Shown: positions 1 to 64,000 of the stretch, one piece after another | How positions within the stretch are numbered: position 1 is the first letter of the stretch | Layout: each line of letters opens with the position of its first letter | Source of the DNA: a virus | Strand: one strand, 5' to 3' | Virus record (IMG/VR): IMGVR_UViG_3300028569_000031 | Coordinates: 1-64,000 of that record | DNA: 64,000 bases | Program-made: the position numbers and the translations under genes | Notes under the pieces: model-generated | The model's database searches: none | Told to the model about the DNA's origin: nothing | Seen by the model: the letters and a program-made list of their open reading frames with translations, nothing else

Positions 1-182
1 ATTCCTATATCAATTGACTTTAAATTAAATTGTTTGCCTTGTGAATTTGTTAACCTGGTGAGGGTAATAATACCTGCTTTCATTATGTGGCCACTTAGTT
101 TTCCAAGTGGTGTATTCACATTTAAAACAGTGAAGTCGTTTGGTGGACCAATAGGTGGAACTGGTGGCATTGGTTTGAACAT
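1..182 (-). CDS. Partial hypothetical protein, cut by window edge
   Basis: An open frame starts at an ATG at 182 and runs leftward off the window without a stop, giving 60 residues of N-terminus. It opens with a proline-rich stretch (MFKPMPPVPPIGPP) followed by a beta-rich looking segment (DFTVLNVNTPLGKLSGH). No family recognised. It starts 9 bases downstream of the stop of the preceding gene, consistent with the same leftward transcript. Confidence 0.55.
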   Translation of the reverse strand, partial: MFKPMPPVPPIGPPNDFTVLNVNTPLGKLSGHIMKAGIITLTRLTNSQGKQFNLKSIDIG

Positions 183-191
183 GTTGATTCC

Positions 192-383
192 TTAGTTGTA
201 GATAAGTCTAAATTTATCTTTAGCTTGACTTACGATTTGTATAATCTCTTTCCAAGCAGGGTTTTGCGTATTGTAGGAAAGTTCCTTCCATTCGCCATCA
301 AGATAGATGGCAATTGTAACAAAACGTTCGGTTCCATTTCTTTTCATTTGGTTAAGAACACTGTAGTACTGCTTGTTTAGCAC
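192..383 (-). CDS. Small hypothetical protein (63 aa)
   Basis: Small protein with a mixed composition and no membrane segment; not recognised. The ATG at 383 overlaps the end of the upstream DUF7227-like gene by 32 bases. An internal ATG at 347 would remove the overlap and leave 51 residues. Neither start has a clear ribosome binding site, so the start is uncertain. It belongs to the leftward cluster of small early-type genes. Confidence 0.5.
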   Translation of the reverse strand: MLNKQYYSVLNQMKRNGTERFVTIAIYLDGEWKELSYNTQNPAWKEIIQIVSQAKDKFRLIYN

Positions 384-1065
384 GTATGCCGTGCGCTGGA
401 AATACTACCACAACAGTTCGGTCTGCTCTTGAGCAGAGTGGCTTTTTCCATCTACCTCCACAGGTTTGACATGTAATTTTAGATTTTGGTAAGGTTGCTG
501 GGCATTGAATAAAGGAAACTGCGTTGTGTATAAAAGCAGTTGGTAGTCCTTTTGGTTGTACAACTACGGTAGGCAGCCCTTCTTTGTAACGTTGTGCTGC
601 AACATCTAAAGATTCAGTGGATACGTTTACAACAAAACCTAATTCAATTGAATTAAAGATAATTTCTTTATTGATTGCGCCATTGATACCATCTAGATTA
701 TGGTGTGTATAAGTCCAGGCAGCAGATAAATGGGAAGTTGCCTTAGCTAACTTATAAAGATATTCCTGGTGAATAATATCTATAGCATCTGTCTCATGCC
801 ATAAATCACCAGCAATATTATGTCTGAATAGTTGGAAACGTGGTAACTTTTTAACTTTTTCAATAAATAAAACAGGTTCTAAGCCATGTGTACCTGCAGT
901 AACAGCGTCCCAATGCATTCGTGTGTAGTAACCTGCTTCTGCGTAACAGCCTCCTTCTTTACCTGCAAGTTTACAAGTAGATGGGCAAGATTCTCTTGAG
1001 GTAGTTGAAACAGCAATTCCACCTGTTTTTGAATTTTCAGATGGACAAGTTAATGAACTGTTCAT
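352..1065 (-). CDS. DUF7227-like / Gp37-Gp68-type phage protein
   Basis: 237 residues. The N-terminus has the pattern NSKTGGIAVSTTSRESCPSTC, with Cys27-x3-Cys31-x8-Cys40 followed by YAEAGYYTRMHWD. The C-terminus carries a second cysteine cluster (CPATL, CQTCGG, LCSRADRTVVVVFPAHG). I recognise this architecture from phage proteins annotated as DUF7227 or loosely as Gp37/Gp68-like; their activity is not established, and the cysteines suggest a metal site or iron-sulfur cluster. The start overlaps the upstream stop by 4 bases (ATGA), typical of translational coupling. Family assignment is from memory of the motif pattern and not from a search. Confidence 0.7.
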   Translation of the reverse strand: MNSSLTCPSENSKTGGIAVSTTSRESCPSTCKLAGKEGGCYAEAGYYTRMHWDAVTAGTHGLEPVLFIEKVKKLPRFQLFRHNIAGDLWHETDAIDIIHQEYLYKLAKATSHLSAAWTYTHHNLDGINGAINKEIIFNSIELGFVVNVSTESLDVAAQRYKEGLPTVVVQPKGLPTAFIHNAVSFIQCPATLPKSKITCQTCGGRWKKPLCSRADRTVVVVFPAHGIRAKQAVLQCS

Positions 1066-1295
1066 GAGTACAAAACTACATAAGGTAGGATTTCTTCAAT
1101 AGTATGTACATTGGATTCTTGTCTTTCGTTTGCATCAGACAGGTCAATATCAGAGAAGTCTTCTGTTTGATCTTCAACAACTTCAAATCCGTTTTCTTCA
1201 AGTTGATCTACAGCTTCATCCCAAGAATTGGCTGATAGATAAATCCAAGAAACTCTCAATGTTTGATCAGATACTAAGGCAACGTAGTTGTTCAT
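1062..1295 (-). CDS. Small acidic hypothetical protein
   Basis: 77 residues from the ATG at 1295, which overlaps the upstream stop in a TAATG arrangement; a longer 87-residue version from 1325 would overlap the upstream gene by 31 bases. The middle is strongly acidic (EENGFEVVEDQTEDFSDIDLSD). No known family recognised. Acidic small early phage proteins are often host-factor inhibitors or DNA mimics, but nothing specific supports that here. Confidence 0.55.
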   Translation of the reverse strand: MNNYVALVSDQTLRVSWIYLSANSWDEAVDQLEENGFEVVEDQTEDFSDIDLSDANERQESNVHTIEEILPYVVLYS

Positions 1296-1618
1296 TAGGA
1301 GTGAAGTGCTAAGTGCTGTTTCCATGCAGAGGAATGCATTTCATCTGCTGTTATACTTGGTTCGCTGTTAGTCATGTCGTCTGTTGGGTCATATTCAGTA
1401 ATGTATTCAAGTTCTTCAATTGCACTTAATATTTTTTCATCTGACCCGATTGGCAAATTGCAATCCATCATATGAAGTTTATCTTCTTCTTTAATAATAT
1501 TTCTCAATGCTTTTATAATTAAGTCAAGTTTTCTCATCGGATTCATTTTGAATGTATGAACTTTTCCGGTGATTGAAGTAAATTCTGTATCTTCAAAGTG
1601 AATTTCAGTTTGCCTCAT
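1295..1618 (-). CDS. Hypothetical protein (107 aa)
   Basis: Soluble, acidic at the C-terminal half, with a helical central section (MRKLDLIIKALRNIIKEEDK). Not recognised. It is sandwiched by overlapping starts and stops: ATGA with the upstream gene at 1615-1618 and TAATG with the downstream one at 1295, so all three genes are probably translated from one message. Confidence 0.6.
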   Translation of the reverse strand: MRQTEIHFEDTEFTSITGKVHTFKMNPMRKLDLIIKALRNIIKEEDKLHMMDCNLPIGSDEKILSAIEELEYITEYDPTDDMTNSEPSITADEMHSSAWKQHLALHS

Positions 1619-1809
1619 TGCTGTTCCTCTGTTGTGGTGTAGAATTTGCTCTGTGGACCATATTCAGAAAGGATTTTAGGGAAGGCAAGGAATATACGTT
1701 CTCTGTTCTCATTGTCCGCATAACGTATTGTTGTAGCTAACGATTGAAAAAAGCGCCCTCCATATCGGAGCATTGCTTCTGTTGTGGCGTGAACTTCAGT
1801 TGAATTCAT
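1615..1809 (-). CDS. Hypothetical protein (64 aa)
   Basis: Short soluble protein (MNSTEVHATTEAMLRYGG start). No family recognised. It is the first gene after a hairpin at 1873-1901, so it probably leads its own short transcription unit; the ATG follows the sequence CTCCTGCACC, without a purine-rich ribosome binding site. Confidence 0.5.
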   Translation of the reverse strand: MNSTEVHATTEAMLRYGGRFFQSLATTIRYADNENRERIFLAFPKILSEYGPQSKFYTTTEEQQ

Positions 1810-1872
1810 GGTGCAGGAGTGAAGGAACTAGAAAATTTTAAGGTCGTATCCAGGACCGGAGTGCTATTTTAA

Positions 1873-1901
1873 AACGTAGTCATGCAAAACACAACTACGT
1901 T
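1873..1901 (-). terminator. Hairpin, probable minus-strand terminator
   Basis: Inverted repeat AACGTAGT (1873-1880) and ACTACGTT (1894-1901) with a 13-base loop. On the minus strand it is followed by TTTTAAAA. It lies in the only sizeable gap of this part of the cluster (1810-1956), downstream of the gene ending at 1957. The stem is AT-rich and the T-run short, so termination strength is uncertain. Confidence 0.5.
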
Positions 1902-1956
1902 CACAAATTTTAAAGTAACCTAAAAGTTGTTATATTAACCAGATCAAGTAGTGCTG

Positions 1957-2160
1957 TCAACGGATTTGAGAGATTTTGTCTGATAATTTTGAAACTTCTT
2001 CTGCATTAAAATGTGCTTGAAGAGATTCAAGTAACTCGACATTTATATTTGTAGTAAGTTCTTCATGTTTACTTTTTAGTAATACCTCAAGAATGTCTAA
2101 TGCATTGATGATTGTTTTCCACTCTTTAAGGTGGACAATCATGTGTTTTCCTATTAACAT
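1957..2160 (-). CDS. Hypothetical protein (67 aa)
   Basis: Helical soluble protein; not recognised. The ATG at 2160 overlaps the last codons of the 40-residue GTG-start gene upstream. It is the last gene before the hairpin at 1873-1901. Confidence 0.55.
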   Translation of the reverse strand: MLIGKHMIVHLKEWKTIINALDILEVLLKSKHEELTTNINVELLESLQAHFNAEEVSKLSDKISQIR

Positions 2161-2276
2161 TGTGTTACCTCTGAATTGTTTGTGTTAGTTGCTCCAAATT
2201 CTTCTACTAATTCTTCTAATATCTCAGGGGCAATAAATGTTGCTGTTAGTTCATCAATGCAGGTTTGTTTGTTCAC
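2154..2276 (-). CDS. 40-aa GTG-start protein, shortened paralogue
   Basis: GTG at 2276 overlaps the upstream stop (GTGA) and the frame ends in TAA at 2154, overlapping the next ATG at 2160, so it fits the coupled arrangement of its neighbours. Its centre, FIAPEILEELVEEFGATN, closely matches the C-terminal tail of the gene at 2760-2966 (NIAPRILAEVIEEFGATK). It therefore looks like a remnant or minimal copy of that protein's C-terminal helix. Function unknown. Confidence 0.5.
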   Translation of the reverse strand: MNKQTCIDELTATFIAPEILEELVEEFGATNTNNSEVTQC

Positions 2277-2497
2277 TTAACTTCCTCATATTCAATAGAA
2301 TTAATACACCGACCAGAGGCATCACTAATTTGCTCTAAAAGATCATCGTGATCATCTGCATCCCATGATGTTTTGGTATATACTCTTTGCAGTTGACCTT
2401 GTAGCATTTCAGTGTCAATGTACTCACCAAATAATTGATCAAAGTCATGACAATTTTCAGTGAGATCAAATTCAATATCAGTGATTTGGAATTTCAT
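2273..2497 (-). CDS. Hypothetical protein (74 aa)
   Basis: Acidic soluble protein starting MKFQITDIEFDLTENCHDFDQ. No family recognised. ATGA overlap with the upstream gene (2494-2497) and GTGA overlap with the downstream one show it is part of a coupled series. Confidence 0.6.
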   Translation of the reverse strand: MKFQITDIEFDLTENCHDFDQLFGEYIDTEMLQGQLQRVYTKTSWDADDHDDLLEQISDASGRCINSIEYEEVK

Positions 2498-2763
2498 TTT
2501 GAGAGTTTCAGTTTGAGTGATTTAAGTGCTTGTTTACGTGCTACAATCTGACCCTTACACATACCCTTGGTTCGTTGAGAGTTGTAGAGAACATTATTCA
2601 TTTTGGGTAGTGAGACTTCAGTACCATCAGGAACTGAATTTAGCAGTCGATTGAGTAACCTTGTTCTATTAGAATTCTTTGATAGATCTAACTGAGTGTG
2701 AATGGGGATCTCTTCTGAAACACTATTCTCATAAGAGAATTTAACGTAAATGGTTTGTGTCAT
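2494..2763 (-). CDS. Basic hypothetical protein (89 aa)
   Basis: The protein starts MTQTIYVKFSYENSVSEEIP and ends in a lysine- and arginine-rich tail (ARKQALKSLKLKLSK). It contains NSVPDGTEVSLPKMNNVLYN in the middle. Not recognised. The charge would suit nucleic-acid binding, which is only a guess. Coupled to both neighbours by 4-base overlaps. Confidence 0.6.
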   Translation of the reverse strand: MTQTIYVKFSYENSVSEEIPIHTQLDLSKNSNRTRLLNRLLNSVPDGTEVSLPKMNNVLYNSQRTKGMCKGQIVARKQALKSLKLKLSK

Positions 2764-2966
2764 TTAGTTGCTCCAAATTCTTCTATTACTTCTGCTAATA
2801 TCCGAGGAGCAATATTGTCAACTTCAGCAACTAATTCTTCCATGGTGTAGTTTGCAAAATGTTCTTGAAGATCATTACAGGCATACGCCATAAGATCTGA
2901 AAGCTCCATATTTTCTACCAAAGCAGTAACATAAGCATCAACAAGTTGTTTTTTAGTGAATGTCAT
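2760..2966 (-). CDS. Small helical acidic protein (68 aa)
   Basis: I chose the ATG at 2966 (MTFTKKQLVDAY), 5 bases after the upstream stop; a start at 2993 would overlap the upstream gene. The sequence is predicted to be all-helical and acidic and ends NIAPRILAEVIEEFGATK, the motif repeated in the 40-residue protein at 2154-2276. The upstream gene has a similar opening (NKMTSTQQ), suggesting related starts. Function unknown. Confidence 0.55.
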   Translation of the reverse strand: MTFTKKQLVDAYVTALVENMELSDLMAYACNDLQEHFANYTMEELVAEVDNIAPRILAEVIEEFGATK

Positions 2967-2970
2967 TTTG

Positions 2971-3159
2971 TTAGGTAGAAAAAAATTTGGCAAAGTTGTC
3001 TACTACTATCTGGCACATCTTATCGTTTAATTCTTGATCATCACTATCAATGAGAGTGAGAAGATCCTGCTGAATTTGTTCTCTGGTTTGAAGTAAATGC
3101 CCTTCCAATAACTCAGCGCAGATTTGTTGAGTTGATGTCATTTTGTTGTGAAGTTCCAT
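2971..3159 (-). CDS. Small helical acidic protein (62 aa)
   Basis: Helical, glutamate- and glutamine-rich protein (CAELLEGHLLQTREQIQQ). It may start at 3159 or at an internal ATG at 3141 that shares the ACAAAATGAC context with the following gene. It resembles that gene in length, charge and opening, so the two may be distant duplicates. Function unknown. Confidence 0.5.
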   Translation of the reverse strand: MELHNKMTSTQQICAELLEGHLLQTREQIQQDLLTLIDSDDQELNDKMCQIVVDNFAKFFST

Positions 3160-3193
3160 TGTGATTAGATGTTTGGGTTAAGGTGGGTATATC

Positions 3194-3478
3194 TTAATAA
3201 ATATCGTTTGTACTTTCCTCAATTTCATCTTCTATAAGAGTCCATTCAAGTTTTTCTAAGTTTACATATTTTTCTATAACTGGAATTTGTTCAATTAAGC
3301 TCATTTGATTTAACGGTAACCATGCCGGTATATCCGATATATCTACATCGGTTGTACATAAACCTGGTTTGTATTCAGCTGGGGTGACCTGAGTTCTGTG
3401 TTGGACTAGAATCATGTTATCTATGTAAGCATAAATAACTGCTAGATCATTTTGAACGTGAATTTCTTGAATGTCCAT
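3194..3478 (-). CDS. Hypothetical protein (94 aa)
   Basis: Start taken at the ATG at 3478 (MDIQEIHVQNDLAVIYAY), which lies after the upstream stop at 3516; the longer frame would overlap DUF2958 by 56 bases. The N-terminal half looks like a small beta sheet (VIYAYIDNMILVQHRTQVTP), the rest is acidic. No family recognised. Confidence 0.55.
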   Translation of the reverse strand: MDIQEIHVQNDLAVIYAYIDNMILVQHRTQVTPAEYKPGLCTTDVDISDIPAWLPLNQMSLIEQIPVIEKYVNLEKLEWTLIEDEIEESTNDIY

Positions 3479-3515
3479 GGTGTGAGGTAAATTTGAATTG
3501 AGTACAGTTGTTAAT

Positions 3516-3815
3516 TTAATTTTGTAATAATTTACATAATGGAGTAGGTTCAAATGCAATGTCGCGTTCAACTTTTAATCCACCTGGACCTACTATGCTT
3601 TCTAGTTCACTTAAACTAAAGTAACCTAGTTCACGTTCAAAACCATCTACAAGACCGAAACATTCTTGAGTTTTTAGATTGATTTCAGTTACATACCAAG
3701 TCCAAGATGACCAGGGCGTAAATAATTTTAAGTATGCAATGGCATCATTACCCTTACCATCTTGTGCATATAAAGGAGGAATCTTTTTTGAGATTGTTTT
3801 AGTTAATAGTTTCAT
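3516..3815 (-). CDS. DUF2958 domain protein
   Basis: 99 residues covering the whole small domain. The family pattern is visible: MKLLTKTISKKIPPLYAQ at the N-terminus, FTPWSSWTWYVTE in the middle, GYFSLSELESIVGP and IERD/VERDIAFEPTPL-type ending. DUF2958 proteins occur widely in plasmids and phages and are usually found with anti-restriction or replication genes; their function is not known. It is separated by one base from the upstream gene at 3817, so they are probably co-translated. Confidence 0.85.
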   Translation of the reverse strand: MKLLTKTISKKIPPLYAQDGKGNDAIAYLKLFTPWSSWTWYVTEINLKTQECFGLVDGFERELGYFSLSELESIVGPGGLKVERDIAFEPTPLCKLLQN

Positions 3816-3816
3816 T

Positions 3817-4173
3817 TCAAATTAAACCAAGTAATGATAACCAGCTATCTGGATGGTCCGGTTCTAGTTCATCGTCTGCTGGAGTGAAGCAGACGCTATC
3901 AAAGACCCATTCTTCAATGTCTTCAAGGTTGGGGATGTCGTACCAACCTTCGAGGTCTCTCTTTTCCTCTTTGGTATAGTTGGCTCCTTTTGGAACCCAG
4001 TAGTAGCGGAGGACACCTTGTTTGCTTTTGTAGATGTCACCGGCTTTATTTCCACCTGGGGTTTCAATAGAACAGGTGGGTTCAACGTCGTATTGGGTAA
4101 GACCTTCTTCTTTTGAGACGGGATCGTAGTCGAGGATTTTAGCAATGATTTGTTGTTCTGGTAAGAGTGCCAT
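3817..4173 (-). CDS. Hypothetical acidic protein (118 aa)
   Basis: Soluble protein rich in tryptophan, tyrosine and acidic residues, with RYYWVPKGANYTKEEKRD and a very acidic C-terminus (TPADDELEPDHPD). No family recognised. Most of its coding region is also covered by another open frame (3864-4262) on the same strand. Confidence 0.6.
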   Translation of the reverse strand: MALLPEQQIIAKILDYDPVSKEEGLTQYDVEPTCSIETPGGNKAGDIYKSKQGVLRYYWVPKGANYTKEEKRDLEGWYDIPNLEDIEEWVFDSVCFTPADDELEPDHPDSWLSLLGLI

Positions 4174-4262
4174 AGGATTGGAAAAACGATTGTAAGTAAA
4201 GAGAAGATTAGAGCAATGATGATTGTAATTACATCATCATTATGATTCTGTTGTTTAATCAT
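3864..4262 (-). CDS. Possible overlapping membrane-anchored protein
   Basis: 132-residue frame overlapping the 3817-4173 gene by 310 bases on the same strand. The first 30 codons are in unshared DNA and encode a clear N-terminal membrane segment (VITIIIALIFSLLTIVFPIL). The remainder is lysine, proline and threonine rich and looks disordered. Its ATG overlaps the stop of the upstream small gene, as for other coupled genes here. It may be a genuine overprinted gene, or only the N-terminal part may matter. Confidence 0.4.
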   Translation of the reverse strand: MIKQQNHNDDVITIIIALIFSLLTIVFPILWHSYQNNKSLLKSSTTIPSQKKKVLPNTTLNPPVLLKPQVEIKPVTSTKANKVSSATTGFQKEPTIPKRKRETSKVGTTSPTLKTLKNGSLIASASLQQTMN

Positions 4263-4416
4263 AATTTGGTGGTGGAGGAAAGTTAGTAGTTGGAAACTTG
4301 TCTATGCCATCCCATTCATTCTGTTCTGATTCACGCATTGCTAACTCTTGTTCGTCTGCAATGTCTGCTAGTGCATCAAGCATGTCGGCAGTGTAAGGCT
4401 GATCAAATGAGTTCAT
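4255..4416 (-). CDS. Small acidic protein (53 aa)
   Basis: Starts MNSFDQPYTADMLDALADIA, is strongly acidic, and ends in PPPPNYD. The stop overlaps the ATG of the possible membrane protein at 4262. It fills what would otherwise be a gap between 4262 and 4428. Function unknown. Confidence 0.6.
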   Translation of the reverse strand: MNSFDQPYTADMLDALADIADEQELAMRESEQNEWDGIDKFPTTNFPPPPNYD

Positions 4417-4427
4417 TTGTACTGTAG

Positions 4428-4640
4428 TCAGGAGGATACAATGCTAAAGAAACCAACAGTATTACCGTTAATATCTTTTAATTTTAAAGAATCAGAAGCA
4501 AGAGAGAGGTGTTCTGGATGGCTACTTAATTTATCTGATAGCTCATCTAGAATTCGCGTTACTTCATTAGCTTGGTCTTGGTAGGTAATGCCGAAAGCAT
4601 CATTATCTACAGCGATAGAAATTTCTATGCAGTGATCCAT
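4428..4640 (-). CDS. Hypothetical protein (70 aa)
   Basis: Compact domain with an N-terminal strand (CIEISIAVDNDAFGITY), a helix (ANEVTRILDELSDKL) and a C-terminal hairpin (LKLKDINGNTVGFFSI). No family recognised. It sits between closely spaced genes of the same cluster. Confidence 0.55.
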   Translation of the reverse strand: MDHCIEISIAVDNDAFGITYQDQANEVTRILDELSDKLSSHPEHLSLASDSLKLKDINGNTVGFFSIVSS

Positions 4641-4649
4641 GGTTGTTTG

Positions 4650-4874
4650 TTATTGGGGCAAGGTTAAATTGGTAGGTCCTTCTAATACTTTTCTTGACAC
4701 ACAGAATTTAGAAGTACCGGTAATATGCTCAACAGTAATAATTCTGTTAAGCAAGACGTTGCAATACTTGTTGACGTTTTGATTTACTATATATTGAAGT
4801 CCATTAAACAAAACAAAAGCAATTGCAAAACCAGATACTATCAAAGATAGTTCTGAGTAGGGTTGACACTTCAT
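4650..4874 (-). CDS. Small single-pass membrane protein
   Basis: 74 residues with one membrane segment near the N-terminus (LSLIVSGFAIAFVLFNGLQY), then a positively charged soluble part with two cysteines. Not recognised. One of several one-helix proteins in this block, a pattern common among early phage proteins that alter the host envelope. Confidence 0.55.
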   Translation of the reverse strand: MKCQPYSELSLIVSGFAIAFVLFNGLQYIVNQNVNKYCNVLLNRIITVEHITGTSKFCVSRKVLEGPTNLTLPQ

Positions 4875-4897
4875 TTGAGTTATGCGGTGTGAATTTA

Positions 4898-5215
4898 TTA
4901 GAAAAATTCTGAATCATTACTAGTTAATATAAAGGCTAATTTAAACATTTCTGGTAATTCGTCGAGTTTAAGGTATCTTGTAGCAACAATACCTCCTGAT
5001 GCGCACGTATATTTTTGTTCTGAATTATTTTTCATTGTTTGCATTAACAGATAACTGGCTTTAGCTTTTAATTCAGATATAGAAGGAACTTTTAATACAT
5101 TATGTTCATCTACCCAAACCCAATCAAGGGTTGTCATAGCCAAATGAACTTTTTCAAAATTAAAGTTGTTGATGACATAATCCATCTTAGTGCTTTGCTC
5201 AACAGTGATTTCCAT
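4898..5215 (-). CDS. Conserved phage hypothetical protein (105 aa)
   Basis: Opens MEITVEQSTKMDYVINNFNF, then TLDWVWVDEHNVLKVPSISELK, a helix, and CASGGIVATRYLKLDELPEMFKLAFIL. I recognise this overall pattern (short N-terminal helix, W.W motif, glycine-rich C-terminal strands) from small phage proteins of unknown function. It is preceded by a terminator at 5245-5276, so it probably starts a new transcription unit. Confidence 0.6.
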   Translation of the reverse strand: MEITVEQSTKMDYVINNFNFEKVHLAMTTLDWVWVDEHNVLKVPSISELKAKASYLLMQTMKNNSEQKYTCASGGIVATRYLKLDELPEMFKLAFILTSNDSEFF

Positions 5216-5244
5216 TGTGTGTGGTTGTGGTGGGATAGGTTAAA

Positions 5245-5276
5245 AAAGGCATAGATTTATTAAGTCGTATGCCTTT
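5245..5276 (-). terminator. Rho-independent terminator, minus strand
   Basis: Inverted repeat AAAGGCATA (5245-5253) and TATGCCTTT (5268-5276), loop 14 bases, followed on the minus strand by a run of six T. It lies just downstream of the gene ending at 5318, so it should end that transcript. Confidence 0.8.
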
Positions 5277-5317
5277 ATGAGGATTTTTAGTCAACAGTTA
5301 ACGGTACCGATGTTGAA

Positions 5318-5551
5318 TCAAGACACCGCTAACGGCTTCCATGATAGATCAAGATCACGTTTTTGGCGATAACCCTGACCGATGAGAAGGTTGACGCTTT
5401 TGCGAATGACATCGATTGGTGCTTCAAACTTAATGTATTGAGAACGTTTCTCAAGAACGTTTACTCTTAACATTTCTGCGAAGTCACCACGGATGGTGAT
5501 TAAGTAACCGTCGTCATTCTTTTGATAGAGGAAAGAATAATCTTGGCGCAT
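5318..5551 (-). CDS. Hypothetical protein (77 aa)
   Basis: Soluble, mixed alpha/beta (DDGYLITIRGDFAEMLRV) with a basic C-terminus. No family recognised. It forms a single-gene unit: the leader element at 5576-5599 is upstream, the box TTTGCACC lies 8 to 20 bases before the ATG, and a terminator follows. Confidence 0.6.
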   Translation of the reverse strand: MRQDYSFLYQKNDDGYLITIRGDFAEMLRVNVLEKRSQYIKFEAPIDVIRKSVNLLIGQGYRQKRDLDLSWKPLAVS

Positions 5552-5575
5552 GATTTTTGGTGCAAAGGATTGGAA

Positions 5576-5643
5576 CGAAGCAAGTTTAAATACAAACTTG
5601 ATTCACAAAACAAAAAGATGTTTAAGCGAAGCAAGTTATTTGG
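5576..5643 (-). promoter_or_regulatory. Leader element, two copies
   Basis: On the minus strand the first copy reads AAGTTTGTATTTAAACTT followed by GCTTCG; the 18-base part is an inverted repeat. A second, degenerate copy with CTTGCTTCG is at 5627-5643. The same arrangement recurs before other leftward genes at 6971, 7956 and 8585. Probably a promoter or an RNA leader for the gene at 5318-5551. Confidence 0.55.
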
Positions 5644-5654
5644 TTTGATATTTA

Positions 5655-5900
5655 TTAAGAAGGGTTAACTGTTTTGGGTTGATCATCACTGCAGTATTTA
5701 GCAATTTCTTCTAGTACGGAAGGATCTACCAGATCGGTTAGATCACCATCATTTACATCTGGGGAGATTAGGTTAGCAAGTTTGCGTCTATTAGTTTTAA
5801 TAATTTGTTTGATGCTATCCTTCTGATTGTCGTTTAGTTTTGACCAGACGAGGAAAACGGATCCAGTGGTAATTAAGGAGGTTGAAAAGAAACGAAACAT
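5655..5900 (-). CDS. Small membrane-anchored protein (81 aa)
   Basis: An N-terminal hydrophobic helix (STSLITTGSVFLVWSKL) is followed by a basic helix (KQIIKTNRRKLANLI) and an acidic tail. No family recognised. The stop is 12 bases after a short run of purines in the leader of the next unit. Confidence 0.55.
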   Translation of the reverse strand: MFRFFSTSLITTGSVFLVWSKLNDNQKDSIKQIIKTNRRKLANLISPDVNDGDLTDLVDPSVLEEIAKYCSDDQPKTVNPS

Positions 5901-5968
5901 TTGAATGGTGAAGAGGAAGAAATTTATTTATATGGAAATATAAAGAAAACCTTAAGACCATTTAATAC

Positions 5969-6154
5969 TTATCTAGTTACGTTTATTCCGTTTAATGTCA
6001 TGTTTACACTATTTACCCATAGTTTTGCTGTCTTATATTCGTTACTAAATCTATTCAAATCATCTAAAGCTTCCAGTGCTCTAAGTCGAGCAGAGTTAGC
6101 CAATGCAATTCGATCAAGCAATGACAAATACAAGTTGCTTTCTGGACTAGACAT
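5969..6154 (-). CDS. Hypothetical helical protein (61 aa)
   Basis: Start taken at the ATG at 6154 (MSSPESNLYLSLLDRIALAN); a start at 6196 would add 14 residues and abut the terminator of the SSB gene. The sequence is predicted helical throughout (SARLRALEALDDLNRF). Not recognised. Confidence 0.5.
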   Translation of the reverse strand: MSSPESNLYLSLLDRIALANSARLRALEALDDLNRFSNEYKTAKLWVNSVNMTLNGINVTR

Positions 6155-6210
6155 TAGATAAATGCAATTGGATTTTAAAGTTAACGTGGTTCTCAAATGA
6201 GGACCACAGA

Positions 6211-6229
6211 AAAGGGATCCGTAGATCCC
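6211..6229 (-). terminator. Rho-independent terminator after ssb
   Basis: Inverted repeat GGGATC (6214-6219) and GATCCC (6224-6229) around a CGTA/TACG loop, followed on the minus strand by TTTTC. It sits 13 bases beyond the SSB stop, making ssb a separate transcript. Confidence 0.8.
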
Positions 6230-6242
6230 CTAAGTGTGACCG

Positions 6243-6653
6243 TCAAATAGAAGCCAGTAAGAGTTCGTCTTCCTGGAGGCTAAGTTGATCGCTAGTTGGT
6301 TTGTTAGTACCAGCTGCTTCTTCAGCTCTCTTGGCAGTACTGATTTTACCAAGGCGGATTGTAGTAATAGAAGTTACCACAATTTCCATACGGCTCAAGT
6401 ACTTACCTTCTTTATCTTGCCAAGTTGTATAACGCAGTCGGTAGGTTAAACCAACTGTGTCGCCTTGGTTGTATTTATCGGCGATATTCTTTCCTACACC
6501 GTTGTAAGCAGTGAGAGGAATAGCAGAATCGCCATCACGTGCATCAACTGGAGCAACACGGAATTGTGTTACATCTAGCTGATCATTTGGTTGACGGTAG
6601 TTGATTTCGGATACGATTGTACCGATCAAATTACCGTTGTTAGCAGAAGACAT
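6243..6653 (-). CDS. ssb: Single-stranded DNA-binding protein
   Basis: 136 residues. The OB-fold pattern is visible: an N-terminal strand (GNLIGTIVSEINYR), ending in VAPVDARDGDSAIPLTAYNGVGKNIAD (written here as adjoining parts), then YNQGDTVGLTYRLRYTTW and the closing strand KYLSRMEIVVTSI. The acidic C-terminal tail (QLSLQEDELLLASI) resembles the protein-interaction tail of bacterial SSB but lacks the DDDIPF end. It coats single-stranded DNA during phage replication and would work with the primase-helicase at 60081-62675. It has its own leader, shared with the gene at 7643-7900, and its own terminator. Confidence 0.85.
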   Translation of the reverse strand: MSSANNGNLIGTIVSEINYRQPNDQLDVTQFRVAPVDARDGDSAIPLTAYNGVGKNIADKYNQGDTVGLTYRLRYTTWQDKEGKYLSRMEIVVTSITTIRLGKISTAKRAEEAAGTNKPTSDQLSLQEDELLLASI

Positions 6654-6660
6654 GGTTGTT

Positions 6661-6713
6661 GTGCAAAGGAATAGTGCAGCATCCTGTCCCAGGCTGCAGT
6701 TGGGATAAACAGA
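6661..6713 (-). promoter_or_regulatory. 5' leader of ssb, shared with another gene
   Basis: The about 50 bases before the ssb ATG match the leader of the gene at 7643-7900: both contain CAGCCTGG, then GGATGCTG, then ATTCCTTTGCAC on the minus strand, at the same spacing. CAGC and GCTG can pair to form a small hairpin. No Shine-Dalgarno sequence is visible in either, so the conserved box probably has a regulatory role in translation. Confidence 0.55.
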
Positions 6714-6726
6714 TAACTTTTAATCG

Positions 6727-6924
6727 TTAGCAGACAAAATCCTGATAACAATCACTAAGTACTGTTTGTAACTCTTTAACGCCAGTAGGCATCTCTTTTA
6801 AAGTAACTACATTTACCTGGCGCCACTCATTTCCTTGAAGGATTTCAAAGTGAACTTGTGTGGACTGACCGTTATACCAGGTAACACGATGAGTTGGAAA
6901 GCATTCGGGAGACCAGGAAAGCAT
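6727..6924 (-). CDS. Hypothetical protein (65 aa)
   Basis: Start taken at the ATG at 6924 (MLSWSPECFPTHRVTWYNGQ); a longer frame from a TTG at 6978 would run into the conserved leader element. Beta-rich N-terminal half with two tryptophans, helical end. No family recognised. Confidence 0.5.
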   Translation of the reverse strand: MLSWSPECFPTHRVTWYNGQSTQVHFEILQGNEWRQVNVVTLKEMPTGVKELQTVLSDCYQDFVC

Positions 6925-6970
6925 ATTACTTTGAAATTGTGCGGTGCTTATCTCCGCTGGAGCCGACAAT

Positions 6971-6994
6971 CGAAGCAAGTTAAATACATAACTT
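6971..6994 (-). promoter_or_regulatory. Leader element copy
   Basis: Minus strand AAGTTATGTATTTAACTT followed by GCTTCG. The stem differs from the copy at 5576 (AAGTTT/AAACTT), but the changes keep the pairing (AAGTTA/TAACTT), while TGTATTT and GCTTCG are unchanged. Positioned about 50 bases before the ATG at 6924. Confidence 0.55.
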
Positions 6995-7043
6995 ACTCAA
7001 TAAAACCAACAAAACATTAAAACGTAGTGTTGGTAATAGCTAA

Positions 7044-7077
7044 GGGAGGCATTACACCTCCCAGACCGTTTAAACGG
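7044..7077 (-). terminator. Hairpins after the 7070-7291 gene
   Basis: A stem GGGAGG (7044-7049) and CCTCCC (7057-7062) with a 7-base loop, and the palindrome CCGTTTAAACGG at 7066-7077 which overlaps the stop codon. The T-run on the minus strand is weak (TTAGCTATT), so it may act as a 3' stability element as well as a terminator. Confidence 0.6.
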
Positions 7078-7291
7078 ATTCAGCTTTAAATAGTTCAGCA
7101 ACTGCTCTCTTTACTCTGGGTCGCGTTGCAAGGTACGCAACACCTGCTATTACAGCAGCAATTGTTGCTTTGGCTACTAAATGTTTTGAATCCATATTGA
7201 ATTCAGCTTGTGAAACTGCTTGTGCGGTGGCTTCTGCTGCTGTTTCTGCAGCAAAGAAAGCGTCTTCTGGATAGATAGTAAACATGTTCAA
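7070..7291 (-). CDS. Small protein with C-terminal membrane helix
   Basis: 73 residues: an alanine-rich amphipathic first half (AAETAAEATAQAVSQAEF), then a hydrophobic segment (KATIAAVIAGVAYLATR) and a basic end. A second ATG two codons in is equally possible. No family recognised. Flanked by hairpins on both sides, so it is a single-gene unit. Confidence 0.6.
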   Translation of the reverse strand: MNMFTIYPEDAFFAAETAAEATAQAVSQAEFNMDSKHLVAKATIAAVIAGVAYLATRPRVKRAVAELFKAESV

Positions 7292-7312
7292 TTAGGTTGA
7301 ATAGGTTTGAAT

Positions 7313-7351
7313 GCAGAAGAGTTCTGCAGAAATCCATCAGTAGTGATGGAT
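7313..7351 (-). terminator. Pair of strong hairpins
   Basis: GCAGAA-GAG-TTCTGC (7313-7327) and ATCCATCA-GTAG-TGATGGAT (7332-7351) lie side by side between the stop at 7363 and the ATG at 7291. The second is the first met by the minus-strand polymerase and is followed by TTTC. Likely terminator for the gene at 7363-7557 or processed leader of the next gene. Confidence 0.55.
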
Positions 7352-7362
7352 AAGTGCAAAAA

Positions 7363-7557
7363 TCAGTTGTACTTCTTATTTATGCAATACAATCCATTTC
7401 CGGTAGGAGATTTGATGACAACCAAATGATGAGTTGATTTGGATGCGCAACTGTTTACTGCTAAATTGTTCAATGTTTTCTGAACTGGTATAGTAAGTAA
7501 CATTCCGGCGCCTATACCTATTGCAATGGCTGCAAAAGAATTTGTTAGTTCGTTCAT
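7363..7557 (-). CDS. Small single-pass membrane protein (64 aa)
   Basis: Start chosen at the ATG at 7557 (MNELTNSFAAIAIGIGAGML), so that the membrane helix lies at the N-terminus; a start at 7605 is possible. The soluble C-terminus contains two cysteines and SPTGNGLYCINKKYN. Not recognised. Confidence 0.5.
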   Translation of the reverse strand: MNELTNSFAAIAIGIGAGMLLTIPVQKTLNNLAVNSCASKSTHHLVVIKSPTGNGLYCINKKYN

Positions 7558-7611
7558 GATTAATAAAAATAAAGTGGATTGGTTTATGCCACTAAAGTGT
7601 GGCAATTGCTG

Positions 7612-7632
7612 AAGGAGGACTTAAACCTCCTT
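7612..7632 (-). terminator. Hairpin after the 7643-7900 gene
   Basis: Seven-base-pair stem AAGGAGG (7612-7618) and CCTCCTT (7626-7632), with GGCA and TGCC able to extend it. It lies just downstream of the stop at 7643. There is no T-run after it on the minus strand, so it may be a 3' stabilising structure more than a terminator. Confidence 0.5.
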
Positions 7633-7642
7633 GCCGGTCTGA

Positions 7643-7900
7643 TTACCAGTCAGCTTCTAGCTCAAGCTGATGCTTAAGCCATTTGATCAGATCCTTGTTA
7701 TTGGAGATGATCTTGTTAGCAACCATAATGAAAGGTTGCATGTTATCTGTACCTAAGTCCAGAAATGCTTCAAAAGCATTTAAGAATTCAAGTCGAAATT
7801 GTTCCAGTTCACGATCAACCAAAGGTCGGTGTTCACTGGAATCTCTGCGTGCCAGGAGTCTTAAATCCTGGAGCATGTTATACACAGCGGTGGTGGACAT
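7643..7900 (-). CDS. Hypothetical protein (85 aa)
   Basis: Start chosen at the ATG at 7900 (MSTTAVYNMLQDLRLLARRD), because the conserved TTCCTTTGCACCA leader box ends 5 bases before it, as for ssb; the upstream in-frame extension translates the leader. Helical throughout, with an acidic C-terminus ending HQLELEADW. No family recognised. Sharing a leader with ssb suggests expression at the same time as ssb. Confidence 0.6.
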   Translation of the reverse strand: MSTTAVYNMLQDLRLLARRDSSEHRPLVDRELEQFRLEFLNAFEAFLDLGTDNMQPFIMVANKIISNNKDLIKWLKHQLELEADW

Positions 7901-7907
7901 AACTGTG

Positions 7908-7984
7908 GTGCAAAGGAATAAACAGCATCCAAGACCAGGCTGTAATTGGCCAAAACGAAGCAGACTTAAATACAAAATTAAGTC
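7908..7984 (-). promoter_or_regulatory. Leader element plus ssb-like leader
   Basis: From upstream to downstream on the minus strand: GACTTAA-TTTTGTAT-TTAAGTC (7963-7984), then TGCTTCG, then the CAGCCTGG / GGATGCTG / ATTCCTTTGCAC block seen before ssb. This copy shows both conserved modules joined, so they probably form one leader. A further degenerate copy of the hairpin element is at 8106-8132. Confidence 0.55.
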
Positions 7985-8417
7985 ATTAAATAAATAAAAT
8001 ATTAAGGTGCAGGAAGATTAATTCTTGTTAGAATTAGATGCAGTTAAGAGAACTGTTTCTAAGGTTGTACTTGAGGTATACCCTTAGAAATAATTACCTA
8101 TTACTGAGTAGTATTAAATACAAAAATAAATTCCTGAATAAATACAAGTCTTATGCAACAAACGACTGTAGTTTAAAACAGGAATAAAGTAAGAAAAAAA
8201 ACACAAATAAAACACAAACAAAACAAAATAATTCATTTTAGTATTCCACAGCTCTTGCCGAAAATTTTTTAACGCGCCACCTTCCATCTGACGGTTTAGG
8301 TGAGAGTGACTGCGGTGGAAGGGATTTGAAGGGAGAATAAGGGTATATGGTGTATAAGTTAAGGTTTGGGGAGTATAACAGGGTATATCTGGGTTGTGAG
8401 GCCCGAAGGCCCCGTAT
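7985..8417. other. Non-coding control region
   Basis: No convincing gene in about 430 bases. It holds a 9-base-pair inverted repeat TTTCTAAGG (8056-8064) and CCTTAGAAA (8082-8090), a degenerate leader element at 8106-8132, a very A-rich stretch at 8160-8245, and a second inverted repeat around CCTTCCA and TGGAAGG at about 8281-8323. It lies near the switch from leftward to rightward transcription, so promoters or operators are likely here. Confidence 0.5.
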
Positions 8418-8576
8418 TTAGAAAGGAATTTCTGGTGAGTATGGTAACGGTGAGGACGGTAACTTTGGTCCGAGGCAGATATGTATCAGTTGGAAGTCTC
8501 CGTTTTCAAAATCATCGTTGTAATAAAAGTAATCGCCATTGATTAATACAATGTCAGCTGCACTGAAGTTAAACAT
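8418..8576 (-). CDS. Small acidic protein (52 aa)
   Basis: MFNFSAADIVLINGDYFYYN opening, acidic and aromatic, with a proline-rich end (LPSSPLPYSPEIPF). It is the most upstream leftward gene and is preceded by two copies of the GC(A/T)GC-type leader element at 8585 and 8636. No family recognised. Confidence 0.55.
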   Translation of the reverse strand: MFNFSAADIVLINGDYFYYNDDFENGDFQLIHICLGPKLPSSPLPYSPEIPF

Positions 8577-8584
8577 GATTTAAA

Positions 8585-8655
8585 CGCAGCAGGTGAACAC
8601 AAATCCTGCTATACCCTACTAACAAAACTATTAAGCGCAGCAAGTAAACACTCAC
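8585..8655 (-). promoter_or_regulatory. Leader element copies before first leftward gene
   Basis: Two diverged copies beginning CGCAGCA on the plus strand (8585 and 8636). The first contains the inverted repeat AGCAGG (8588-8593) and CCTGCT (8605-8610), another sequence-different but pairing-preserving version of the hairpin found at 5576, 6971 and 7956. Confidence 0.4.
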
Positions 8656-8830
8656 AACACAACACCTACCCTACCCAGAACTTCTTTTTTTGTCTCAGCT
8701 CGCTTCCTCTCGCTGTAGTTGTCTGATACCTGCCGGGATTTTTACCCCAAATAACAGTTTTTTAGGCGCCAATAGGGTTACAAGCATATTTATAGAGCTT
8801 AAAATCAGTAATATTGAAGAATTACATAAA

Positions 8831-11134
8831 ATGCCCGTATCACCACAAGATTTTGCTCTATGGGCATCGGTTACAGGTAATAATTACCCTGAAACTGCAA
8901 GTGAACGCATGGCTTTAGCTCCTCACGTACATAATTTTGTACGTAATTTTGGTAAATCAGGGGCAAATAGGGTTCTAGAACAACCTGGATCAAATGCTAT
9001 ATACAATCAACCGGTTTCTGCTCAACATTTAAACGCAAACAGTGTATTTGGTTCTCCAATTACACCAGATAATAATGTTTCTAAAATCGTAGGCACCTAT
9101 GATTCAACACTTACTGGAGAACATACTGCTAATCAAGAAGCAGAACGCATTGAAGATACATCTAAACAATACAATTTAGTACGTAATATCGGTCGTGCAG
9201 CCCTTGGCGCCGGACTTGTTGCGGGTGGAGTTGCCCTTGCAGCTACGCCAGAAGGTAGACAAACAGTTCAGAATGCTGCAACAACAGTTAAACAGGGCGC
9301 TCAAAATATTAGCAACCGTGTTTCTAGTTTCTTAGGGGGATTAGGGGCAGGCCGTGGTATTGATCCAGATACAATACGTAATTCTGGTGATGTAACGCCA
9401 CCAACAACAGCACAACGTTATAACCAAGCTGATGTACCAGTAGCAACACAAGAAATACAACTTGCAAAGAATTCTCCTGTCGGTTCAATGGAACGTGAGC
9501 TTTTAAATATTAAACCAGTTACAGAGAGCGAAGTACTTACATCAAGCCAAACATTTGCACCAAGCCAAACAGGAGACATTGTTGCACAACATCAAAGAAG
9601 AGAAGCAGCAACACGTCTTGCAAATGTTGCCCGTAAATTAAAATCAGGTATGTCGTTCTCTGATATAAAGTATGGCGTAGAAGCTACTGATCCTCCGCTG
9701 CCAAATTTACCAGGACTTGAACAACAAGGTCTGTCAGAACGAATTAGATCTTTATCAAGTGTTGAGCTGCCAGAAACAATGCCAGCGACCACATCACAAC
9801 AAACTTCAGCTCTTAATCCGTCATTAACAGATGAAATAGATTTATTTGTAGCTGGGTTAACAAAAAGTGCAGACCCCTGGACCGGAGAATACACACCAGC
9901 TAGTAAATCTACAGAATCTTTTAATGCTCCTCTTCAAACAATAAAAGGTAAAGTTCCTGACCCTTGGTATGCACGTGGCCCACGTCCAGTACGTAACGCT
10001 TCTTCTGAAGAACTAAATGCTGCAAACCTTGTTGCAGAAGTTTATGCTAAAACCGGCGAACGTATTACACCGGAAAATGCACAGGCTGCTCTTCGTGGTG
10101 GTGAACTATCATCAGCAGTGCAAAAAGCCTTTACTCCAACAGATTATCTTGCAATCGGTTCTCAAACATTTGAACCCGGTCAAGTTCAAACCGGACGCGC
10201 AATGCAAGTAGGAACAGGTGAAATAAGAGGAGCTACTTCAAAAGATTTTCTTGAGCGGTTTACAGAAGAAAACGTAGCCGGTCTAACAAAACAAGGTCGT
10301 CAAAGTGCTTCCCGCGCAACACTTGGAGGTGACTACGTACCTGGGGTAAGCCAAGAAACAGCAGACCCTAATGCAGTAATTTCAACCGCTGGCGGTAGAA
10401 CCATGCGTAATGTAAGTGCATTAGATAAAGAAGCTCTTGCTGAAGGAAGAATTGAGTATGCAGGCTTTACCGGACAAACAACTGACGTAAATCCTGAAAT
10501 AGCAGCAGCTACATATAAATCTGCCACTAACCCTCAAAAGGTTCGCATGTTTAATTCTTTACTTAGTCCACAAAGCTCAAGTCAAGTATTGCATTTAAAA
10601 ACAGAAAGCGGAATAATACCAATGACTACTAATGAATTTAAAAGACGTACTGGCGAACAAGCACATAAAATTTTTGCAGATGTTGTACAACAACACGCAG
10701 CACATCATGGTATTGAAATGCCTAACCCCGATATTATTACAAACTCCGGCCAGGTTATGGAGAATAGGAATCCGGCCTTTATTGATGCTGCTAATAAGCT
10801 TATAAATACAAAAGGTATAAGTGAATCAGTATACCCAATGATGGCGGCAAAATTCAATGATGTTCTACAGCAATCAGGTATTAATTTAACTGCAGCTAAT
10901 GACCCAGAGCTATCTCATGGTGCATTGAATACTTTAATGGGTGTCGCACGAAACACTTCTACAGCCCAAATAGGACTTGAAAATTTTGGTAAACTTGCCG
11001 GACGTTCTCGTTCCAGGGGTATTATTAGATCAGACACCAGTCAAGTTCCAGTATCACTTCCAGGGCCATCAGCTGAATCAGTTTCACAGGCCATGAAAGG
11101 ACTTGGATTAGGTACTAAACTTAACCCGTATTAA
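8831..11134 (+). CDS. Large virion-type protein, first gene of structural block
   Basis: 767 residues from the ATG at 8831 (MPVSPQDFALWASVTGNNYP); the frame is open 47 codons further upstream, but that stretch has a leader-like, non-protein-like composition. A hydrophobic glycine/alanine segment lies near residue 120 (AALGAGLVAGGVALAA). The remainder is polar, glutamine-, threonine- and proline-rich, with a conserved-looking C-terminus (SVSQAMKGLGLGTKLNPY). No enzyme motif. Position at the head of the assembly genes and composition suggest an internal virion or ejection protein; this is an inference. Confidence 0.65.
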   Translation: MPVSPQDFALWASVTGNNYPETASERMALAPHVHNFVRNFGKSGANRVLEQPGSNAIYNQPVSAQHLNANSVFGSPITPDNNVSKIVGTYDSTLTGEHTANQEAERIEDTSKQYNLVRNIGRAALGAGLVAGGVALAATPEGRQTVQNAATTVKQGAQNISNRVSSFLGGLGAGRGIDPDTIRNSGDVTPPTTAQRYNQADVPVATQEIQLAKNSPVGSMERELLNIKPVTESEVLTSSQTFAPSQTGDIVAQHQRREAATRLANVARKLKSGMSFSDIKYGVEATDPPLPNLPGLEQQGLSERIRSLSSVELPETMPATTSQQTSALNPSLTDEIDLFVAGLTKSADPWTGEYTPASKSTESFNAPLQTIKGKVPDPWYARGPRPVRNASSEELNAANLVAEVYAKTGERITPENAQAALRGGELSSAVQKAFTPTDYLAIGSQTFEPGQVQTGRAMQVGTGEIRGATSKDFLERFTEENVAGLTKQGRQSASRATLGGDYVPGVSQETADPNAVISTAGGRTMRNVSALDKEALAEGRIEYAGFTGQTTDVNPEIAAATYKSATNPQKVRMFNSLLSPQSSSQVLHLKTESGIIPMTTNEFKRRTGEQAHKIFADVVQQHAAHHGIEMPNPDIITNSGQVMENRNPAFIDAANKLINTKGISESVYPMMAAKFNDVLQQSGINLTAANDPELSHGALNTLMGVARNTSTAQIGLENFGKLAGRSRSRGIIRSDTSQVPVSLPGPSAESVSQAMKGLGLGTKLNPY

Positions 11135-11163
11135 GCTAGAATAAGGAAAAATTAGGACTCAAC

Positions 11164-11619
11164 ATGACTTTCCTAGAACCAATTCTTATCCCAGGCTGCT
11201 TTCTCCTAATTGGTGCAGGCATTACATATGCGGTTTCTAAACTCAATAAAATTAAAACCGTTTCTTATCTTCTTAAGTACGGCCCTATAATCAAAAAAAC
11301 ATACGACGTTATAGATCCAATTCTAGATAAAAACTTGTCTAGGTGGTATGGATCGGATATTGACAAGGCAATAGGTCTGACAATAGAAGCAGTTGCTGAT
11401 GGAGAATTAACAGATAAAGAAGTTAAAAAACTCTCAATTATTATTGCTGAGCGTTGGTTACCACAAAAAGCTGCTGATAAAGTTCGTCACTATTCTAAAT
11501 CTTTATATGAAGTACCCCAAGTACTGGCGGCTAAACAAATTACTGAAGTAGTTAACGGAATAACTTCTAAATCATCTGGACTTGATTACGCACGTAAACT
11601 TCTTTCATCATTTTCATAA
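11164..11619 (+). CDS. Membrane-anchored virion-associated protein
   Basis: 151 residues. N-terminal membrane segment (PILIPGCFLLIGAGITYAVS), then a helical domain with a TerB-like feel (DKAIGLTIEAVADGELTDKEVKKLSIIIAERW). The function is unknown; a membrane anchor in this position could serve DNA ejection. The stop overlaps the next ATG as TAATG. Confidence 0.55.
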   Translation: MTFLEPILIPGCFLLIGAGITYAVSKLNKIKTVSYLLKYGPIIKKTYDVIDPILDKNLSRWYGSDIDKAIGLTIEAVADGELTDKEVKKLSIIIAERWLPQKAADKVRHYSKSLYEVPQVLAAKQITEVVNGITSKSSGLDYARKLLSSFS

Positions 11620-11828
11620 TGACTAAGGATAAAAATTGGATTCAAGGAGCGATTAAACAACCTGGCGCCTTCACAAAAAAAGCTGAAGAACGTGGTGTAT
11701 CTGTTAAGGAATTAGCCGCTAAAGTAACAGCAAATCCAGATGAATATGACAAGACGACAGTCAAGCAAGCTAACCTAGCAAAAACTTTAAGTAAATTACG
11801 TAAACACAGACAAGCTAAAAACAAATAA
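11619..11828 (+). CDS. Small basic conserved phage protein
   Basis: 69 residues, strongly basic, starting KNWIQGAIKQPGAFTKKAEE and ending KQANLAKTLSKLRK. I recognise the pattern of an 'I..PGA..KKA' opening and a 'QANLAKTL..L' ending from a family of small proteins in phages and large viruses, thought to be DNA- or virion-associated. Coupled to the upstream gene by TAATG. Charge and location fit a minor capsid or DNA-binding role. Confidence 0.65.
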   Translation: MTKDKNWIQGAIKQPGAFTKKAEERGVSVKELAAKVTANPDEYDKTTVKQANLAKTLSKLRKHRQAKNK

Positions 11829-11832
11829 TAAA

Positions 11833-12291
11833 ATGCAAGCTCCATACAGCCAAGATTACACAGGCCCCGCAGATCAAGCTAGGAGAGCAGGTAAATCTCC
11901 TGATGTAGGAATTTTAGGTCCAAACCCAAAATCTGCATCGGATCCGAATTCATTTAAAAATGAATTTATTTCTAGGTATAAATTAAATCCTGATAGCAAG
12001 ACTTTTTATTCACAGGGTATCTTCCCTGGAAAAACTGCGGACTTATCACAACAGAAATATGACGAAGCGGATGGGGCTCCTTATTTTGCTAATCCTAATG
12101 ATCAAACATTAGCTAACGATTTTGTATCTAAGTATTCAACCGGGATTTCCAGGGGTTTAATTGAAGAAGATCGTGCAATAACTGCCTCTTCTGTAGATCA
12201 ATTTAGAACTAAAAAGCCAATGGAAGACTTGAGGGATAGTAATGTAGTATCAGGTAAATTCCCAGGGGCAGGGGGAGTTGCAACTACATGA
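11833..12291 (+). CDS. Hypothetical virion-region protein (152 aa)
   Basis: Polar protein starting MQAPYSQDYTGPADQARRAG, with asparagine- and proline-rich sequence and no membrane segment. No family recognised. It overlaps the next gene by 4 bases (ATGA), and its place among glycine-rich structural genes suggests a minor virion component. Confidence 0.55.
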   Translation: MQAPYSQDYTGPADQARRAGKSPDVGILGPNPKSASDPNSFKNEFISRYKLNPDSKTFYSQGIFPGKTADLSQQKYDEADGAPYFANPNDQTLANDFVSKYSTGISRGLIEEDRAITASSVDQFRTKKPMEDLRDSNVVSGKFPGAGGVATT

Positions 12292-12821
12292 ATTACTCAG
12301 AACCAATCCGCTTAGCTGGAACAGCATTACAAAATTTTTTTAGTGACCCAAACACTATCAAAGGAATAGGTAAGCGTGTGCTTGCTGAAACCGCTATTAA
12401 CACCGCTGCTCAACAAGTTGTACCGCGTTTAATGGGTAAGCGTCCAGAATATAATATTCCTCAATCACTTCTTAACACTGGAGTGCAAGCAGCAATAGCA
12501 ACGCCGTTAGCTGGAGGAATGCAAACACTCGGCGTTCCAGAATGGGCAGCTCAAACCGGTAGTCAGATGGTAGCTTCACCTGCAGCTTATGCAATTACAA
12601 ATGCAATTATTCCCGAAACACATAATCAAGAACATAGTAATTCTCACGAATTAATGCAAATGCAACAAATGCATGCAGAGTTAGAACAACAAAGATATAG
12701 TAATGAAATTAATTTAGCATTAGCTAAAAATTACCGTGCACCTACTGAAATTGTACACAGAAATCCAAGTGCAGACTTACAAACTGCTTACAATATCATG
12801 ACACCTAACGTTTCTTACTAA
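12288..12821 (+). CDS. Hypothetical virion-region protein (177 aa)
   Basis: Alanine- and glutamine-rich protein. Residues 40-105 are weakly hydrophobic (LLNTGVQAAIATPLAGGMQ, MVASPAAYAITNAII), followed by a methionine/glutamine-rich helix (LMQMQQMHAELEQQR). No known family. Could be a small membrane-active ejection protein. Confidence 0.55.
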   Translation: MNYSEPIRLAGTALQNFFSDPNTIKGIGKRVLAETAINTAAQQVVPRLMGKRPEYNIPQSLLNTGVQAAIATPLAGGMQTLGVPEWAAQTGSQMVASPAAYAITNAIIPETHNQEHSNSHELMQMQQMHAELEQQRYSNEINLALAKNYRAPTEIVHRNPSADLQTAYNIMTPNVSY

Positions 12822-12825
12822 GGTA

Positions 12826-13950
12826 ATGAATCTTGATCCTAATAAGAATTATCTAACAAACAGTCTTGCAAATATTCAACAGTTTGTAAACTCTGCTGCT
12901 GATGAGTTACGTCATATTGTTTATAAAAGTAAATACGGATATGGATCTGCTTCTGGCCCAGCAGTAAAAAATGTAGCTGAATTAAGAACAGCACCAGAAG
13001 CTTTTGTAGCTTCTGCGGTTGGCGATGTTCTTACAGATCAGTCCCGCAAAGAAATTTGGAAATATACAAATATTCCAAGGATGGCTGGTGAAATTGGTAA
13101 AGCAGTTTCAGCTGCTGCTGGAATGGATCCTGTCACAGGAGCGGTTCTTACAATAGGAGCACCTGCCGTTTTACTTGGACTGAGTGGACGCACAGGACCT
13201 CTTTCTCAAGGTATGCGTCCCAAAGGATATAAAGCCGTTGCACCTGCTTCAAAAGAAAAAGATCCTACAGGTAGAACTCCACAATCAATACCGTTGGAAA
13301 TAGCTTTACGATATGGCTTAGGGCAAACCAGTCAAATCCTTCCTTATCAAGAATTTAAAAAAGAACGTCCAGATGTAGCACCTTCTACATATACTCAATA
13401 TCGTCGATACGAACATTCAAAACCGGAGCCAGGTAAGTTAATTGGTATTGATCCAGAAGGTCAATCTTTTACTACTATTGGAGGATTGGTTCGCGGTAGT
13501 GCAAAAGGATTGAATGATCCTGAAATTAGACTTAAAGGAATGCCTGTTACTTTAAGTGGAGCTCTTGGTACAGCAGCCGGACTTGGCGCTGCTTCTGCAG
13601 CTTATGCTGCCTTACCAATTAAAACAAGATATGCACGTTCTTCTATAGATTTATCTAGATCAGGTCCAACAACAAATCCAATTACAGGACAAGTACAGAC
13701 TGGCGCGGCACGTACATATTCACCTTCTTCTCTTACAACAGCCGGAATTGCGGCTATTGGTTTAGGAACCGCTGTTGCAGTCGGAGCAGCAACAAAAAAA
13801 GTACTTCAGAAAGCAGCAGACAATAGGATTAAAAAAGATAATCCTGTAGAATATTTAAAGCAAAGGCATGGTTCTCTTGAACAAGCAAGTATTGCTTTAG
13901 GTTTACCACAAGCTCAGAGTTGGCAACAACTCACACCCTACGTAAAATAA
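12826..13950 (+). CDS. Virion-region protein with hydrophobic patches (374 aa)
   Basis: Contains three hydrophobic alanine/glycine-rich segments: PVTGAVLTIGAPAVLLGLSG near residue 105, GALGTAAGLGAASAAYAAL near 250 and GIAAIGLGTAVAVGAATKK near 310. The last precedes a basic C-terminal region ending LGLPQAQSWQQLTPYVK. Glycine/alanine zippers of this type are seen in phage ejection and pore-forming proteins. No family recognised. Confidence 0.6.
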   Translation: MNLDPNKNYLTNSLANIQQFVNSAADELRHIVYKSKYGYGSASGPAVKNVAELRTAPEAFVASAVGDVLTDQSRKEIWKYTNIPRMAGEIGKAVSAAAGMDPVTGAVLTIGAPAVLLGLSGRTGPLSQGMRPKGYKAVAPASKEKDPTGRTPQSIPLEIALRYGLGQTSQILPYQEFKKERPDVAPSTYTQYRRYEHSKPEPGKLIGIDPEGQSFTTIGGLVRGSAKGLNDPEIRLKGMPVTLSGALGTAAGLGAASAAYAALPIKTRYARSSIDLSRSGPTTNPITGQVQTGAARTYSPSSLTTAGIAAIGLGTAVAVGAATKKVLQKAADNRIKKDNPVEYLKQRHGSLEQASIALGLPQAQSWQQLTPYVK

Positions 13951-13953
13951 ATC

Positions 13954-14511
13954 ATGGCTTACGGTTTTAATTTAGGTACAAGCGGAAGTTTTAACACTGA
14001 AAATAATTTAGACCCTAACAAGTCTTTCTATGGTGATTATAAAGATCCACGCGGCTCTATGAGTGCGCAGGATCAAAATGTAATGGATAATTGGATTATT
14101 CCAAAATACAATCAAAGCGATTACGAACAGGAACCTATAAATTGGAATAAATTTGAAGTAGCTGAACCTAGAAAACGTTTTGCCGGAGAAGTGTGGGATG
14201 TACTAAATAAAGAACAAAACAGAAATCGCTATAGTGGTCAGTTAAATGAACCAAGAGGGGCTTATGGTGGTCAACCTTCTACAGGCGGTTCTGGACAAAT
14301 CTTAGATAACCTTGGTGTTGTTTATCCACAAACATATAGCCCTATTGTTATACCAGGACAACAGGGCAGTTCAGGAGGAGCTGGCGTTGGTGGTGATATT
14401 GGAGCTCTAGCTGGTATGGGTATAGGTGCCTTGATAGGCGGTCCAGCTGGTGCAGCATTTGGAAGCCAGATTGGTCAAAAAGCCGGTAACGTTGCAGGCA
14501 GCTTCTTTTAA
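13954..14511 (+). CDS. Glycine-zipper virion protein (185 aa)
   Basis: Polar N-terminal two thirds rich in asparagine, tyrosine and proline. The C-terminus is a textbook glycine zipper (IGALAGMGIGALIGGPAGAA, then FGSQIGQKAGNVAG). Glycine zippers insert into membranes, and in phages they are usual in DNA-ejection or holin-like proteins. Spaced 3 bases from the upstream gene. Confidence 0.6.
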   Translation: MAYGFNLGTSGSFNTENNLDPNKSFYGDYKDPRGSMSAQDQNVMDNWIIPKYNQSDYEQEPINWNKFEVAEPRKRFAGEVWDVLNKEQNRNRYSGQLNEPRGAYGGQPSTGGSGQILDNLGVVYPQTYSPIVIPGQQGSSGGAGVGGDIGALAGMGIGALIGGPAGAAFGSQIGQKAGNVAGSFF

Positions 14512-14572
14512 TAATATTCTTAATAATTTAAAAATTACCTAATTTAAAATAGTAATCAAAAGGATTTAGATT

Positions 14573-15337
14573 ATGTTGCCACTAATACTAGGTAGTGCCG
14601 GACTCGGTGCTCTTGTCGGCGGTGTTCAGGGTTATCAAAGAAGTGGCGGTGATCTGGGACGCACACTCACAAGCGCAGCCACTGGAGGCCTACTAGGAGG
14701 TGCTACGGGTGGTTTAGGTGGGCTTGCTGGTGGCGCAGTTACTCGTTTTGCAGGACAGAAGCTAGCAATGCCTCTTGTTCCTGGGGGTATTGGACAATCT
14801 TTAGTCAACAAAGGAGTCTCCCCTGATCTTCTAGCGCAAGCACCTGGATTCTTAGGTGGTGCAGCTAACATTGGAACACAATTTGCTGCTGGTAGTTTAC
14901 TTGCACCACTTGCCGGTTCAATCGGACAATTAGGAACACAAGCAGCTGGCGCTGCTACTGCAGGTGTACGCGGAATGCAGCCAGTTCCTGGAATGCCTAA
15001 TGTTTCAGCGTTACCGCAAGGGATACAAGATCAAAATCGACCAATGAATTTATATGATGTTTATTACGGACCTGGATTGACTGCCAGAACTGCCGAGGAA
15101 CTAGCCCAAGATGTTCAAATGAAAGGTTTACAAAAACAATTTAATACAATGTATCCGCAGTTAAGTCAGGCCAAGAAAGATGAAATGCAACGTCAATTAG
15201 CTGCAGCACAGATTCGCCAAAATATCACTACTGCCGCTAACATGATAGAACGCGGTCAACAAACTGCGCAATCTATAGGAATTAACGCTGCAAATACACT
15301 TGGTAATGCATTAGCTTCTCAATATCAATATCAGTAA
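14573..15337 (+). CDS. Glycine-zipper virion protein (254 aa)
   Basis: The N-terminal 50 residues form a glycine zipper (LILGSAGLGALVGGVQGY, then SAATGGLLGGATGGLGGLAG). A middle hydrophobic section follows, and the C-terminal third is a glutamine- and alanine-rich helix (AKKDEMQRQLAAAQIRQN). Preceded by a 61-base AT-rich gap and an AAAAGGA ribosome binding site. Likely ejected or pore-forming virion protein by analogy; not assigned to a family. Confidence 0.6.
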   Translation: MLPLILGSAGLGALVGGVQGYQRSGGDLGRTLTSAATGGLLGGATGGLGGLAGGAVTRFAGQKLAMPLVPGGIGQSLVNKGVSPDLLAQAPGFLGGAANIGTQFAAGSLLAPLAGSIGQLGTQAAGAATAGVRGMQPVPGMPNVSALPQGIQDQNRPMNLYDVYYGPGLTARTAEELAQDVQMKGLQKQFNTMYPQLSQAKKDEMQRQLAAAQIRQNITTAANMIERGQQTAQSIGINAANTLGNALASQYQYQ

Positions 15338-15339
15338 TC

Positions 15340-15969
15340 ATGGCTAATACACCATTTGATTTTGTAAATTCACCTACAAGATTTGCCTCTTTAGGATTGA
15401 ATTTTAAAACAGGAAGGCGGGATGATCCAGCTCAGTCATATTATGCGGATACTAAATCTGCCGAGGCGCTACCCGGATTCTCAACTGATAAAACAGATTA
15501 TCAATCTCTTTTGTCAGAGTTTGTCCCAGCAGGTTATCAGGCTCCAACGTTTGGTGCGGCAGTAGACCAACAAATCAACCCAACATTTGGTGCAGTACCT
15601 GACTTATCTCCAGCCCAGATGGCAGCTATTCAATATCAACAAATTATGGGTCCTTACAATAGGGCCGAAAGAAACGAGGCAGCGGATTTTCAACGTCGTT
15701 TAACGCAACAACAATTAGCAGAAACTTATCCTTTTTTAAGTGCTGCTGCTAATGAAGCAACACAACGTGCTTTAGGTGCTAGTAAAGAATGGGCTGCTTA
15801 TAAGCAAGGCTTGCCTACTACAGCACAGGATATTATGACAGCTAAACAAAATCAACTTACCAGTGCAGCACAAGCTAAATATCTTGAGGATTTAGGAATA
15901 GCGTCATTGAATACATCAGCAAAACAACAAGCAAAACTTGGCTATACTGGAAAGAGCTTTTCAAGTTAA
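15340..15969 (+). CDS. Hypothetical virion-region protein (209 aa)
   Basis: Soluble, alanine- and glutamine-rich; the C-terminal half is helical (RNEAADFQRRLTQQQLAE). A phrase is repeated near residues 65-85 (APTFGAAVDQQINP, NPTFGAVPDLSP). No family recognised. It ends the first rightward unit; an AT-only inverted repeat follows. Confidence 0.55.
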   Translation: MANTPFDFVNSPTRFASLGLNFKTGRRDDPAQSYYADTKSAEALPGFSTDKTDYQSLLSEFVPAGYQAPTFGAAVDQQINPTFGAVPDLSPAQMAAIQYQQIMGPYNRAERNEAADFQRRLTQQQLAETYPFLSAAANEATQRALGASKEWAAYKQGLPTTAQDIMTAKQNQLTSAAQAKYLEDLGIASLNTSAKQQAKLGYTGKSFSS

Positions 15970-15978
15970 TTGAACAGC

Positions 15979-16007
15979 TTTTTATTAAATTAGTTCTTTA
16001 ATAAAAA
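15979..16007 (+). terminator. AT-only inverted repeat
   Basis: TTTTTATTAAA (15979-15989) and TTTAATAAAAA (15997-16007) form a perfect 11-base-pair stem with a 7-base loop. It lies between two rightward genes. The stem has no G-C pair, so it may be a weak terminator or an RNA-processing site. Confidence 0.45.
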
Positions 16008-16014
16008 TTTAATT

Positions 16015-16860
16015 ATGGGATCCTCAAAACCACCATCGCCAACAGTTATTTACTCACCGCCGCCTCCTCCTCCAACAACAACTGACGTACCTTCTCAGTC
16101 TTATGAGACTCAGGTACGTTTAGATGAGATTGCTAATGCACAAGCACGTTCAAATGCAGAATTTGGTGCAGAAATAGATCGCAGTCAAAACGAATTCTTT
16201 ACTAATCAAGACATTAGAAGAGAACAGGCTTCTGCTGGTGAACAGCGGATGACAATAGGAAAACAAGGTGAGGAGGAACGCGCAACAGTTGGCGCAAAAG
16301 GTGAACAAGAACGCAAGGGTATTGAAACCTCAGGGGCTCAACAACGTCTAGGTATCGAAACATCAGGTACTCAACAACGTTTAGGGATCCAAGAGACAGG
16401 TAAAGAAGAACGTTCAACACAGAGGGAACGTTATGCAGGCGAACAGGTTTTAATAGGTGCTAGAGGTGTAGAAGAACGTAGGGGTATCGAAACATCAGGC
16501 GCTCAACAACGTTTGGGTATTGTCGAATCAGGTTCCCAACAACGTCTAGGAATTCAAGAGACAGGTAAAGAAGAACGTTCAACACAGAAAGAACGTTATG
16601 CTGGCGAAGAATCTTTAACTAAAGTTAGAGGAACGGAAGAGCGTTCTGGAATTAGAGAAACCGGTAGCGAAACACGTTCTACTGTTCAAACCAGTGGCAC
16701 AGAACAACGTTTAGGAATTAGAACCGCAGGAGAAGAAGAAAGAGAAACTATTGGTAAATCAGCAACCGAACAACGGGCTTCTGATTTACAGAAAGAAATG
16801 TACAGACGTTATGCAGAAAATAGAGATTATGAACAAGCTCAAAATCAGTATCGAACATGA
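16015..16860 (+). CDS. Hendecad-repeat virion protein
   Basis: 281 residues. The proline-rich N-terminus (MGSSKPPSPTVIYSPPPPPP) is shared in style with the protein at 54421-55389. Residues 79-265 are seventeen consecutive 11-residue repeats without a gap, of the type xGIETSGxQQR or xxIGxxGxEER. Part of this is a 165-nt (55-codon) tandem duplication, visible in the DNA at about 16318 and 16483. Repeats of 11 residues suit a long right-handed coiled coil or an amphipathic helix lying on a membrane. It overlaps the small terminase gene by 4 bases. Role unknown; probably a rod or core protein of the virion. Confidence 0.7.
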   Translation: MGSSKPPSPTVIYSPPPPPPTTTDVPSQSYETQVRLDEIANAQARSNAEFGAEIDRSQNEFFTNQDIRREQASAGEQRMTIGKQGEEERATVGAKGEQERKGIETSGAQQRLGIETSGTQQRLGIQETGKEERSTQRERYAGEQVLIGARGVEERRGIETSGAQQRLGIVESGSQQRLGIQETGKEERSTQKERYAGEESLTKVRGTEERSGIRETGSETRSTVQTSGTEQRLGIRTAGEEERETIGKSATEQRASDLQKEMYRRYAENRDYEQAQNQYRT

Positions 16861-17342
16861 TTACTTGGATTGAAGAGTTAACGGAGAAGGAAAGAGAATC
16901 TTTCCATGCGTTCTGCAAGAAAACGCTATCACCAATACAAATGTATCTTTATGCAAGGTTTTTAGGTTTTACTGGAAGCATAGTTGAGTGTGATGAATGG
17001 GCGCAAAAAATACATTCAAAGAAAAATTTTAACGCAATATTAGAAGAAGAAATTGATTTAATGCAGTTAGACATTTCAAAGTTACGTGATGCAATTGATC
17101 TTGGAATGGTTAAACAAGATATGGGGACAGCTCGGATTGCTATGTTGCAAAAAGAATTACGCGGCTCAATAAAACAACTAAATGATGAAAAAGTTTTAAC
17201 AGATAAACAAGGATTGATTCTTGCAGGTGCAGACCGTGCCTTACGGGAGATGCTATCAATCTTTCGTGACGACCCTATTGAAGGACCACTTCAAGAAGCG
17301 TCTATGGGCGTATGGACAAAAATATTGGCAGAAGAGTCTTAA
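16857..17342 (+). CDS. Probable terminase small subunit
   Basis: 161 residues, helical, with an N-terminal DNA-binding-like region (LTEKERESFHAFCKKTLSPI and LGFTGSIVECDEWAQKIH) and a long central helix (LMQLDISKLRDAIDLGMVKQ). It lies 24 bases before the large terminase, the usual position of the small subunit. Sequence identity to a family is not evident by eye, so the call rests mainly on position and fold appearance. Confidence 0.55.
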   Translation: MITWIEELTEKERESFHAFCKKTLSPIQMYLYARFLGFTGSIVECDEWAQKIHSKKNFNAILEEEIDLMQLDISKLRDAIDLGMVKQDMGTARIAMLQKELRGSIKQLNDEKVLTDKQGLILAGADRALREMLSIFRDDPIEGPLQEASMGVWTKILAEES

Positions 17343-17366
17343 GGTTTAGTGCCTTAGTCTAATGGC

Positions 17367-18890
17367 ATGGCAGGTACATCCCTTTACTCCGTTTACCGAA
17401 GGACCGCACGTGCTGCAGCAAAACAACAGATAGTAAAAAAGAGTTCCAATATTGATATTGACCTGGCAAGAAAAGATTTTGCTTATTTTTGCACGGCAGT
17501 CGGTGAAAAACCACCGGCAACACACCACCTTCTTTGGCACCAGCACTTATGTACTGGAAATAGTTCGGAATGTTTAATCGATATAGCTGGCCCAAATGTA
17601 GATATACTAGGTCCCAGAGGTAGTGCAAAAAGTACAATTTTAGGTTTATTTACAGCGTGGACAATAGGTGTACATGCTTTAAACAAAAAACCGTTAAAAA
17701 TTCTTTATATTTCTTACACTGTTGATGTAGCCAGACCAAAGAGTGCTGCCATTAAAAGAATCATAGAAGAAAGTAAAACATATAAAGAAGTGTTCCCAAT
17801 GGTAAAAATTGCTAAGGGAATCAATAGTAATGAATACTGGAGTATTGATTGGAAGTTTGCTGGCATTAGATCTACCGGTGAAGAAGAATTTACTCTTTGC
17901 TGCGCTGGGTTAAAAGGTGCTGTAACCTCAAAACGTAGCCATTTATGTATAATAGATGACCCGATTAAGAGCTCTGACGACATTAAGAACAGAGATATCC
18001 GAGTAGCAATGGAAGATAACTGGAACTCAGTTATTACTCCTACAATGTTTGAAGGTGGACGTGCAATTTGTCTTGGTACTAGATTTCGACATGATGATGT
18101 TCACGCCAGTACTTTTACCCCAGGTAATGATTGGGTTCAAATTGTTCAGTCTGCAATAACGGTAGATGATCAAGGAGAAGAAGTTTCCTATTGGCCAGAA
18201 ATGTGGTCTCTTGAGTACCTACAAGACCGTCGTCGTCAGGCTCCTATAAGTTTCAGTTTTCAATATCAAAATCAAATTGTACAAACAAGTGAGCTATCAG
18301 TATCTCCAGATTTAATTGTTAAAGGTCAAATTGCTACTCAGTTTGATGCTTTAGGTATTGGTGTTGATTTATCTGCTGGGGTAAAGGAACGAAATGACTA
18401 TACTGTTTTTGTTATGGGCGGAAGGGTTGGCGACAAGATTCATATTATTGATTGCAAACGAATCAGGATTATGGGTAACCTAGAAAAATTAGAAGCGTTA
18501 ATGGAAATGATGTATGAGTGGGGAGTTGTTCACAAAGACGGAAAAGATTACCATCCTACTGGTAACACTATTGATGTATGGTCTGAAGCTGTAGCCTATC
18601 AAGCATCTTTAGAAGCTGATTTTAGAAGAATATGTCAAGGTGATCACGGACTGTATAACGTTAATTGGCATCCTGTTAAAGGATTTCGCGGAGACAAAGT
18701 AGCGCGTTTCAGGGGAATTATGGGTTTATTTGAACAACGTAAGCTAATCTTTAACAGGTACCGTAAATTTATGGCTTTAACCGATGAGATCGTAAATTTC
18801 GGTGTCAGTTCTCACGATGATTGTGTTGATGCTTTAATTTGGCTTTGTAATGGTTTAATGACCAGAGGAAAACTAGAGCTAGAGTATTGA
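17367..18890 (+). CDS. terL: Terminase large subunit
   Basis: 507 residues. The ATPase has a Walker A motif LGPRGSAKST (81-90), a Walker B with catalytic acid LCIIDDP (193-199), and a coupling-type segment ICLGTRFRHDD (234-244). The C-terminal RNase H-like nuclease opens with IGVDLSAG (Asp334) and closes with HDDCVDALIWL near residue 490. The enzyme pumps DNA into the procapsid through the portal and cuts the concatemer. It is followed by a small AbrB-like gene and the portal, the usual packaging order. Start at the ATG at 17367. Confidence 0.92.
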   Translation: MAGTSLYSVYRRTARAAAKQQIVKKSSNIDIDLARKDFAYFCTAVGEKPPATHHLLWHQHLCTGNSSECLIDIAGPNVDILGPRGSAKSTILGLFTAWTIGVHALNKKPLKILYISYTVDVARPKSAAIKRIIEESKTYKEVFPMVKIAKGINSNEYWSIDWKFAGIRSTGEEEFTLCCAGLKGAVTSKRSHLCIIDDPIKSSDDIKNRDIRVAMEDNWNSVITPTMFEGGRAICLGTRFRHDDVHASTFTPGNDWVQIVQSAITVDDQGEEVSYWPEMWSLEYLQDRRRQAPISFSFQYQNQIVQTSELSVSPDLIVKGQIATQFDALGIGVDLSAGVKERNDYTVFVMGGRVGDKIHIIDCKRIRIMGNLEKLEALMEMMYEWGVVHKDGKDYHPTGNTIDVWSEAVAYQASLEADFRRICQGDHGLYNVNWHPVKGFRGDKVARFRGIMGLFEQRKLIFNRYRKFMALTDEIVNFGVSSHDDCVDALIWLCNGLMTRGKLELEY

Positions 18891-18920
18891 CGCAACTTAA
18901 ACTTATACAAACACTCAAAA

Positions 18921-19103
18921 ATGTCTACCGGCTATTACGTCATCGAGCTTGAACAGGATGCTTACGGCTCCGCCCTGCTCCCACTTCCCGACGAACTTTG
19001 TCACGACATGTCCCTCACCCCTGGGGAACAATTTGATGTCGAGGTAGAGGACGATGTGATTACATTCAAAAGATTGCACGCTGGTTACGAAATTGAGGCA
19101 TAA
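18921..19103 (+). CDS. AbrB/SpoVT-like small protein
   Basis: 60 residues resembling the swapped-hairpin AbrB fold: a strand (GYYVIELEQDAYGSALLPLP), a loop DELCHDMSLTPGEQFDVEVE and a final strand DDVITFKRL. The pattern 'LPxPxEL...xLxPGExxxV' is the family hallmark. Such proteins bind DNA or act as antitoxins; inside a packaging operon a structural or regulatory role are both possible. Base composition is more GC-rich than its neighbours. Confidence 0.55.
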   Translation: MSTGYYVIELEQDAYGSALLPLPDELCHDMSLTPGEQFDVEVEDDVITFKRLHAGYEIEA

Positions 19104-19127
19104 TAGAGAAACAGGTATTTTTCAAAA

Positions 19128-21392
19128 ATGAGCGATAGCAAGTCAGCGTTAGATTCTATCCTCAAATCCGTTGTTAATCGAGACGGAGGTGGCTCTGCGG
19201 ACACCATGTTGGTGAATGCTCACCTTGCCCAGATGAAAATGTTTGGGATTCGTCAAGGCGTGGAATTTTATCCTGACCAGGATAATTTTGGTACACAGCG
19301 ATTTGATTTTGTTCAACAAGTAATTCGTTTTAATAAACTTGATGCAAGGTTGGATTCCATTTGGGATCGGTTCCTTTCATTTGGAAAAGGCTTATTCTAT
19401 ATAAGGCCTACTAAAAAAACTTATCGTTTATATTGGTTTGATAAAGATGCTTACCGTTCATACTACAGCGCCGATGGTGAACTAGAAGAAGTAGTAATTA
19501 TCTACCCTTATAAAGTAAAGTCGAATCGTGGTTTTTCCGGGGTAGGTTTATCAACAGATAAACGTTACATGAGATTAAGAATTACAGCAACTGAAATTGA
19601 AGAGTATCATAGCGAACAAGAATTAAATTTTGAGTCAACATTAGAGTTTGCAACGTTAGGAAAAAAGACAGTTGTAAACACAATGCAATTTATCCCTTGC
19701 GTTGAGGTTTTTAATAATCCAGATGCTTTTGGTACTGAGGGTAGTGGGGAATTTGAGTGGTTGAGTAATCAAATTATTGCTCACGATGAGATGGTAAAAA
19801 ATATCAGAGCTAATCTTTCTTTCTTTGGAAATCCAACTTTACTGTCTTCTCGCCCCAAACAAGACATTATTGAACAAAAAGATGGAGATGTTTCTCAAAG
19901 GCCAAGTATTGCAAGCCAATCTGGTTTCCAATCTGATTTTCCGCTTTCGAGTTCTACTTATCGCCAAGACAATGTAACCAGGCAAAATCCTGGATACATT
20001 GGAAAACCTGGCACTGGTATGCGGGTACCGCGTGTTATTGCAAACCTTGAGCCAACAGATCGTGTTGGTTTTATTACCCCTAATGCAATAAGCACTGACC
20101 AAGCAAGATACGCAGAACAGTTGAGATCTGAGATACGCCTAGCTCTTGGCGGTATTGACGACTTAAGTATTACAAACGTAACTGCTACTGAAATTAAATC
20201 AGCTTATGGTCGTGTAAGTGCGACAGCTAAGAAAAAATGTTTACAAATTTATACGTATGGAATTTGTAGATGTTTTGAATTAATGATTTTTCAAGAGGAG
20301 CAAATATTCAGAAAAACACTTGCTTTTAGTTCTGGCTTAAAATATCCTGATCCACCTGAAGATTTAGAAGATCCGAAACTTGAAGCAAAGTATGAGAAAG
20401 CAAAAGATAAGTATGAACAGGGTTTACAAGCTGCAATTGATAATGCAATACAAACAAAAACAATACCGCCAGGGGTCTTAGGTCTTGCTCCAGATGGGGA
20501 TAGAACTGTTTGTTGGCGATGGATGGGTCCTGTTTATGAAGACACCGCTCAAGATAAACTTAACCAATCTATCTTTACACGTAACCTACAGGAATTAGGT
20601 GTTGATAGCATTGAAGCACTGAAGTATTTGTTCCCTTCAAAAACGGACGACGAAATCGCAGGCATGCTCTCCGGTTTCCCGTTCCGCATGGTGGGTGAAG
20701 TACAGAGGGCGATGTCTACTTTCATTGACCTGGTTAACCAGCAAATGAGGACCCCGCATCCGCAGCAGCCGGATATACCGATGGCTGCGGACCCACGTCT
20801 TGATCTTACACCGTTCCTTTACCGAACTCTCGAAAGCCTACAAAAAGAGGTAACCTATGCAGGCCGATACCGCAATGCCGACCCAATCGGCACCCCAAGT
20901 ATCTCAGACCCAACCGATCAGCTACGCGGCTCCAGTTTCTCAAACAGCAGCCTACGCGCCAACGGTTTCAACAACGTCCCAATGGGTGGCGCCTTACCAG
21001 CAGGTAACGGCCCCAGCACCGCAAATGCAGGCCCAGATGGGCGTCCCCCAGACGCAATACAGCCCTACAGCGTCGTACCCCCAAGCTTACCAGGCGTCCC
21101 CACAATCGCCCCAGTCGGAGAATCCTTACAAGGAGGCATTCAACCGGGTAGTAGGACTCCTGAGTTCGCCGGTCCAATTCCCGTTCCAGGGTCAACAGTC
21201 TCAAACGAGCCCTCAGTACGCCCCGGCCAACTACAGTTCCCAAGCGGCTCCCCAGTACAGCAACGCGGGGACGCAGACCTATACGCCTGGGATCAACAGC
21301 AACCAGGGTTACTCCAACGGTTATTCCCAAACTTCTCAGGAACTGACCAGGGAGCAGCTCCAAGCAAACGGAGTAAGCGAAGCAAGTCTTAG
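19128..21392 (+). CDS. Portal protein
   Basis: 754 residues if read to its stop. The position after terL, the size and the central helices (SEIRLALGGIDDLSITNVTA, ATAKKKCLQIYTYGICRC) support a portal, the dodecameric DNA gate of the capsid. The length fits the large portals of P22-like and N4-like podoviruses. The core ends near residue 580 (LYRTLESLQKEVTYAGRYRN); the last 180 residues are proline/glycine/serine rich and coincide with another open frame from 20857. That tail may be disordered, or the true end may be altered by frameshifting. Confidence 0.75.
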   Translation: MSDSKSALDSILKSVVNRDGGGSADTMLVNAHLAQMKMFGIRQGVEFYPDQDNFGTQRFDFVQQVIRFNKLDARLDSIWDRFLSFGKGLFYIRPTKKTYRLYWFDKDAYRSYYSADGELEEVVIIYPYKVKSNRGFSGVGLSTDKRYMRLRITATEIEEYHSEQELNFESTLEFATLGKKTVVNTMQFIPCVEVFNNPDAFGTEGSGEFEWLSNQIIAHDEMVKNIRANLSFFGNPTLLSSRPKQDIIEQKDGDVSQRPSIASQSGFQSDFPLSSSTYRQDNVTRQNPGYIGKPGTGMRVPRVIANLEPTDRVGFITPNAISTDQARYAEQLRSEIRLALGGIDDLSITNVTATEIKSAYGRVSATAKKKCLQIYTYGICRCFELMIFQEEQIFRKTLAFSSGLKYPDPPEDLEDPKLEAKYEKAKDKYEQGLQAAIDNAIQTKTIPPGVLGLAPDGDRTVCWRWMGPVYEDTAQDKLNQSIFTRNLQELGVDSIEALKYLFPSKTDDEIAGMLSGFPFRMVGEVQRAMSTFIDLVNQQMRTPHPQQPDIPMAADPRLDLTPFLYRTLESLQKEVTYAGRYRNADPIGTPSISDPTDQLRGSSFSNSSLRANGFNNVPMGGALPAGNGPSTANAGPDGRPPDAIQPYSVVPPSLPGVPTIAPVGESLQGGIQPGSRTPEFAGPIPVPGSTVSNEPSVRPGQLQFPSGSPVQQRGDADLYAWDQQQPGLLQRLFPNFSGTDQGAAPSKRSKRSKS

Positions 21393-21864
21393 TGTAATTG
21401 ATCATTTTGGTGCTGATTGTCCAGCAATTCTTAATGATTATTCTTGCAAAATTGAAGACGCTCTTATTGTTACCAATAACCAGTTAATTCACGCAGTTAA
21501 TCTACTGAAAGAATTATCCGCTGAGCATAAAGCTTACGAGACAATTCTTACAGATCCTGATGTACTTGCTGATTATACTTGCGAGTTCTTCGGTGAAAAC
21601 GGTCCTTACCCTGTTCCCGATGAATCAGTTTCTTACAGCAGGCCTGTAGGTCAACAGTTTGTTAATCCAACTGTTGCTCCTCAGTATCAGCGTCCTGACA
21701 TGCCAGTTCCTCCTCAGCCTCAGCAAACACAAGGCAATCCAGCGGATTTCTGGAATAGTTTTGGTTCGTTGGCTGACCGTGATCCCGCTAATGCATGGCG
21801 CTATTTGAATGCAGCACAACAAAATCCTGATGTATTCCGCCAGAAACTCCTGGTAATGGAATGA
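20857..21864 (+). CDS. Scaffold-like protein overlapping portal gene
   Basis: 335 residues. The first 170 are low-complexity (Q, P, S, T, A, Y). The second half is a compact domain (LTREQLQANGVSEASLSVID, then CKIEDALIVTNNQLIHAVNL) followed by another proline/glutamine-rich tail. Disordered, helical and polar composition between portal and major capsid genes suits a scaffold or assembly protease substrate. The first 536 nt overlap the portal frame (+1). The unshared second half is clearly protein-like, so this frame is almost certainly used. The overlap region is unusually GC-rich. Confidence 0.7.
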   Translation: MQADTAMPTQSAPQVSQTQPISYAAPVSQTAAYAPTVSTTSQWVAPYQQVTAPAPQMQAQMGVPQTQYSPTASYPQAYQASPQSPQSENPYKEAFNRVVGLLSSPVQFPFQGQQSQTSPQYAPANYSSQAAPQYSNAGTQTYTPGINSNQGYSNGYSQTSQELTREQLQANGVSEASLSVIDHFGADCPAILNDYSCKIEDALIVTNNQLIHAVNLLKELSAEHKAYETILTDPDVLADYTCEFFGENGPYPVPDESVSYSRPVGQQFVNPTVAPQYQRPDMPVPPQPQQTQGNPADFWNSFGSLADRDPANAWRYLNAAQQNPDVFRQKLLVME

Positions 21865-21895
21865 TCATTAGTTTGATCTATTAAGTTTAGAATAT

Positions 21896-21921
21896 GGGGT
21901 AGTAAATGCTACCCCTTTTTT
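21896..21921 (+). terminator. Rho-independent terminator
   Basis: GGGGTAG (21896-21902), loop TAAATG, CTACCCC (21909-21915), then six T. It lies 32 bases after the scaffold-like gene and separates the portal unit from the capsid unit. Confidence 0.9.
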
Positions 21922-21941
21922 ATTAAATATAGAGGCATAAA

Positions 21942-22442
21942 ATGTTTAATGTGCCACCGAACGTACAATCCGCTGTTACCAGTGCTGGAGAAGCAGTTAA
22001 AAGCGGCGTTCAAGCAACAGAAAAAGTAGGAAAACGTGCAGCTAATTTTATTGCTGCAATTGGAACAAGTGGTGGTCCTGTTGGATCCGCTGCGTTAATT
22101 GGATTTGGAGCTGGTGCGGTTACCGGTGCATTAACATCAGCTTACCAACGTGAGCAAGGATTACATCGAATGGCTGGGGAAGCAATTAAAATTGGCAGCC
22201 CTCACTCACAGAGTGCAGTAATGCCAACGGATCTACAAGCCGGATATTTAAATTTAAATACTTTTGGATCGCCCCTACCAACACATGGATTAATGGGTGC
22301 TCATAATTTACGTGCCTCACAAATAATTCAAGATCAAGCAACTGCATCTGAGCAGCAATATATGTCAGCATATATGCCGCAAACAGGTCAACTTCCTTTT
22401 GGGGAACTAACCCAACAACCACAACAAAAAGGTCGCCGCTAA
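21942..22442 (+). CDS. Virion-region protein with glycine-rich segment
   Basis: 166 residues. An amphipathic N-terminal helix (VQSAVTSAGEAVKSGVQATE) is followed by a hydrophobic glycine zipper (VGSAALIGFGAGAVTGALTS) and a glutamine-rich polar tail. No family recognised. Coupled to the next gene by TAATG. Confidence 0.55.
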   Translation: MFNVPPNVQSAVTSAGEAVKSGVQATEKVGKRAANFIAAIGTSGGPVGSAALIGFGAGAVTGALTSAYQREQGLHRMAGEAIKIGSPHSQSAVMPTDLQAGYLNLNTFGSPLPTHGLMGAHNLRASQIIQDQATASEQQYMSAYMPQTGQLPFGELTQQPQQKGRR

Positions 22443-22741
22443 TGGACCACAACAAAGCCAAGAAAGCTAAAACAAAAGCTAAGTCACACAACACACAGAA
22501 AAAATCTTCCCCAGAACAAGTTGCCCAGCAACAAGCCGCCACAGCGCAGATGATGGCAATGTCTCAGCAACAGGGCCAGGGTTTTATTAATCCGGAAGTG
22601 CAAGCACAGCAAATTTCTTTACAACCGCCAACAACTAATCCTTATCACATGATGGGTGCAATGGCGCCTACATCTTACCGTTACGGAAACATGGTAGATG
22701 GTTACGCTGGAGTTGATCCGCAATTTCGCCCAATGGGTTAA
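22442..22741 (+). CDS. Small basic/glutamine-rich protein (99 aa)
   Basis: Lysine-rich N-terminus (KAKKAKTKAKSHNTQKKSSP), then a glutamine/alanine-rich middle and a tyrosine/glycine-rich end. It looks disordered. Location just before the major capsid gene suggests a minor capsid or scaffold-assisting role; not recognised. Confidence 0.5.
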   Translation: MDHNKAKKAKTKAKSHNTQKKSSPEQVAQQQAATAQMMAMSQQQGQGFINPEVQAQQISLQPPTTNPYHMMGAMAPTSYRYGNMVDGYAGVDPQFRPMG

Positions 22742-22763
22742 TAATCGGGGTAAGTAAGTCTTT

Positions 22764-22771
22764 GCTATAAT
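22764..22771 (+). promoter_or_regulatory. Extended -10 promoter of capsid gene
   Basis: GCTATAAT preceded by TT gives TTGCTATAAT, an extended -10 box (TGNTATAAT). The -35 region (AATCGG at 17 bases) is poor, as often with extended -10 promoters. It lies about 80 bases before the capsid start, after a terminator upstream, so strong separate expression of the capsid gene is likely. Confidence 0.55.
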
Positions 22772-22802
22772 TTTATTAATGGAGCAAATGTTCCAGATAC
22801 TT

Positions 22803-22846
22803 TGAGGTAATTAACCTCAGGTTTCAGCTAATCCTTACGCTGAGTA
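22803..22846 (+). promoter_or_regulatory. Structured leader of capsid gene
   Basis: TGAGGT-AATTA-ACCTCA hairpin (22803-22819), followed by TCAGC...GCTGA (about 22825-22845) just before the ATG at 22853. No T-run follows. Hairpins directly upstream of an abundant structural gene may stabilise the message or tune translation. Confidence 0.45.
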
Positions 22847-22852
22847 ACCACT

Positions 22853-23995
22853 ATGTTTATCGATAACGACTTTCCCAAGCTGTTGGGCGCGGAGCTGTAC
22901 CGCCCCCACCCAGCGTATATCGTGGAGATGGCGGCTGAGCCCGTTGTGGTCCATGACTTCACAAAACAGCCAGGACAGACTGTGCAGCTGGACCGTTATC
23001 GTTTCTGGGGTAACCCTGGAACAAAGACCAGCCGCGAGCGTACCCAAGATCAAACTATCGGTACAGCTAGCAGCCGTGCAATCGTAAAAGACAAGGTTCT
23101 TGTTTCTTTGCGTGAGTACACTGGTCCTGCCGACCCTAACAATACAAACCTTCCCAGCACCTTCAAGATTGCTAGGGAAACCCTGATGACCGCTCAGCGT
23201 CTTCTTTTGGACTCCGGGAACCTTAATATGTTCCACCAGTCCATTGGTTCGTTGACACTTCTGGATGATTATCGTCGTTGGAGGGACCGCGTGTTCCTTG
23301 ACGAGATGGCGAAATCAGAATCCCGTGGCGCATCTGGCGACTCACAGGGCGGTTACTACTACCCCAACGGTAAGGCCAAGTCTTCTTCTACCGTACTTAG
23401 CTCTTATAGTGCTACCGAGTACGCTTCTGAGCGTTACAAGTTTAACGTAAAGACCGACCTTCTAGAGGTTGTTCGTCAATTGCGTAAGCGTAACGTTCCT
23501 GTATTCCAAGACGGTTACTATCGTTGTATTGCTGACCCTTCTTTCATGAAGGATCTGCGTGCTGATCAAGGCTTCCGTGAAATCGCCCGTTACCCAGGTA
23601 TGGGTCAAGGCAACCCTCTCATGGGTGCTGCTGGTCCTAACCAGGCAATTTATGGTGGTGGTCAATACGGCCAAGCAATGTTTGTTGCTGGTGAGCCCGT
23701 GATGCCTACCGGATTTGTATTTGAAGGAGTACGCTTCTTCGAGTCAACCAACTTTGCTGAAAAATCCATCACTTGTGATATTGGCGATGGTAGCGGTGCC
23801 ATTACCCACACCACTCCTCCAGGCCTATTCTTTGGTCCTCAGGCAGTAGGCGTTGGTATCGGTGGCCCTAACGCCCAGGTTCTTATTAACAACAACGATG
23901 ACTTTAGCCGTTTCATTATCTTGATCTGGCAACTGTACGCTGGTTTTGCTAATTTGAACAAGGACTTTATCACCTCTGCTTTCACCATTATTTGA
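22853..23995 (+). CDS. Major capsid protein
   Basis: 380 residues with the traits of a capsid subunit: no membrane segment, an early N-arm region (QPGQTVQLDRYRFWGNPGTK), a long helix (IARETLMTAQRLLLDSGNLN), and a beta-rich C-terminal half (CIADPSFMKDLRADQGF, VMPTGFVFEGVRFFESTNF). The pattern resembles N4 gp56-type HK97-fold capsid proteins, which is my best placement. GC-rich third positions compared with neighbours suggest codon use tuned to high expression. It has its own promoter and is followed by a probable decoration protein. Confidence 0.8.
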   Translation: MFIDNDFPKLLGAELYRPHPAYIVEMAAEPVVVHDFTKQPGQTVQLDRYRFWGNPGTKTSRERTQDQTIGTASSRAIVKDKVLVSLREYTGPADPNNTNLPSTFKIARETLMTAQRLLLDSGNLNMFHQSIGSLTLLDDYRRWRDRVFLDEMAKSESRGASGDSQGGYYYPNGKAKSSSTVLSSYSATEYASERYKFNVKTDLLEVVRQLRKRNVPVFQDGYYRCIADPSFMKDLRADQGFREIARYPGMGQGNPLMGAAGPNQAIYGGGQYGQAMFVAGEPVMPTGFVFEGVRFFESTNFAEKSITCDIGDGSGAITHTTPPGLFFGPQAVGVGIGGPNAQVLINNNDDFSRFIILIWQLYAGFANLNKDFITSAFTII

Positions 23996-24014
23996 GAATA
24001 AGAGGTACTAACAA

Positions 24015-24845
24015 ATGGCAACTTACAAAACAAATGCTGGAAACATTCTCCAGCCCGGCGCTCAGATCAATCGCCTTTCTTCATTCAACGTAGAAGGTGT
24101 TTATGGTTGGCCAGGTATTGAAGCGTATGAGCTGGTTGGTTATGTAAAGATTAGCAATTTAGTTGCCGACAGGGCAAGCTACAAGAGCTTTGACATTACT
24201 GTACCTTCACCAGATCGTCGTGTTGATGACCGTGTACGTGATAACCGTACTTCATTGGTTGTTAATGCTTCTACTTTGCGCCCAGCTTATGTGTACGGTG
24301 CTTCTATAGCCGTAGCACAAGACATTCCTTCCGGTGGTGTAGTTGGATTCCCCGCGTCTCCTGTAACTGCAGACATCGGCGGAACAACTAGCGATCTCCT
24401 CTTCCTTGGCCCTAACAATAGTGGTGTTCCTTTTGGTATCCCTAGTTCACAGGCCAACGGTTTAGCTGCTGCATCCTCTTACCTAACTGCTGCTTCTAAC
24501 CTGTTTACTCAAGGTTCAGCCGCTGTTACAGGTGGTGGTACAGCAGGTATTGCTCCTTTCCTTAACACCGTTACTACTGCGGGTATTGTCGCTGCTAACC
24601 TTGCAGACTCAATGCTCTACAAGGTGACTGCAGATACTACCTTCAAGGTGTTTAGCACCACTGGTGTTACTGCAACCACTGTTAACGGTGCTGGTGTCTT
24701 TATCAGCGCAGCTGATTCTGATGCTGGTAAGGCAGGTTACTTGTTGTGCCGGGTTAATTACCTGCGCACAGCAGCTGCTGTTTCTTGGAATGACATCCAA
24801 GGTTTCATTGACTTTGCTTCTCAGGTTGGCGGCAACGATACTTGA
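24015..24845 (+). CDS. Putative head decoration or minor capsid protein
   Basis: 276 residues with codon use as in the capsid gene. The N-terminal half has ordered beta-type sequence (YELVGYVKISNLVADRASYK, TLRPAYVYGASIAVAQDIPS). The second half is rich in alanine, threonine and glycine. Immediate position after the major capsid gene with a 19-base gap suggests a decoration or cement protein. No family recognised. Confidence 0.55.
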   Translation: MATYKTNAGNILQPGAQINRLSSFNVEGVYGWPGIEAYELVGYVKISNLVADRASYKSFDITVPSPDRRVDDRVRDNRTSLVVNASTLRPAYVYGASIAVAQDIPSGGVVGFPASPVTADIGGTTSDLLFLGPNNSGVPFGIPSSQANGLAAASSYLTAASNLFTQGSAAVTGGGTAGIAPFLNTVTTAGIVAANLADSMLYKVTADTTFKVFSTTGVTATTVNGAGVFISAADSDAGKAGYLLCRVNYLRTAAAVSWNDIQGFIDFASQVGGNDT

Positions 24846-24905
24846 TACTGGTCAATAAGGGTTAAGGTGGGTATTGTATTGATAGCTGTCATTTCATTTT
24901 TTTAA

Positions 24906-25346
24906 ATGCTGTATCAATACAAGCCCACCGGCTCCCTTCTTGAAGTTGTCTCTAAGCATGGGGAGGGCATCCTCATGTGTGTCGATTCACAAGATGAAGT
25001 TTGGTATGTAGCGGAAGAGGACCTTGTTCCACATCTTGATGCTACAAATGAAAAAATCCGTACAGAAGAACGTCTTACTGCTCAACTAGAAGAAGAAGGC
25101 GTTAAACCTGCAAAAGCAACTAATCGAGAAACATTTCCACTTGACGTTAGGATTAACATAAATACTGCAAGTGCAAGACAAATTGCTGACGCATTACCTG
25201 GAGTAGGATTAAAAACAGCACGGGACATTAAAGACTTACAATCTTCAATGACCGGTGAAAAGTTCGTTAAACTAGATCAACTTAAATCCATCAAACGGGT
25301 TGACTGGGACGAAATCTTTAAAGAAAATCTTATCCGCGTTGAGTAA
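24906..25346 (+). CDS. Helix-hairpin-helix neck-region protein
   Basis: 146 residues. The N-terminal half is a small SH3-like looking barrel (MLYQYKPTGSLLEVVSKHGE, DEVWYVAEEDLVPHLD). The C-terminal half is a ComEA-type helix-hairpin-helix: ININTASARQIADALPGVGL, then KTARDIKDLQ. Helix-hairpin-helix domains bind DNA non-specifically. In the head-to-tail gene position this could be a connector or a DNA-stabilising head protein. The stop overlaps the next start as TAATG. Confidence 0.65.
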   Translation: MLYQYKPTGSLLEVVSKHGEGILMCVDSQDEVWYVAEEDLVPHLDATNEKIRTEERLTAQLEEEGVKPAKATNRETFPLDVRININTASARQIADALPGVGLKTARDIKDLQSSMTGEKFVKLDQLKSIKRVDWDEIFKENLIRVE

Positions 25347-25825
25347 TGCAACTCGATAGCTTCCTCAAATCAAAAGTCCGCTGGCACCTGGGATATAACA
25401 CTACAAGCGTCCCCGCTGGTGATCAGGCTCGTCTTGAGGAAGCTGTCAACAACATCCCAGATTCGTTCTGGTATTCAAAAATTGTCGAACAAGTAGGTAG
25501 GTGCGATCAAGCAGAGAAACGTACCGACATGACTGGTAGTGTTAACAACAATACTATTCCGCGTAATCGTATTGAAAGTATTGCAGGCGACGTAGATCGT
25601 ACAATTGCTACTTCTGATTTTAGAGAAACACTTAAAACTTGGACGGCGATTTATATATACGAGACGGATCGATTAGCCCTACATCTTTATGTTCCAAATT
25701 ACCGAAACCCTGAACAGGCTAGGTATCGATTTGATCGGGAAGGAGCTGAATTCATTCAAGCACTTCCAGGCCCTGCTGACGTTGCTGTTGGCACTAGGCT
25801 CATGCTTTCAAATAGTTTCCGCTAG
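25346..25825 (+). CDS. Putative head-tail connector protein
   Basis: 159 residues, mixed fold, with charged helical N-terminus (VPAGDQARLEEAVNNIPDSF) and a C-terminal section LHLYVPNYRNPEQARYRFDR. Position between capsid genes and tail enzymes and the size suit a neck/adaptor protein. No family recognised. Confidence 0.5.
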   Translation: MQLDSFLKSKVRWHLGYNTTSVPAGDQARLEEAVNNIPDSFWYSKIVEQVGRCDQAEKRTDMTGSVNNNTIPRNRIESIAGDVDRTIATSDFRETLKTWTAIYIYETDRLALHLYVPNYRNPEQARYRFDREGAEFIQALPGPADVAVGTRLMLSNSFR

Positions 25826-25841
25826 AGAGGTTAACAATAAA

Positions 25842-26459
25842 GTGGCAGCTTTAAACGCAAGTCAGCTTTTACAATTAGCCCAAAAAGCAGGGTTTAAGGA
25901 TAAAGAAGCCAAGACCATGGCTGCAATCATCCTTGGTGAGTCCAGTGGTAGACCAGATGCATACAACCCTAATGCAACTACTGGTGATAAATCTTACGGA
26001 CTGGCCCAGATAAATATGATCGGCTCCATGGGGCCAGCAAGATTAAAGCAATTTGGTTTACAAAAAAATGAACAGCTTTTTGATCCAGCTACTAATTTAG
26101 CTGCCGCACAAAAAGTTTATTCTGAGGTTGGTAATAAATTTACACCTTGGTCTGTATATAGCTCTGGTGCATACAAACAATTCTTACCTCAAGTAGAGAA
26201 GGCGGCCTTAACTTCACAACAGGTAGCAACAACTCAGCCTGCAGAAGCTACGCAGCCTAAAGCGTTAACTCCAGATGCGGTATCTAAAACAGGTAATACA
26301 TTTGTTGTTTACACCGGAGACAAATCACCAACTGACTTTCTTAATGATTTTATAAAAGAAAAACAATCCGTCGATTCAACTGGTCTTATTAAATCCAGTC
26401 AAATTGATCCGATGAAACTTTTGACCGATGCTTTTAAGGTTAATTATTTTGACAATTAA
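25842..26459 (+). CDS. Lytic transglycosylase-like virion protein
   Basis: 205 residues from the GTG at 25842, preceded by AGAGAGG; the frame is open further upstream but overlaps the connector gene. The lysozyme-like SLT fold is seen in MAAIILGESSGRPDAYNPNA (catalytic Glu in GESSG), SYGLAQINM and FDPATNLAAAQKVYSE. It probably cuts peptidoglycan during DNA entry. The C-terminus (SPTDFLNDFIKEKQSVD, then SQIDPMKLLTDAF) resembles the end of the next protein, suggesting a common virion-docking tail. Confidence 0.75.
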   Translation: MAALNASQLLQLAQKAGFKDKEAKTMAAIILGESSGRPDAYNPNATTGDKSYGLAQINMIGSMGPARLKQFGLQKNEQLFDPATNLAAAQKVYSEVGNKFTPWSVYSSGAYKQFLPQVEKAALTSQQVATTQPAEATQPKALTPDAVSKTGNTFVVYTGDKSPTDFLNDFIKEKQSVDSTGLIKSSQIDPMKLLTDAFKVNYFDN

Positions 26460-26488
26460 ATTAGAATTTAATTAAGCGATCTACTATT

Positions 26489-27148
26489 ATGTCAGAAAAA
26501 TCTATTGTTGATGTAGGTAAGTTTCTTCAGAAATATGGATTAAAGATTGGTGAAAATCCTGCTTTTGGAGGAGTTTCCAATGTGCATACAAAAGGTTCTT
26601 ACCATTACACCCCAGGTGGCTCTGCAATTGATGTTACTGACTGGAGGCCGGACATGGCACCTGCTTACGAAGGGGGTCCTTCTAAGAGCTGGAAACAGCG
26701 CACAGGGGAGTTGTCTTGGCGTGCTAAAAAGTTAGGTGCCTTTACCGAAGCACTTGGGCCTGGTGACCCCGGCCATGACACACATGTGCATTTAGCGTTA
26801 GCAAAAAACGCTCCCTTATCTGAGCAACAATTAGAGTGGCTTGCAACTGGTAGATATAAGACCCCAGACGGTAAGCTTTCTAGCTCCCTTCCTACTAGCT
26901 ATTCCACCGGCCAATCCCCATCACCTACTCCGGCGCAGGCAGCACAACCTCAAACCGCACCGCAAGGAACAGGCAACACAATTGTTCTTGTTCCTGGTAT
27001 GCCTAATCAACAAAAAACCAGTGAAGATTACCTTACTGATTTTCTTTCAAAGAACTTTACTAAAACAAGTACAGGTAATACACAGTCTCAAATTGATCCA
27101 ATTGCAGCGTTAAGACAGGCCTTTAATACACCATCTACTTTTGAATAA
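26489..27148 (+). CDS. M15-like peptidoglycan peptidase
   Basis: 219 residues. The metal-site pattern of the D,D-/L,D-carboxypeptidase M15 group is visible: KGSYHYTPGGSAIDVTDWRP (His and Asp ligands) and PGHDTHVHLAL (HVH motif). It would cleave peptide cross-links of the cell wall. A proline/glutamine linker leads to a C-terminal tail (SEDYLTDFLSKNFTKT, then SQIDPIAALRQAF) similar to the transglycosylase tail upstream. Two wall enzymes in the neck region and none of a lysis-cassette type suggest entry functions. Confidence 0.7.
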   Translation: MSEKSIVDVGKFLQKYGLKIGENPAFGGVSNVHTKGSYHYTPGGSAIDVTDWRPDMAPAYEGGPSKSWKQRTGELSWRAKKLGAFTEALGPGDPGHDTHVHLALAKNAPLSEQQLEWLATGRYKTPDGKLSSSLPTSYSTGQSPSPTPAQAAQPQTAPQGTGNTIVLVPGMPNQQKTSEDYLTDFLSKNFTKTSTGNTQSQIDPIAALRQAFNTPSTFE

Positions 27149-27447
27149 TGAGATTCGCTCAAGTCCCTGGTTACGAACCGAGCTTTCCCGTTACCTACGG
27201 TAATTTATATGGAGACAGCACGTTAACTACTGCAGGTTTTAGTGACCCATTTAACATGAAACGCACTGAGAAAATAATGCATTGTCCATACGTAGTCTCT
27301 TACAATGGTATTGAGGAGCCACGGTTCCAACTAAACAACCCAGCTTATATGAGGGAGGTTGACCGCTCTCATAGCGACCCACTGCCTCCAGTTGGGTTGA
27401 GCCGTAACTCAAGACAAAACGATTTACATGGCGTATACAAAACCTGA
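27148..27447 (+). CDS. Hypothetical virion-region protein (99 aa)
   Basis: Soluble protein with beta-type sequence (MRFAQVPGYEPSFPVTYGNL) and a basic end. No family recognised. Coupled by TAATG to the peptidase gene and overlapping the next small gene by 20 bases. Confidence 0.55.
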   Translation: MRFAQVPGYEPSFPVTYGNLYGDSTLTTAGFSDPFNMKRTEKIMHCPYVVSYNGIEEPRFQLNNPAYMREVDRSHSDPLPPVGLSRNSRQNDLHGVYKT

Positions 27448-27520
27448 ACTTAGGGAACGACTTAAGAATCGAATAAAATCCGGTTCTAAAGGAGGTAAAC
27501 CAGGGCAATGTAATGGCTGA
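27428..27520 (+). CDS. Mini-protein: DUF5872-like N-terminal piece
   Basis: 30 residues, MAYTKPELRERLKNRIKSGS then KGGKPGQCNG. This matches the beginning of DUF5872-type proteins ('PELR..K..I.AG.KGG.PGQWSARKAQ'), but stops just where the conserved tryptophan should follow. The next gene carries the C-terminal part of the same family. It looks like a gene that has lost its middle and been split in two, or two independent minimal proteins. Confidence 0.5.
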   Translation: MAYTKPELRERLKNRIKSGSKGGKPGQCNG

Positions 27521-27719
27521 TAAAGCAATACAAGCTGATCACACCAAACGTTACCTACCAGAAAAAGCATGGGCTAATTTGTCCCCAGAAGAACGGAAGA
27601 AAACAGATGATAAGAAAAAACGTGGCTCTAGAGAAGGTAAGCAATTTGTACCTAATACCGAAAGGGCAAAAAAAGCCCGCCTTGCCGTAGAATTAGCAAG
27701 TAAGAGAAAAGAACAATGA
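27513..27719 (+). CDS. Small basic protein, DUF5872 C-terminal-like
   Basis: 68 residues with TKRYLPEKAWANLSPEERKK and GSREGKQFVPNTERAKKARL. The 'RYLP.KAW..L...E...T..KK..G...GKQFVPNT' signature is common in small basic phage proteins and in the C-terminal part of larger DUF5872-related proteins. Probably DNA- or capsid-associated. Its start lies inside the previous mini-gene (8-base overlap) and its end overlaps the next start by 4 bases. Confidence 0.65.
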   Translation: MADKAIQADHTKRYLPEKAWANLSPEERKKTDDKKKRGSREGKQFVPNTERAKKARLAVELASKRKEQ

Positions 27720-28051
27720 GTATACATGGACAACGAACAGTAAGAAAAAAACTCGCCGACCATGCTGAGGATAGGAGAAGACGACCAGATGAGAGACCAG
27801 CAAATAGACCTCAAGCAGACCTTGGCTATACTCTCGGTGTACGTCAAGACTCTTTACCTTTTGACGAACCATTAAAAACCAACGCTGAAAAATTTGTCTC
27901 TCCTCAACGAACTGATCAAAAAAAACAACGAATGGCCGGTGATGTATTAGGCGCTTTAAACTATGATATAAAACAAGGTACCGGACTACCGTCTGCATTT
28001 AAACAATTGCAAGTCGGCAGTTCTGAACTCCGTAACCCCGAAATTTCTTAG
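27716..28051 (+). CDS. Hypothetical basic protein (111 aa)
   Basis: Very arginine-rich N-terminus (RTVRKKLADHAEDRRRRPDE), remainder polar. No family recognised. The ATGA overlap couples it to the upstream basic protein. Series of small basic proteins in a late operon may be packaged with DNA. Confidence 0.5.
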   Translation: MSIHGQRTVRKKLADHAEDRRRRPDERPANRPQADLGYTLGVRQDSLPFDEPLKTNAEKFVSPQRTDQKKQRMAGDVLGALNYDIKQGTGLPSAFKQLQVGSSELRNPEIS

Positions 28052-28056
28052 TAGCA

Positions 28057-28248
28057 ATGCCTGGTAAAAACCAAATGCCGCCACAGCTGTTGGCACATTT
28101 TAAAAAGAAAGCAGCTAGCAAAAACGAGTCAGAGGAAGCTACGCCAGAAGTAAAAAAAGAAAACGATAAGGCAAAGCGCAAGGAAGCACTGACAAAAGCT
28201 CGTACCCAATTGGAAGAAAAAAACAGAGCAAAACGAAAAGAAAAATAA
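28057..28248 (+). CDS. Small lysine-rich protein (63 aa)
   Basis: MPGKNQMPPQLLAHFKKKAA start, then charged helix (KRKEALTKARTQLEEKNRAK). The opening 'MPPQLLxHFKKK' is familiar from small cyanophage proteins of unknown function. Highly basic and probably an extended helix. Confidence 0.55.
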   Translation: MPGKNQMPPQLLAHFKKKAASKNESEEATPEVKKENDKAKRKEALTKARTQLEEKNRAKRKEK

Positions 28249-28306
28249 TCAGACCACTGGTTAGTGGAAATACGCTACAATTAAAACAACGTAATTAAGT
28301 AGAGCC

Positions 28307-29080
28307 TTGTCGTCATCCTCTTCAAACAAGCAGCCTATGCTTATTGATAGGCCTGCTAATTTAAGCACCCTAGTTACGGTAGCATCTGGTCAGTTATTTT
28401 CTACAAGCTTAATACCGACAGCAATTGGAAATTGTACAAGAGTTTTTGATTGCGATTCCGCACAAACAGACACCTCAATTAGTGGAGCATATATAGATGA
28501 AATATGGTTTCGTTATACAAAAAATAATAATACTTTTATAGATGCACAGACCGCTGGTGCCGGGACATATGCTCAGACAGGAACATCTTCAGTAGTCGTA
28601 ACATTAGCCAATCACAATCTACGTGTTGGCCAAAAAGTAGGACTTGATTATACAAGTGGTACTGCTGTTGATGAAATTGCGGTTGTTTCCGCCGTAACAT
28701 CTACAACATTTACAGTTACTAGCGCAGGAACTTTAACAACAAGCGGAAACGTAAGTGTATACCAACCAACTGATTTCGGGTTCTATTTATTAAATACATC
28801 AACAATTACTAATACCAACCAGTTTTTTCCTTTGTTTGTTGCAAGCGTACCGTCAACTTATGATAACGTTGAGTATAGTCTTACTACAAATTTAGTTCTT
28901 CCTTTGATCAACCACCCAGTACCGCAAGCCGGGGCAAACTTTAGTAGTACTAATAGTACTGTATCTCCAAAAATGCGCGGGTTAATGTTACAACGTGGAC
29001 AAGCTTTATATGTTTCTGTTAGTGGTACAACCTCATTAACAAATGGTTTTTACTGTAACGTGCAAGCGGGTTACTATTAA
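28307..29080 (+). CDS. Tail-region structural protein with beta module
   Basis: 257 residues read from a TTG at 28307; an ATG at 28337 is an alternative. Residues 85-150 contain a beta module (TYAQTGTSSVVVTLANHNLR, then VGQKVGLDYTSGTAVDEIAV), repeated three times in the next protein. The rest is beta-rich with an RGQALYVSVSG-type end, common in phage tail and fibre proteins. Placed at the start of the tail block. Confidence 0.6.
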   Translation: MSSSSSNKQPMLIDRPANLSTLVTVASGQLFSTSLIPTAIGNCTRVFDCDSAQTDTSISGAYIDEIWFRYTKNNNTFIDAQTAGAGTYAQTGTSSVVVTLANHNLRVGQKVGLDYTSGTAVDEIAVVSAVTSTTFTVTSAGTLTTSGNVSVYQPTDFGFYLLNTSTITNTNQFFPLFVASVPSTYDNVEYSLTTNLVLPLINHPVPQAGANFSSTNSTVSPKMRGLMLQRGQALYVSVSGTTSLTNGFYCNVQAGYY

Positions 29081-29088
29081 GAACTAAA

Positions 29089-31386
29089 ATGCCTTTTGGA
29101 TCTAAAGGTTTTAGTGGTAAGCCATTAAAAAGTTTTGATGGCGGCTTGTCCAAAGGGTTTGAGGATGTTAGTAAACCAGTAATACCTGATTTTCTTTTAG
29201 ATGAAAACCCGTTTAAATTTACCCCTAAAGATTTAAAATACAGAAGCAATATCCGATTCTACGATCAGGATGCGTTGTGGACCAGATGGAGACGTGGTTA
29301 TGAACTATACACAATTACACAAAATGTTTTAGGTTCTTTTTCTCAAGAAAGAGCACAGCGTGGTGATTATAGAATGTACTGCTCATTTCAGCAGTTTCCA
29401 GGTGTATTTATACCTATACGTGTTTTTACTTTTCCCACAACAAATTCAGAACTCGGTAATCAATTAGTCGGCATAAGAGATGCAAACTCATTAAATTTTT
29501 ATAATTTCGGCTTGCCAATACTGGAAGTACGTTACCTAGGGACAGCAAGAAATGCAACATATTCCCAAAGTGGTACAACAATAACAGTTTCAAAACAAGA
29601 TCATGGTTTTTTTGTAGGGGAGAATGTTTACCTTGTGTTTACTTCTGGGGCCGGAGTAAATGCAACACTTCCAATTACTTCAACAACTCAAAACTCTTTT
29701 ACTTGTATTGCTGCTGCACCGTTAACCACAGGAGGTAATTTAACAGTACAATTATCAACAATATTTACAGACACTCGTTGGACTGAGCTCAGAACAAGAC
29801 TTAGAAGTTTACCAACTGCAGCAAGTTTTCTTTTGGGTGAGCGGTTGGTAGATAGGGTGATTGAGAAAGATCCGGGCATATCTGCAACTTATTCAAGAAC
29901 GAGTTCTACGTTAACTGTAACTTGCTCTTCTGTACACGGCCTTTCAACTGGTAACACTGTTTATTTATTAGTTAGTAGCGGGCTTATTACTTCTGGTCAA
30001 TATACTATTACTGTTACTTCAACAACACAGTTTACAATAACAACAATTACTAGCGGCACAACAAGCGGTAATGTAACAGTAATTCGTTTAATAATGGGAT
30101 TTAGATATGATGATTATGTTGGTTATACGGTAAGTGCAATTGATGCAACTTCAAATGAAATTGTTTTTTATCGCACTGATAGTTATGGTGCACAAACAAT
30201 AAACAATAAAACAGAGACAGTGGTACCAGCTTCAAGAGGATTTGAAGTGGGTAGGTTTCTGACAACCGAAGTTCGTTATCAATGTACATGTCAAGATTAT
30301 ACTAGGCGATCAGGATATAATTTTTTTGAAGAGGTAATGCACAAGAAGTTCCCAGTTACTGCAATTGGTTCCACAAAACCTGGTCAGTATCTAGATAAAG
30401 ATGGGTCTTTAATTAATCAACGGGATAATGTAGGTGTTTTTTCGGACTTAGGTCACGTAGCTATTAATAATTTTTATCAACTACCGACTTATGAAGATAC
30501 ATCAGATACATCATTTCCTAATTTAATGTATTATCAATTGAGATGGTGTAAGCATATATACGCCGCAATGTTTTCTTTAAAGCATGATGAAGGAAATTCT
30601 CCGTTATCTATTAGCGCCAAGTATGTTCAATCTGGTGTGAACATTACAATTAACGCAGAAAATCACGGATTACAGGCTAATACAAAAGTTGAACTTGTAT
30701 TTACAAGTGGCGGCGCAACGTCAGGACAGTATACTATTACGCAAATTATTAACAATAATAGTTTTATTATTGTTTATCCATTTTCAAACAACACAAGCGG
30801 TTACTGCGTTGTAGAAAACCTGAAAGAACATGATTATGTTAATACATGGCTTTTAGAACCTAGTGATAAACCTGTCGGTGATTCTTTGGATACATTTTAT
30901 ATATCTTTTGACAAGGAAAATAAAAACTTACGAAAAGCTGCAGAACGTTTTGCCTTGGTTAAGCAGGGTGAAAAGTGGGTTGGCACGCAGTCAATTATAG
31001 GTTCCAGGAACCTGCCAGAAGATGTTGCTAATATTGACCCACAACTTTTGGTAATGTTAATGACTGACGAAATACGTAGAGGGTCTTCAGGAACATTAGA
31101 TAATCAAGGTGTTTTACAAAACAGTACACAAAGAATGATTTCAATGATCAGTAAATTATTAAACTTGCAACCAGAGTTTATTCTTGGCACTAAATTTGCC
31201 ATGTTAGATGAACCTCTGATTAATTACATGCCGACATTCGATGCTGGTGCAATTAGGGGAGGCGCTTATTTAAATGGAACACCTACGGAAGATCCAGCCA
31301 CATTGACCGCTATTAATTGCTCCAGCTATGATCCGTATGTGCAGCAAGATACGGTAGTATCTTCTGGACGTTATATTAATTCTTAA
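29089..31386 (+). CDS. Large tail protein with three beta modules
   Basis: 765 residues. Three copies of a 60-residue beta module (at about 165-225, 265-335 and 510-575), each starting 'A.Y.QSG..ITV...HG' and containing 'VYLVFTSG'. Between them are conserved-looking parts with cysteines (VRYQCTCQDYTRRSGYNFFE). Size and place suggest a tail tube, nozzle or baseplate-like hub decorated by Ig-like domains. Exact role not recognised. Confidence 0.6.
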   Translation: MPFGSKGFSGKPLKSFDGGLSKGFEDVSKPVIPDFLLDENPFKFTPKDLKYRSNIRFYDQDALWTRWRRGYELYTITQNVLGSFSQERAQRGDYRMYCSFQQFPGVFIPIRVFTFPTTNSELGNQLVGIRDANSLNFYNFGLPILEVRYLGTARNATYSQSGTTITVSKQDHGFFVGENVYLVFTSGAGVNATLPITSTTQNSFTCIAAAPLTTGGNLTVQLSTIFTDTRWTELRTRLRSLPTAASFLLGERLVDRVIEKDPGISATYSRTSSTLTVTCSSVHGLSTGNTVYLLVSSGLITSGQYTITVTSTTQFTITTITSGTTSGNVTVIRLIMGFRYDDYVGYTVSAIDATSNEIVFYRTDSYGAQTINNKTETVVPASRGFEVGRFLTTEVRYQCTCQDYTRRSGYNFFEEVMHKKFPVTAIGSTKPGQYLDKDGSLINQRDNVGVFSDLGHVAINNFYQLPTYEDTSDTSFPNLMYYQLRWCKHIYAAMFSLKHDEGNSPLSISAKYVQSGVNITINAENHGLQANTKVELVFTSGGATSGQYTITQIINNNSFIIVYPFSNNTSGYCVVENLKEHDYVNTWLLEPSDKPVGDSLDTFYISFDKENKNLRKAAERFALVKQGEKWVGTQSIIGSRNLPEDVANIDPQLLVMLMTDEIRRGSSGTLDNQGVLQNSTQRMISMISKLLNLQPEFILGTKFAMLDEPLINYMPTFDAGAIRGGAYLNGTPTEDPATLTAINCSSYDPYVQQDTVVSSGRYINS

Positions 31387-31388
31387 CC

Positions 31389-31826
31389 ATGACCGTTCAA
31401 ATATTAAGTCGCTTCTCAGACCTTCTTTATGACCGGCCTTTTCCAACAAGATTAGGCGTACTCCCCGATGGCGTAGAAATGGCTTTAAACCATAACGCTA
31501 ATGATCCGGGTTTATATTTTGCAGATAATACGTCAGGGCCTACACGCGGCTTAATAAAAGTAGGTCCCACACACGTAGGCAGTACCGCCCCCAACCTTAC
31601 GCCAACTGGCCACACAAGTTACTCTAAGGGTGAATCCTGGTTAGATACGGCCAGTACAAAAATCTTTAAGGTGTACGATGGATCAGCATTTCAAGCGACA
31701 AATGCTGTCGCTTCTGTTAGTTCTGGTAAACCATCTAATCCAATAAACGGACAACTTCATTACGACTCAGCTATACCAGGTTTATTTATATACTTAACAA
31801 GTAGTGCTAACTGGGTTGCTGTTTAA
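31389..31826 (+). CDS. Tail-region structural protein (145 aa)
   Basis: Mixed protein with 'NDPGLYFADNTSGPTRGLIK' and 'NPINGQLHYDSAIPGLFIYL', patterns used in phage tail fibre proteins that describe a displayed surface ('GxLxYD...GLxxY...WV'). Probably a minor fibre or adaptor. Ends convergently with the minus-strand gene, stops overlapping. Confidence 0.6.
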   Translation: MTVQILSRFSDLLYDRPFPTRLGVLPDGVEMALNHNANDPGLYFADNTSGPTRGLIKVGPTHVGSTAPNLTPTGHTSYSKGESWLDTASTKIFKVYDGSAFQATNAVASVSSGKPSNPINGQLHYDSAIPGLFIYLTSSANWVAV

Positions 31827-32062
31827 CGCATTACCCTGTCAAGAATCCTATCTAATTTACTATGTACAGCCTGCATTTCCCGAAGAAAGTCTTCTTTTAA
31901 TACGTAATCCCTGATTAAACGATCTTCTAAAGAGTCGAGTTTGTCTTCAATTTTTTCAAAACGTTTATTCAAACGCTCTTGCGAATTATACAAGGCCTTG
32001 GACAGACCGGCAAATGCCGCAATTCCTGCAGAAAGAGCAGTTATAATTGTTTCTATTGGCAT
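31823..32062 (-). CDS. Holin- or XhlA-like small membrane protein
   Basis: 79 residues. An N-terminal helix (ETIITALSAGIAAFAGLSKA) is followed by a long coiled coil (RLNKRFEKIEDKLDSLEDRL and EMQAVHSKLDRILDRV). The layout resembles phage hemolysin XhlA or accessory holins, but with the hydrophobic part first. AAGAGGAC precedes the ATG at 32062, a good ribosome binding site. It is the only leftward gene within the 8.8-41 kb rightward block. Confidence 0.6.
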   Translation of the reverse strand: MPIETIITALSAGIAAFAGLSKALYNSQERLNKRFEKIEDKLDSLEDRLIRDYVLKEDFLREMQAVHSKLDRILDRVMR

Positions 32063-32083
32063 TGTTTTAGTCCTCTTACTATC

Positions 32084-32112
32084 TATTCTAAAGGATTTAA
32101 CAACTTAGAATA
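32084..32112. promoter_or_regulatory. Inverted repeat in divergent gap
   Basis: TATTCTAA (32084-32091) and TTAGAATA (32105-32112), a perfect 8-base repeat with 13 bases between. It lies between the leftward gene starting at 32062 and the rightward gene at 32135, so it could be an operator or the leader hairpin of either. Confidence 0.45.
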
Positions 32113-32134
32113 ACATCAGAAAAATAAAGGTATC

Positions 32135-32668
32135 ATGTCAACAGGGTACGATCCCAATATAGAAGGGGCTATTACTGTACTCGTTGATTTGATGTCCGGT
32201 AATGGGTTCACGCTTACTAGGAAACCCTATGCTCCTAATTATAGGGGTTTGGTGGATTGCATTATTGATTTAAAAGATGGTTTGTATGCATATGTTCCAC
32301 ATAGAGTTGGATTTAATGCTGTGGTTTTTGAGAACGTAAATAAAAATGATGCGGTTTACCTTAGAGTAGCAGATGGTCAGGCAGGCAAAGCTATTGCAAG
32401 CGGCGTTTCTTTTGACGCTGCCTGTGTTATTGGGTTTGCTGAAGAGGCCGTTCTCTCAGGCGGAACAGCAAGAATTATTGTTGCAGGGTTTCAAACTTTT
32501 ACAACTACTTTAGATCCAGGGGATTTGTATTTCCTATCCGCTGCAACTGCTGGCCAAATCACAACAACGCCACCAAGTACCGCTGGTCAATATGTAACAA
32601 GAGTAGGAGAAGCATCAACAACCAGCGAATTTGTTATCCAAATAGAACCGCCAATTAGGTTAAGGTAA
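32135..32668 (+). CDS. Tail-region protein, paralogue of next gene
   Basis: 177 residues: 'KPYAPNYRGLVDCIIDLKDG' near the start, 'VYLRVADGQAGKAIASG' in the middle and a C-terminal barrel 'LDPGDLYFLSAATAGQITTT' to 'YVTRVGEAST'. The last part is a common phage adhesin motif (DUF2190-like or fibre head). All of it matches the C-terminal 150 residues of the next protein, so the two arose by duplication. Confidence 0.65.
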   Translation: MSTGYDPNIEGAITVLVDLMSGNGFTLTRKPYAPNYRGLVDCIIDLKDGLYAYVPHRVGFNAVVFENVNKNDAVYLRVADGQAGKAIASGVSFDAACVIGFAEEAVLSGGTARIIVAGFQTFTTTLDPGDLYFLSAATAGQITTTPPSTAGQYVTRVGEASTTSEFVIQIEPPIRLR

Positions 32669-32670
32669 AT

Positions 32671-33486
32671 ATGTCAATCACACCAATAAGTAATACTGGT
32701 TTATACCCAGGTCTTTCTTGGGCCACTGTATTCACGTCAGGTAACCAGAGCGGTATATATGCAATAAATAGTACGACAGCAACTGGGACACTTTTTGATT
32801 TTAAAAATTATTCCACGTCCGTTGAACTACTTTGTTGTTCTACTGATGGGATAGCTACAGTCTACGCAAATGGTGTTGCCGCAACGGGAATTGCGGTTGG
32901 TAGTACATATGCGTCAGCTACTTGGATAACGGTTCTTTCTGGAGCAGGTACATTAACAAGCATAGCTGTTGAATCCATAGGTACACAAAGGGGAATACTA
33001 TTTCAAATTCGTGTTGATGGAACTCAACTTATTGATTTAAATCCTTACGCACCAAATGATCTTGGTGTAATTGAATCTTTAATAGATTTAAAAACAAATA
33101 TAGCAAATATTTTACCAGTAAGATCAAGCTTGTCAATTATAGGAACTACATTTGAGCCGGTTTCACAAGGTGAGGCAGTTTATATGCGTAGCAGTGACGG
33201 AAAGTTGGGTAAGGCCGTCGCTAATTCCACTGTTGAACTAGCTACTGTTATTGGTTTTGCCCGTGAAACAAAAACAACAGGCCAACTTTTACAAGCCTCT
33301 TTTGCTGGTATACAGGGAACAACAGGACTTACCCCAGGTAGCATTTATTTTTTATCTGCCAGTTCTCCTGGTGCAATAGTAACTACTGCTCCATCTACTT
33401 CTTCTTACTACATCACAAGGGTGGGTAAGGCTGTGACTTCTACCCAACTTGCCGTGGAATTAGAACCACCTATACTTTTAACGTAG
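32671..33486 (+). CDS. Tail-region protein, two-domain paralogue
   Basis: 271 residues. N-terminal domain (1-120) is a separate beta domain. The C-terminal domain repeats the preceding gene ('NPYAPNDLGVIESLIDLKTN', 'AVYMRSSDGKLGKAVANS', 'TPGSIYFLSASSPGAIVTTA', 'YITRVGKAVT'). Gap of 2 bases to the upstream gene. Probably a fibre or spike component. Confidence 0.65.
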   Translation: MSITPISNTGLYPGLSWATVFTSGNQSGIYAINSTTATGTLFDFKNYSTSVELLCCSTDGIATVYANGVAATGIAVGSTYASATWITVLSGAGTLTSIAVESIGTQRGILFQIRVDGTQLIDLNPYAPNDLGVIESLIDLKTNIANILPVRSSLSIIGTTFEPVSQGEAVYMRSSDGKLGKAVANSTVELATVIGFARETKTTGQLLQASFAGIQGTTGLTPGSIYFLSASSPGAIVTTAPSTSSYYITRVGKAVTSTQLAVELEPPILLT

Positions 33487-33538
33487 TGTCTAACTATACC
33501 CTTGATAATATAGATAATAAGGTGAGACCTGTGCACGC

Positions 33539-35002
33539 ATGACAACTAGAAAACCTATTGTTTTAATTTCAGGGCTTTTTGAAGAAGTAAATACTCCGAC
33601 GGATGGACTGGACTTTGCTGGAAATACAACAACAAATTTAACAGAGGGTACAAATCTTTATTACACAGATACTAGAGCACGGTTATCAATTTCTGCTGGA
33701 AACACAGGAACTGGATATGGGTCTATAAGCTATAACAACAGTACAGGAGTTCTTACCTATTCAGTAGTTACAGACTTAAATATTAGAGGTGCTTTAAGTG
33801 TAGCTGGTGGTTCAGGTTTAACGTACAACAGTACTACTGGAGTATTTGGTACAAGTGCTATTCCAAACTCTCAATTAGCCAACAGTAGTATTACTTTTGG
33901 TGTTACACCTGCTGCTTTAGGTTCTACAGTAACAAGTTTTGATATTACCAATCTAAAAACCGCTGGGCTTGAAATAAAACATCCATCTACCAGTGCTTCA
34001 CATATAATAGCTGATTACGCGGGTATTCTTTTTACGGGCGCCACAATTACAGTTGGTCAGTATATTGACCTAGTACCTGCACAGCCGACCGGCGCACGTG
34101 TTATTACTCTTCCAGATGCAACAGGTACGGTTGCTCTGTTGTCATCAATAAGTGCAACAAATACTGGAACTGGATACGGGTCCATAAGCTATAACAACAC
34201 GACCGGAGTACTTACATATTCAGTAGTTACAGATTTAAACATTAGAGGTGCTTTAAGTGCTACTAACAGCGGTAGTGGTTATGGGTCAATAAGTTATAAC
34301 AGTACTTCTGGCGCTATTACCTATTCAGTAGTTACAGACTTAAATATTAGAGGTTCTTTAAGTGTAGCTGGTGGTTCAGGTTTAACGTACAACAGTACTA
34401 CTGGAGTATTTGGCACAAGTGCTATTCCGAACGCACAGCTTGCTAATAGCAGCCTCACCGTTGGTTCTACGTCAATTGCTCTTGGAAGCACTGCAACCAG
34501 CATTGCTGGCTTAACTGCTTTAACAGCAACAACATTAACCGCTGGTACCGGCGGACATATATTTACTGGTTCCTCATCAGGAACTACTACAGTTGTTGCC
34601 ACAGCAGCAGCATCTGGAACCTTAACTCTTCCTGCTACTACCAGCACACTTGCCGTTCTAGGCTTAGCCCAAAGCTACAGTGCGGCGCAACGTGGAACGA
34701 TCAGTGTCCTTACAAGTAGTTCTTCCATTACTCCAGATTTTGCTGTTGCTAATAACTTTTCCTTAACCTTAGGCGTAAGTACTACAATCCAAAATCCGTC
34801 AAACTTAACTGCTGGACAAAGCGGTGCAATAGTTATTACTCAGGACGGTACCGGCTCCAGAACAATTGCCTATGGTTCATATTTTAAATTTTCAGGTGGT
34901 ACACCAACAGCTACGACAACTGCAAATGCCGTTGACGTATTAGTTTATTATGTTGAATCAGCTACGAGAATAACAGCTAGACTGATAACAAACGTGGCAT
35001 AA
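33539..35002 (+). CDS. Tail fibre protein with internal repeats
   Basis: 487 residues. A repeat of the form 'GTGYGSISYNNSTGVLTYSV' to 'TDLNIRGAL' occurs three times; two of the copies carry a further shared extension ('VAGGSGLTYNSTTGVFGTSA'). The DNA is nearly identical too (about 33711 and 34321). The C-terminus (ITPDFAVANNFSLTL to TANAVDVLVYYVESATRITA) is a common cyanophage fibre tip, also present in the protein at 36174-37004. Likely receptor-binding fibre. Confidence 0.7.
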   Translation: MTTRKPIVLISGLFEEVNTPTDGLDFAGNTTTNLTEGTNLYYTDTRARLSISAGNTGTGYGSISYNNSTGVLTYSVVTDLNIRGALSVAGGSGLTYNSTTGVFGTSAIPNSQLANSSITFGVTPAALGSTVTSFDITNLKTAGLEIKHPSTSASHIIADYAGILFTGATITVGQYIDLVPAQPTGARVITLPDATGTVALLSSISATNTGTGYGSISYNNTTGVLTYSVVTDLNIRGALSATNSGSGYGSISYNSTSGAITYSVVTDLNIRGSLSVAGGSGLTYNSTTGVFGTSAIPNAQLANSSLTVGSTSIALGSTATSIAGLTALTATTLTAGTGGHIFTGSSSGTTTVVATAAASGTLTLPATTSTLAVLGLAQSYSAAQRGTISVLTSSSSITPDFAVANNFSLTLGVSTTIQNPSNLTAGQSGAIVITQDGTGSRTIAYGSYFKFSGGTPTATTTANAVDVLVYYVESATRITARLITNVA

Positions 35003-35008
35003 TAGATT

Positions 35009-35413
35009 ATGGCAACTCAAGTACAACTAAGGCGTGGTACGACTGCTCAGACAGCTTCTTTTGCTGGTGCACTGGGGGAGGTTACTGTTGATACACAGAA
35101 ACTTACAGCCATAGTTCATGATGCGATAACACTTGGCGGGTTTCCGCTTTTACGAGAAGACGGTACCAACTGTTTACTTTCTCCCGGCGCACTCAATAGT
35201 TGCGCTCTTAAGTTTGCCAACAGCATTAATACTGGTATTATTAGTTCAGTACAGGCCCAATTATCTTTGGTGACGAACGGTGTTGCAAGGCTTACAATAG
35301 ATTCTTCAGGGAGTGCAACCTTCTCTGGAAACCTAACCGTTAATGGAAGTCTTAGTGTCGCTGGCACTACTACTTCATCTGACACTTTAACCTTAATTAT
35401 TGCTCTAAGTTAA
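35009..35413 (+). CDS. Tail fibre protein with Mtd-N-type start
   Basis: 134 residues opening MATQVQLRRGTTAQTASFAG, then ALGEVTVDTQKLTAIVHDA and GGFPLLRE. This is the 'VQLRRGTT..T..F.GA.GE...DT......HDG...GG.P' pattern of the N-terminal (virion-attaching) domain of major tropism determinant-like fibres. Short C-terminal part with 'SGSATFSGNLTVNGSLSVAG', a fibre shaft phrase. Confidence 0.7.
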   Translation: MATQVQLRRGTTAQTASFAGALGEVTVDTQKLTAIVHDAITLGGFPLLREDGTNCLLSPGALNSCALKFANSINTGIISSVQAQLSLVTNGVARLTIDSSGSATFSGNLTVNGSLSVAGTTTSSDTLTLIIALS

Positions 35414-35758
35414 ATGGCAAACACTTTTAAAAAAGATACAAAGTCAAGCCTTTTGACAGCTGATGTAACATCAAGCGCAACTACTAATATACTTACAGCG
35501 GGTGGCTCTGCTACTCTTGTTATTCTTAGTGTATTAGTTTCAAACAAAACTGGTAGCAGTGCAAACGCAAATGTATATATTTCTTCCGCAGTTGGTGATT
35601 CAGTATTTCTTATAAAGAATGGGCCGGTGCCAGCAGGCTCCTCGTTAGAACTTGTACAAGGTAATAAACTGATTGTAGAACCATCAGATGTTATCCGCGC
35701 CAGTTCAGATACGGGCTCGGCACTTGACATAATGATTAGCTACCTGGAGCAAACATAA
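35414..35758 (+). CDS. Fibre-associated beta protein (114 aa)
   Basis: Beta-rich sequence (TTNILTAGGSATLVILSVLV, then GSSLELVQGNKLIVEPSDVI) of the type found in small phage fibre or appendage proteins. No exact family. Coupled to the next gene by TAATG. Confidence 0.55.
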   Translation: MANTFKKDTKSSLLTADVTSSATTNILTAGGSATLVILSVLVSNKTGSSANANVYISSAVGDSVFLIKNGPVPAGSSLELVQGNKLIVEPSDVIRASSDTGSALDIMISYLEQT

Positions 35759-36165
35759 TGACAACAGGACTAACAACGATTGGTGACATTGACATTCTGT
35801 ACAAACAGGTGAGTTCTTTAAAAGAAGATATTAAAAACAAAGGAGAACTAAAAGAAGAAACATATAATTTAAAAATTATTGAAATAGAAAAGCGTCTTCA
35901 AGATTTAGAATCAAGAATCTTTGAAGAACGTGTTCTTGAACTGGATGACACTTCTTGGGATAATATTATTTTGAAAAGAAATTACCTACTTAAGTCAACA
36001 GACTGGACCGTTACTTCTGGTTGCACTGTAGATCAATCTGCTTGGGTATCTTATAGACAACAATTAAGGGACTTACCACAAACGTTTTTCGGTGTAAAAT
36101 TAAATGAGGTCCGATGGCCAGCAGCACCTGCTACTACTGGCCCAAACTCAATAAAAAATAAATAG
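35758..36165 (+). CDS. Coiled-coil tail protein (135 aa)
   Basis: N-terminal half is a coiled coil (LYKQVSSLKEDIKNKGELKE, EIEKRLQDLESRIFEERV). The C-terminal half includes NYLLKSTDWTVTSGCTVDQS and ends near FGVKLNEVRWPAAPA, the phrase pattern of phage tail proteins related to tail assembly chaperones ('LLxxTDWTxxxD...W..YRQ.LRDLP'). It could be a tail assembly factor or a fibre hinge. Confidence 0.6.
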   Translation: MTTGLTTIGDIDILYKQVSSLKEDIKNKGELKEETYNLKIIEIEKRLQDLESRIFEERVLELDDTSWDNIILKRNYLLKSTDWTVTSGCTVDQSAWVSYRQQLRDLPQTFFGVKLNEVRWPAAPATTGPNSIKNK

Positions 36166-36173
36166 GAACTGAC

Positions 36174-37004
36174 ATGCGTTATATAGGAAACACAACATTA
36201 ACACCTGGTATAAGTTACCAACGTATTGATAATATTGGGTCTAGTTTTAACGGCGTTACAACGTCTTTTCCATTATTAGTTTCTGGTATTTCACCTGTCC
36301 CATTTCCATCTAACCCACAACAGTGTTTAATTTCTGTTAACGGTGTAATTCAAAAGCCAGACCCAACCGGTGCAGCTGGCTTTAATTTAGTGGGTACGAA
36401 CATAGTATTTGCCTCTGCTCCGACAGGAGGTTGGGCTTTCTTCGGGGTTGTTCTTGCTGGGTCTGATTTTGTTGCGGTTGGGGCCAGTTTCCCAGATGGT
36501 TCAAATAGTGCACCGAGTATTACATTTGATAATGCACCAACCACTGGTTTTTATCGCAGCGGCTCAAATGAAATTAGTGTTACTACTGGAGGTGTTCAAC
36601 GTGCTGTTTTTGACGCTAACGGTAATCTTGCTATAGGAGCATCTGTAGGTAATACAAAAATATATGTTCAAGGCACCGGAGCAATGAACATTGCAACTTT
36701 AACCGATGGGTCTACAATTACTCCTGATTTTACAGTTGCCAATAACTTTACAGTCACTTTGACCGGAACACCTCGAACACTTGCTAACCCAACTGGCATG
36801 ACTGTTGGGCAGAGTGGTTTGATTTATATTCTGCAGGATGCAACTGGAAACAGGATTTTAAGTTACGGCAGCCATTGGAAATTCCCTGGCGGCCAATCGT
36901 TTAAAAATTTAACTACTACAGCAAACGCAGTTGACTTAATTGGTTATACTGTACGTACAAGTACAAGCATTGCTTGTCAACTCGTAAACAACCTTACCCA
37001 ATAA
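36174..37004 (+). CDS. Tail fibre protein
   Basis: 276 residues. N-terminus 'YIGNTTLTPGISYQRIDNIG' with 'SFNGVTTSFPL' and 'QCLISVNGVIQKPD' is a typical cyanophage fibre unit; the centre has 'APSITFDNAPTTGFYRSGSN', the fibre phrase 'TGFYR'. The C-terminal domain (ITPDFTVANNFTVTL to NAVDLIGYTVRTSTSIACQL) matches the end of the fibre at 33539-35002. Probably a tip module exchanged between fibres. Confidence 0.75.
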   Translation: MRYIGNTTLTPGISYQRIDNIGSSFNGVTTSFPLLVSGISPVPFPSNPQQCLISVNGVIQKPDPTGAAGFNLVGTNIVFASAPTGGWAFFGVVLAGSDFVAVGASFPDGSNSAPSITFDNAPTTGFYRSGSNEISVTTGGVQRAVFDANGNLAIGASVGNTKIYVQGTGAMNIATLTDGSTITPDFTVANNFTVTLTGTPRTLANPTGMTVGQSGLIYILQDATGNRILSYGSHWKFPGGQSFKNLTTTANAVDLIGYTVRTSTSIACQLVNNLTQ

Positions 37005-37006
37005 TT

Positions 37007-39472
37007 ATGTCTATTCCAGGTTCTACCAACCCCCTTTTATTATTTGGTGACCCCACTGGCGGACAGTACCAAATACAACGTTCGCTCAGATTCAATAGTA
37101 GTGACAGTGCCTACTTGTCTAAAACCTTCTCATCTTCAGCGACAAGTTCTAGAAAACTTACTTATTCAACTTGGGTAAAACGAGCGGCATTAGATGTTGG
37201 ATCGGTCCAACACTTTGGACTGTCTGCTGCAGTGTCTGGAAGCTCAAGAGACGCTATTAGATTTTCTGGCGACAGTATTCAAGTTTATTTCAATGAAGGA
37301 GCCTCTGGAATCGTAACTACAAACGCAGTATTTCGTGATCTTTCCGCTTGGTATCATATTGTTATTTCAATTGACACCACTAACTCTACCCCCGCTGATC
37401 GGGTCATAATATATGTCAACGGTAGCCGTCAGTCTACTTCTGGAACACAACCCTCTCAGAATTACGACTTTACCGGTTTTCTAGTATCGGGAAAACAGCA
37501 AAACATCGGCAGAAATCCGGCACCCGATTATTATGTAAACGCCTACTTGGCCGATGTATTCCTAATCGACGGCCAGGCATTAACCCCCAGCAGTTTCACA
37601 GAAGTCAGTGCCACTACTGGGCAACTCATACCCAAGGCATACACCGGCACATTTGGTACGAATGGATTCTGGCTGAAGTTCAGCGATAACTCCGCTCTAA
37701 CCAGTGGCAGCAATGTTGGGGTCGGCAAAGATTACTCAGGTAATGCAAATTACTTTAATACTTCTGGCCTCAGCGTTACTGCTGGTGCTGGGAATGACAG
37801 CCTCGTAGACACCCCGACTTCTTACGGCACCGATACCTACGTGGGTGGTGAGGTGAGGGGGAATTACTGCACGTGGAATCCGCTTGATCAAAAAAACTCC
37901 AATACTTTTTCTAATGGCAATCTTGATTGCGTGATTGCTGGGGCAGGAGAAATCTTTGGTACGCAAGGTGTAAGCAGTGGTAAGTGGTATTTTGAAATTG
38001 TTGGCACTGCTACAGCGGATTTCCTTGGTAGGTATGCAATTATTATGGGAGTTTGCAATTTATCAGTTACGCAAACAAGTCGATCTAGTGCAGGGTCGTG
38101 GTTATTCTATACCTATCTGGGGACAAAAATTTCAAACGGAGTGGAAACTTCTTACGGAAACCAAGCAGCATTAAACGCAGTTGTTGGTGTTGCAGTTGAT
38201 CTCGACAACTCAAAAATATGGTTTAGTGTTAATAATACTTGGCAAGCATCAGGAGATCCGGCGGCAGGGACAAACGCTGCGTTTACCAACGTATCTGGAG
38301 TTATTTCTCCTGTTGTATTCAATGGTAGCTCAAACTCTACAAATACTTTCGTATTAAATACAGGTTCTCGCGCATTTGCCTACACCGCCCCCAGCGGCTT
38401 CAAGGCACTATGCGATACCAACCTCGGCGCCCCATTAGTCGCCAAGCCTTCCACTGTATTCGATGTTATTACTTATACCGGCACAGGATCTAGCCTTACG
38501 CTGCCAAATGGTAGTAGTACTCCTACCAGCATTTCATTTACACCAGATTTTGCATGGTTGAAAGGTCGCTCAGGTGCAACAAACCATGCGCTGTATGACG
38601 CAGTCCGTGGTGTGCAAAAAGATTTAGTTAGCAACAGTACGTCTGCTGAAACAACGGAAACCACCGGGTTAACTGCGTTTGGAACTAATACCTTTACTGT
38701 TGGCAGTTTGGCAAAACTGAATACTAGTAGTTCTACATATGTTGCCTGGGCTTGGAATGCTGGCGGCACAACAGATCCTTCCAACACAGCAGGCTCCATC
38801 ACTAGTCAGGTGAGGGCGAATGTTAGTGCTGGGTTTAGCGTTGTTGGATGGACTTCAAACGGCACCTTTGGCATTGAAACAACGGGTCATGGGTTAGGCG
38901 TATCACCGGATTTGATCATTGTAAAAAACAGAGACTCCGGTACTGATCCATGGCAAGTATTTCATTCTTCTTTTAGCAATACAGCCTCCGATTATCTGTT
39001 CTTGAATACAACTGCGGCGAAGGCTACGTCTGGCGCAACTATTTGGACCAGAAGTTCAACAACGTTTGGTTATAGGCAGTCTTCTATTTTCACCAATGGA
39101 CAAAAAGGAATTGCTTACTGCTTCGCCCCAGTAGTCGGGTACTCTTCTTTCGGCAGCTACACCGGCAATGGCAGCGCAGATGGGCCGTTTGTGTATACCG
39201 GATTTAGGCCGAGGTGGATTATGGTGAAACGTACCGATTCTGCAATCCAGTGGACAATTCTGGACACATCTAGAAGCCCCAACAACGTCGCTGATGCTCG
39301 CCTTTTCCCAAACCTAGCTCAGGCAGAGACGGTCAACGGTGACGGCAACACCGATCTGCTTTCAAACGGTTTTAAGCCACGCAACATTGATAGCTCCTTT
39401 AACACAAACGGTGGCACTTACATATTTGCAGCCTTTGCAGAAAACCCATTCCAATACGCCCGTGCCAGGTGA
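37007..39472 (+). CDS. Large adhesin: LamG, SPRY and DUF7483-type domains
   Basis: 821 residues from the ATG at 37007 (MSIPGSTNPLLLFGDP), just after the upstream stop. The first 215 residues form a concanavalin-like LamG domain (YLSKTFSSSATSSRKLTYST, DRVIIYVNGSRQ). A SPRY-like domain follows at about 320-470 (GKWYFEIVG, VGVAVDLDNSKIWFSVNN). The C-terminal half is the DUF7483-type fibre domain (PDFAWLKGRSGATNHALYDA, 'PDLIIVKNRD', 'GFRPRWIMVKRTD', ending AFAENPFQYARAR). Such proteins are known phage receptor-binding adhesins. Likely the main host-recognition protein. Confidence 0.8.
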   Translation: MSIPGSTNPLLLFGDPTGGQYQIQRSLRFNSSDSAYLSKTFSSSATSSRKLTYSTWVKRAALDVGSVQHFGLSAAVSGSSRDAIRFSGDSIQVYFNEGASGIVTTNAVFRDLSAWYHIVISIDTTNSTPADRVIIYVNGSRQSTSGTQPSQNYDFTGFLVSGKQQNIGRNPAPDYYVNAYLADVFLIDGQALTPSSFTEVSATTGQLIPKAYTGTFGTNGFWLKFSDNSALTSGSNVGVGKDYSGNANYFNTSGLSVTAGAGNDSLVDTPTSYGTDTYVGGEVRGNYCTWNPLDQKNSNTFSNGNLDCVIAGAGEIFGTQGVSSGKWYFEIVGTATADFLGRYAIIMGVCNLSVTQTSRSSAGSWLFYTYLGTKISNGVETSYGNQAALNAVVGVAVDLDNSKIWFSVNNTWQASGDPAAGTNAAFTNVSGVISPVVFNGSSNSTNTFVLNTGSRAFAYTAPSGFKALCDTNLGAPLVAKPSTVFDVITYTGTGSSLTLPNGSSTPTSISFTPDFAWLKGRSGATNHALYDAVRGVQKDLVSNSTSAETTETTGLTAFGTNTFTVGSLAKLNTSSSTYVAWAWNAGGTTDPSNTAGSITSQVRANVSAGFSVVGWTSNGTFGIETTGHGLGVSPDLIIVKNRDSGTDPWQVFHSSFSNTASDYLFLNTTAAKATSGATIWTRSSTTFGYRQSSIFTNGQKGIAYCFAPVVGYSSFGSYTGNGSADGPFVYTGFRPRWIMVKRTDSAIQWTILDTSRSPNNVADARLFPNLAQAETVNGDGNTDLLSNGFKPRNIDSSFNTNGGTYIFAAFAENPFQYARAR

Positions 39473-39475
39473 GTA

Positions 39476-39697
39476 GTGAACACGGATACGATGCTGGGGG
39501 CAATGACACGTTTCTTCTCTGACCTTACCAAAAGCATCAGCGAAAAACGCCGCGAACAAATCGAACGCCGCAAAGCCGAGCTTCGGCAACGATTTTCTTC
39601 CAAAACCATCCATCGCCTTGCCGATAACAAACTTTACAAACTCACAGTCGATGGCTGGGTCGAGGTCCAGCCCAGACTCGATTCAGACAGGGCTTGA
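39476..39697 (+). CDS. Small basic coiled-coil protein (73 aa)
   Basis: GTG start 4 bases after the adhesin stop; an ATG at 39491 is an alternative. A very charged helix (SISEKRREQIERRKAELRQR) and a short strand (KLYKLTVDGWVEVQPR). No family recognised. End of the rightward tail operon; codon use is GC-rich. Confidence 0.5.
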   Translation: MNTDTMLGAMTRFFSDLTKSISEKRREQIERRKAELRQRFSSKTIHRLADNKLYKLTVDGWVEVQPRLDSDRA

Positions 39698-39727
39698 CAC
39701 AAAAGTTTAGAACGCCCCACTTTTAAC

Positions 39728-39770
39728 CCCGTGGAAATCGACGGGTTTGCTGTTTGCAAATAGCGAACAG
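39728..39770 (+). terminator. Two hairpins after the tail operon
   Basis: CCCGT (39728-39732) and ACGGG (39741-39745), then CTGTTTGC (39750-39757) and GCGAACAG (39763-39770) with a loop of 5. The second is an 8-base-pair stem. No clear T-run follows (CAGGTACTTTTT), so termination is plausible but not certain. Confidence 0.5.
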
Positions 39771-39878
39771 TCAGGTACTTTTTCATGGATTCACAAATTT
39801 GCAAAATCGTGAAAAAGCCTTAACATGATTAGGCAGCGAGTATCAGCTCCTGCTGCCGGCCACAATCCTCTGGAGATC

Positions 39879-40184
39879 ATGACCACCGAACTGTACGAGA
39901 TCCGTGACTACGCATACGAGCCAGGATGGGTTCATTACGTCACGGAAACAACCACTTCTATTGCAGACTCTTGGACAACTGCATTACCTCTTGACTCAGA
40001 AAATATTGAGAAGTTTGGTGCAGCAACACCGCCAAAAAGATTTAAAACAAAAGCAGAAGCCAAACCTTATCTTGATGCACTAAAAGCAGCACGTCTAGAA
40101 AATTGGGCAAAAGACGGCTATTTAGATAAAGCACGTGGGCGTTGTCGTCCTGCCTGGAAGATCTATGCTGCTAAAGCCTCCTAG
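39879..40184 (+). CDS. Hypothetical protein (101 aa)
   Basis: Start at the ATG at 39879 after CTGGAGATC, a reasonable ribosome binding site; a frame from 39825 adds 18 residues of dubious sequence. Starts TTELYEIRDYAYEPGWVHYV, ends KARGRCRPAWKIYAAKAS. Not recognised. GC-rich early part followed by AT-rich part. Confidence 0.5.
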   Translation: MTTELYEIRDYAYEPGWVHYVTETTTSIADSWTTALPLDSENIEKFGAATPPKRFKTKAEAKPYLDALKAARLENWAKDGYLDKARGRCRPAWKIYAAKAS

Positions 40185-40437
40185 TCCTTGGCTCTACTCA
40201 CCCGTGGAAGCCAAAGGGCTACCGATCAAGTACTGTGCACATACTGCACATTGCAACTCTCTGGAAATTCCGGACAGTTCAGGTGTGCCTAGTAGTCCCG
40301 CACACTAGTCCGGTCAACTACGATTGGGCTGGGTTGTAATTTTCTAGTACTTATTCAAAGAAAGCGGCTCAATTTTGAATAAGCCTCAATCTTATTCAAG
40401 TTTGACGCGGTAAAATAAGGCTGCTTATCACCAATCC
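40185..40437. other. Non-coding gap with inverted repeats
   Basis: No gene seen in 253 bases. Besides the CTTATTCAA boxes near its end it has TGTGCA-CATAC-TGCACA (40234-40250), a perfect 6-base inverted repeat. Possible site for a dimeric regulator. Confidence 0.5.
40350..40416 (+). promoter_or_regulatory. Triple CTTATTCAA operator-like boxes and promoter
   Basis: CTTATTCAAA (40350-40359), its reverse complement TTTGAATAAG (40374-40383), and a third copy CTTATTCAAG (40391-40400), roughly 20 bases apart, then TTTGAC (40401-40406), a -35-like hexamer. Spacing of two helical turns suits cooperative protein binding. The gene at 40438 is the first target. Confidence 0.5.
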
Positions 40438-40695
40438 ATGACTAACCCCGCTCCAGTAGCAACTATTCTTACAGTTTCTATCCACCGAACAAGTACGAAT
40501 CCTGTCCATGGCCGTGGGGTCCTACAGATTTCTATTGACGACGAAGGCGCAGGAGGTTTTATAAAAATACGTGAATTAGGTGATGATCTAGATAATTGCG
40601 TGCGCCTGGATGCTGATGAACTGGATTTGGTTTTCCAGGAAGCCAAAAAACTTATTGATCAGAAAACACTGCTTCCTTTTAAGGATCTGATTTAG
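40438..40695 (+). CDS. Hypothetical protein (85 aa)
   Basis: Beta-rich start (VATILTVSIHRTSTNPVHGR), then DDEGAGGFIKIRELGDDLDN and a helix. No family recognised. It lies after the operator-like array and is probably co-transcribed with the following gene. Confidence 0.55.
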   Translation: MTNPAPVATILTVSIHRTSTNPVHGRGVLQISIDDEGAGGFIKIRELGDDLDNCVRLDADELDLVFQEAKKLIDQKTLLPFKDLI

Positions 40696-40699
40696 TAAC

Positions 40700-41011
40700 A
40701 TGACACCACAACAAAACGACGTACTCTTAGCTGCTGTTGATCTGATCAACGGTGGAATGGACATGGAAGAAGCATTGGGTTGTTACCGAGTTATTGCTCA
40801 ATACGTTGTGAAAACAATTCCACCTGATTCTGTAGAGAACAAGTACAATCTATTAAAACCGTTACCTGATCTTGAAAGGCAAGAAATAATGTGGCGCGTT
40901 GCTGTTACGTCCGCACTGGAAACAGGAGAGGCTCCATATGAACTTTTTGCTAATCGTCTTCATAGCTATCTTGCTGGTAAAAACCTCATGGAGATAGAGC
41001 AGCTATCTTGA
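40700..41011 (+). CDS. Hypothetical helical protein (103 aa)
   Basis: Helical throughout (VLLAAVDLINGGMDMEEALG, LERQEIMWRVAVTSALETGE). No family recognised. Two-gene unit with the upstream protein; the following 130 bases contain an AT dinucleotide tract and the psbA terminator from the other strand. Confidence 0.5.
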   Translation: MTPQQNDVLLAAVDLINGGMDMEEALGCYRVIAQYVVKTIPPDSVENKYNLLKPLPDLERQEIMWRVAVTSALETGEAPYELFANRLHSYLAGKNLMEIEQLS

Positions 41012-41105
41012 GAATCCTAGATTGTTTGAAACATCTAATCACTATATATATATATGATATAAAAGAGATTGTTTAACAATTTTTATGGACATCTTACCAA
41101 TAAAA

Positions 41106-41127
41106 AAGACCCTCCGAAGAAGGTCTT
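41106..41127 (-). terminator. psbA terminator (rho-independent)
   Basis: On the minus strand AAGACC-TTC-TTCG-GAG-GGTCTT is followed by TTTTTTA. A nine-base-pair stem, counting one G-T pair, with a TTCG tetraloop: a near-ideal terminator. It lies 21 bases past the psbA stop. Confidence 0.9.
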
Positions 41128-41147
41128 AAGAACTGTTAATTTATTTA

Positions 41148-42227
41148 TCAACCAATAGAAGGTGCAGTAAGAGCAACAGAAGTTAACTCAGAAGCAGCAA
41201 GATCTAAAGGAAAGTTATGAGCATTTCTTTCATGCATTACTTCTAAACCAAGTCCAGCACGGTTCAGAATATCCGCCCAAGTTGGTACAACACGGTTCTG
41301 ACTGTCAACAATTGACTGGTTAAAATTAAATCCATTAAGATTAAACGCCATTGTAGAAACACCTAGAGCAGTGAACCAGATGCCAACAACCGGCCAAGCA
41401 GCTAAGAAAAAGTGAAGTGAACGACTGTTGTTGAACGAAGCATACTGGAAAATAAGTCTTCCAAAGTACCCGTGAGCAGCAACAATGTTGTAGGTCTCTT
41501 CTTCTTGGCCAAACTTATAGCCGTAGTTATGCGATTCATTCTCTGTGGTTTCACGAACCAAGCTGGAGGTAACCAATGAACCGTGCATTGCACTAAACAA
41601 GCTGCCACCAAACACACCTGCTACGCCGAGCATGTGGAAGGGGTGCATAAGAATGTTATGCTCAGCTTGGAACACCAACATGTAGTTGAATGTACCAGAG
41701 ATACCCAATGGCATCGCATCAGAAAAAGAACCTTGACCGAAAGGATATACAAGGAATACAGCAGTCGCAGCAGCAACAGGTGCTGAGTAAGCAACGCAGA
41801 TCCAAGGGCGCATTCCTAATCGATAGCTAAGTTCCCATTCGCGTCCCATGTAAGCAAAGATGCCAATGAGGAAGTGGAATACGACGAGTTGGAACGGCCC
41901 GCCGTTGTAGAGCCATTCATCAAGGGAAGCAGCTTCCCAAATTGGATAGAAATGTAATCCGATTGCATTTGAGGAGGGGACAACCGCTCCTGAAATAATG
42001 TTGTTTCCATAAAGTAAAGAGCCAGATACAGGCTCGCGGATCCCATCTATATCGACAGGTGGAGCACCAATAAAAGCTATGGTGAAGCAGACGGTAGCAG
42101 CAAGAAGTGTTGGAATCATTAGGACTCCAAACCAACCAACGTATATCCGATTTTCAGTTGAGGTTACCCAACGGCAAAATTGTTGCCATAGGTTCGTTTG
42201 TTCTTGTAAGGCAATTGAAGCAGTCAC
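41148..42227 (-). CDS. psbA: Photosystem II D1 protein
   Basis: 359 residues, full length. Visible functional residues: Tyr161 (YZ), His190, His198 (P680 ligand), His215 and His272 (non-heme iron and QB), Ser264 (QB), and the manganese ligands Asp170, Glu189, His332, Glu333, Asp342, with cleavage after Ala344. Residue 130 is Glu, as in the high-light (D1:2) type. It starts with GTG at 42227; length agrees with the family. Phage psbA replaces short-lived host D1 so photosynthesis continues during infection. It has its own leader and strong terminator and lies opposite to its rightward neighbours, as a self-contained cassette. Confidence 0.97.
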
Positions 42228-42275
42228 TTTTAAAAGGGTAGGTATGAGTCCGGGGGACGAACGGGTTGTGTTATT

Positions 42276-42339
42276 CCCACATCACCCTCAGATGCGGGTA
42301 TTAGAGATGATTTACTTCTGATGATCTCGGTTTCAGAAG
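42276..42339 (-). promoter_or_regulatory. Structured psbA leader
   Basis: Two perfect or near-perfect hairpins: CCCACATC...GATGCGGG (42276-42298, one mismatch) and CTTCTGA...TCAGAAG (42315-42339). Further upstream on the minus strand is TATACT (within AAGCTATACTGAA, about 42395), a candidate -10. The leader is about 150 bases, and no ribosome binding site precedes the GTG, so regulation through the leader is plausible. Confidence 0.5.
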
Positions 42340-42498
42340 TGTAAGGAATTGTAAAGTTTTATCTTCATTCCCTGACTTATTCAGTATAGCTTGTTTAAAC
42401 ACAAATTGTGGGGGTGACCGAAGAACTTAAGTGGCTAAGAGTTCCTAAAGTGTACTAAAAAAACAAGTCTATAATTAGTAAAGAAAGGCTCAATTCAG

Positions 42499-43293
42499 TT
42501 GGCTGTTAATCCTAACAATTTTTTAAAAGAATACCTTGATCCAATCAAAGAGTCAGGGGAAGGTACGTTTGCTTATAATCCGAACTTGGAGTACGAAGAT
42601 ACGGCAGGACTGTTCGGAAGCATTTTACAAAAAGCACAACAATTTGTTAATAGCGCGAATAAATTAGGAACCGATGTTTACAGTGGCGCTGGTAGAGCTT
42701 ATGAAAATGTTGATAAGACAGTATTTAAAGGGTCACTTCCCTATGGTTCAGATTATGTTAAACCAAGTAGAAGCATTCCGGCAATTTTCAACGATGTCTT
42801 AGATAAAGGATTAATTCCAGTTCCAACAACAGATAGAAACACCTGGGCAGCAGCCACTGGCGTCAAGGCCTACGCTGGTCCATTGGGTAAACCATTTAGA
42901 GTAATGGATAATCCAGATGCGGCAAAGTATAGGTATGAAACCCTTGGCTACGCTCAACCATCAAACAATGATATTAATTATGGATTAAGTACCACCGGAA
43001 AATATAGACAAGGGTATGAAAAATTAAGGGATGAGCCTGCAAATATGGCAATTGGCCAATATTCAGCAACCCCAGATCGTTTTGGTTTTGTCAATGTAAC
43101 AGATAATTACAATACAAACAACCCTCTTAGCTGGTATTTTAATAAAGTTGTTGAAGGTTCTCCAAGTGAGAAAGGTTTTTACGCAGTTGCCGGGGCGGGT
43201 AAGGCCTTGGAAAACATTGGGTGGTTAAATCAACGACCACTGGGTTCAAGTGTCCCCATGGGATTTGTGAATCCCACAAACCGAGACAACTGA
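42499..43293 (+). CDS. Hypothetical virion-like protein (264 aa)
   Basis: TTG start at 42499, preceded by AAGAAAGG and by TATAAT at 42470. Polar protein with aromatic and asparagine-rich sequence (MAVNPNNFLKEYLDPIKESG start), helix KAQQFVNSANKLGTDVYSGA, and no membrane part. The phrase 'QQFVNSA' also occurs at the start of the virion-region protein at 12826-13950, which hints at a virion link. Function unknown. Confidence 0.55.
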   Translation: MAVNPNNFLKEYLDPIKESGEGTFAYNPNLEYEDTAGLFGSILQKAQQFVNSANKLGTDVYSGAGRAYENVDKTVFKGSLPYGSDYVKPSRSIPAIFNDVLDKGLIPVPTTDRNTWAAATGVKAYAGPLGKPFRVMDNPDAAKYRYETLGYAQPSNNDINYGLSTTGKYRQGYEKLRDEPANMAIGQYSATPDRFGFVNVTDNYNTNNPLSWYFNKVVEGSPSEKGFYAVAGAGKALENIGWLNQRPLGSSVPMGFVNPTNRDN

Positions 43294-43482
43294 AATCACA
43301 ACTCCAAGTAAAATCCACGTTCCGTCCGCAAAAACATTGATTCTATGTCGTAACTCCGCATGGTTATTCTGTGTTTCATATGCTTTATTTAACTGATACA
43401 TATCAGTAAGCCCCCAGTAAGATGACACGGTGGCTGCACCAAGACCAAATATAAAGGAACAAGAAAGAAAAAAGTTTTTCAT
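43246..43482 (-). CDS. Small two-helix membrane protein (78 aa)
   Basis: Hydrophobic segments at 3-22 (NFFLSCSFIFGLGAATVSSY) and 56-70 (WILLGVVISVVSVCG). The 3' end overlaps the end of the rightward gene by 48 bases in a convergent arrangement. AAGG precedes the ATG. Could be a holin, but no signature. Confidence 0.5.
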   Translation of the reverse strand: MKNFFLSCSFIFGLGAATVSSYWGLTDMYQLNKAYETQNNHAELRHRINVFADGTWILLGVVISVVSVCGIHKSHGDT

Positions 43483-43620
43483 ATGCCTTGTGAAAATTTG
43501 AGAAGGTTTGTGGATAGGATTGAGATTAGATCTAAGCAGTTTAACGTCATGTTTAGGACGATTATTTAAAATAAAAACAAAACACTTGTTACAATTGATT
43601 TAACAGTTGCTTGCGTGGTC

Positions 43621-43872
43621 ATGCCTAACTGGCTCTGGCGTTCAATACTTGCTACAGCGGCTTCAATCATGTTGCTTACTGTCGCTCAGTGGGGGGCCTG
43701 TAGATTTTATGTTTTTCCAACAGCATGGCCTTGGTACGCTAAGTATGTAGGCACTCCTGAAGGTAAAGCTATCGAAGCTCAACCAACCTGTGCAGACAGT
43801 GATAGCAGAGCCATAACATCTATGATGGCTGTGTTAACAACATTAATAAGCCTTAGTCGTAAGGCTGATTAA
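43621..43872 (+). CDS. Putative holin-like membrane protein (83 aa)
   Basis: Start at the ATG at 43621; a GTG two codons earlier is possible. First helix LWRSILATAASIMLLTVAQW, a soluble middle with PFPTAWPWYAK-type aromatic sequence, and a second helix-like end (ITSMMAVLTTLISLSRKAD). The 'SRAI.S.MAVLTTLISLSRK' ending resembles holin-like small cyanophage proteins, but I am not certain. The endolysin is 1.8 kb downstream. Confidence 0.45.
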   Translation: MPNWLWRSILATAASIMLLTVAQWGACRFYVFPTAWPWYAKYVGTPEGKAIEAQPTCADSDSRAITSMMAVLTTLISLSRKAD

Positions 43873-43892
43873 CTCAATTTAATAAGCATGCA

Positions 43893-44075
43893 ATGAAAGT
43901 TAAAACCCGTGTAGTTCTTGAAGATGCTATAGATAGGGGTATTCGAGATGGTTATCGTCGTGCCCATAAACACGTTGAAAATCCAGAAGAAGACTCAATT
44001 CACCTGGCAATAGAAGACGCTATCTGGCATGAACTTGATAAAGTTTTTTGTTTTGATGATGAATACACTACTTAA
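43893..44075 (+). CDS. Conserved cyanophage hypothetical protein (60 aa)
   Basis: MKVKTRVVLEDAIDRGIRDG then YRRAHKHVENPEEDS and a C-terminal helix ending in acidic residues. I recognise 'DGYRRAHKHVENP' as a motif of small proteins in cyanophages. Function unknown. Ends 5 bases before the convergent integrase stop. Confidence 0.65.
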   Translation: MKVKTRVVLEDAIDRGIRDGYRRAHKHVENPEEDSIHLAIEDAIWHELDKVFCFDDEYTT

Positions 44076-44080
44076 TGGTT

Positions 44081-44932
44081 TTATAAAACAGGCATTTCAT
44101 ACTCCTGAGTAACGTTTACATAATGCTTCCAAATAACTTCTGAACTGTTACCTGCCCAGTTTGCAACTTGTGCTACCGGAATCTGAGCTTCAATCCACCG
44201 GCTAATTGCCGTATGCCGCAAGTCATACGGTCTATACCTATTTTGAATAAGTTTTTCTTCATGCAACTCTTTCATTCGATCATAAAAATAACTTTGAAAC
44301 GCATACCTATTCCAAGGGAAAATATATTCACTAGTTTTTGATACGGCTTCCATGATTTCTTGGCACCTATTATTTAAAGGAACCCACCGTTTCCTATTTG
44401 TTTTTGTTGAATTTTTATACCCATGAGTAAGAGTATAGTTACTATGTACAAGGATTTTATTTTCTTTTATATCTTCCCATTTAAGTGCACGCACTTCGCC
44501 AGTACGCATTGCGGTTTGCAACATAAACTCAGAATAGAATGCCCAGTTAGCCCCGTTACGGGCTTGTTTTGATCCAAGTGCTTTCAGAACTAACTCTGTT
44601 TCTTGCCGTGGAATTACAATAATATCTACATCTTCCTGCGGTGGTTTTGGCATTTTAAAACTAACAATTGGGTTCTTATCAATTAACCTAATATCTTCAC
44701 TAGATGCCCAACGATATAACGATTTTATGTACATTGTTACACGCCGACTAGATTTAACAGGTTTTTGACTTAATATCCATGTTAATATTTTTCTTCCTTC
44801 ATTCAAATCTGTAATTGGACATTTGTTTAACCAGTTACCCACCTGCCTGTAGTCTGCAACCAGACTGGTCGGACATAGTGCAATGGCTCTTTCAGTTTTG
44901 AATTGCTCCCAGGCTTCAAGTAGTGTTGTCAT
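44081..44932 (-). CDS. int: Tyrosine integrase
   Basis: 283 residues. N-terminal SAM-like arm-binding/core-binding part (LVADYRQVGNWLNKCPITDL), then the catalytic domain: Arg143 in TAMRTGEVRALKW, Lys in STKTNRKRWVPL, Arg239-His240 in YDLRHTAIS, Trp/His region VAQVANWAGNSSEVIWKHY with Tyr271 as likely nucleophile. All main residues are there, so it may be active. It would insert phage DNA at a host att site. No repressor or att site found near it. It is divergent from the gene at 45050. Confidence 0.9.
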   Translation of the reverse strand: MTTLLEAWEQFKTERAIALCPTSLVADYRQVGNWLNKCPITDLNEGRKILTWILSQKPVKSSRRVTMYIKSLYRWASSEDIRLIDKNPIVSFKMPKPPQEDVDIIVIPRQETELVLKALGSKQARNGANWAFYSEFMLQTAMRTGEVRALKWEDIKENKILVHSNYTLTHGYKNSTKTNRKRWVPLNNRCQEIMEAVSKTSEYIFPWNRYAFQSYFYDRMKELHEEKLIQNRYRPYDLRHTAISRWIEAQIPVAQVANWAGNSSEVIWKHYVNVTQEYEMPVL

Positions 44933-45049
44933 TGGTGGGAATTTTGTTGGCCTAGCTTAGCATAAAATCGGTTAATGTGCCAGGATGGCTTCGGTTTCCT
45001 ACACCACAGGGGCTAAGAAGGCTTACAATGATTAAAAACCTGAAGCATA

Positions 45050-45616
45050 ATGTTTCTTTTAAACGGTAAGCCTATATCTCCAGATTCTCCGTTTGTGACG
45101 CCGGATGGGACCCAGTACCCTTCAAACTGGATCCGATTTGCTTCCCCTGAAGACCGAAAAGCAATTGGAATTACTGAAGTTCCTGATCCCCCTTACTATG
45201 ATCAACGGTTTTATTGGGCACCAGGAATACCTAAAGACCACGACCAGTTGGTTACTCAGTGGGTGGATCAAACCAGGCAGACTGCTAATACTTTAATTAG
45301 CCCTACGGATTGGATGATTGTGCGTTCTGTTGATAACGGGAAAGAAACAGATCCAGTCATTAAAACCTGGAGAGAAAACATACGTACTACATCAGGTCTT
45401 AAGGTTTCAAAAATTAAAGCTACAAAAACAACAAATGATTTAGCTAATTTTGTTACTTCACCTGAGTATTCTTCCTGGCCTGTGCAGGGTGCTAGTGACA
45501 ACTTAGTTACGTCAGATACAGTGATTGATTCTGGTACAACGGATTACGTTACCAATTCTGGTGGTATAGATTATCTTTCATTTAATTCAGGCACAACGAC
45601 TTCTGGTATAGTTTAG
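45050..45616 (+). CDS. Tail-fibre assembly chaperone-like protein
   Basis: 188 residues. N-terminus MFLLNGKPISPDSPFVTPDG and 'QYPSNWIRFASPEDRKAIGI' and 'DQRFYWAPG' match a group of cyanophage proteins with the DUF4376-like structure: pattern 'LLNGKPL..D.PF...G.QYP.NWLR..', then 'L...W....R.TA..LL..TDWM..R..' (here ADTLISPTDWMIVR-type). Family members assist fibre assembly. Far from the fibre genes here, unlike in other phages. Confidence 0.65.
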   Translation: MFLLNGKPISPDSPFVTPDGTQYPSNWIRFASPEDRKAIGITEVPDPPYYDQRFYWAPGIPKDHDQLVTQWVDQTRQTANTLISPTDWMIVRSVDNGKETDPVIKTWRENIRTTSGLKVSKIKATKTTNDLANFVTSPEYSSWPVQGASDNLVTSDTVIDSGTTDYVTNSGGIDYLSFNSGTTTSGIV

Positions 45617-45636
45617 TATTAACACTTGCCACCATT

Positions 45637-46887
45637 GTGAAAACATCTGTACAAGGATTAAAATTAATAAAAGGATTTGAAGGCCTCAGGCTTACTGCTT
45701 ATTACGACGTGGTTGGCGTGTTGACAATAGGATATGGTCACACAGGAGATGACGTATACGTTGGCCAAACTATTACAGAACAACAGGCTGAACAATTACT
45801 TCAAAAAGATTTAGACTTTTTTGAACAATCAGTAAGTAAATTAATTTCAATAAATTTAAATCAGAATCAATTCGATGCACTTGTAAGTTTTACTTATAAT
45901 GTTGGAGCTGGTGCGTTAGGTGAATCTACTCTACGCAAACGTTTGAATAGCGGAGAGAACACCAATATTGCAGCAACACAGGAATTAGTAAAGTGGACAA
46001 AAGGCGGTGATGGTCAGAGTATAGCTGGTTTAATAAGACGCCGAACAGAAGAAATTAAGTTATTCTGTGCTGTTAATAACCAGAAAGAAGAAATAACCAC
46101 CATTAGTGTTACCTCTCTTCAGCAAACTTGGTTTAAGAAAGAGCCTAAGCATGCAGACAAACTTGCTAATGACAGTAAAGCAAAGGTTTATCAGGGACGG
46201 ACTTACCCAGGTAATCAAGTTTTAGAAAAAAAAGATAAACATACTTTGCTTGAAATGGGAAACAAAATGGGCAGATGGTGGATTTATGATGATCATTGGA
46301 GTGGACTAACACCGAAGATACATCCTTATGCACAGGATGGAGATTTACGTTATCTACGTAACTTTCCTTTCTTTGATCAAAAAGATAACGGCCCCGAGGG
46401 CTGGCGCCAATGTCAGACAAGCTCAATTGCAATGTGTTTAAAATACACTAACGTAAAAGAAATAAAAGATGATACAGATTATTTAAAAGTTGTTGAACGC
46501 TTTGGTGATACGACCACTAGGGATGCTCATTATAAAGCGTTAGAATCTCTTAACGTATCTGCAAAATTTTATACAAACTTAGAAGAACAAGATATTAAAG
46601 ATCAGATTGATAAAGGTAAGCCCGTGGCTGTTGGTATACTTCATCACGGCATGATAGACGCCCCACGTGGAGGTGGACATTTCATAACCATCTCTGGATA
46701 TAGTAGCAGTTACTGGCTGGTTCAGGACCCTTATGGGGACCTAGACTTAGTTAATGGAGTATGGGAGAACCAGTCACCTGGTGCAGGTAAAAACAGGCAC
46801 TATAGTTTTAAAAACTTAAATCCACGTTTGTTTTACGGCGGCTGTGCTAATGGCTGGGGTTGGATCATTAAGGGAAGTAAGGGGTAA
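45637..46887 (+). CDS. Two-domain endolysin: GH24 lysozyme plus C39-like peptidase
   Basis: 416 residues, GTG start. Residues 1-145 are a T4-type lysozyme with the triad Glu15, Asp24 and Thr30 in GFEGLRLTAYYDVVGVLTIG, followed by the expected NQFDALVSFTYNVG. Residues 155-225 are a linker domain with an SH3-like look (AKVYQGRTYPGNQVLEKKDK). Residues 237-416 form a papain/C39-like fold: Cys259 (QCQTSSIAM), His348 (GGGHFITISGY) and Asp364 (VQDPYGD). It would cut both sugar chains and peptides (or process proteins). No signal peptide; needs a holin. Unusual combination for a phage lysin of this group. Confidence 0.85.
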   Translation: MKTSVQGLKLIKGFEGLRLTAYYDVVGVLTIGYGHTGDDVYVGQTITEQQAEQLLQKDLDFFEQSVSKLISINLNQNQFDALVSFTYNVGAGALGESTLRKRLNSGENTNIAATQELVKWTKGGDGQSIAGLIRRRTEEIKLFCAVNNQKEEITTISVTSLQQTWFKKEPKHADKLANDSKAKVYQGRTYPGNQVLEKKDKHTLLEMGNKMGRWWIYDDHWSGLTPKIHPYAQDGDLRYLRNFPFFDQKDNGPEGWRQCQTSSIAMCLKYTNVKEIKDDTDYLKVVERFGDTTTRDAHYKALESLNVSAKFYTNLEEQDIKDQIDKGKPVAVGILHHGMIDAPRGGGHFITISGYSSSYWLVQDPYGDLDLVNGVWENQSPGAGKNRHYSFKNLNPRLFYGGCANGWGWIIKGSKG

Positions 46888-46938
46888 CCTTGCGTTTAAA
46901 TAAAAATCTGTTAATATTTAAAGAGTTATCTTAGGCTG

Positions 46939-47157
46939 ATGATTGAAAACGTATTAGAACTGGAAAAAGGATTGCAAGAGCAACTAAAGTCTTTAACATC
47001 AGAAATTAGGACAGCAGAGGCCAATTTAATTTCTAGCAAAGAAGGCTATCTAAAAGTCCAGGGAGCTTTAGAAGTTCTTAATATTTTAAAGCAACAGTTA
47101 GAAGAAAAGGCCAATAAACAAATCTTGGAAGCGTGTCAAATCATGAGTCCAGATTAG
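46939..47157 (+). CDS. Small coiled-coil protein (72 aa)
   Basis: Continuous helix (VLELEKGLQEQLKSLTSEIR and EVLNILKQQLEEKANK). No family recognised. It lies right after the endolysin; a spanin would need a membrane or lipid anchor, which it lacks. Confidence 0.55.
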   Translation: MIENVLELEKGLQEQLKSLTSEIRTAEANLISSKEGYLKVQGALEVLNILKQQLEEKANKQILEACQIMSPD

Positions 47158-47253
47158 CTGCACGTGTGTGGTTTACATTGAACCATGTATTTTATTGTTA
47201 GTAAGTATACAGATGTATGCGCCATATCTTTTATTTAGAAGCATGAGCTCACC

Positions 47254-47664
47254 GTGTTTCACACTGAGAATGAACTCTTAGCTGAACTAATTGTTCTCAC
47301 TCCAAAACTTGCTCGAAAAAAATTCCGTCAAAGTATTTTTGAGGCGTGGAAGTGGAACTGCGCTTATTGTGAAAAACAACTTTGTCATAATACCGCTACA
47401 ATTGATCACATTGTTCCAAAACATAAAGGTGGTCACAACACAAGAAATAATCTCGCTTGTTGTTGCGGTTTTTGTAACTCATCTAAAGGATCTCAAAAAC
47501 TTGACTTATGGTATACAGACGGTAACCCTAAATACACTAAAGAAAGGGCTGATAAGATTAAAGAATGGACAGAGCAGAAACCAAAGTCCTTAAACCTAGC
47601 CGCTGCTCATCAGGCTATTCCGTATATTTGTGAGGATGCATATGTTGGATGGATCGCAACCTGA
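47254..47664 (+). CDS. HNH endonuclease
   Basis: 136 residues, GTG start. The HNH site is complete: CAYCEKQL, then ATIDHIVPKHKGGHNTRNNL, and CGFCNSSKGS, i.e. two CxxC zinc pairs around the DH..P....G.....N.. core. The N-terminal part is a helix (LARKKFRQSIFEAWKW). Likely a free-standing homing or packaging-associated nuclease. It stands among small virion-type genes, as mobile HNH genes often do. Confidence 0.9.
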   Translation: MFHTENELLAELIVLTPKLARKKFRQSIFEAWKWNCAYCEKQLCHNTATIDHIVPKHKGGHNTRNNLACCCGFCNSSKGSQKLDLWYTDGNPKYTKERADKIKEWTEQKPKSLNLAAAHQAIPYICEDAYVGWIAT

Positions 47665-47812
47665 TAGACAACAAACAGCAATGGTGCCATCTGAGTTTCT
47701 TGCTGGCTATGTTCAAAAATTAAATTCTTACAGAAGGCCAGACCCTTTTGAAATTGCAGATAACGGCGCTGTGCCTCAGGATGTAGCAACTAATTTAGCC
47801 GGTCGAATGTAG
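47642..47812 (+). CDS. Small conserved hypothetical protein (56 aa)
   Basis: Start at the ATG at 47642 (MLDGSQPDRQQTAMVPSEFL) within the end of the HNH gene; GTG at 47630 is an alternative. Core FLAGYVQKLNSYRRPDPFEI and end QDVATNLAGRM look conserved and soluble. No function known. Confidence 0.55.
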   Translation: MLDGSQPDRQQTAMVPSEFLAGYVQKLNSYRRPDPFEIADNGAVPQDVATNLAGRM

Positions 47813-47814
47813 GT

Positions 47815-48087
47815 ATGGCAGACCACGCTAAAGCTAAGCGTTTATCGAAAGAGCACATGAAGTGTAATAAACCACAACGTGCTCCAGCTGGCGATACCCA
47901 TAAATGGGTTGTTAAGTCTTGTCACGACGGGAAAGAGGCTATAGTGCGTTACGGGCGAAGGGGTTACGAAGACTACACCCAGCATGGAGATAAAGAACGC
48001 AGGAAAAATTTTAGGGCTAGAATGGGATGTGATAAACCCACGGATAAAAATACGCCTAAATACTGGGCGTGCTCACACCTTTGGTAA
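47815..48087 (+). CDS. DUF5754-like basic small protein
   Basis: 90 residues. Motif VRYGRRGYEDYTQHGDKERR, then KNFRARMGCDKPTDKNTPKY and WACSHLW. This resembles the family 'GA.GY.D(F/Y)T.H.D..R...Y..RH.......' of phages and large viruses (DUF5754), here with three added cysteines around it that could bind zinc. Basic, probably nucleic-acid-associated. Gene spacing of two bases from upstream. Confidence 0.65.
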   Translation: MADHAKAKRLSKEHMKCNKPQRAPAGDTHKWVVKSCHDGKEAIVRYGRRGYEDYTQHGDKERRKNFRARMGCDKPTDKNTPKYWACSHLW

Positions 48088-48092
48088 TTTAA

Positions 48093-48563
48093 ATGGTAAA
48101 AGACCTAACCGATAAAAAAACTTCTTGCTACTGCCTTCTAGTGCAGTGCTTAAGGGATTCCGTAAATGTTTACCACCAAACTCAACTTGTCCATTGGGGA
48201 CTAATGGGAGGTAAATTTTATGAAATCCATCTGTTGACAGAAAAAATATACCGTGAAATGGAGGAAGGCATAGATACAATTGCTGAACATATCCGTTCTT
48301 TAGGTATTGCCACACCTAAGACCGTAATGGATTTAACATATTCAAATATGCCTGAGTTACCGTTTGAAGATTGTTTTAGCCAGGACAAAATTATTCTCCA
48401 AATAGCCGCAAACCACGACACACTTGCTTGCAATTTCAATGATTTGATTACTGAATCAAACCTCATTGGAGATCAGTTGACCTTAGATCTTGGAGTTGAA
48501 CGGGCTAGGGTGCATAAAAAAAATCAATGGCTGCTAAAATCCAATTTAGATTACAAAAAATAA
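48093..48563 (+). CDS. Dps-like ferritin-family protein
   Basis: 156 residues. Two Dps blocks are visible: VNVYHQTQLVHWGLMGGKFY, EIHLLTEKIYREMEEGIDTI and AEHIRSLG (compare 'HN.HW.V.G..F..LH...D.LY.E....D.IAERIR.LG'), and the C-terminal LIGDQLTLDLGVERARVHKK with NQWLLKS. The ferroxidase aspartate of the first block is replaced by glutamate (TEK), so iron oxidation may be altered. Dps proteins bind DNA and detoxify peroxide and iron. In a photosynthetic host it could protect phage DNA. Confidence 0.75.
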   Translation: MVKDLTDKKTSCYCLLVQCLRDSVNVYHQTQLVHWGLMGGKFYEIHLLTEKIYREMEEGIDTIAEHIRSLGIATPKTVMDLTYSNMPELPFEDCFSQDKIILQIAANHDTLACNFNDLITESNLIGDQLTLDLGVERARVHKKNQWLLKSNLDYKK

Positions 48564-48566
48564 ATC

Positions 48567-48923
48567 ATGAGCTTTGATCCTAGTTTTATTGATAGCGTAT
48601 TTTTTAACTCAGGAGCACTTTCGGCAGCAGGTGCAACAGCAACCTTTCAAGTTGCAGAGCAGAATATATCATCTTTAACTGACTTTTTAATTCAAGTCAC
48701 TGCCGCATCAATCCCCGCTGGTGGTAATGTTGTTTTTAAAATAGAAGGCAGTTTAGATGGAACAAATTACTTTAATTTAAATACGGCAGGCAATACTACT
48801 GTTGCCAGTAATGGCACAACTTTTGTAACTTACTCTAATATGCCATTAAAGTATATCCGTTGTAATTTAGTTTCATTTTCATCAGGCTCGCCAACCGCTT
48901 CTTTTGTTATTGGCGCTAAATAA
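48567..48923 (+). CDS. Virion-type beta protein (118 aa)
   Basis: Beta-sandwich type with FKIEGSLDGTNYFNLN and MPLKYIRCNLVSFSSGS. Pattern 'EGSxDGxNF' and 'PxKxIRxN' shared with the next protein, so the two are paralogues. Similar small beta proteins are found in cyanophage virions. Gap of 3 bases from each neighbour. Confidence 0.6.
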   Translation: MSFDPSFIDSVFFNSGALSAAGATATFQVAEQNISSLTDFLIQVTAASIPAGGNVVFKIEGSLDGTNYFNLNTAGNTTVASNGTTFVTYSNMPLKYIRCNLVSFSSGSPTASFVIGAK

Positions 48924-48926
48924 GTC

Positions 48927-49271
48927 ATGAGTTATTTCGAGGGTTATCAGCAAACAGTATTTTTTGATTTCCCAGAACTGTCCGCCCCCGGTATTACTGA
49001 TGCTGTTGATGTTTATATTACAAACTATTTATCCACACGTAACTATACATTTATTGTTATAGTTGCAAATGTAAATAACCACGTTGATGTTAATTTAGAG
49101 GGTAGTCTTGACGGTATAAATTTCGGTGTAATGCGTACTGAAAAAATCACCGCAAATGGTACCTATGCATATAATGTCAGTGGGTTCCCGGTAAAAAAAA
49201 TACGTGCTAATTTTTTCCATGAGTCCGGCGGTAGTTCTGCAACAGTTAAATTTAATATTGCCGCCAATTAA
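48927..49271 (+). CDS. Virion-type beta protein (114 aa)
   Basis: Paralogue of the preceding gene: VNLEGSLDGINFGVMRTEKI and FPVKKIRANFFHESGGSS. The common beta pattern suggests a surface decoration or fibre. Ends convergently, stops overlapping with the oxygenase gene on the minus strand. Confidence 0.6.
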   Translation: MSYFEGYQQTVFFDFPELSAPGITDAVDVYITNYLSTRNYTFIVIVANVNNHVDVNLEGSLDGINFGVMRTEKITANGTYAYNVSGFPVKKIRANFFHESGGSSATVKFNIAAN

Positions 49272-50161
49272 ATTAACGCCCAAGACCTGAACCATTTAGT
49301 AATTACATATTTATTGTTGCTTACTGGTGGCAATGCTTCGTGAAGTGTTTTGTAATTAGGCATACCGTTTCTATATAGATTATTCCAAATAACAGCCGTT
49401 CCTTTTTCAGGTTTAACCTTTAGTTTTAGATGTTTAAAATAAGTTTCTCCACCTTCTTCTACATCGTTCAAATAACACATAACAGTCCAGGTTCTTTGTC
49501 CCATCCATTCTGTATATATAGAAAACTCTTTTGTTCTGGGATGAAAGAAATCATGATGCTCCTTGTAATATTCACCGGGTAAATAGCTTTGCCCTTGCAG
49601 TGTTTCGCCGGTAAATGGTTCTAGATCCATAAATTGACAGATTTTCCAATCCAACGCATTTAAAAATGGTGAATAAAAATAATGCAGATCAGTTGTCTTA
49701 CTTGTTCTATAGTCAGACGTAACAGCTTGATCACTTGGATCAGCAACCGTAGAGGGTCTTGACCTTGCGTTAATTACTTCTATTAGTTGCTTGCACGTTG
49801 CTGACGATAAAAAATTCTTATGTATAAAGAGCTGAGTAAAAGGAAAACTTATATCTTGTTTTATTTTTGTTATTGGTCGATTAGAAAATAAGTTATAATT
49901 AATTCTTTTTGGTTTCTTGTTGAAAGAACAAGCATTTATAAGCTCTTCAATATTTTTATCGGTATATTTATATTTTTCTTTAAAGTGACGAATCACCTGT
50001 GTTTTACTTACACCAGCAACAGCTGCCTTTATAAACTCAGCTGTTATGGTACTATTGATCACTGTGTACTGAGTGTAGGGTTGCTTAAAATATAGTAGTT
50101 TAAAAGCGGGTTTGCAAGTGTTTGCTATTATTCTTTTATCAGGATTAATCTTTGGAAGCAC
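49268..50161 (-). CDS. 2-oxoglutarate/Fe(II) oxygenase, prolyl-4-hydroxylase type
   Basis: 297 residues read from GTG at 50161. C-terminal 200 residues carry the jelly-roll dioxygenase signature: GEYYKEHHDFFHP (iron ligands His and Asp of H-x-D), TVMCYLNDVEEGGETYF and KTLHEALPPVSNNKYVITKW (distal His and 2OG-binding basic residue). The N-terminal 90 residues form a separate helical domain (AAVAGVSKTQVIRHFKEKYK) resembling a small DNA-binding helix bundle. Such enzymes are common in cyanophages; substrates are not known. Confidence 0.85.
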   Translation of the reverse strand: MLPKINPDKRIIANTCKPAFKLLYFKQPYTQYTVINSTITAEFIKAAVAGVSKTQVIRHFKEKYKYTDKNIEELINACSFNKKPKRINYNLFSNRPITKIKQDISFPFTQLFIHKNFLSSATCKQLIEVINARSRPSTVADPSDQAVTSDYRTSKTTDLHYFYSPFLNALDWKICQFMDLEPFTGETLQGQSYLPGEYYKEHHDFFHPRTKEFSIYTEWMGQRTWTVMCYLNDVEEGGETYFKHLKLKVKPEKGTAVIWNNLYRNGMPNYKTLHEALPPVSNNKYVITKWFRSWALI

Positions 50162-50346
50162 CTACGCTTTAGGCACAATATGTCTAAACAAGCAATGGAG
50201 CAAAAATGGATTACGTTCTTGCCAAACAAGTATGGAACGCCTTGGTAAATGTAAAACGTTAACAAGGGTCAACTCTGGTTTATCCTAGAGAACAAGCGAC
50301 AAAGCAACTTAGAACTGCTAAAATAACAGTATAAGTTGGAAAGCCG

Positions 50347-50568
50347 ATGGACACTCACGCCTTAGAGCTACCAGTGGATGCACAGTTTGCTTTACATGCT
50401 GCTGCGCTAAGCTTAAAACAACTTGACAGAGATGAACTAGAAGAAGCGTTTATCGACATGCTCCATCAAAAAATGATGGACAAACAGTTGTTCTTTGGTA
50501 TCATGAAAGAACACGGCATAGACGCTGAAATTAAGTTTAACTACCTGACAAAAAGCCAACTCTCCTAA
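50347..50568 (+). CDS. Helical hypothetical protein (73 aa)
   Basis: MDTHALELPVDAQFALHAAA then LKQLDRDELEEAFIDMLHQK and FGIMKEHGIDAEIKFNYL. Looks like a NblA/phycobilisome-degradation-like short helical protein (two helices, acidic), a type common in cyanophages, but the match is not strong enough to name it. In the 185-base gap before it no reliable gene is seen. Confidence 0.5.
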   Translation: MDTHALELPVDAQFALHAAALSLKQLDRDELEEAFIDMLHQKMMDKQLFFGIMKEHGIDAEIKFNYLTKSQLS

Positions 50569-50573
50569 TTACC

Positions 50574-50960
50574 ATGCCTACCAGAACAATCAAAGGGACC
50601 ATTGACAACTTTTTTGTTAATGCTGGAAGTGAAGTTACTTACCAAGGAACAACGTCCGCATCCTCAACCCCTGGCCTGAACATTAGGGGCTTTCGCGTTG
50701 ACCCAGCCAGTACTGGTAGTCTAATAGTTACGTTAGACAGAAGTAATGGTGTCAATACCATGGAAATTTTTCAAGAGGACGTTTACAACGGCTCTACTGC
50801 ACCAGCAGGGTACAAAACTTTTGCTAACATAGCAAAGGATGGTCGCAGTAAAGGCGTAGTTGCTGTTACCGTAACAGATGCAACCAAAAACTACATTGTC
50901 CTCCTGGAGCTAGATGGGTATTCAGAAGTCACTTACAACGGCAGCGTTGTTGTCCCATAA
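50574..50960 (+). CDS. Beta-rich virion-type protein (128 aa)
   Basis: TRTIKGTIDNFFVNAGSEVT start and SLIVTLDRSNGVNTMEIFQE, beta-strand rich and without enzyme motif. The general appearance is of a phage decoration or fibre protein. No family recognised. Confidence 0.55.
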   Translation: MPTRTIKGTIDNFFVNAGSEVTYQGTTSASSTPGLNIRGFRVDPASTGSLIVTLDRSNGVNTMEIFQEDVYNGSTAPAGYKTFANIAKDGRSKGVVAVTVTDATKNYIVLLELDGYSEVTYNGSVVVP

Positions 50961-51660
50961 GGAAACTTTACCTTTATTTTTGAATCAAGACGGAATAAAA
51001 TTAATACAATTATATACAACGCCAAGAATTTACTTAGGTTCTGGACGCTTTGGTTGCTATAAAGAAGAAGGAGCTGATCACTACAAAATTGGTTATGGCA
51101 GTGAAAAAATTAAAAAACATGCAGTTAATTGGCACACTAAATCTACAGTAAAAGAAATTAACAACCAATTAATAGAAGACCTTAAACCCTTTGCTGAAAA
51201 GGTGCAGGCCTATGTACTTGTAAGTTTAAATAATAAAAAAAGAGCCGCACTATTAAGCTATGCTCATAGCATAGGCCTAGCTGCTTTTAAAGAATCTTAT
51301 TTACTTGAGTTAATAAACTCTTACGCCAGTAAGAAGTTGATTATTAAGGAGTGGAGTCCACTGATAAATTCAATTTATTTTGGCGCTGATAATAAGTTAA
51401 AAGAACGCCGCCGCGTTGAACTAAACATGTACATGGCACCTGATAAAGAAGTGCCATTATTTTTTGAACATAAATGCAAACTTAATCAATGCCTTCTAAA
51501 CATAGGAGAAAGTTATCTAGGTACGCCAAATCAAGTAAAAGCAATTGAATATTTAGAACGCAAATTACTTGAATTTGATCCCTCCCAAGAAACTTTGCGG
51601 CGTTTTTGGCGTTATTGGAATCAAGAACAGGGTTGCCTTGGCTCTAATAAAACTATTTAA
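50914..51660 (+). CDS. Degenerate GH24 lysozyme-like protein
   Basis: 248 residues. Start ATG 50914 has GGAG at a good distance though it overlaps the previous gene by 47 bases. The lysozyme frame is recognisable: GIKLIQLYTTPRIYLGSGRF (fold of 'GL.LIK.FEG.RL.AY'), HYKIGYGSEKI ('TIGYGHT') and NNKKRAALLSYAHSIGLAAF ('NQ.QFDALVSF.FNVG'). The catalytic Glu is replaced by Thr-Thr-Pro and the His of GYGH by Ser, so it is probably not a lysozyme. A structural or wall-binding role is possible. Confidence 0.6.
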   Translation: MGIQKSLTTAALLSHKETLPLFLNQDGIKLIQLYTTPRIYLGSGRFGCYKEEGADHYKIGYGSEKIKKHAVNWHTKSTVKEINNQLIEDLKPFAEKVQAYVLVSLNNKKRAALLSYAHSIGLAAFKESYLLELINSYASKKLIIKEWSPLINSIYFGADNKLKERRRVELNMYMAPDKEVPLFFEHKCKLNQCLLNIGESYLGTPNQVKAIEYLERKLLEFDPSQETLRRFWRYWNQEQGCLGSNKTI

Positions 51661-52055
51661 TTATTTTCATGAGAAGCAATAAGCCTATCTAAATACCACC
51701 GGCTTTTTTTTAAATCTTCTAAAGTATTGTTTTTATGGTCGGCACGCCACACATACTTTATTACATTGCCTTGACAGTAGCCACGAAATTTTTCAGTTCC
51801 TAGTGCCGCTTTAATTGCTTCTATGCATTCTATATCTTCATTTTTTGTATAATGCACTGGCGCGTAAACGTTATCCGAAACGCCTTCGCTTAACTTATTT
51901 GAAATTAAGTTAGGCGTAGAAAAAATATTTTTAGTTTCTGTCTCCCAGTTGTCGTCTGCATACCAATCAAAACTACCAGTGGGGAAATTACAGCCTGGGT
52001 TGGCAGAGTTAAAAGAGATGGTATCCTCACCTGGGGTAGACTGAAAAGTAATCAC
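51657..52055 (-). CDS. DUF3310 protein
   Basis: 132 residues. C-terminal 70 residues show the family pattern: APVHYTKNEDIECIEAIKAA, LGTEKFRGYCQGNVIKYVWR, and KNNTLEDLKKSRWYLDRLI. The invariant 'GN..KY..R' and 'EDL.K...YL..L' are clear. Known from T7-like phages and siphophages as a nucleotide-kinase-like or unknown protein. The N-terminal 60 residues are unrelated and disordered. Confidence 0.85.
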   Translation of the reverse strand: MITFQSTPGEDTISFNSANPGCNFPTGSFDWYADDNWETETKNIFSTPNLISNKLSEGVSDNVYAPVHYTKNEDIECIEAIKAALGTEKFRGYCQGNVIKYVWRADHKNNTLEDLKKSRWYLDRLIASHENN

Positions 52056-52085
52056 GGCAGTAAGTGCATCTGCCCAAATACTAGC

Positions 52086-52340
52086 ATGAAATTAGAAACA
52101 AGTCAGGATTATGACGTTGATAATCGGTATGAGGAAACCGATGGTCCTAATGGTTCAAGTGTGTCCGACAATACCTCTGGTAAAAAATTCTTAACTAGGT
52201 ATATAAACAATTCAAAAGATTTGATTAAGCAGAACGCAGCTTCAGATGGTCAAGATGAGGATAGGTTTATCATGTCTGGCCCAGGTGACGTTACCTATGG
52301 CTTTAGAAATGCGTTTCGCGCCAGCTTGTTTAACAGATGA
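52086..52340 (+). CDS. Hypothetical protein (84 aa)
   Basis: Acidic and polar (YDVDNRYEETDGPNGSSVSD), with a basic helix FLTRYINNSKDLIKQNA. Begins 30 bases from the divergent DUF3310 start. No family recognised. Confidence 0.5.
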   Translation: MKLETSQDYDVDNRYEETDGPNGSSVSDNTSGKKFLTRYINNSKDLIKQNAASDGQDEDRFIMSGPGDVTYGFRNAFRASLFNR

Positions 52341-52950
52341 CTTTACCTATATTAGAAAAAATTTGTTGAAACTTTTCAATTTGATTAAAACCTAAATCCG
52401 TACTAGGTAAGTAAACAAAAAACCCCCACGTAAACGGTGCGCCTAAGACCTTCATAAATTTACCGTGTATCAGCCTTGCCCTATCTTTTGGTATACACAC
52501 TGGATAGTTCCATATCTCTGGACAGCTTCTTAATATTTCATGGCTAGTAGAAAAAAATAAAGCTTCTGAAACATTACGAAGTTTCCATTCTTTTTCTAAT
52601 CTTTTAAACCAAACAGAAGAGGGGGACTTACCGGTGTGGCCTCCTTTTAATCCCCATCTCCATGTACCACGTTGTTTATTGAAAGAGCAACGTCCGTATG
52701 TAGGGGGGAATAAATATGTTTTTCCCAACCACTGTTCATGAGTATTTAAACCATCTTCTTTTAATGTATAAATTTTTTTTGCACGTAAATATTCCTTATT
52801 AGCGTGTTCTGTTGTGCAAGGGTCTAAATCAATGTCGCCAAGTAAAGCATATATATAAGGTAGGTATTCAACGGGAGTCAACCAATCCTCTTCAATTCTT
52901 AAGATTCTTGTGAGAAATAAATGTCGAGGCAGGTTTTTGTAATAACTCAT
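52330..52950 (-). CDS. Degenerate phage Dam-type N6-adenine methylase
   Basis: 206 residues. Resembles the phage DNA adenine methylase family: DWLTPVEYLPYIYALL, GDIDLDPCTTEHANKEYLRA and IYTLKEDGLNTHEQWLGKTY ('WYTP', 'IDLDP', 'D.DGL...W.G...NPPY'). The catalytic NPPY is FPPTY, and the downstream residues differ, so activity is doubtful. It may have become a DNA-binding or decoy protein. Coupled by ATGA to the upstream gene. Confidence 0.65.
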   Translation of the reverse strand: MSYYKNLPRHLFLTRILRIEEDWLTPVEYLPYIYALLGDIDLDPCTTEHANKEYLRAKKIYTLKEDGLNTHEQWLGKTYLFPPTYGRCSFNKQRGTWRWGLKGGHTGKSPSSVWFKRLEKEWKLRNVSEALFFSTSHEILRSCPEIWNYPVCIPKDRARLIHGKFMKVLGAPFTWGFFVYLPSTDLGFNQIEKFQQIFSNIGKVIC

Positions 52951-53354
52951 GTAGGTACAAGATCCGCAACACCTTTTTCACGCTTATAATGTAGCAACGA
53001 CATGTGCTGGGGGTCTTGAATAATAAATAAAGCTTCTTTTTCTAGGTCAAGTGACTCAGCTTTAACAATAGCTTTACGCATTATCTCAGCAATTCCATCC
53101 ATGTCTTTTGATTGCATATCCTCTCTGGCTGCAATTAGAGCTGCAACCGACATGTAAAACATTGAATCCTTTTCTTCTTTGGCCGTTGGAACATATACCA
53201 TAGCTCCGGGGCCTTCAAAATAATAAAACCGATCATAAAAATCACACATGTCATCGCAAATTCTTTCAATGACAAGCTTGGTCAGCACACGTTCCGTTTC
53301 AGTTGGCGTGTTGCCAGCTAATTTAGCTAGTTTTTGTTTCCTGTAGTCAGTCAT
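52947..53354 (-). CDS. Hypothetical protein (135 aa)
   Basis: Helical; ERVLTKLVIERICDDMCDFY and SVAALIAAREDMQSKDMDGI. No family recognised. First gene of the minus-strand pair with the Dam-like gene. Confidence 0.55.
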   Translation of the reverse strand: MTDYRKQKLAKLAGNTPTETERVLTKLVIERICDDMCDFYDRFYYFEGPGAMVYVPTAKEEKDSMFYMSVAALIAAREDMQSKDMDGIAEIMRKAIVKAESLDLEKEALFIIQDPQHMSLLHYKREKGVADLVPT

Positions 53355-53424
53355 TTTTGAAGTTGCAAGTTAATAACGATAATAACAAAGAAAGAATAAA
53401 AAAACAGGTCGGATAACCAGAAAA

Positions 53425-54006
53425 TTATTTTGTTCCAGTCTCCCCTGGGGCTTGCTTTATAAATGCAAACAACCCTGAACGTTTCAATGTTTCTCTTATT
53501 TTGGGTAGCGGCCTATAAATTACCACCATTTTACCAAGATTACCGACTTCCTTAATTAATTTTCCTGACTCGTCTCTCATCTTAATTAATTCTTCTTGCC
53601 GAATCAAATATTCTGCAACACATCTATATCTTCGTTTTGTTGCAAGGTCAATGTCAGGGAATTTAGCACATATTTTTGCCGGTACCATATCGCTAAAACA
53701 TATTCTTATTTGATCAGCAAGTGATAGCCCCAAAACCAAATCATTTGTGGATGTTTCGTAGCTACAAACAAGTTCTAAATACCTTCTCAGATCTGCGTCT
53801 TCAAAGCTACCTGACGGCGGCAAAAACATTTCCACCTGGTCTGCTAACGAGGGTACTAATTTTTCCTTGATATTTTCAATTGTGACTTCTGAAATGTTTA
53901 AACCGTTAAACCTATAGCTTACGTATTTATTTGGGTCAATAGAAGTTTTTTTTACTGGCGATAGCGCCGGTAACTCCCCTTCTTCAATCAAATAATCCGA
54001 CAACAT
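53425..54006 (-). CDS. Hypothetical protein (193 aa)
   Basis: Mostly helical, with IDLATKRRYRCVAEYLIRQE near the end of the second third. No enzyme motif and no family recognised. Basic and acidic parts alternate. It follows the next gene by 9 bases, so they are co-transcribed. Confidence 0.55.
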   Translation of the reverse strand: MLSDYLIEEGELPALSPVKKTSIDPNKYVSYRFNGLNISEVTIENIKEKLVPSLADQVEMFLPPSGSFEDADLRRYLELVCSYETSTNDLVLGLSLADQIRICFSDMVPAKICAKFPDIDLATKRRYRCVAEYLIRQEELIKMRDESGKLIKEVGNLGKMVVIYRPLPKIRETLKRSGLFAFIKQAPGETGTK

Positions 54007-54015
54007 GGTGTTCCA

Positions 54016-54402
54016 TTACGTTTCTATAGGTATCTTAACGTTTTTTAAGAACTTGTCACATTGTATTGCATGCGTAATACGTAGTACCCATGCATAGTAA
54101 ATTCTCTTGTCTTCCATGTTTTTTAAATCCCCTGGTTTTGGCCTACCCCCATAATTGCAAGCTTCCCAAAAAGCCTTTGCTATTTGTTTTTCTTGCTGAG
54201 TCATTAATGAATGCATAACCTTTGTAGACATACTGGCCAATAGTTCGTTAAACTGGGCCATATGTAAAGGATTTTCTTCCCCATGAAAAAAACCATCACT
54301 TACGCTGAGCTGATTTTGTTCCTCGTCTTCATGCCCCTTGGGACAGTAGGGGTGGTCCATCTGGCGCAGTTTATTAGTAGTAATATCAGTATAGAGATCC
54401 AT
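54016..54402 (-). CDS. Hypothetical protein (128 aa)
   Basis: Begins with a mixed region DHPYCPKGHEDEEQNQLS and is helical from residue 50 on (MSTKVMHSLMTQQEKQIAKA, DKRIYYAWVLRITHAIQC). Not recognised. Only 18 bases separate its start from the divergent gene at 54421, so the promoters of both must lie within each other's gene. Confidence 0.5.
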   Translation of the reverse strand: MDLYTDITTNKLRQMDHPYCPKGHEDEEQNQLSVSDGFFHGEENPLHMAQFNELLASMSTKVMHSLMTQQEKQIAKAFWEACNYGGRPKPGDLKNMEDKRIYYAWVLRITHAIQCDKFLKNVKIPIET

Positions 54403-54420
54403 GTAAAAAAATAGGTAATT

Positions 54421-55389
54421 ATGGGAAGCAAGAAATCAACCGCACCTACGGTAATTATGCCTGCGCCAACGGCGCCTTCCCTGTATCGTTCCATTACAAC
54501 GCCAGAGGCTTTTGCTGTTGGCGAGAAATATTTAAAAAGCCTCCAAGATATGGGGGCACTTAGCAAAGCAAGTCGTGAGGCTGCCGTAGGAACAGATAAA
54601 GATTTACGCGAAACTCAGGAACAAACAAAATACCAAGCCGCCGCAACTTATGCATCTTCTCTCCCCAAAGGAGATAAATACTTAGCTGAAAGCACCGGTA
54701 TTCCTAGAGAACTTTTATACAAAACTGCAACTACAGCAGCAACTACAATTGCTGACGAGAAACAGAAAGATTATCTTGATGCAGTAAAAAACAATACAAC
54801 CCCTGTAACTGAAGCAGGTTCTAAGTTACGCGAATTTAATCGTTACTATAATCCAAGTACTCGACAACATTTTTATAGCTCAACGCCAGACACAGAATTA
54901 TTAAGTGGTTGGAATAAAGAAGGTGATACTGCATTCAAAACACTGGATCCTAGTGATACTACTGCCGGTGCAAGTACTTTGTATCGTTTGTATAGACCAG
55001 GTGATAAGCCGGGTGGACCTAACCATTTATTTACAACATCAAAAGAAGAACGGGATTCTGCCATTTCTCAAGGATTTAATTATGAAGGTGATGTAGGTAA
55101 GGTTTATGATACTGCTCAGGCAGATACACAAGAAGTACAACGTTTTTATAATCCTGAACTAAACCGACATATGTATACTGCTGATTTAGAAGAAATTAAA
55201 ACCTTAGCAGGTAAGGGTTACAACAGAGAAGGATCTTTCTTTACTCCAACAAAAGCAGCACCTGCTGCACCTGCTGCACCTGCACCTGCTGCGCCTTCTA
55301 CACCAAGTGAAGACGCCGCTGCTGTTGACAAAGCAAGAGCAGATTTACTCGCTAAAGCAGCAGCGCAAAACCCAGTTAAAACACCTTAA
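54421..55389 (+). CDS. DUF5648-type repeat protein
   Basis: 322 residues. The proline-rich N-terminus (MGSKKSTAPTVIMPAPTAPS) resembles that of the hendecad protein at 16015. Three repeats of a 35-45 residue unit of the type 'R.YNP.TR.HFYS...E...L...GW..EG..F' occupy residues 140-280, a DUF5648-like beta-propeller/lectin pattern. The end is an alanine/proline tandem repeat (AAPAAPAAPAPAAPSTP) and a charged helix. Probably a virion surface protein with a carbohydrate-binding part. Confidence 0.7.
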   Translation: MGSKKSTAPTVIMPAPTAPSLYRSITTPEAFAVGEKYLKSLQDMGALSKASREAAVGTDKDLRETQEQTKYQAAATYASSLPKGDKYLAESTGIPRELLYKTATTAATTIADEKQKDYLDAVKNNTTPVTEAGSKLREFNRYYNPSTRQHFYSSTPDTELLSGWNKEGDTAFKTLDPSDTTAGASTLYRLYRPGDKPGGPNHLFTTSKEERDSAISQGFNYEGDVGKVYDTAQADTQEVQRFYNPELNRHMYTADLEEIKTLAGKGYNREGSFFTPTKAAPAAPAAPAPAAPSTPSEDAAAVDKARADLLAKAAAQNPVKTP

Positions 55390-55422
55390 TAAACAGGGTT
55401 ATAGGGTTTTAAATATTGATTA

Positions 55423-55617
55423 TTAAACAGTAGTTGACAGTTTTTCTGTTTCTATCCACTCGTCATAGGCCTCAAGCAATATACCGTAAGACTCCACCGG
55501 TAAAAGCATCACAGCAAAAGTTTCAGTGATAATTTTATAATGTTCTAAATTTATAACAACATCGTCCATGATAGCGTCAAAATCTGACTGAAGCTGCTCA
55601 ACAGTGACAACTTTCAT
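55423..55617 (-). CDS. Phd/YefM-like antitoxin (orphan)
   Basis: 64 residues. Pattern VVTVEQLQSDFDAIMDDVVI then EHYKIITETFAVMLLPVESY and LLEAYDEWIE corresponds to the Phd/YefM group (N-terminal strand/helix, 'I...G..VVL.P.E.Y..L.E'). No toxin gene lies next to it. It may be a transcriptional repressor, or an antitoxin that neutralises a host toxin. Confidence 0.65.
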   Translation of the reverse strand: MKVVTVEQLQSDFDAIMDDVVINLEHYKIITETFAVMLLPVESYGILLEAYDEWIETEKLSTTV

Positions 55618-55653
55618 GGTACAAGTGATTTGCTACTAATAGAGTAGCATAAA

Positions 55654-56346
55654 CTAAGTCACGTCGCCAAAATCAAACGCAAGGTCTACTGTTCCTGTTA
55701 TTGCATCAAAGTTAATATCTTTTTCAGATGTTTCATCGGAATACCTCCAATCATTAATAGATGTTATTAATCCAATTGAGTAAGTTGTTTCAATGTAACG
55801 AATATCATTTGTTATTAAAAATAAATAATCTCTAGGTGCAAGCATAATGTTCGGATAATCTTTTGACTGACTTTCAACTATATCCGTATCTGAATCAGAA
55901 TATGGAACACCGGACATGTCGTAAACGTAACCATTGGAGTTTATTGGGAGCTCTCTTCTGTGCGTACCATCTTCAATTACGTAAAACGAAAGTATTGTAT
56001 TTCTATTCGTTTTGGAGTCGTAAGAAGTTTGGCTAAAGTTCTGTGTAAACTGTATTGCACGCGCTTGAAGTAAACGCATTTTATAAAATGTTGTTTGAAT
56101 TCTTGTTAAGCCGCCATGAGAATTTGAAATTGTTAACGACTTAGAAATCGAACTAAATGAACTTAAATCACCAAGGTTAATTGGGTTGTTAACACTATCG
56201 CCAGGTCTTGGAGGCAGGGGGTCACTACCAAAATAACTTGTTGGACCATAAGCGGTTGGCCCTGTACCGCCGGTTGGGTAAGCCTGAACTGTGCCTAGGT
56301 TTGTAAAGCCCAGGTTAGTCGGTAGTGCTGTCAGGTATAGTGCCAT
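55654..56346 (-). CDS. Beta-rich virion-type protein (230 aa)
   Basis: Starts MALYLTALPTNLGFTNLGTV, with glycine-rich region and repeated beta strands (TILSFYVIEDGTHRRELPIN, IMLAPRDYLFLITNDIRYIE). No known family; the composition fits a tail or decoration protein. It overlaps the next gene by 32 bases. Confidence 0.55.
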   Translation of the reverse strand: MALYLTALPTNLGFTNLGTVQAYPTGGTGPTAYGPTSYFGSDPLPPRPGDSVNNPINLGDLSSFSSISKSLTISNSHGGLTRIQTTFYKMRLLQARAIQFTQNFSQTSYDSKTNRNTILSFYVIEDGTHRRELPINSNGYVYDMSGVPYSDSDTDIVESQSKDYPNIMLAPRDYLFLITNDIRYIETTYSIGLITSINDWRYSDETSEKDINFDAITGTVDLAFDFGDVT

Positions 56347-56659
56347 TGATTAAATTTAAGCCAGTGTATAGTCCGTTGTCCCTACCACTTGCTTGATATT
56401 TTTCTTCTATTATTGTAGCGCGTTCAGGGTAAACCCCTTCCATTTCTGTTGTTTCTATTAATTCATAAGTTAATCTTTTTTGTAATATACGTAAATCGCT
56501 TTCAATCTCATCTTTATCAGCGTTAGGTTCTGTCCAGTAGTTATCAGGTCCTATAGCTATTACTCCAATCCACTTAGAATTTTTTTCGTGGTAGCAGGTA
56601 GGTAAAATTTCACTGTGCTTCTGCGTTACTTTTTCTAACTTGTTCAAAAATGTTTCCAT
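56315..56659 (-). CDS. Hypothetical protein (114 aa)
   Basis: Begins METFLNKLEKVTQKHSEILP, helical and acidic, with KWIGVIAIGPDNYWTEPNAD. No family recognised. Overlaps the HNH-type gene by 50 bases and the downstream gene by 32 bases, suggesting a tightly packed minus-strand operon. Confidence 0.5.
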   Translation of the reverse strand: METFLNKLEKVTQKHSEILPTCYHEKNSKWIGVIAIGPDNYWTEPNADKDEIESDLRILQKRLTYELIETTEMEGVYPERATIIEEKYQASGRDNGLYTGLNLINGTIPDSTTD

Positions 56660-57746
56660 AGGTAAGGTCGTAGTTAGTAAGCTGTTCTGGCTGGTCTCCT
56701 AACTTTAATCCTTTTATTGTTAGATGGGTTGGGTTACAGCAACCGGGTTCACAATTTTGTGTGTGCATGATTCTGTACTTTCCTGTATACCCCCTTGAGA
56801 CCCAGAACGCAACTCGCGGTGCTGTCTGTGCTTTAGCGGAATGGAAAGGACTTGGCATATACGCAACGGTTTCGTTGTTAGGTTTCCTGCCACCTTTCCA
56901 AACCCAACATTTTTTGGAGTCTAAATCTTTTGGTATATCAACCTTGTCCCAAAAACTACGGACAGTCCAATATTTATCAAAAGCAAAAGATTTAAGATTT
57001 ATTTCACATTTGCCCTTCTCTATTCCTTCCATACAGGTCAAGCACTCACCCATTAATCCAAACCTACCCTTATGACCCCATATGCATTCAATGTTGGAGT
57101 AGTCCATTACATCCTCTTCTGTAATTTCAAGTGATTCAGAGCTGATGCCTAGCTTCTCTGGAACTATAACAAGCTTCTGCGTTGTTGGATCGGACGGTAA
57201 GTAAATACCCTTATTACAGATTCCACGTATAACACTATAAGAAAGATGGAATTCCTCAGAAAGTTTCTGATAGGTGTATCGCTGTGGATCAGTATTCCTT
57301 AAAGTCCTAATTTCTTTAATTGTCTCCCGTGACAACGAAGTTCCGTTGCGTCTTAACCGCTCCAACTGAACATCACTCCTACTTCCCCAGTAGTAATGGT
57401 TTGGGTTGACACAGTAATGGGAAGAACAAGAAACATTCCTTACAACAACCTGTCCTGGCTCCCCGTACCTACCAGCAATAGCGAGAATTAAAGCACGTGC
57501 ATCCCTGCCTCTATATCGAGGCCTACCAGTAGAGACCCCAGTCAACGCTGAGGGATCCTCAAAGGGGTTCTTTCGCTGGAGTGTGAACCCGTGGAAGAAG
57601 GCATGGTTGATCTTATCCAGGGGCCAGCAGCAGTCATCTGGGAGCCGTTCCTTTAACAGCTTTAAACACTTAAGGATCCAAACCAAGTCTTCGGTTCCTA
57701 AACCCCTTTCAATAAAAAATTTCCCTGTCTTTTTAGCGTTAAGCAA
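56610..57746 (-). CDS. HNH - helix-turn-helix - HNH protein
   Basis: 378 residues from a TTG at 57746. Two His-Me-finger HNH-like units are seen: the first at about 85-125 (VRNVSCSSHYCVNPNHYYWG) and a second at 300-350 (RVAFWVSRGYTGKYRIMHTQ then CEPGCCNPTHLTIKG). Between them, a helix-turn-helix (YTYQKLSEEFHLSYSVIRGI) and a zinc-like cluster (CIWGHKGRF, GECLTCMEG). The layout recalls homing endonucleases of the I-HmuI class with a duplicated nuclease part. The frame stays open 30 codons upstream of the TTG without any usual start. Confidence 0.7.
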   Translation of the reverse strand: MLNAKKTGKFFIERGLGTEDLVWILKCLKLLKERLPDDCCWPLDKINHAFFHGFTLQRKNPFEDPSALTGVSTGRPRYRGRDARALILAIAGRYGEPGQVVVRNVSCSSHYCVNPNHYYWGSRSDVQLERLRRNGTSLSRETIKEIRTLRNTDPQRYTYQKLSEEFHLSYSVIRGICNKGIYLPSDPTTQKLVIVPEKLGISSESLEITEEDVMDYSNIECIWGHKGRFGLMGECLTCMEGIEKGKCEINLKSFAFDKYWTVRSFWDKVDIPKDLDSKKCWVWKGGRKPNNETVAYMPSPFHSAKAQTAPRVAFWVSRGYTGKYRIMHTQNCEPGCCNPTHLTIKGLKLGDQPEQLTNYDLTYGNIFEQVRKSNAEAQ

Positions 57747-58059
57747 GTTGATAGGGTTCCGCGCTGACTGACAATAGCCTGTGCTGCAGTAGATGTCAAG
57801 GCCGCCTCCACGGAAGCTAAAAAACTGAGTCCACTCTTAATTACTATAGAAAGAAAAAGGGGTAGTGCCTAACAGACACCATAACAACCCTATCGCTGTG
57901 TGCTACGCACGACCTCTTTTTTTGTCTATAGGAGTTACGAGCGGCGACACCTTATTACGGATCAGCCAACTCACCAGCCAAACTCATTGCACTGCAGTCG
58001 ATTGTCACCCAGTGTCAGAACCCTATCAACTCACCTTAAGAACGTCTGTACTAACAACT
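57747..58059. other. Gap with open frame remnant
   Basis: The minus-strand frame of the HNH protein continues to a stop at 57837-57839 through residues such as LDIYCSTGYCQSARNPINLL, without ATG, GTG or TTG. The rest (57840-58059) shows no supported gene; it includes a small GTGC-TAC-GCAC hairpin at about 57900-57910 followed by CGACCTCTTTTTTT, a possible rightward terminator. Confidence 0.45.
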
Positions 58060-58257
58060 TTAGGCTCCTGGCCACGGTTCCCCTCTTTCAATAGTGTTGA
58101 AATGTTCCGCATGTGTCATTGCAATATATAAAGAACTGGCAGAACGACAAATATCACCACTAGGTTTACAGGTTAAGTACACATCAGAACCATCTGTGCC
58201 CGTGGCTTGAAATATTTTTATACCGGTATCGTATTTTTTCACAAGAATTTCTAACAT
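58060..58257 (-). CDS. Small hypothetical protein (65 aa)
   Basis: Start at the ATG at 58257 (MLEILVKKYDTGIKIFQATG); the frame is open to 58305, but this would overlap the start of the rightward gene. Beta-type first half (SDVYLTCKPSGDICRSASSL). No family recognised. Confidence 0.5.
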   Translation of the reverse strand: MLEILVKKYDTGIKIFQATGTDGSDVYLTCKPSGDICRSASSLYIAMTHAEHFNTIERGEPWPGA

Positions 58258-58303
58258 ACAAAAGTTTCTGGAGAGTATTATTGTAAGAAAGCTAAGTGCA
58301 GTC

Positions 58304-59197
58304 ATGCCGGTTAATAGTCAGTTCCTTCAAGAGGTTAAAAAATACGCAGCAGATCAAGCTGCACAGATGACTGCAAATAAATATTTTTCAGAACGTTACC
58401 CCAGCAAACCAGTACCCGGATTACCTTCGTGGGCAGCCGGTATAACTACTGGAATTAATGCCGGTAAAAATTTAATGTCTCCCGAGGCCTACAAATATGT
58501 TTCCAATGAACTTGATTCGGTAAGGAAGCAACCCGCCTCGTTTAGCCCCAGCACAGGAGTTTCAGGATTACCTTCGTCATTAAGGGGACAAATATCTCCA
58601 TGGGTGCGTGCCCTTACTGGGTCGCCGTCTGCGTCTCCTAACCCTACGTTAAGTCTTATGGAAGGCGCTCAAAGGATTGCTGCTACTGAAGCTGCTAATA
58701 GAATGGTTACTGATTCCTTTAAAGGTAATTTCAAACAGCCAATACAACGCCCCACTATTGACGGTGCAATTGGATTAGGAGCAGGCACTGTACCTATTGT
58801 TCTAGGGACAAGGGACGGCGTTACCGCAGACCCTACACAAAGCGATCAATACAGGGCTGAGCTTTCACGTTATATGAATACGGTTGCCGGACCTTCTAAA
58901 GAACAATTAGGATTACAGATATGGGCGCAAGCAAATCCAGGTCTTGCAGCTAAGTTAAAACCAGGTCAGTCTGGTTACAATCAATCAGCAGATTACTTTA
59001 ACAATAGGTATCGTGATTACGGAGATATGCCACCTACAGGGGCAGCTGGATCTGCACCTTTAACCCAAATGCCTTTAGAAGGACAGCAGCCGGTACAGAT
59101 GACGCAACCAGAGATGGAAGGCGTTGCTCCTGAAAGCACTAATGACAGAGTTCAAAATTTTCTTAGAATGTTGACAGAGGTTGGTCAAGGTCAATGA
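58304..59197 (+). CDS. Virion-type hypothetical protein (297 aa)
   Basis: Start PVNSQFLQEVKKYAADQAAQ, alanine-, proline- and serine-rich. A weakly hydrophobic part GAIGLGAGTVPIVLGTRDGV lies in the centre. It ends NDRVQNFLRMLTEVGQGQ, similar to the end of the next protein (GDRVTQFLHTMGQ). No known family; the style is that of the virion-region proteins at 8.8-16 kb. Confidence 0.55.
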   Translation: MPVNSQFLQEVKKYAADQAAQMTANKYFSERYPSKPVPGLPSWAAGITTGINAGKNLMSPEAYKYVSNELDSVRKQPASFSPSTGVSGLPSSLRGQISPWVRALTGSPSASPNPTLSLMEGAQRIAATEAANRMVTDSFKGNFKQPIQRPTIDGAIGLGAGTVPIVLGTRDGVTADPTQSDQYRAELSRYMNTVAGPSKEQLGLQIWAQANPGLAAKLKPGQSGYNQSADYFNNRYRDYGDMPPTGAAGSAPLTQMPLEGQQPVQMTQPEMEGVAPESTNDRVQNFLRMLTEVGQGQ

Positions 59198-59430
59198 TGA
59201 ACCAGCAGTGCGGCCCATCTGGGTTTGACTATAGTCAGATGGGGGTTGTTGACGGTGTGCAACGACAGGGAATGCTACCTGGTGGTTGGTCTAATCAAGG
59301 TCAGATGGTGAGTAATCAATATCAAGAAGCTAACCGCGAGGCGGCCAAAAAAATTAATCCCCAGAATGCTTCTTCTCAAATGCCGATAGGGGACCGGGTA
59401 ACCCAATTCCTACATACCATGGGGCAATGA
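59194..59430 (+). CDS. Small virion-type protein (78 aa)
   Basis: Glutamine/glycine-rich, ending MPIGDRVTQFLHTMGQ, a motif shared with the upstream protein. ATGA overlap on both sides. Probably a minor structural partner. No family recognised. Confidence 0.5.
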   Translation: MMNQQCGPSGFDYSQMGVVDGVQRQGMLPGGWSNQGQMVSNQYQEANREAAKKINPQNASSQMPIGDRVTQFLHTMGQ

Positions 59431-59942
59431 TGGTTGATAACGATTTTCCTACCTCATATGCTAATTATGGGGATGTAGCTCAGGGAACGTCACCGGTTAA
59501 TGAGGATCTATATAACTGGATGCATAAAACATACGGCATAAAACCTGCGGAGTGGTATCGTAACAACCCAGATAAAAAACCAGGAGCAAATCCAATGCTT
59601 CCTAGAGGTGCTTATGTTCCTTTAGCCGAAGGCAGTACTGAGGGGAATGGGGCTGTTGGTTTTCTTCAACAATATGCACGTGGTGTTCAAGATTATAGTC
59701 AAGAGGGTACAGATATTCCTTCATTTAGTTTTGAGAATAAATATGCTCAGGAACAGGGCGGGCCTATAGCCAGGTCATTTAAAATTGGACCGAGAACTAT
59801 AGCGACTCCGATTGATGATGTACCGGTTAGGGGTAATTACTCTTTACCTTCCATAAACAAGCAAATCCAAAATGTAAATGAGTATCGAGGTGAGAGAGGC
59901 ATGGGACCAATAACTGCCGGACAATTCATGGGAGGGGTATGA
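59427..59942 (+). CDS. Hypothetical protein (171 aa)
   Basis: MMVDNDFPTSYANYGDVAQG start, proline/glycine-rich in the middle (KPGANPMLPRGAYVPLAEGS), with an ordered-looking part QEQGGPIARSFKIGPRTIAT. No family recognised. Overlapping genes on both sides (ATGA). Confidence 0.5.
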   Translation: MMVDNDFPTSYANYGDVAQGTSPVNEDLYNWMHKTYGIKPAEWYRNNPDKKPGANPMLPRGAYVPLAEGSTEGNGAVGFLQQYARGVQDYSQEGTDIPSFSFENKYAQEQGGPIARSFKIGPRTIATPIDDVPVRGNYSLPSINKQIQNVNEYRGERGMGPITAGQFMGGV

Positions 59943-60109
59943 ACTTAACACCTGATGAACATCAACTTATTGAAAGCCTAGCTAAAGTACTCAGGAATTT
60001 AGATAGTTATGATGATTGGGAATACGGAACAGAAGTAATACCGAACGATACAACTTGGGGACAATCTAAACATAAAGTTCTTACTGATCCTTGCCTTCAG
60101 GAAGAATAG
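59939..60109 (+). CDS. Small acidic protein (56 aa)
   Basis: MNLTPDEHQLIESLAKVLRN then LDSYDDWEYGTEVIPNDTTW. ATGA overlap with the upstream gene; the last 29 bases overlap the end of the primase-helicase gene on the opposite strand. Good internal evidence from coupling, function unknown. Confidence 0.55.
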   Translation: MNLTPDEHQLIESLAKVLRNLDSYDDWEYGTEVIPNDTTWGQSKHKVLTDPCLQEE

Positions 60110-62675
60110 TAGGTAGGTCCATATAAGCTTGATCAGAAGCACGAATTGCGATACCTTTAAAGAAAGTACGTCCCGCCTTATTAAATACATTTACGCCATC
60201 TAATCCAAGTTGGTTCCTACAACAATCTTGCAATAAATTAACAAATCTTTTTTGCCCTACGGGTTTGGATCCTGTTGAATCACAGTGTTCGCAATAACTA
60301 GGATACAACTGAGTATGTGTATTGTAATAACGGGTATTACTATCTTTAGCTGCTGGCACTTTTTTACCTACAGCAGAAACACTATTAGCACAAAGTACAA
60401 CTTCTGATTGTAACCATTCAATTAAATTATTACTACTAAGGAGAATATTATTTCTCACACGACGTAGTGCGGGAACCATTTCTGTGGTATCGAGAAGGTA
60501 ACGGCGCATTGATCTTTCATCCATTTCAAGCACCCAGTTAACAAGTCCTGGTAAGTATTCCTTCCAGTTACCGCTAATTCGCCCCTTATCAATCTTAATC
60601 ATATCTTTAGCTTCGCTACTTTTATCATAGAGCTTACGGTTGAACTCAATTGTCAGCCTTCTACGTGCCAACCCACTGGTGTTATCCGTAGTTTGAATAG
60701 GTTCATTAGCTGCAACCATGACCATTCCTGTGTACACAAATGGTTCACCGATTGCTTTTAATTTTTCTTCATAACGTAAAGAATCTCCACCAGTCAACGC
60801 TTTAAATATCTGTGCCGAACCGCCGTAACGTTCCGAATCATTTATTAATGTCAACCGCTTATCTTTAATAGAAGATAATTCAAATCTACTTTGTTCTAAT
60901 TGATTTAATGATGTACTGGCATAGTTACCAGCACCAACCATGGCGCAACATAAGTTAGCATAAGTGGATTTACCACGTCCACCGGGTCCAATAACTTCAA
61001 GAAAACGTTGTAATTCGTTTCCACGTCCGACTAAGCACGCTCTTAACCAGGCTCTAAGCACCTGTAAGCGATCATCGTCACCGTACTGGGTACGTGACAG
61101 CCAATCAACAATAGGACCTGGTAGAACCTGGGGGTTGTAATCAAAATCTAGTCCCCAGGTAATGTAATTGTTGCGGTTATGCTCTAGGAAGTTACCCGAA
61201 TCGAGTTCAAGAACACCGTTACGAAAGGCGAGTAAAGACGCATCATCATTCCAGTCTGAGTGGGCAAGGTGGCCTTCGAGGAGCCCGCAAATATCATTAA
61301 TAAGGTTGTTGCTATAACCACCAGGGAGCGATAAATTACAAAGTGTGAACTGAATTTCGTGTTTAAAGTCTTTACTGTACCCTTGTCGAGACCAGATCCC
61401 ACGTTTTTCGTCATAGCGCATGAAGACATCGAACCTAGGATCATATAGCCAACCGTTCTTTCTGCAAAGCGGCATAACAAAATCCGCAATCTCAGATGGT
61501 GGTGGGTTACGAGCAGATTTTTTACTATCTTTATTTTTAGAACCTGCTGCATTTAAAAAATTATTTACTTCAGAAACATAATCTTCACCTATATCTTCAA
61601 AATATTCTGGATCACCACCAGATTCTAAGTAATCAGCAAATGCTTCGTTATGTTCGGCAGCTACTCTTTTAGCAACTTCCTCAATATTTGGAACAGTAAA
61701 TCCATGCATATCAATGAACCCGTCTTCTTTTGCTTTTGCTCGTAATGTTTTCAAACCCCTTGCCCCTTCAGGGTTTGGTCCACCTGGCAGTCTTTCAAAT
61801 GAATCCCATTTCTCTTCACAACAACCTTCTTGAAAAGATTCAGATTGCATAGACCATTCAATCCAATCACCAAGAAGAGTGTCATCAATTTGATGTAAAG
61901 ACATACCAACTGCTATCCATTCTTCATAATCATCCGCTCTTTCTGGAGCCAAAGCTTGAAGGTATTCAATTACATCATCAAGAATAGATTCTAAATGGTA
62001 TTGACTGTCTTCTTCATAACTTAAAGTAATATTTTGTGTCAATAATGAACCTGGACCTGCTGTTTTTCTTCTATATTTACTTGAAGGATATGCATTACTT
62101 ATTTCTTTATATAACCAGTCTGGCATTTCCGGTAGGTTTTTAACGTGTTCAAAACCGCCGTGTTTACCGGTGCAATAACCGTTTGTATCAGGGTGTGCGC
62201 CCATTAGTGCGCCTTGCCTGCTACGCCAGAGTATTTCCCAGGGGGCTTTATCTAATTTCAGGGTTGCTTTATCTGGCAGTAAATCAATTTTTCCGTTTGG
62301 CACACGGAATAACATTCTGGACTTACCAGGCTTCCCACTGGTTATGGTTAAAGTAGGAGGGAAAATAGCATCAAGCGGCCCTCCACCTAAAGCTTCGATA
62401 ATTGGTATAGCTTCTTCACCGTCAATATCAACCCAGATCAGACCGTATTCGTTACAATGCTGACCGCTTAACAAGCCTACCCCTGTTGCACGACCAGCAT
62501 CTAATTCTTCTTTGATCTGGTTAAGGGTGTATGGATTGGTTGTCCATCCACCTACGTAAGCTCTTTTGCCGTTAAGAGGAGTTAAAGCCCAGTCCTTAGG
62601 GATCAGTTCTAAGTTTATTTCCCCAGGATTTAATTCCCTTTTGGGTGGCCTGGGATCCATGGCAGCGAGGGGCAT
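60081..62675 (-). CDS. Primase-polymerase / D5-like SF3 helicase
   Basis: 864 residues. The N-terminal part has the archaeo-eukaryotic primase-type domain (GLIWVDIDGEEAIPIIEALG near residue 80, TITSGKPGKSRMLFRV). A PriCT-like helical part at 230-290 (ADDYEEWIAVGMSLHQIDDT, CCEEKWDSF) follows. Then D5_N (residues 400-550) and an SF3 helicase: Walker A IGPGGRGKSTY near 565, then RLTLINDSERYG and MVMVAANEPIQTTDNTSGLA with RRRLTIEFNRK. It makes primers and unwinds DNA at the phage fork, a role played by T7 gp4-type proteins in other cyanopodoviruses. Confidence 0.9.
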   Translation of the reverse strand: MPLAAMDPRPPKRELNPGEINLELIPKDWALTPLNGKRAYVGGWTTNPYTLNQIKEELDAGRATGVGLLSGQHCNEYGLIWVDIDGEEAIPIIEALGGGPLDAIFPPTLTITSGKPGKSRMLFRVPNGKIDLLPDKATLKLDKAPWEILWRSRQGALMGAHPDTNGYCTGKHGGFEHVKNLPEMPDWLYKEISNAYPSSKYRRKTAGPGSLLTQNITLSYEEDSQYHLESILDDVIEYLQALAPERADDYEEWIAVGMSLHQIDDTLLGDWIEWSMQSESFQEGCCEEKWDSFERLPGGPNPEGARGLKTLRAKAKEDGFIDMHGFTVPNIEEVAKRVAAEHNEAFADYLESGGDPEYFEDIGEDYVSEVNNFLNAAGSKNKDSKKSARNPPPSEIADFVMPLCRKNGWLYDPRFDVFMRYDEKRGIWSRQGYSKDFKHEIQFTLCNLSLPGGYSNNLINDICGLLEGHLAHSDWNDDASLLAFRNGVLELDSGNFLEHNRNNYITWGLDFDYNPQVLPGPIVDWLSRTQYGDDDRLQVLRAWLRACLVGRGNELQRFLEVIGPGGRGKSTYANLCCAMVGAGNYASTSLNQLEQSRFELSSIKDKRLTLINDSERYGGSAQIFKALTGGDSLRYEEKLKAIGEPFVYTGMVMVAANEPIQTTDNTSGLARRRLTIEFNRKLYDKSSEAKDMIKIDKGRISGNWKEYLPGLVNWVLEMDERSMRRYLLDTTEMVPALRRVRNNILLSSNNLIEWLQSEVVLCANSVSAVGKKVPAAKDSNTRYYNTHTQLYPSYCEHCDSTGSKPVGQKRFVNLLQDCCRNQLGLDGVNVFNKAGRTFFKGIAIRASDQAYMDLPTILPEGKDQ

Positions 62676-62734
62676 ATCAACCTAGTCTACGGACAGTTCT
62701 TACAAATTTCAAGTTACCGCGCATAAATCTGCCA

Positions 62735-63658
62735 TTAAGTTGTTTCCAACTTGTCCCCGTCCACGACTTCCATATCAATTTCATTTTGAGCCGGTAGAAT
62801 TTCAGAGTAATATTTCGCAACAGCTTCCAGCCACTTGCATTTATATTTCTCAATTGTCCCACTTTGTACGGCAAAGACTTGTGTACGCTCCCTAGTAGCA
62901 ACAAATATCATTAGAACTTCTGGTACCACTCCTATAGTATGTTCCAAACCCAGAGCATAGGCGCCCATCTGCAGCATGCACTTTTGGTACTTCATGAACC
63001 CAGAACGGCGCATGGCATACTCACTTTTCAGTGTTTCTGGACCTGGCCATCTACTATAATAAGGTCCATTTGATGTTTTCAGATCTCCTAAAACAATTTT
63101 TCCTTTGTATTCAGCCACAATATCAGGAGCACCAGCCCATCCCCAGTTCTCTGTTTCATGTACCCCTGGATGCCAGACTCTACTGATACCGTCACCTCCT
63201 ATTGTCCAAGAAAAGTTATCACCGACAGGGTTTTCTGCCCATAGTATTCGACCAAGCTTGTCTAGTTTCTCTGGAAGTCCGTTCCAAAAAGCTTGGATTT
63301 CCTCATTCTCAATGACTGGATTTTTATCAATACCTAATAAATAATTTTCCATGAGTCCGTGGACTCTTGTACCCCTTGCTGCAGCAGCTTCTCGTCCACC
63401 TGGATTTTTTTTTGCCCACCTCTCAAGTGCTACTTTATTACCTCCTGTTGCAGATAAGATTGTAGTCACAGAGGGCAAAGTACCATAGGGAGTCTTATAG
63501 TGACGGCTCCCATTAATGGTTAACCTAGTGTCTCCGTCGCTTTGGTATTGCAAGAATTGCACATATGGCGCAGTTCGAGAGTACACTGGGTGAATTTTGC
63601 GTTCTAAACAGACGCTTTCTAGTACTTGGACCTCAATATCCGTACAAGATCCGTACAT
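62735..63658 (-). CDS. RecB/Cas4-like PD-(D/E)XK exonuclease
   Basis: 307 residues from the ATG at 63658, preceded by GGGAGATTTT, a good ribosome binding site; a GTG at 63670 is less likely. Motifs of the PDDEXK_1 fold: AARGTRVHGLMENYLL (His), APDIVAEYKGKIVLGDLKTS (the D...GDLK active site) and KYQKCMLQMGAYALGLE (Q motif). It probably degrades host DNA or processes phage DNA ends for recombination. Next to the primase-helicase, it fits a replication/recombination operon. Confidence 0.85.
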   Translation of the reverse strand: MYGSCTDIEVQVLESVCLERKIHPVYSRTAPYVQFLQYQSDGDTRLTINGSRHYKTPYGTLPSVTTILSATGGNKVALERWAKKNPGGREAAAARGTRVHGLMENYLLGIDKNPVIENEEIQAFWNGLPEKLDKLGRILWAENPVGDNFSWTIGGDGISRVWHPGVHETENWGWAGAPDIVAEYKGKIVLGDLKTSNGPYYSRWPGPETLKSEYAMRRSGFMKYQKCMLQMGAYALGLEHTIGVVPEVLMIFVATRERTQVFAVQSGTIEKYKCKWLEAVAKYYSEILPAQNEIDMEVVDGDKLETT

Positions 63659-63750
63659 AAAATCTCCCACCTGCTCAAAAGGTAACAGATTTTTTTGCTT
63701 TTACAAGTATTTTGGACCTTAGAATAGCTAGAAATGCGTGTTTTAAAAAA

Positions 63751-64000
63751 GTGCATGAGTTAGCAACCTTAGGACGACACTGCATACTTGATGCATATGG
63801 GTGTAATCCACTATATTTAGACGATGAAACTTTTGTAAAAGAAGCTATTAAAAAGGCTGTTATTTGTTCAGGAGCAACCTTGCTTCAGTTGATTGCGCAT
63901 AAGTTTGAACCGCATGGAGTTACAGCACTAGCACTTTTATCTGAGTCACATATAGCACTTCACACGTGGCCCGAATTAAATTATGTAGCAGTCGATGTGT
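63751..64000 (+). CDS. speD: S-adenosylmethionine decarboxylase (partial)
   Basis: Open to the window end; 83 residues present. Family pattern TLGRHCILDAYGCNPLYLDD, then GATLLQLIAHKFEPHGVTAL and ALLSESHIALHTWPELNYVA. The serine in SESH is the self-cleavage site forming the pyruvoyl cofactor. SpeD makes decarboxylated SAM for spermidine; it is a common cyanophage auxiliary gene. The start is uncertain: the GTG at 63751 fits; TTG at 63712 is possible. Divergent from the nuclease gene, so promoters lie in the 92-base gap. Confidence 0.9.
   Translation, partial: MHELATLGRHCILDAYGCNPLYLDDETFVKEAIKKAVICSGATLLQLIAHKFEPHGVTALALLSESHIALHTWPELNYVAVDV

Follow-up and report, generated by a model that had tools for sequence, protein, structure and literature searches.

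The window analysed here is a 64,000-nt stretch (positions 1 to 64,000) of the 78,024-nt IMG/VR record IMGVR_UViG_3300028569_000031, a relative of the Synechococcus phage S-EIV1 (KJ410740). On its plus strand, an open reading frame of 754 amino acids at 19128-21392, the putative portal gene, shares its last 536 nt (20857-21392) with the beginning of a second plus-strand frame of 335 amino acids at 20857-21864, which we call scaffold-like and which lies in the +1 frame relative to the portal. Both frames, the length of the shared stretch and the +1 relation are exactly as claimed in an earlier sequence-only reading of this DNA. The GC-rich island that had been described around the overlap is present as well; G+C amounts to 0.53-0.61 in 200-base windows across ~20600-21400, compared with 0.33-0.45 in the sequence leading into the island and 0.36-0.41 directly beyond it.

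Matches to PHROG families place TerL (17367-18890) before the portal gene and the major capsid protein (MCP) gene (22853-23995) after it. The portal gene, which directly follows TerL and ORF60, belongs to PHROG 20475, annotated as a "virion structural protein" in the head and packaging category. The AlphaFold model of its product has a mean pLDDT of 40, and every Foldseek match that it gives in the PDB at E ≤ 0.07 is to a phage portal (SaPI1/80alpha, T7 gp8, P-SCSP1u and A-1(L), the last two being from cyanophages). Because the model is of low confidence and the TM-scores are ~0.2-0.3, the support from the fold is moderate, and it is with moderate confidence that we regard the 754-residue product as a portal from the fold searches and the gene order. 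Its last 178 codons (20856-21389, plus strand) make up a C-terminal tail, recognized by alignment, composition, pLDDT values below 50 and the dual-frame selection described below. The tail is rich in Pro, Gly and Ser, has a pI of 9.2 with a basic end, and is predicted to be disordered; it carries two motifs, IPVPGST and QPGxLxxLFPN, that are conserved between groups of relatives.

The second protein fits the traits of a scaffold in that it is encoded between the portal and the MCP, is acidic (pI 4.4), and is predicted to consist of helical and disordered segments. Its N-terminal half, which is mostly the overlapped part, is rich in Pro, Gln, Ala and Ser and is predicted to be disordered, and the C-terminal half is predicted to be helical in an AlphaFold model with a mean pLDDT of 47. 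Within the overlapped half, alignment reveals the best-conserved block to be ENPYKEAFNRVVGLLSSPVQF (21118-21180, plus strand), a predicted short helix. The protein has no match in PHROG or Pfam, and its low-confidence model has no fold match in the PDB. Since no known family or solved fold was matched, the name "scaffold" reflects position, acidity and predicted helices. We infer that the protein is a scaffold, but it may not be, as two more small genes precede the MCP gene. Just after the scaffold-like gene lies a plus-strand hairpin followed by a T run that resembles an intrinsic terminator (21896-21923). This element is conserved in the group to which the window belongs but is absent from the S-EIV1 group; there, almost no space separates the scaffold-like gene from the next one.

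Among 50,697 phage records searched, S-EIV1 is the sole relative of the window, and a capsid search beyond S-EIV1 yielded one extra match, which is weak and unconvincing. A sequence search of the PDB returned no homologue. We describe the family from 325 loci taken from IMG/VR, from GTDB contigs and from S-EIV1, 275 of which span both the start site and the overlap. These 275 loci contain 204 distinct overlap sequences that fall into three divergent groups: that of the window; that of S-EIV1, whose portal core is 57% identical to that of the window; and a third one, marine-looking for the most part and 72-79% identical to S-EIV1. Each of the 275 loci has both frames open across an overlap of 506-644 nt (554 nt in S-EIV1), and the phase is identical. 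The search brought up no relative that lacks the overlap. The two apparent exceptions are trivial: in L106 the portal stop lies nine bases before the end of the contig, and in L023 the scaffold frame ends early, at 231 amino acids, downstream of the overlap, which is either a sequencing error or a real truncation. Three contigs of the S-EIV1-like family (L163, L165 and L166) are found within metagenome-assembled genomes labelled Bacteroidetes and Puniceicoccaceae; these placements may be binning errors or may point to unrecognised hosts.

For the window sequence alone, two open frames could have arisen by chance and are not decisive. When the portal protein is held fixed and its codons are shuffled synonymously, the scaffold frame of the window stays open in 7-14% of trials, and in the reciprocal shuffle, with the scaffold protein fixed, the portal frame is still open in 0-2%. 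It is the 204 distinct homologous overlaps, from 275 loci that keep both frames open in the same phase, that put the overlap far beyond chance. As to which of the two frames is the older, codon usage gives the portal tail a slight edge and no more. A minus-strand ORF of 145 amino acids (20968-21405) also faces the overlap; it has no conservation support, with each reverse frame of the overlap averaging 2-12 stops across relatives, and because of these stops it most likely just reflects base composition.

The start of the scaffold-like gene is preceded by the signals expected for its own initiation. A Shine-Dalgarno-like AAGAGG (20845-20850, plus strand) stands before the ATG in the window and is replaced by AAGGAG in the S-EIV1 and marine groups, the upstream sequences being AAAAGAGGTAACC in the window group and AAAAGGAGATGAG in the other two. 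The ATG and the ribosome-binding site are kept in all 275 loci. Equally constant is a stop that closes the scaffold frame six bases ahead of the ATG; it is TAA in the window (20851-20853, plus strand) and TGA in the S-EIV1 and marine groups. The presence of this stop in every locus favours separate initiation and disfavours a frameshift from upstream. At the other end of the overlap, the portal stop shifts by ~90 nt relative to the scaffold frame between lineages, and its contexts vary by lineage as well (TCT-TGA, AAG-TGA, CGC-TGA, AAA-TAA and others).

S-EIV1, the only isolate among the relatives, shares with the window the gene order, the ATG, the Shine-Dalgarno sequence and the overlap, but the start given in its record differs. 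In KJ410740 the second gene begins at 59863, which is 23 nt past the portal stop and in frame within the real ORF. That ORF has 325 codons (7742-8719 in our S-EIV1 locus, L081), whereas the record gives 134 amino acids, so that 192 N-terminal codons are missing; because of the overlap, half of a structural gene was dropped from the record. The major capsid gene of S-EIV1 (9239-10465 in L081; 60784-62010 in S-EIV1) is also mis-annotated, with a minus-strand "hypothetical protein" placed over the initial portion and, on the correct strand, an annotation for just a C-terminal piece.

A frame-specific substitution analysis had been proposed in the sequence-only reading as a check on the overlap. 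We carried this out with 36 independent close pairs, in which isolated substitutions were classed by their effect (N or S) in each frame and stratified by mutation type. With the portal letter first, the rates per opportunity are 0.0013 for NN, 0.0104 for SN, 0.0237 for NS and 0.0815 for SS. Over the 36 pairs, the portal dNN/dSN in the overlap is 0.137 (95% interval 0.090-0.222) and the scaffold-like dNN/dNS is 0.067 (95% interval 0.046-0.097). The same ratios in non-coding control frames, taken from the portal core and from the unshared part of the scaffold-like gene, are 0.94-3.2. For both ratios, values below 1 are obtained in every third of the overlap in the combined sample, where the portal point estimate is ≤0.25, and in each clade alone for the whole overlap. 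Within the overlap, the synonymous rate of the portal frame drops by a factor of about ten; that of the scaffold frame is low there and recovers past the portal stop. This substitution pattern indicates that the portal and the scaffold-like protein are both under purifying selection in the overlap, and the 536 shared bases would thus carry two protein messages.

Three readings compete with two translated genes in one stretch. If the scaffold frame alone were real, the portal would functionally end near 20870 and its tail would be a chance open frame, a view to which the low complexity and predicted disorder of the tail, and the mobility of the portal stop between lineages, lend themselves. The sequence-only reading held that a portal stop near 20870 in relatives would mark the tail as a chance extension; such a stop occurs in 0 of the 275 spanning loci. 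The portal dNN/dSN, with its upper bound of 0.22 and its low estimate in every third, likewise speaks against a chance tail, as do the two tail motifs, which are shared between groups that are ~56% identical, and we consider this explanation very improbable. It is similarly hard to credit that the portal frame alone is real in the overlap and that the second protein begins past the portal stop. This is the arrangement in the S-EIV1 record, but it conflicts with the scaffold dNN/dNS of 0.07 (0.05-0.10) in the overlap, with the Shine-Dalgarno sequence and ATG at 20857 that all loci conserve, and with the block NPYKEAFNRVVGLLSSPVQFPFQGQ, which is conserved across groups within the stretch that such a protein would omit.

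A programmed +1 frameshift yielding a portal-scaffold fusion would also account for two open frames, and a long doubly open stretch is indeed seen in some frameshift systems. However, given the stop six bases ahead of the scaffold ATG in 275 of 275 loci, the shift would have to take place inside the overlap, and the contexts of the portal stop are not conserved. Slippery sequences near 20850 had been suggested as something to look for; no conserved site joins the portal frame to the scaffold frame. We give a fusion hardly any weight. The only widespread heptamer in the portal frame is CCCAAAC, with 88 occurrences in 106 sequences (21321-21332 in the window). In the window it encodes the PN of LFPN in the portal frame and SQTS in the other frame. 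Considered as a -1 site, it leads into a third frame that nearly always closes within ≤17 codons, with variable ends. Its recurrence is accounted for by coding in two frames, with no sign of frameshift use. Thus, of the three options offered in the sequence-only reading, the overlapping gene pair and the extended portal tail both stand, and the frameshift-produced fusion finds no support.

On the basis of these comparative data, we put the probability at roughly 0.93 that the locus represents a true overlapping gene pair, shared throughout the S-EIV1-like cyanophages, in which the second gene has an internal start and both products are selected. For such a pair, translation of the portal gene would run through to 21392 and give a portal with a flexible, basic C-terminal tail of 178 residues. 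Other ribosomes would initiate inside the portal gene, at the Shine-Dalgarno sequence and ATG (20857) of the scaffold-like gene, and reading in the +1 frame from 20857 to 21864 would give an acidic, partly helical protein of 335 residues in the scaffold position. The basic tail of the portal and the acidic scaffold may then cooperate in building the head; contact between the two during assembly is speculation on our part.

The substitution data also point to a further layer of constraint upstream of the overlap. The synonymous rate in the portal frame drops not at the scaffold ATG but ~260 nt before it, near 20590, and the portal-gene stretch at 20590-20856 (plus strand) is accordingly a candidate cis-acting control element. 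From ~20590 to the ATG, the synonymous rate is ~0.05-0.6 of that in the remaining portal core in all three groups, and all 15 of the synonymously invariant codons within 19128-20861 are found in 20595-20861. Within the stretch lies a 29-nt core, TTAGGTGTTGATAGCATTGAAGCACTGAA (20595-20623, plus strand), which hardly varies across the window and S-EIV1 groups and to which the marine group shows 0-6 mismatches. No comparable synonymous drop is seen in the other head genes (TerL, the small ORFs and the MCP gene). The MCP gene is only mildly reduced, so selection on codon usage alone is insufficient to explain the constrained stretch.

Searches for a recognizable signal gave the following picture. 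Predicted sigma-70 promoters upstream are fewer than in shuffles, with none at the 29-nt core, and no Rfam family is present in the constrained stretch. RNA folding gives a mean z near -3 against codon-preserving shuffles, whose shuffling blocks mix GC-poor and GC-rich codons, and ~-2 against dinucleotide shuffles, the latter being consistent in both clades only for -100 to +20. Covariation between the clades in the stretch is weak. Because the folding signals are moderate and change with the null model, and covariation is weak, we claim a constrained nucleic-acid element and no defined RNA fold. The element, at the RNA or the DNA level, probably sets expression of the scaffold. That 20590-20856 instead encodes or supports another product, either through a hidden ORF or through an in-frame internal start that yields a C-terminal portal protein, seems unlikely to us. 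Such a product would account for a synonymous rate near that of the overlap itself, and Met513 and Met521 in the portal frame are conserved; but none of the five other frames contains an ORF common to both clades, and inspection of the sequence upstream of the in-frame Met codons reveals no convincing ribosome-binding site.

Taken together, the locus may be a joint unit of the portal, the N-terminal half of the scaffold and a cis-element that sets the portal-to-scaffold ratio, in which the overlapped ends, a basic portal tail and an acidic scaffold arm, could be co-selected binding partners from which the procapsid nucleates at the portal vertex. This is a tentative proposal, and we hold it as somewhat short of an even bet. 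Long overlaps are considered largely dispensable for large tailed phages, and annotation pipelines cut them back. Here, more than 500 bases shared by two head-module genes persist throughout an abundant family of aquatic cyanobacterial phages. The constrained stretch upstream points to hidden control that may tune the ratio of portal to scaffold, and S-EIV1 with its Synechococcus host provides a testable system for two head proteins evolving in one sequence.

Overlapping genes as such are an already known kind of arrangement. Long overlapping genes occur in viruses such as phiX174, and the Rz/Rz1 pair is found in lambda-like phages. As in those cases, two selected frames share one stretch here, and the second has a separate start inside the upstream gene. 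In contrast to them, the present overlap runs tail to head over 506-644 nt and joins long genes of the head module in a tailed phage of 78-79 kb. For comparison, the median +1 overlap in virus reference genomes is 14 nt, with an interquartile range of 8-26 (PMC8903798), and the longest family-shared overlap in another survey, also from dsDNA phages, is 185 nt (PMC7017920). Our search of the openly accessible literature found no conserved overlap longer than 500 nt in which a portal gene and the next head gene are read in different frames. In lambda, the scaffold product Nu3 is nested in the C gene, being translated in the same frame from an internal start in this upstream head gene. The arrangement described here resembles C/Nu3 in that the putative scaffold gene begins at an internal start inside an upstream head gene, but it differs in that this gene is read in the +1 frame and its protein is unrelated in sequence to the portal.
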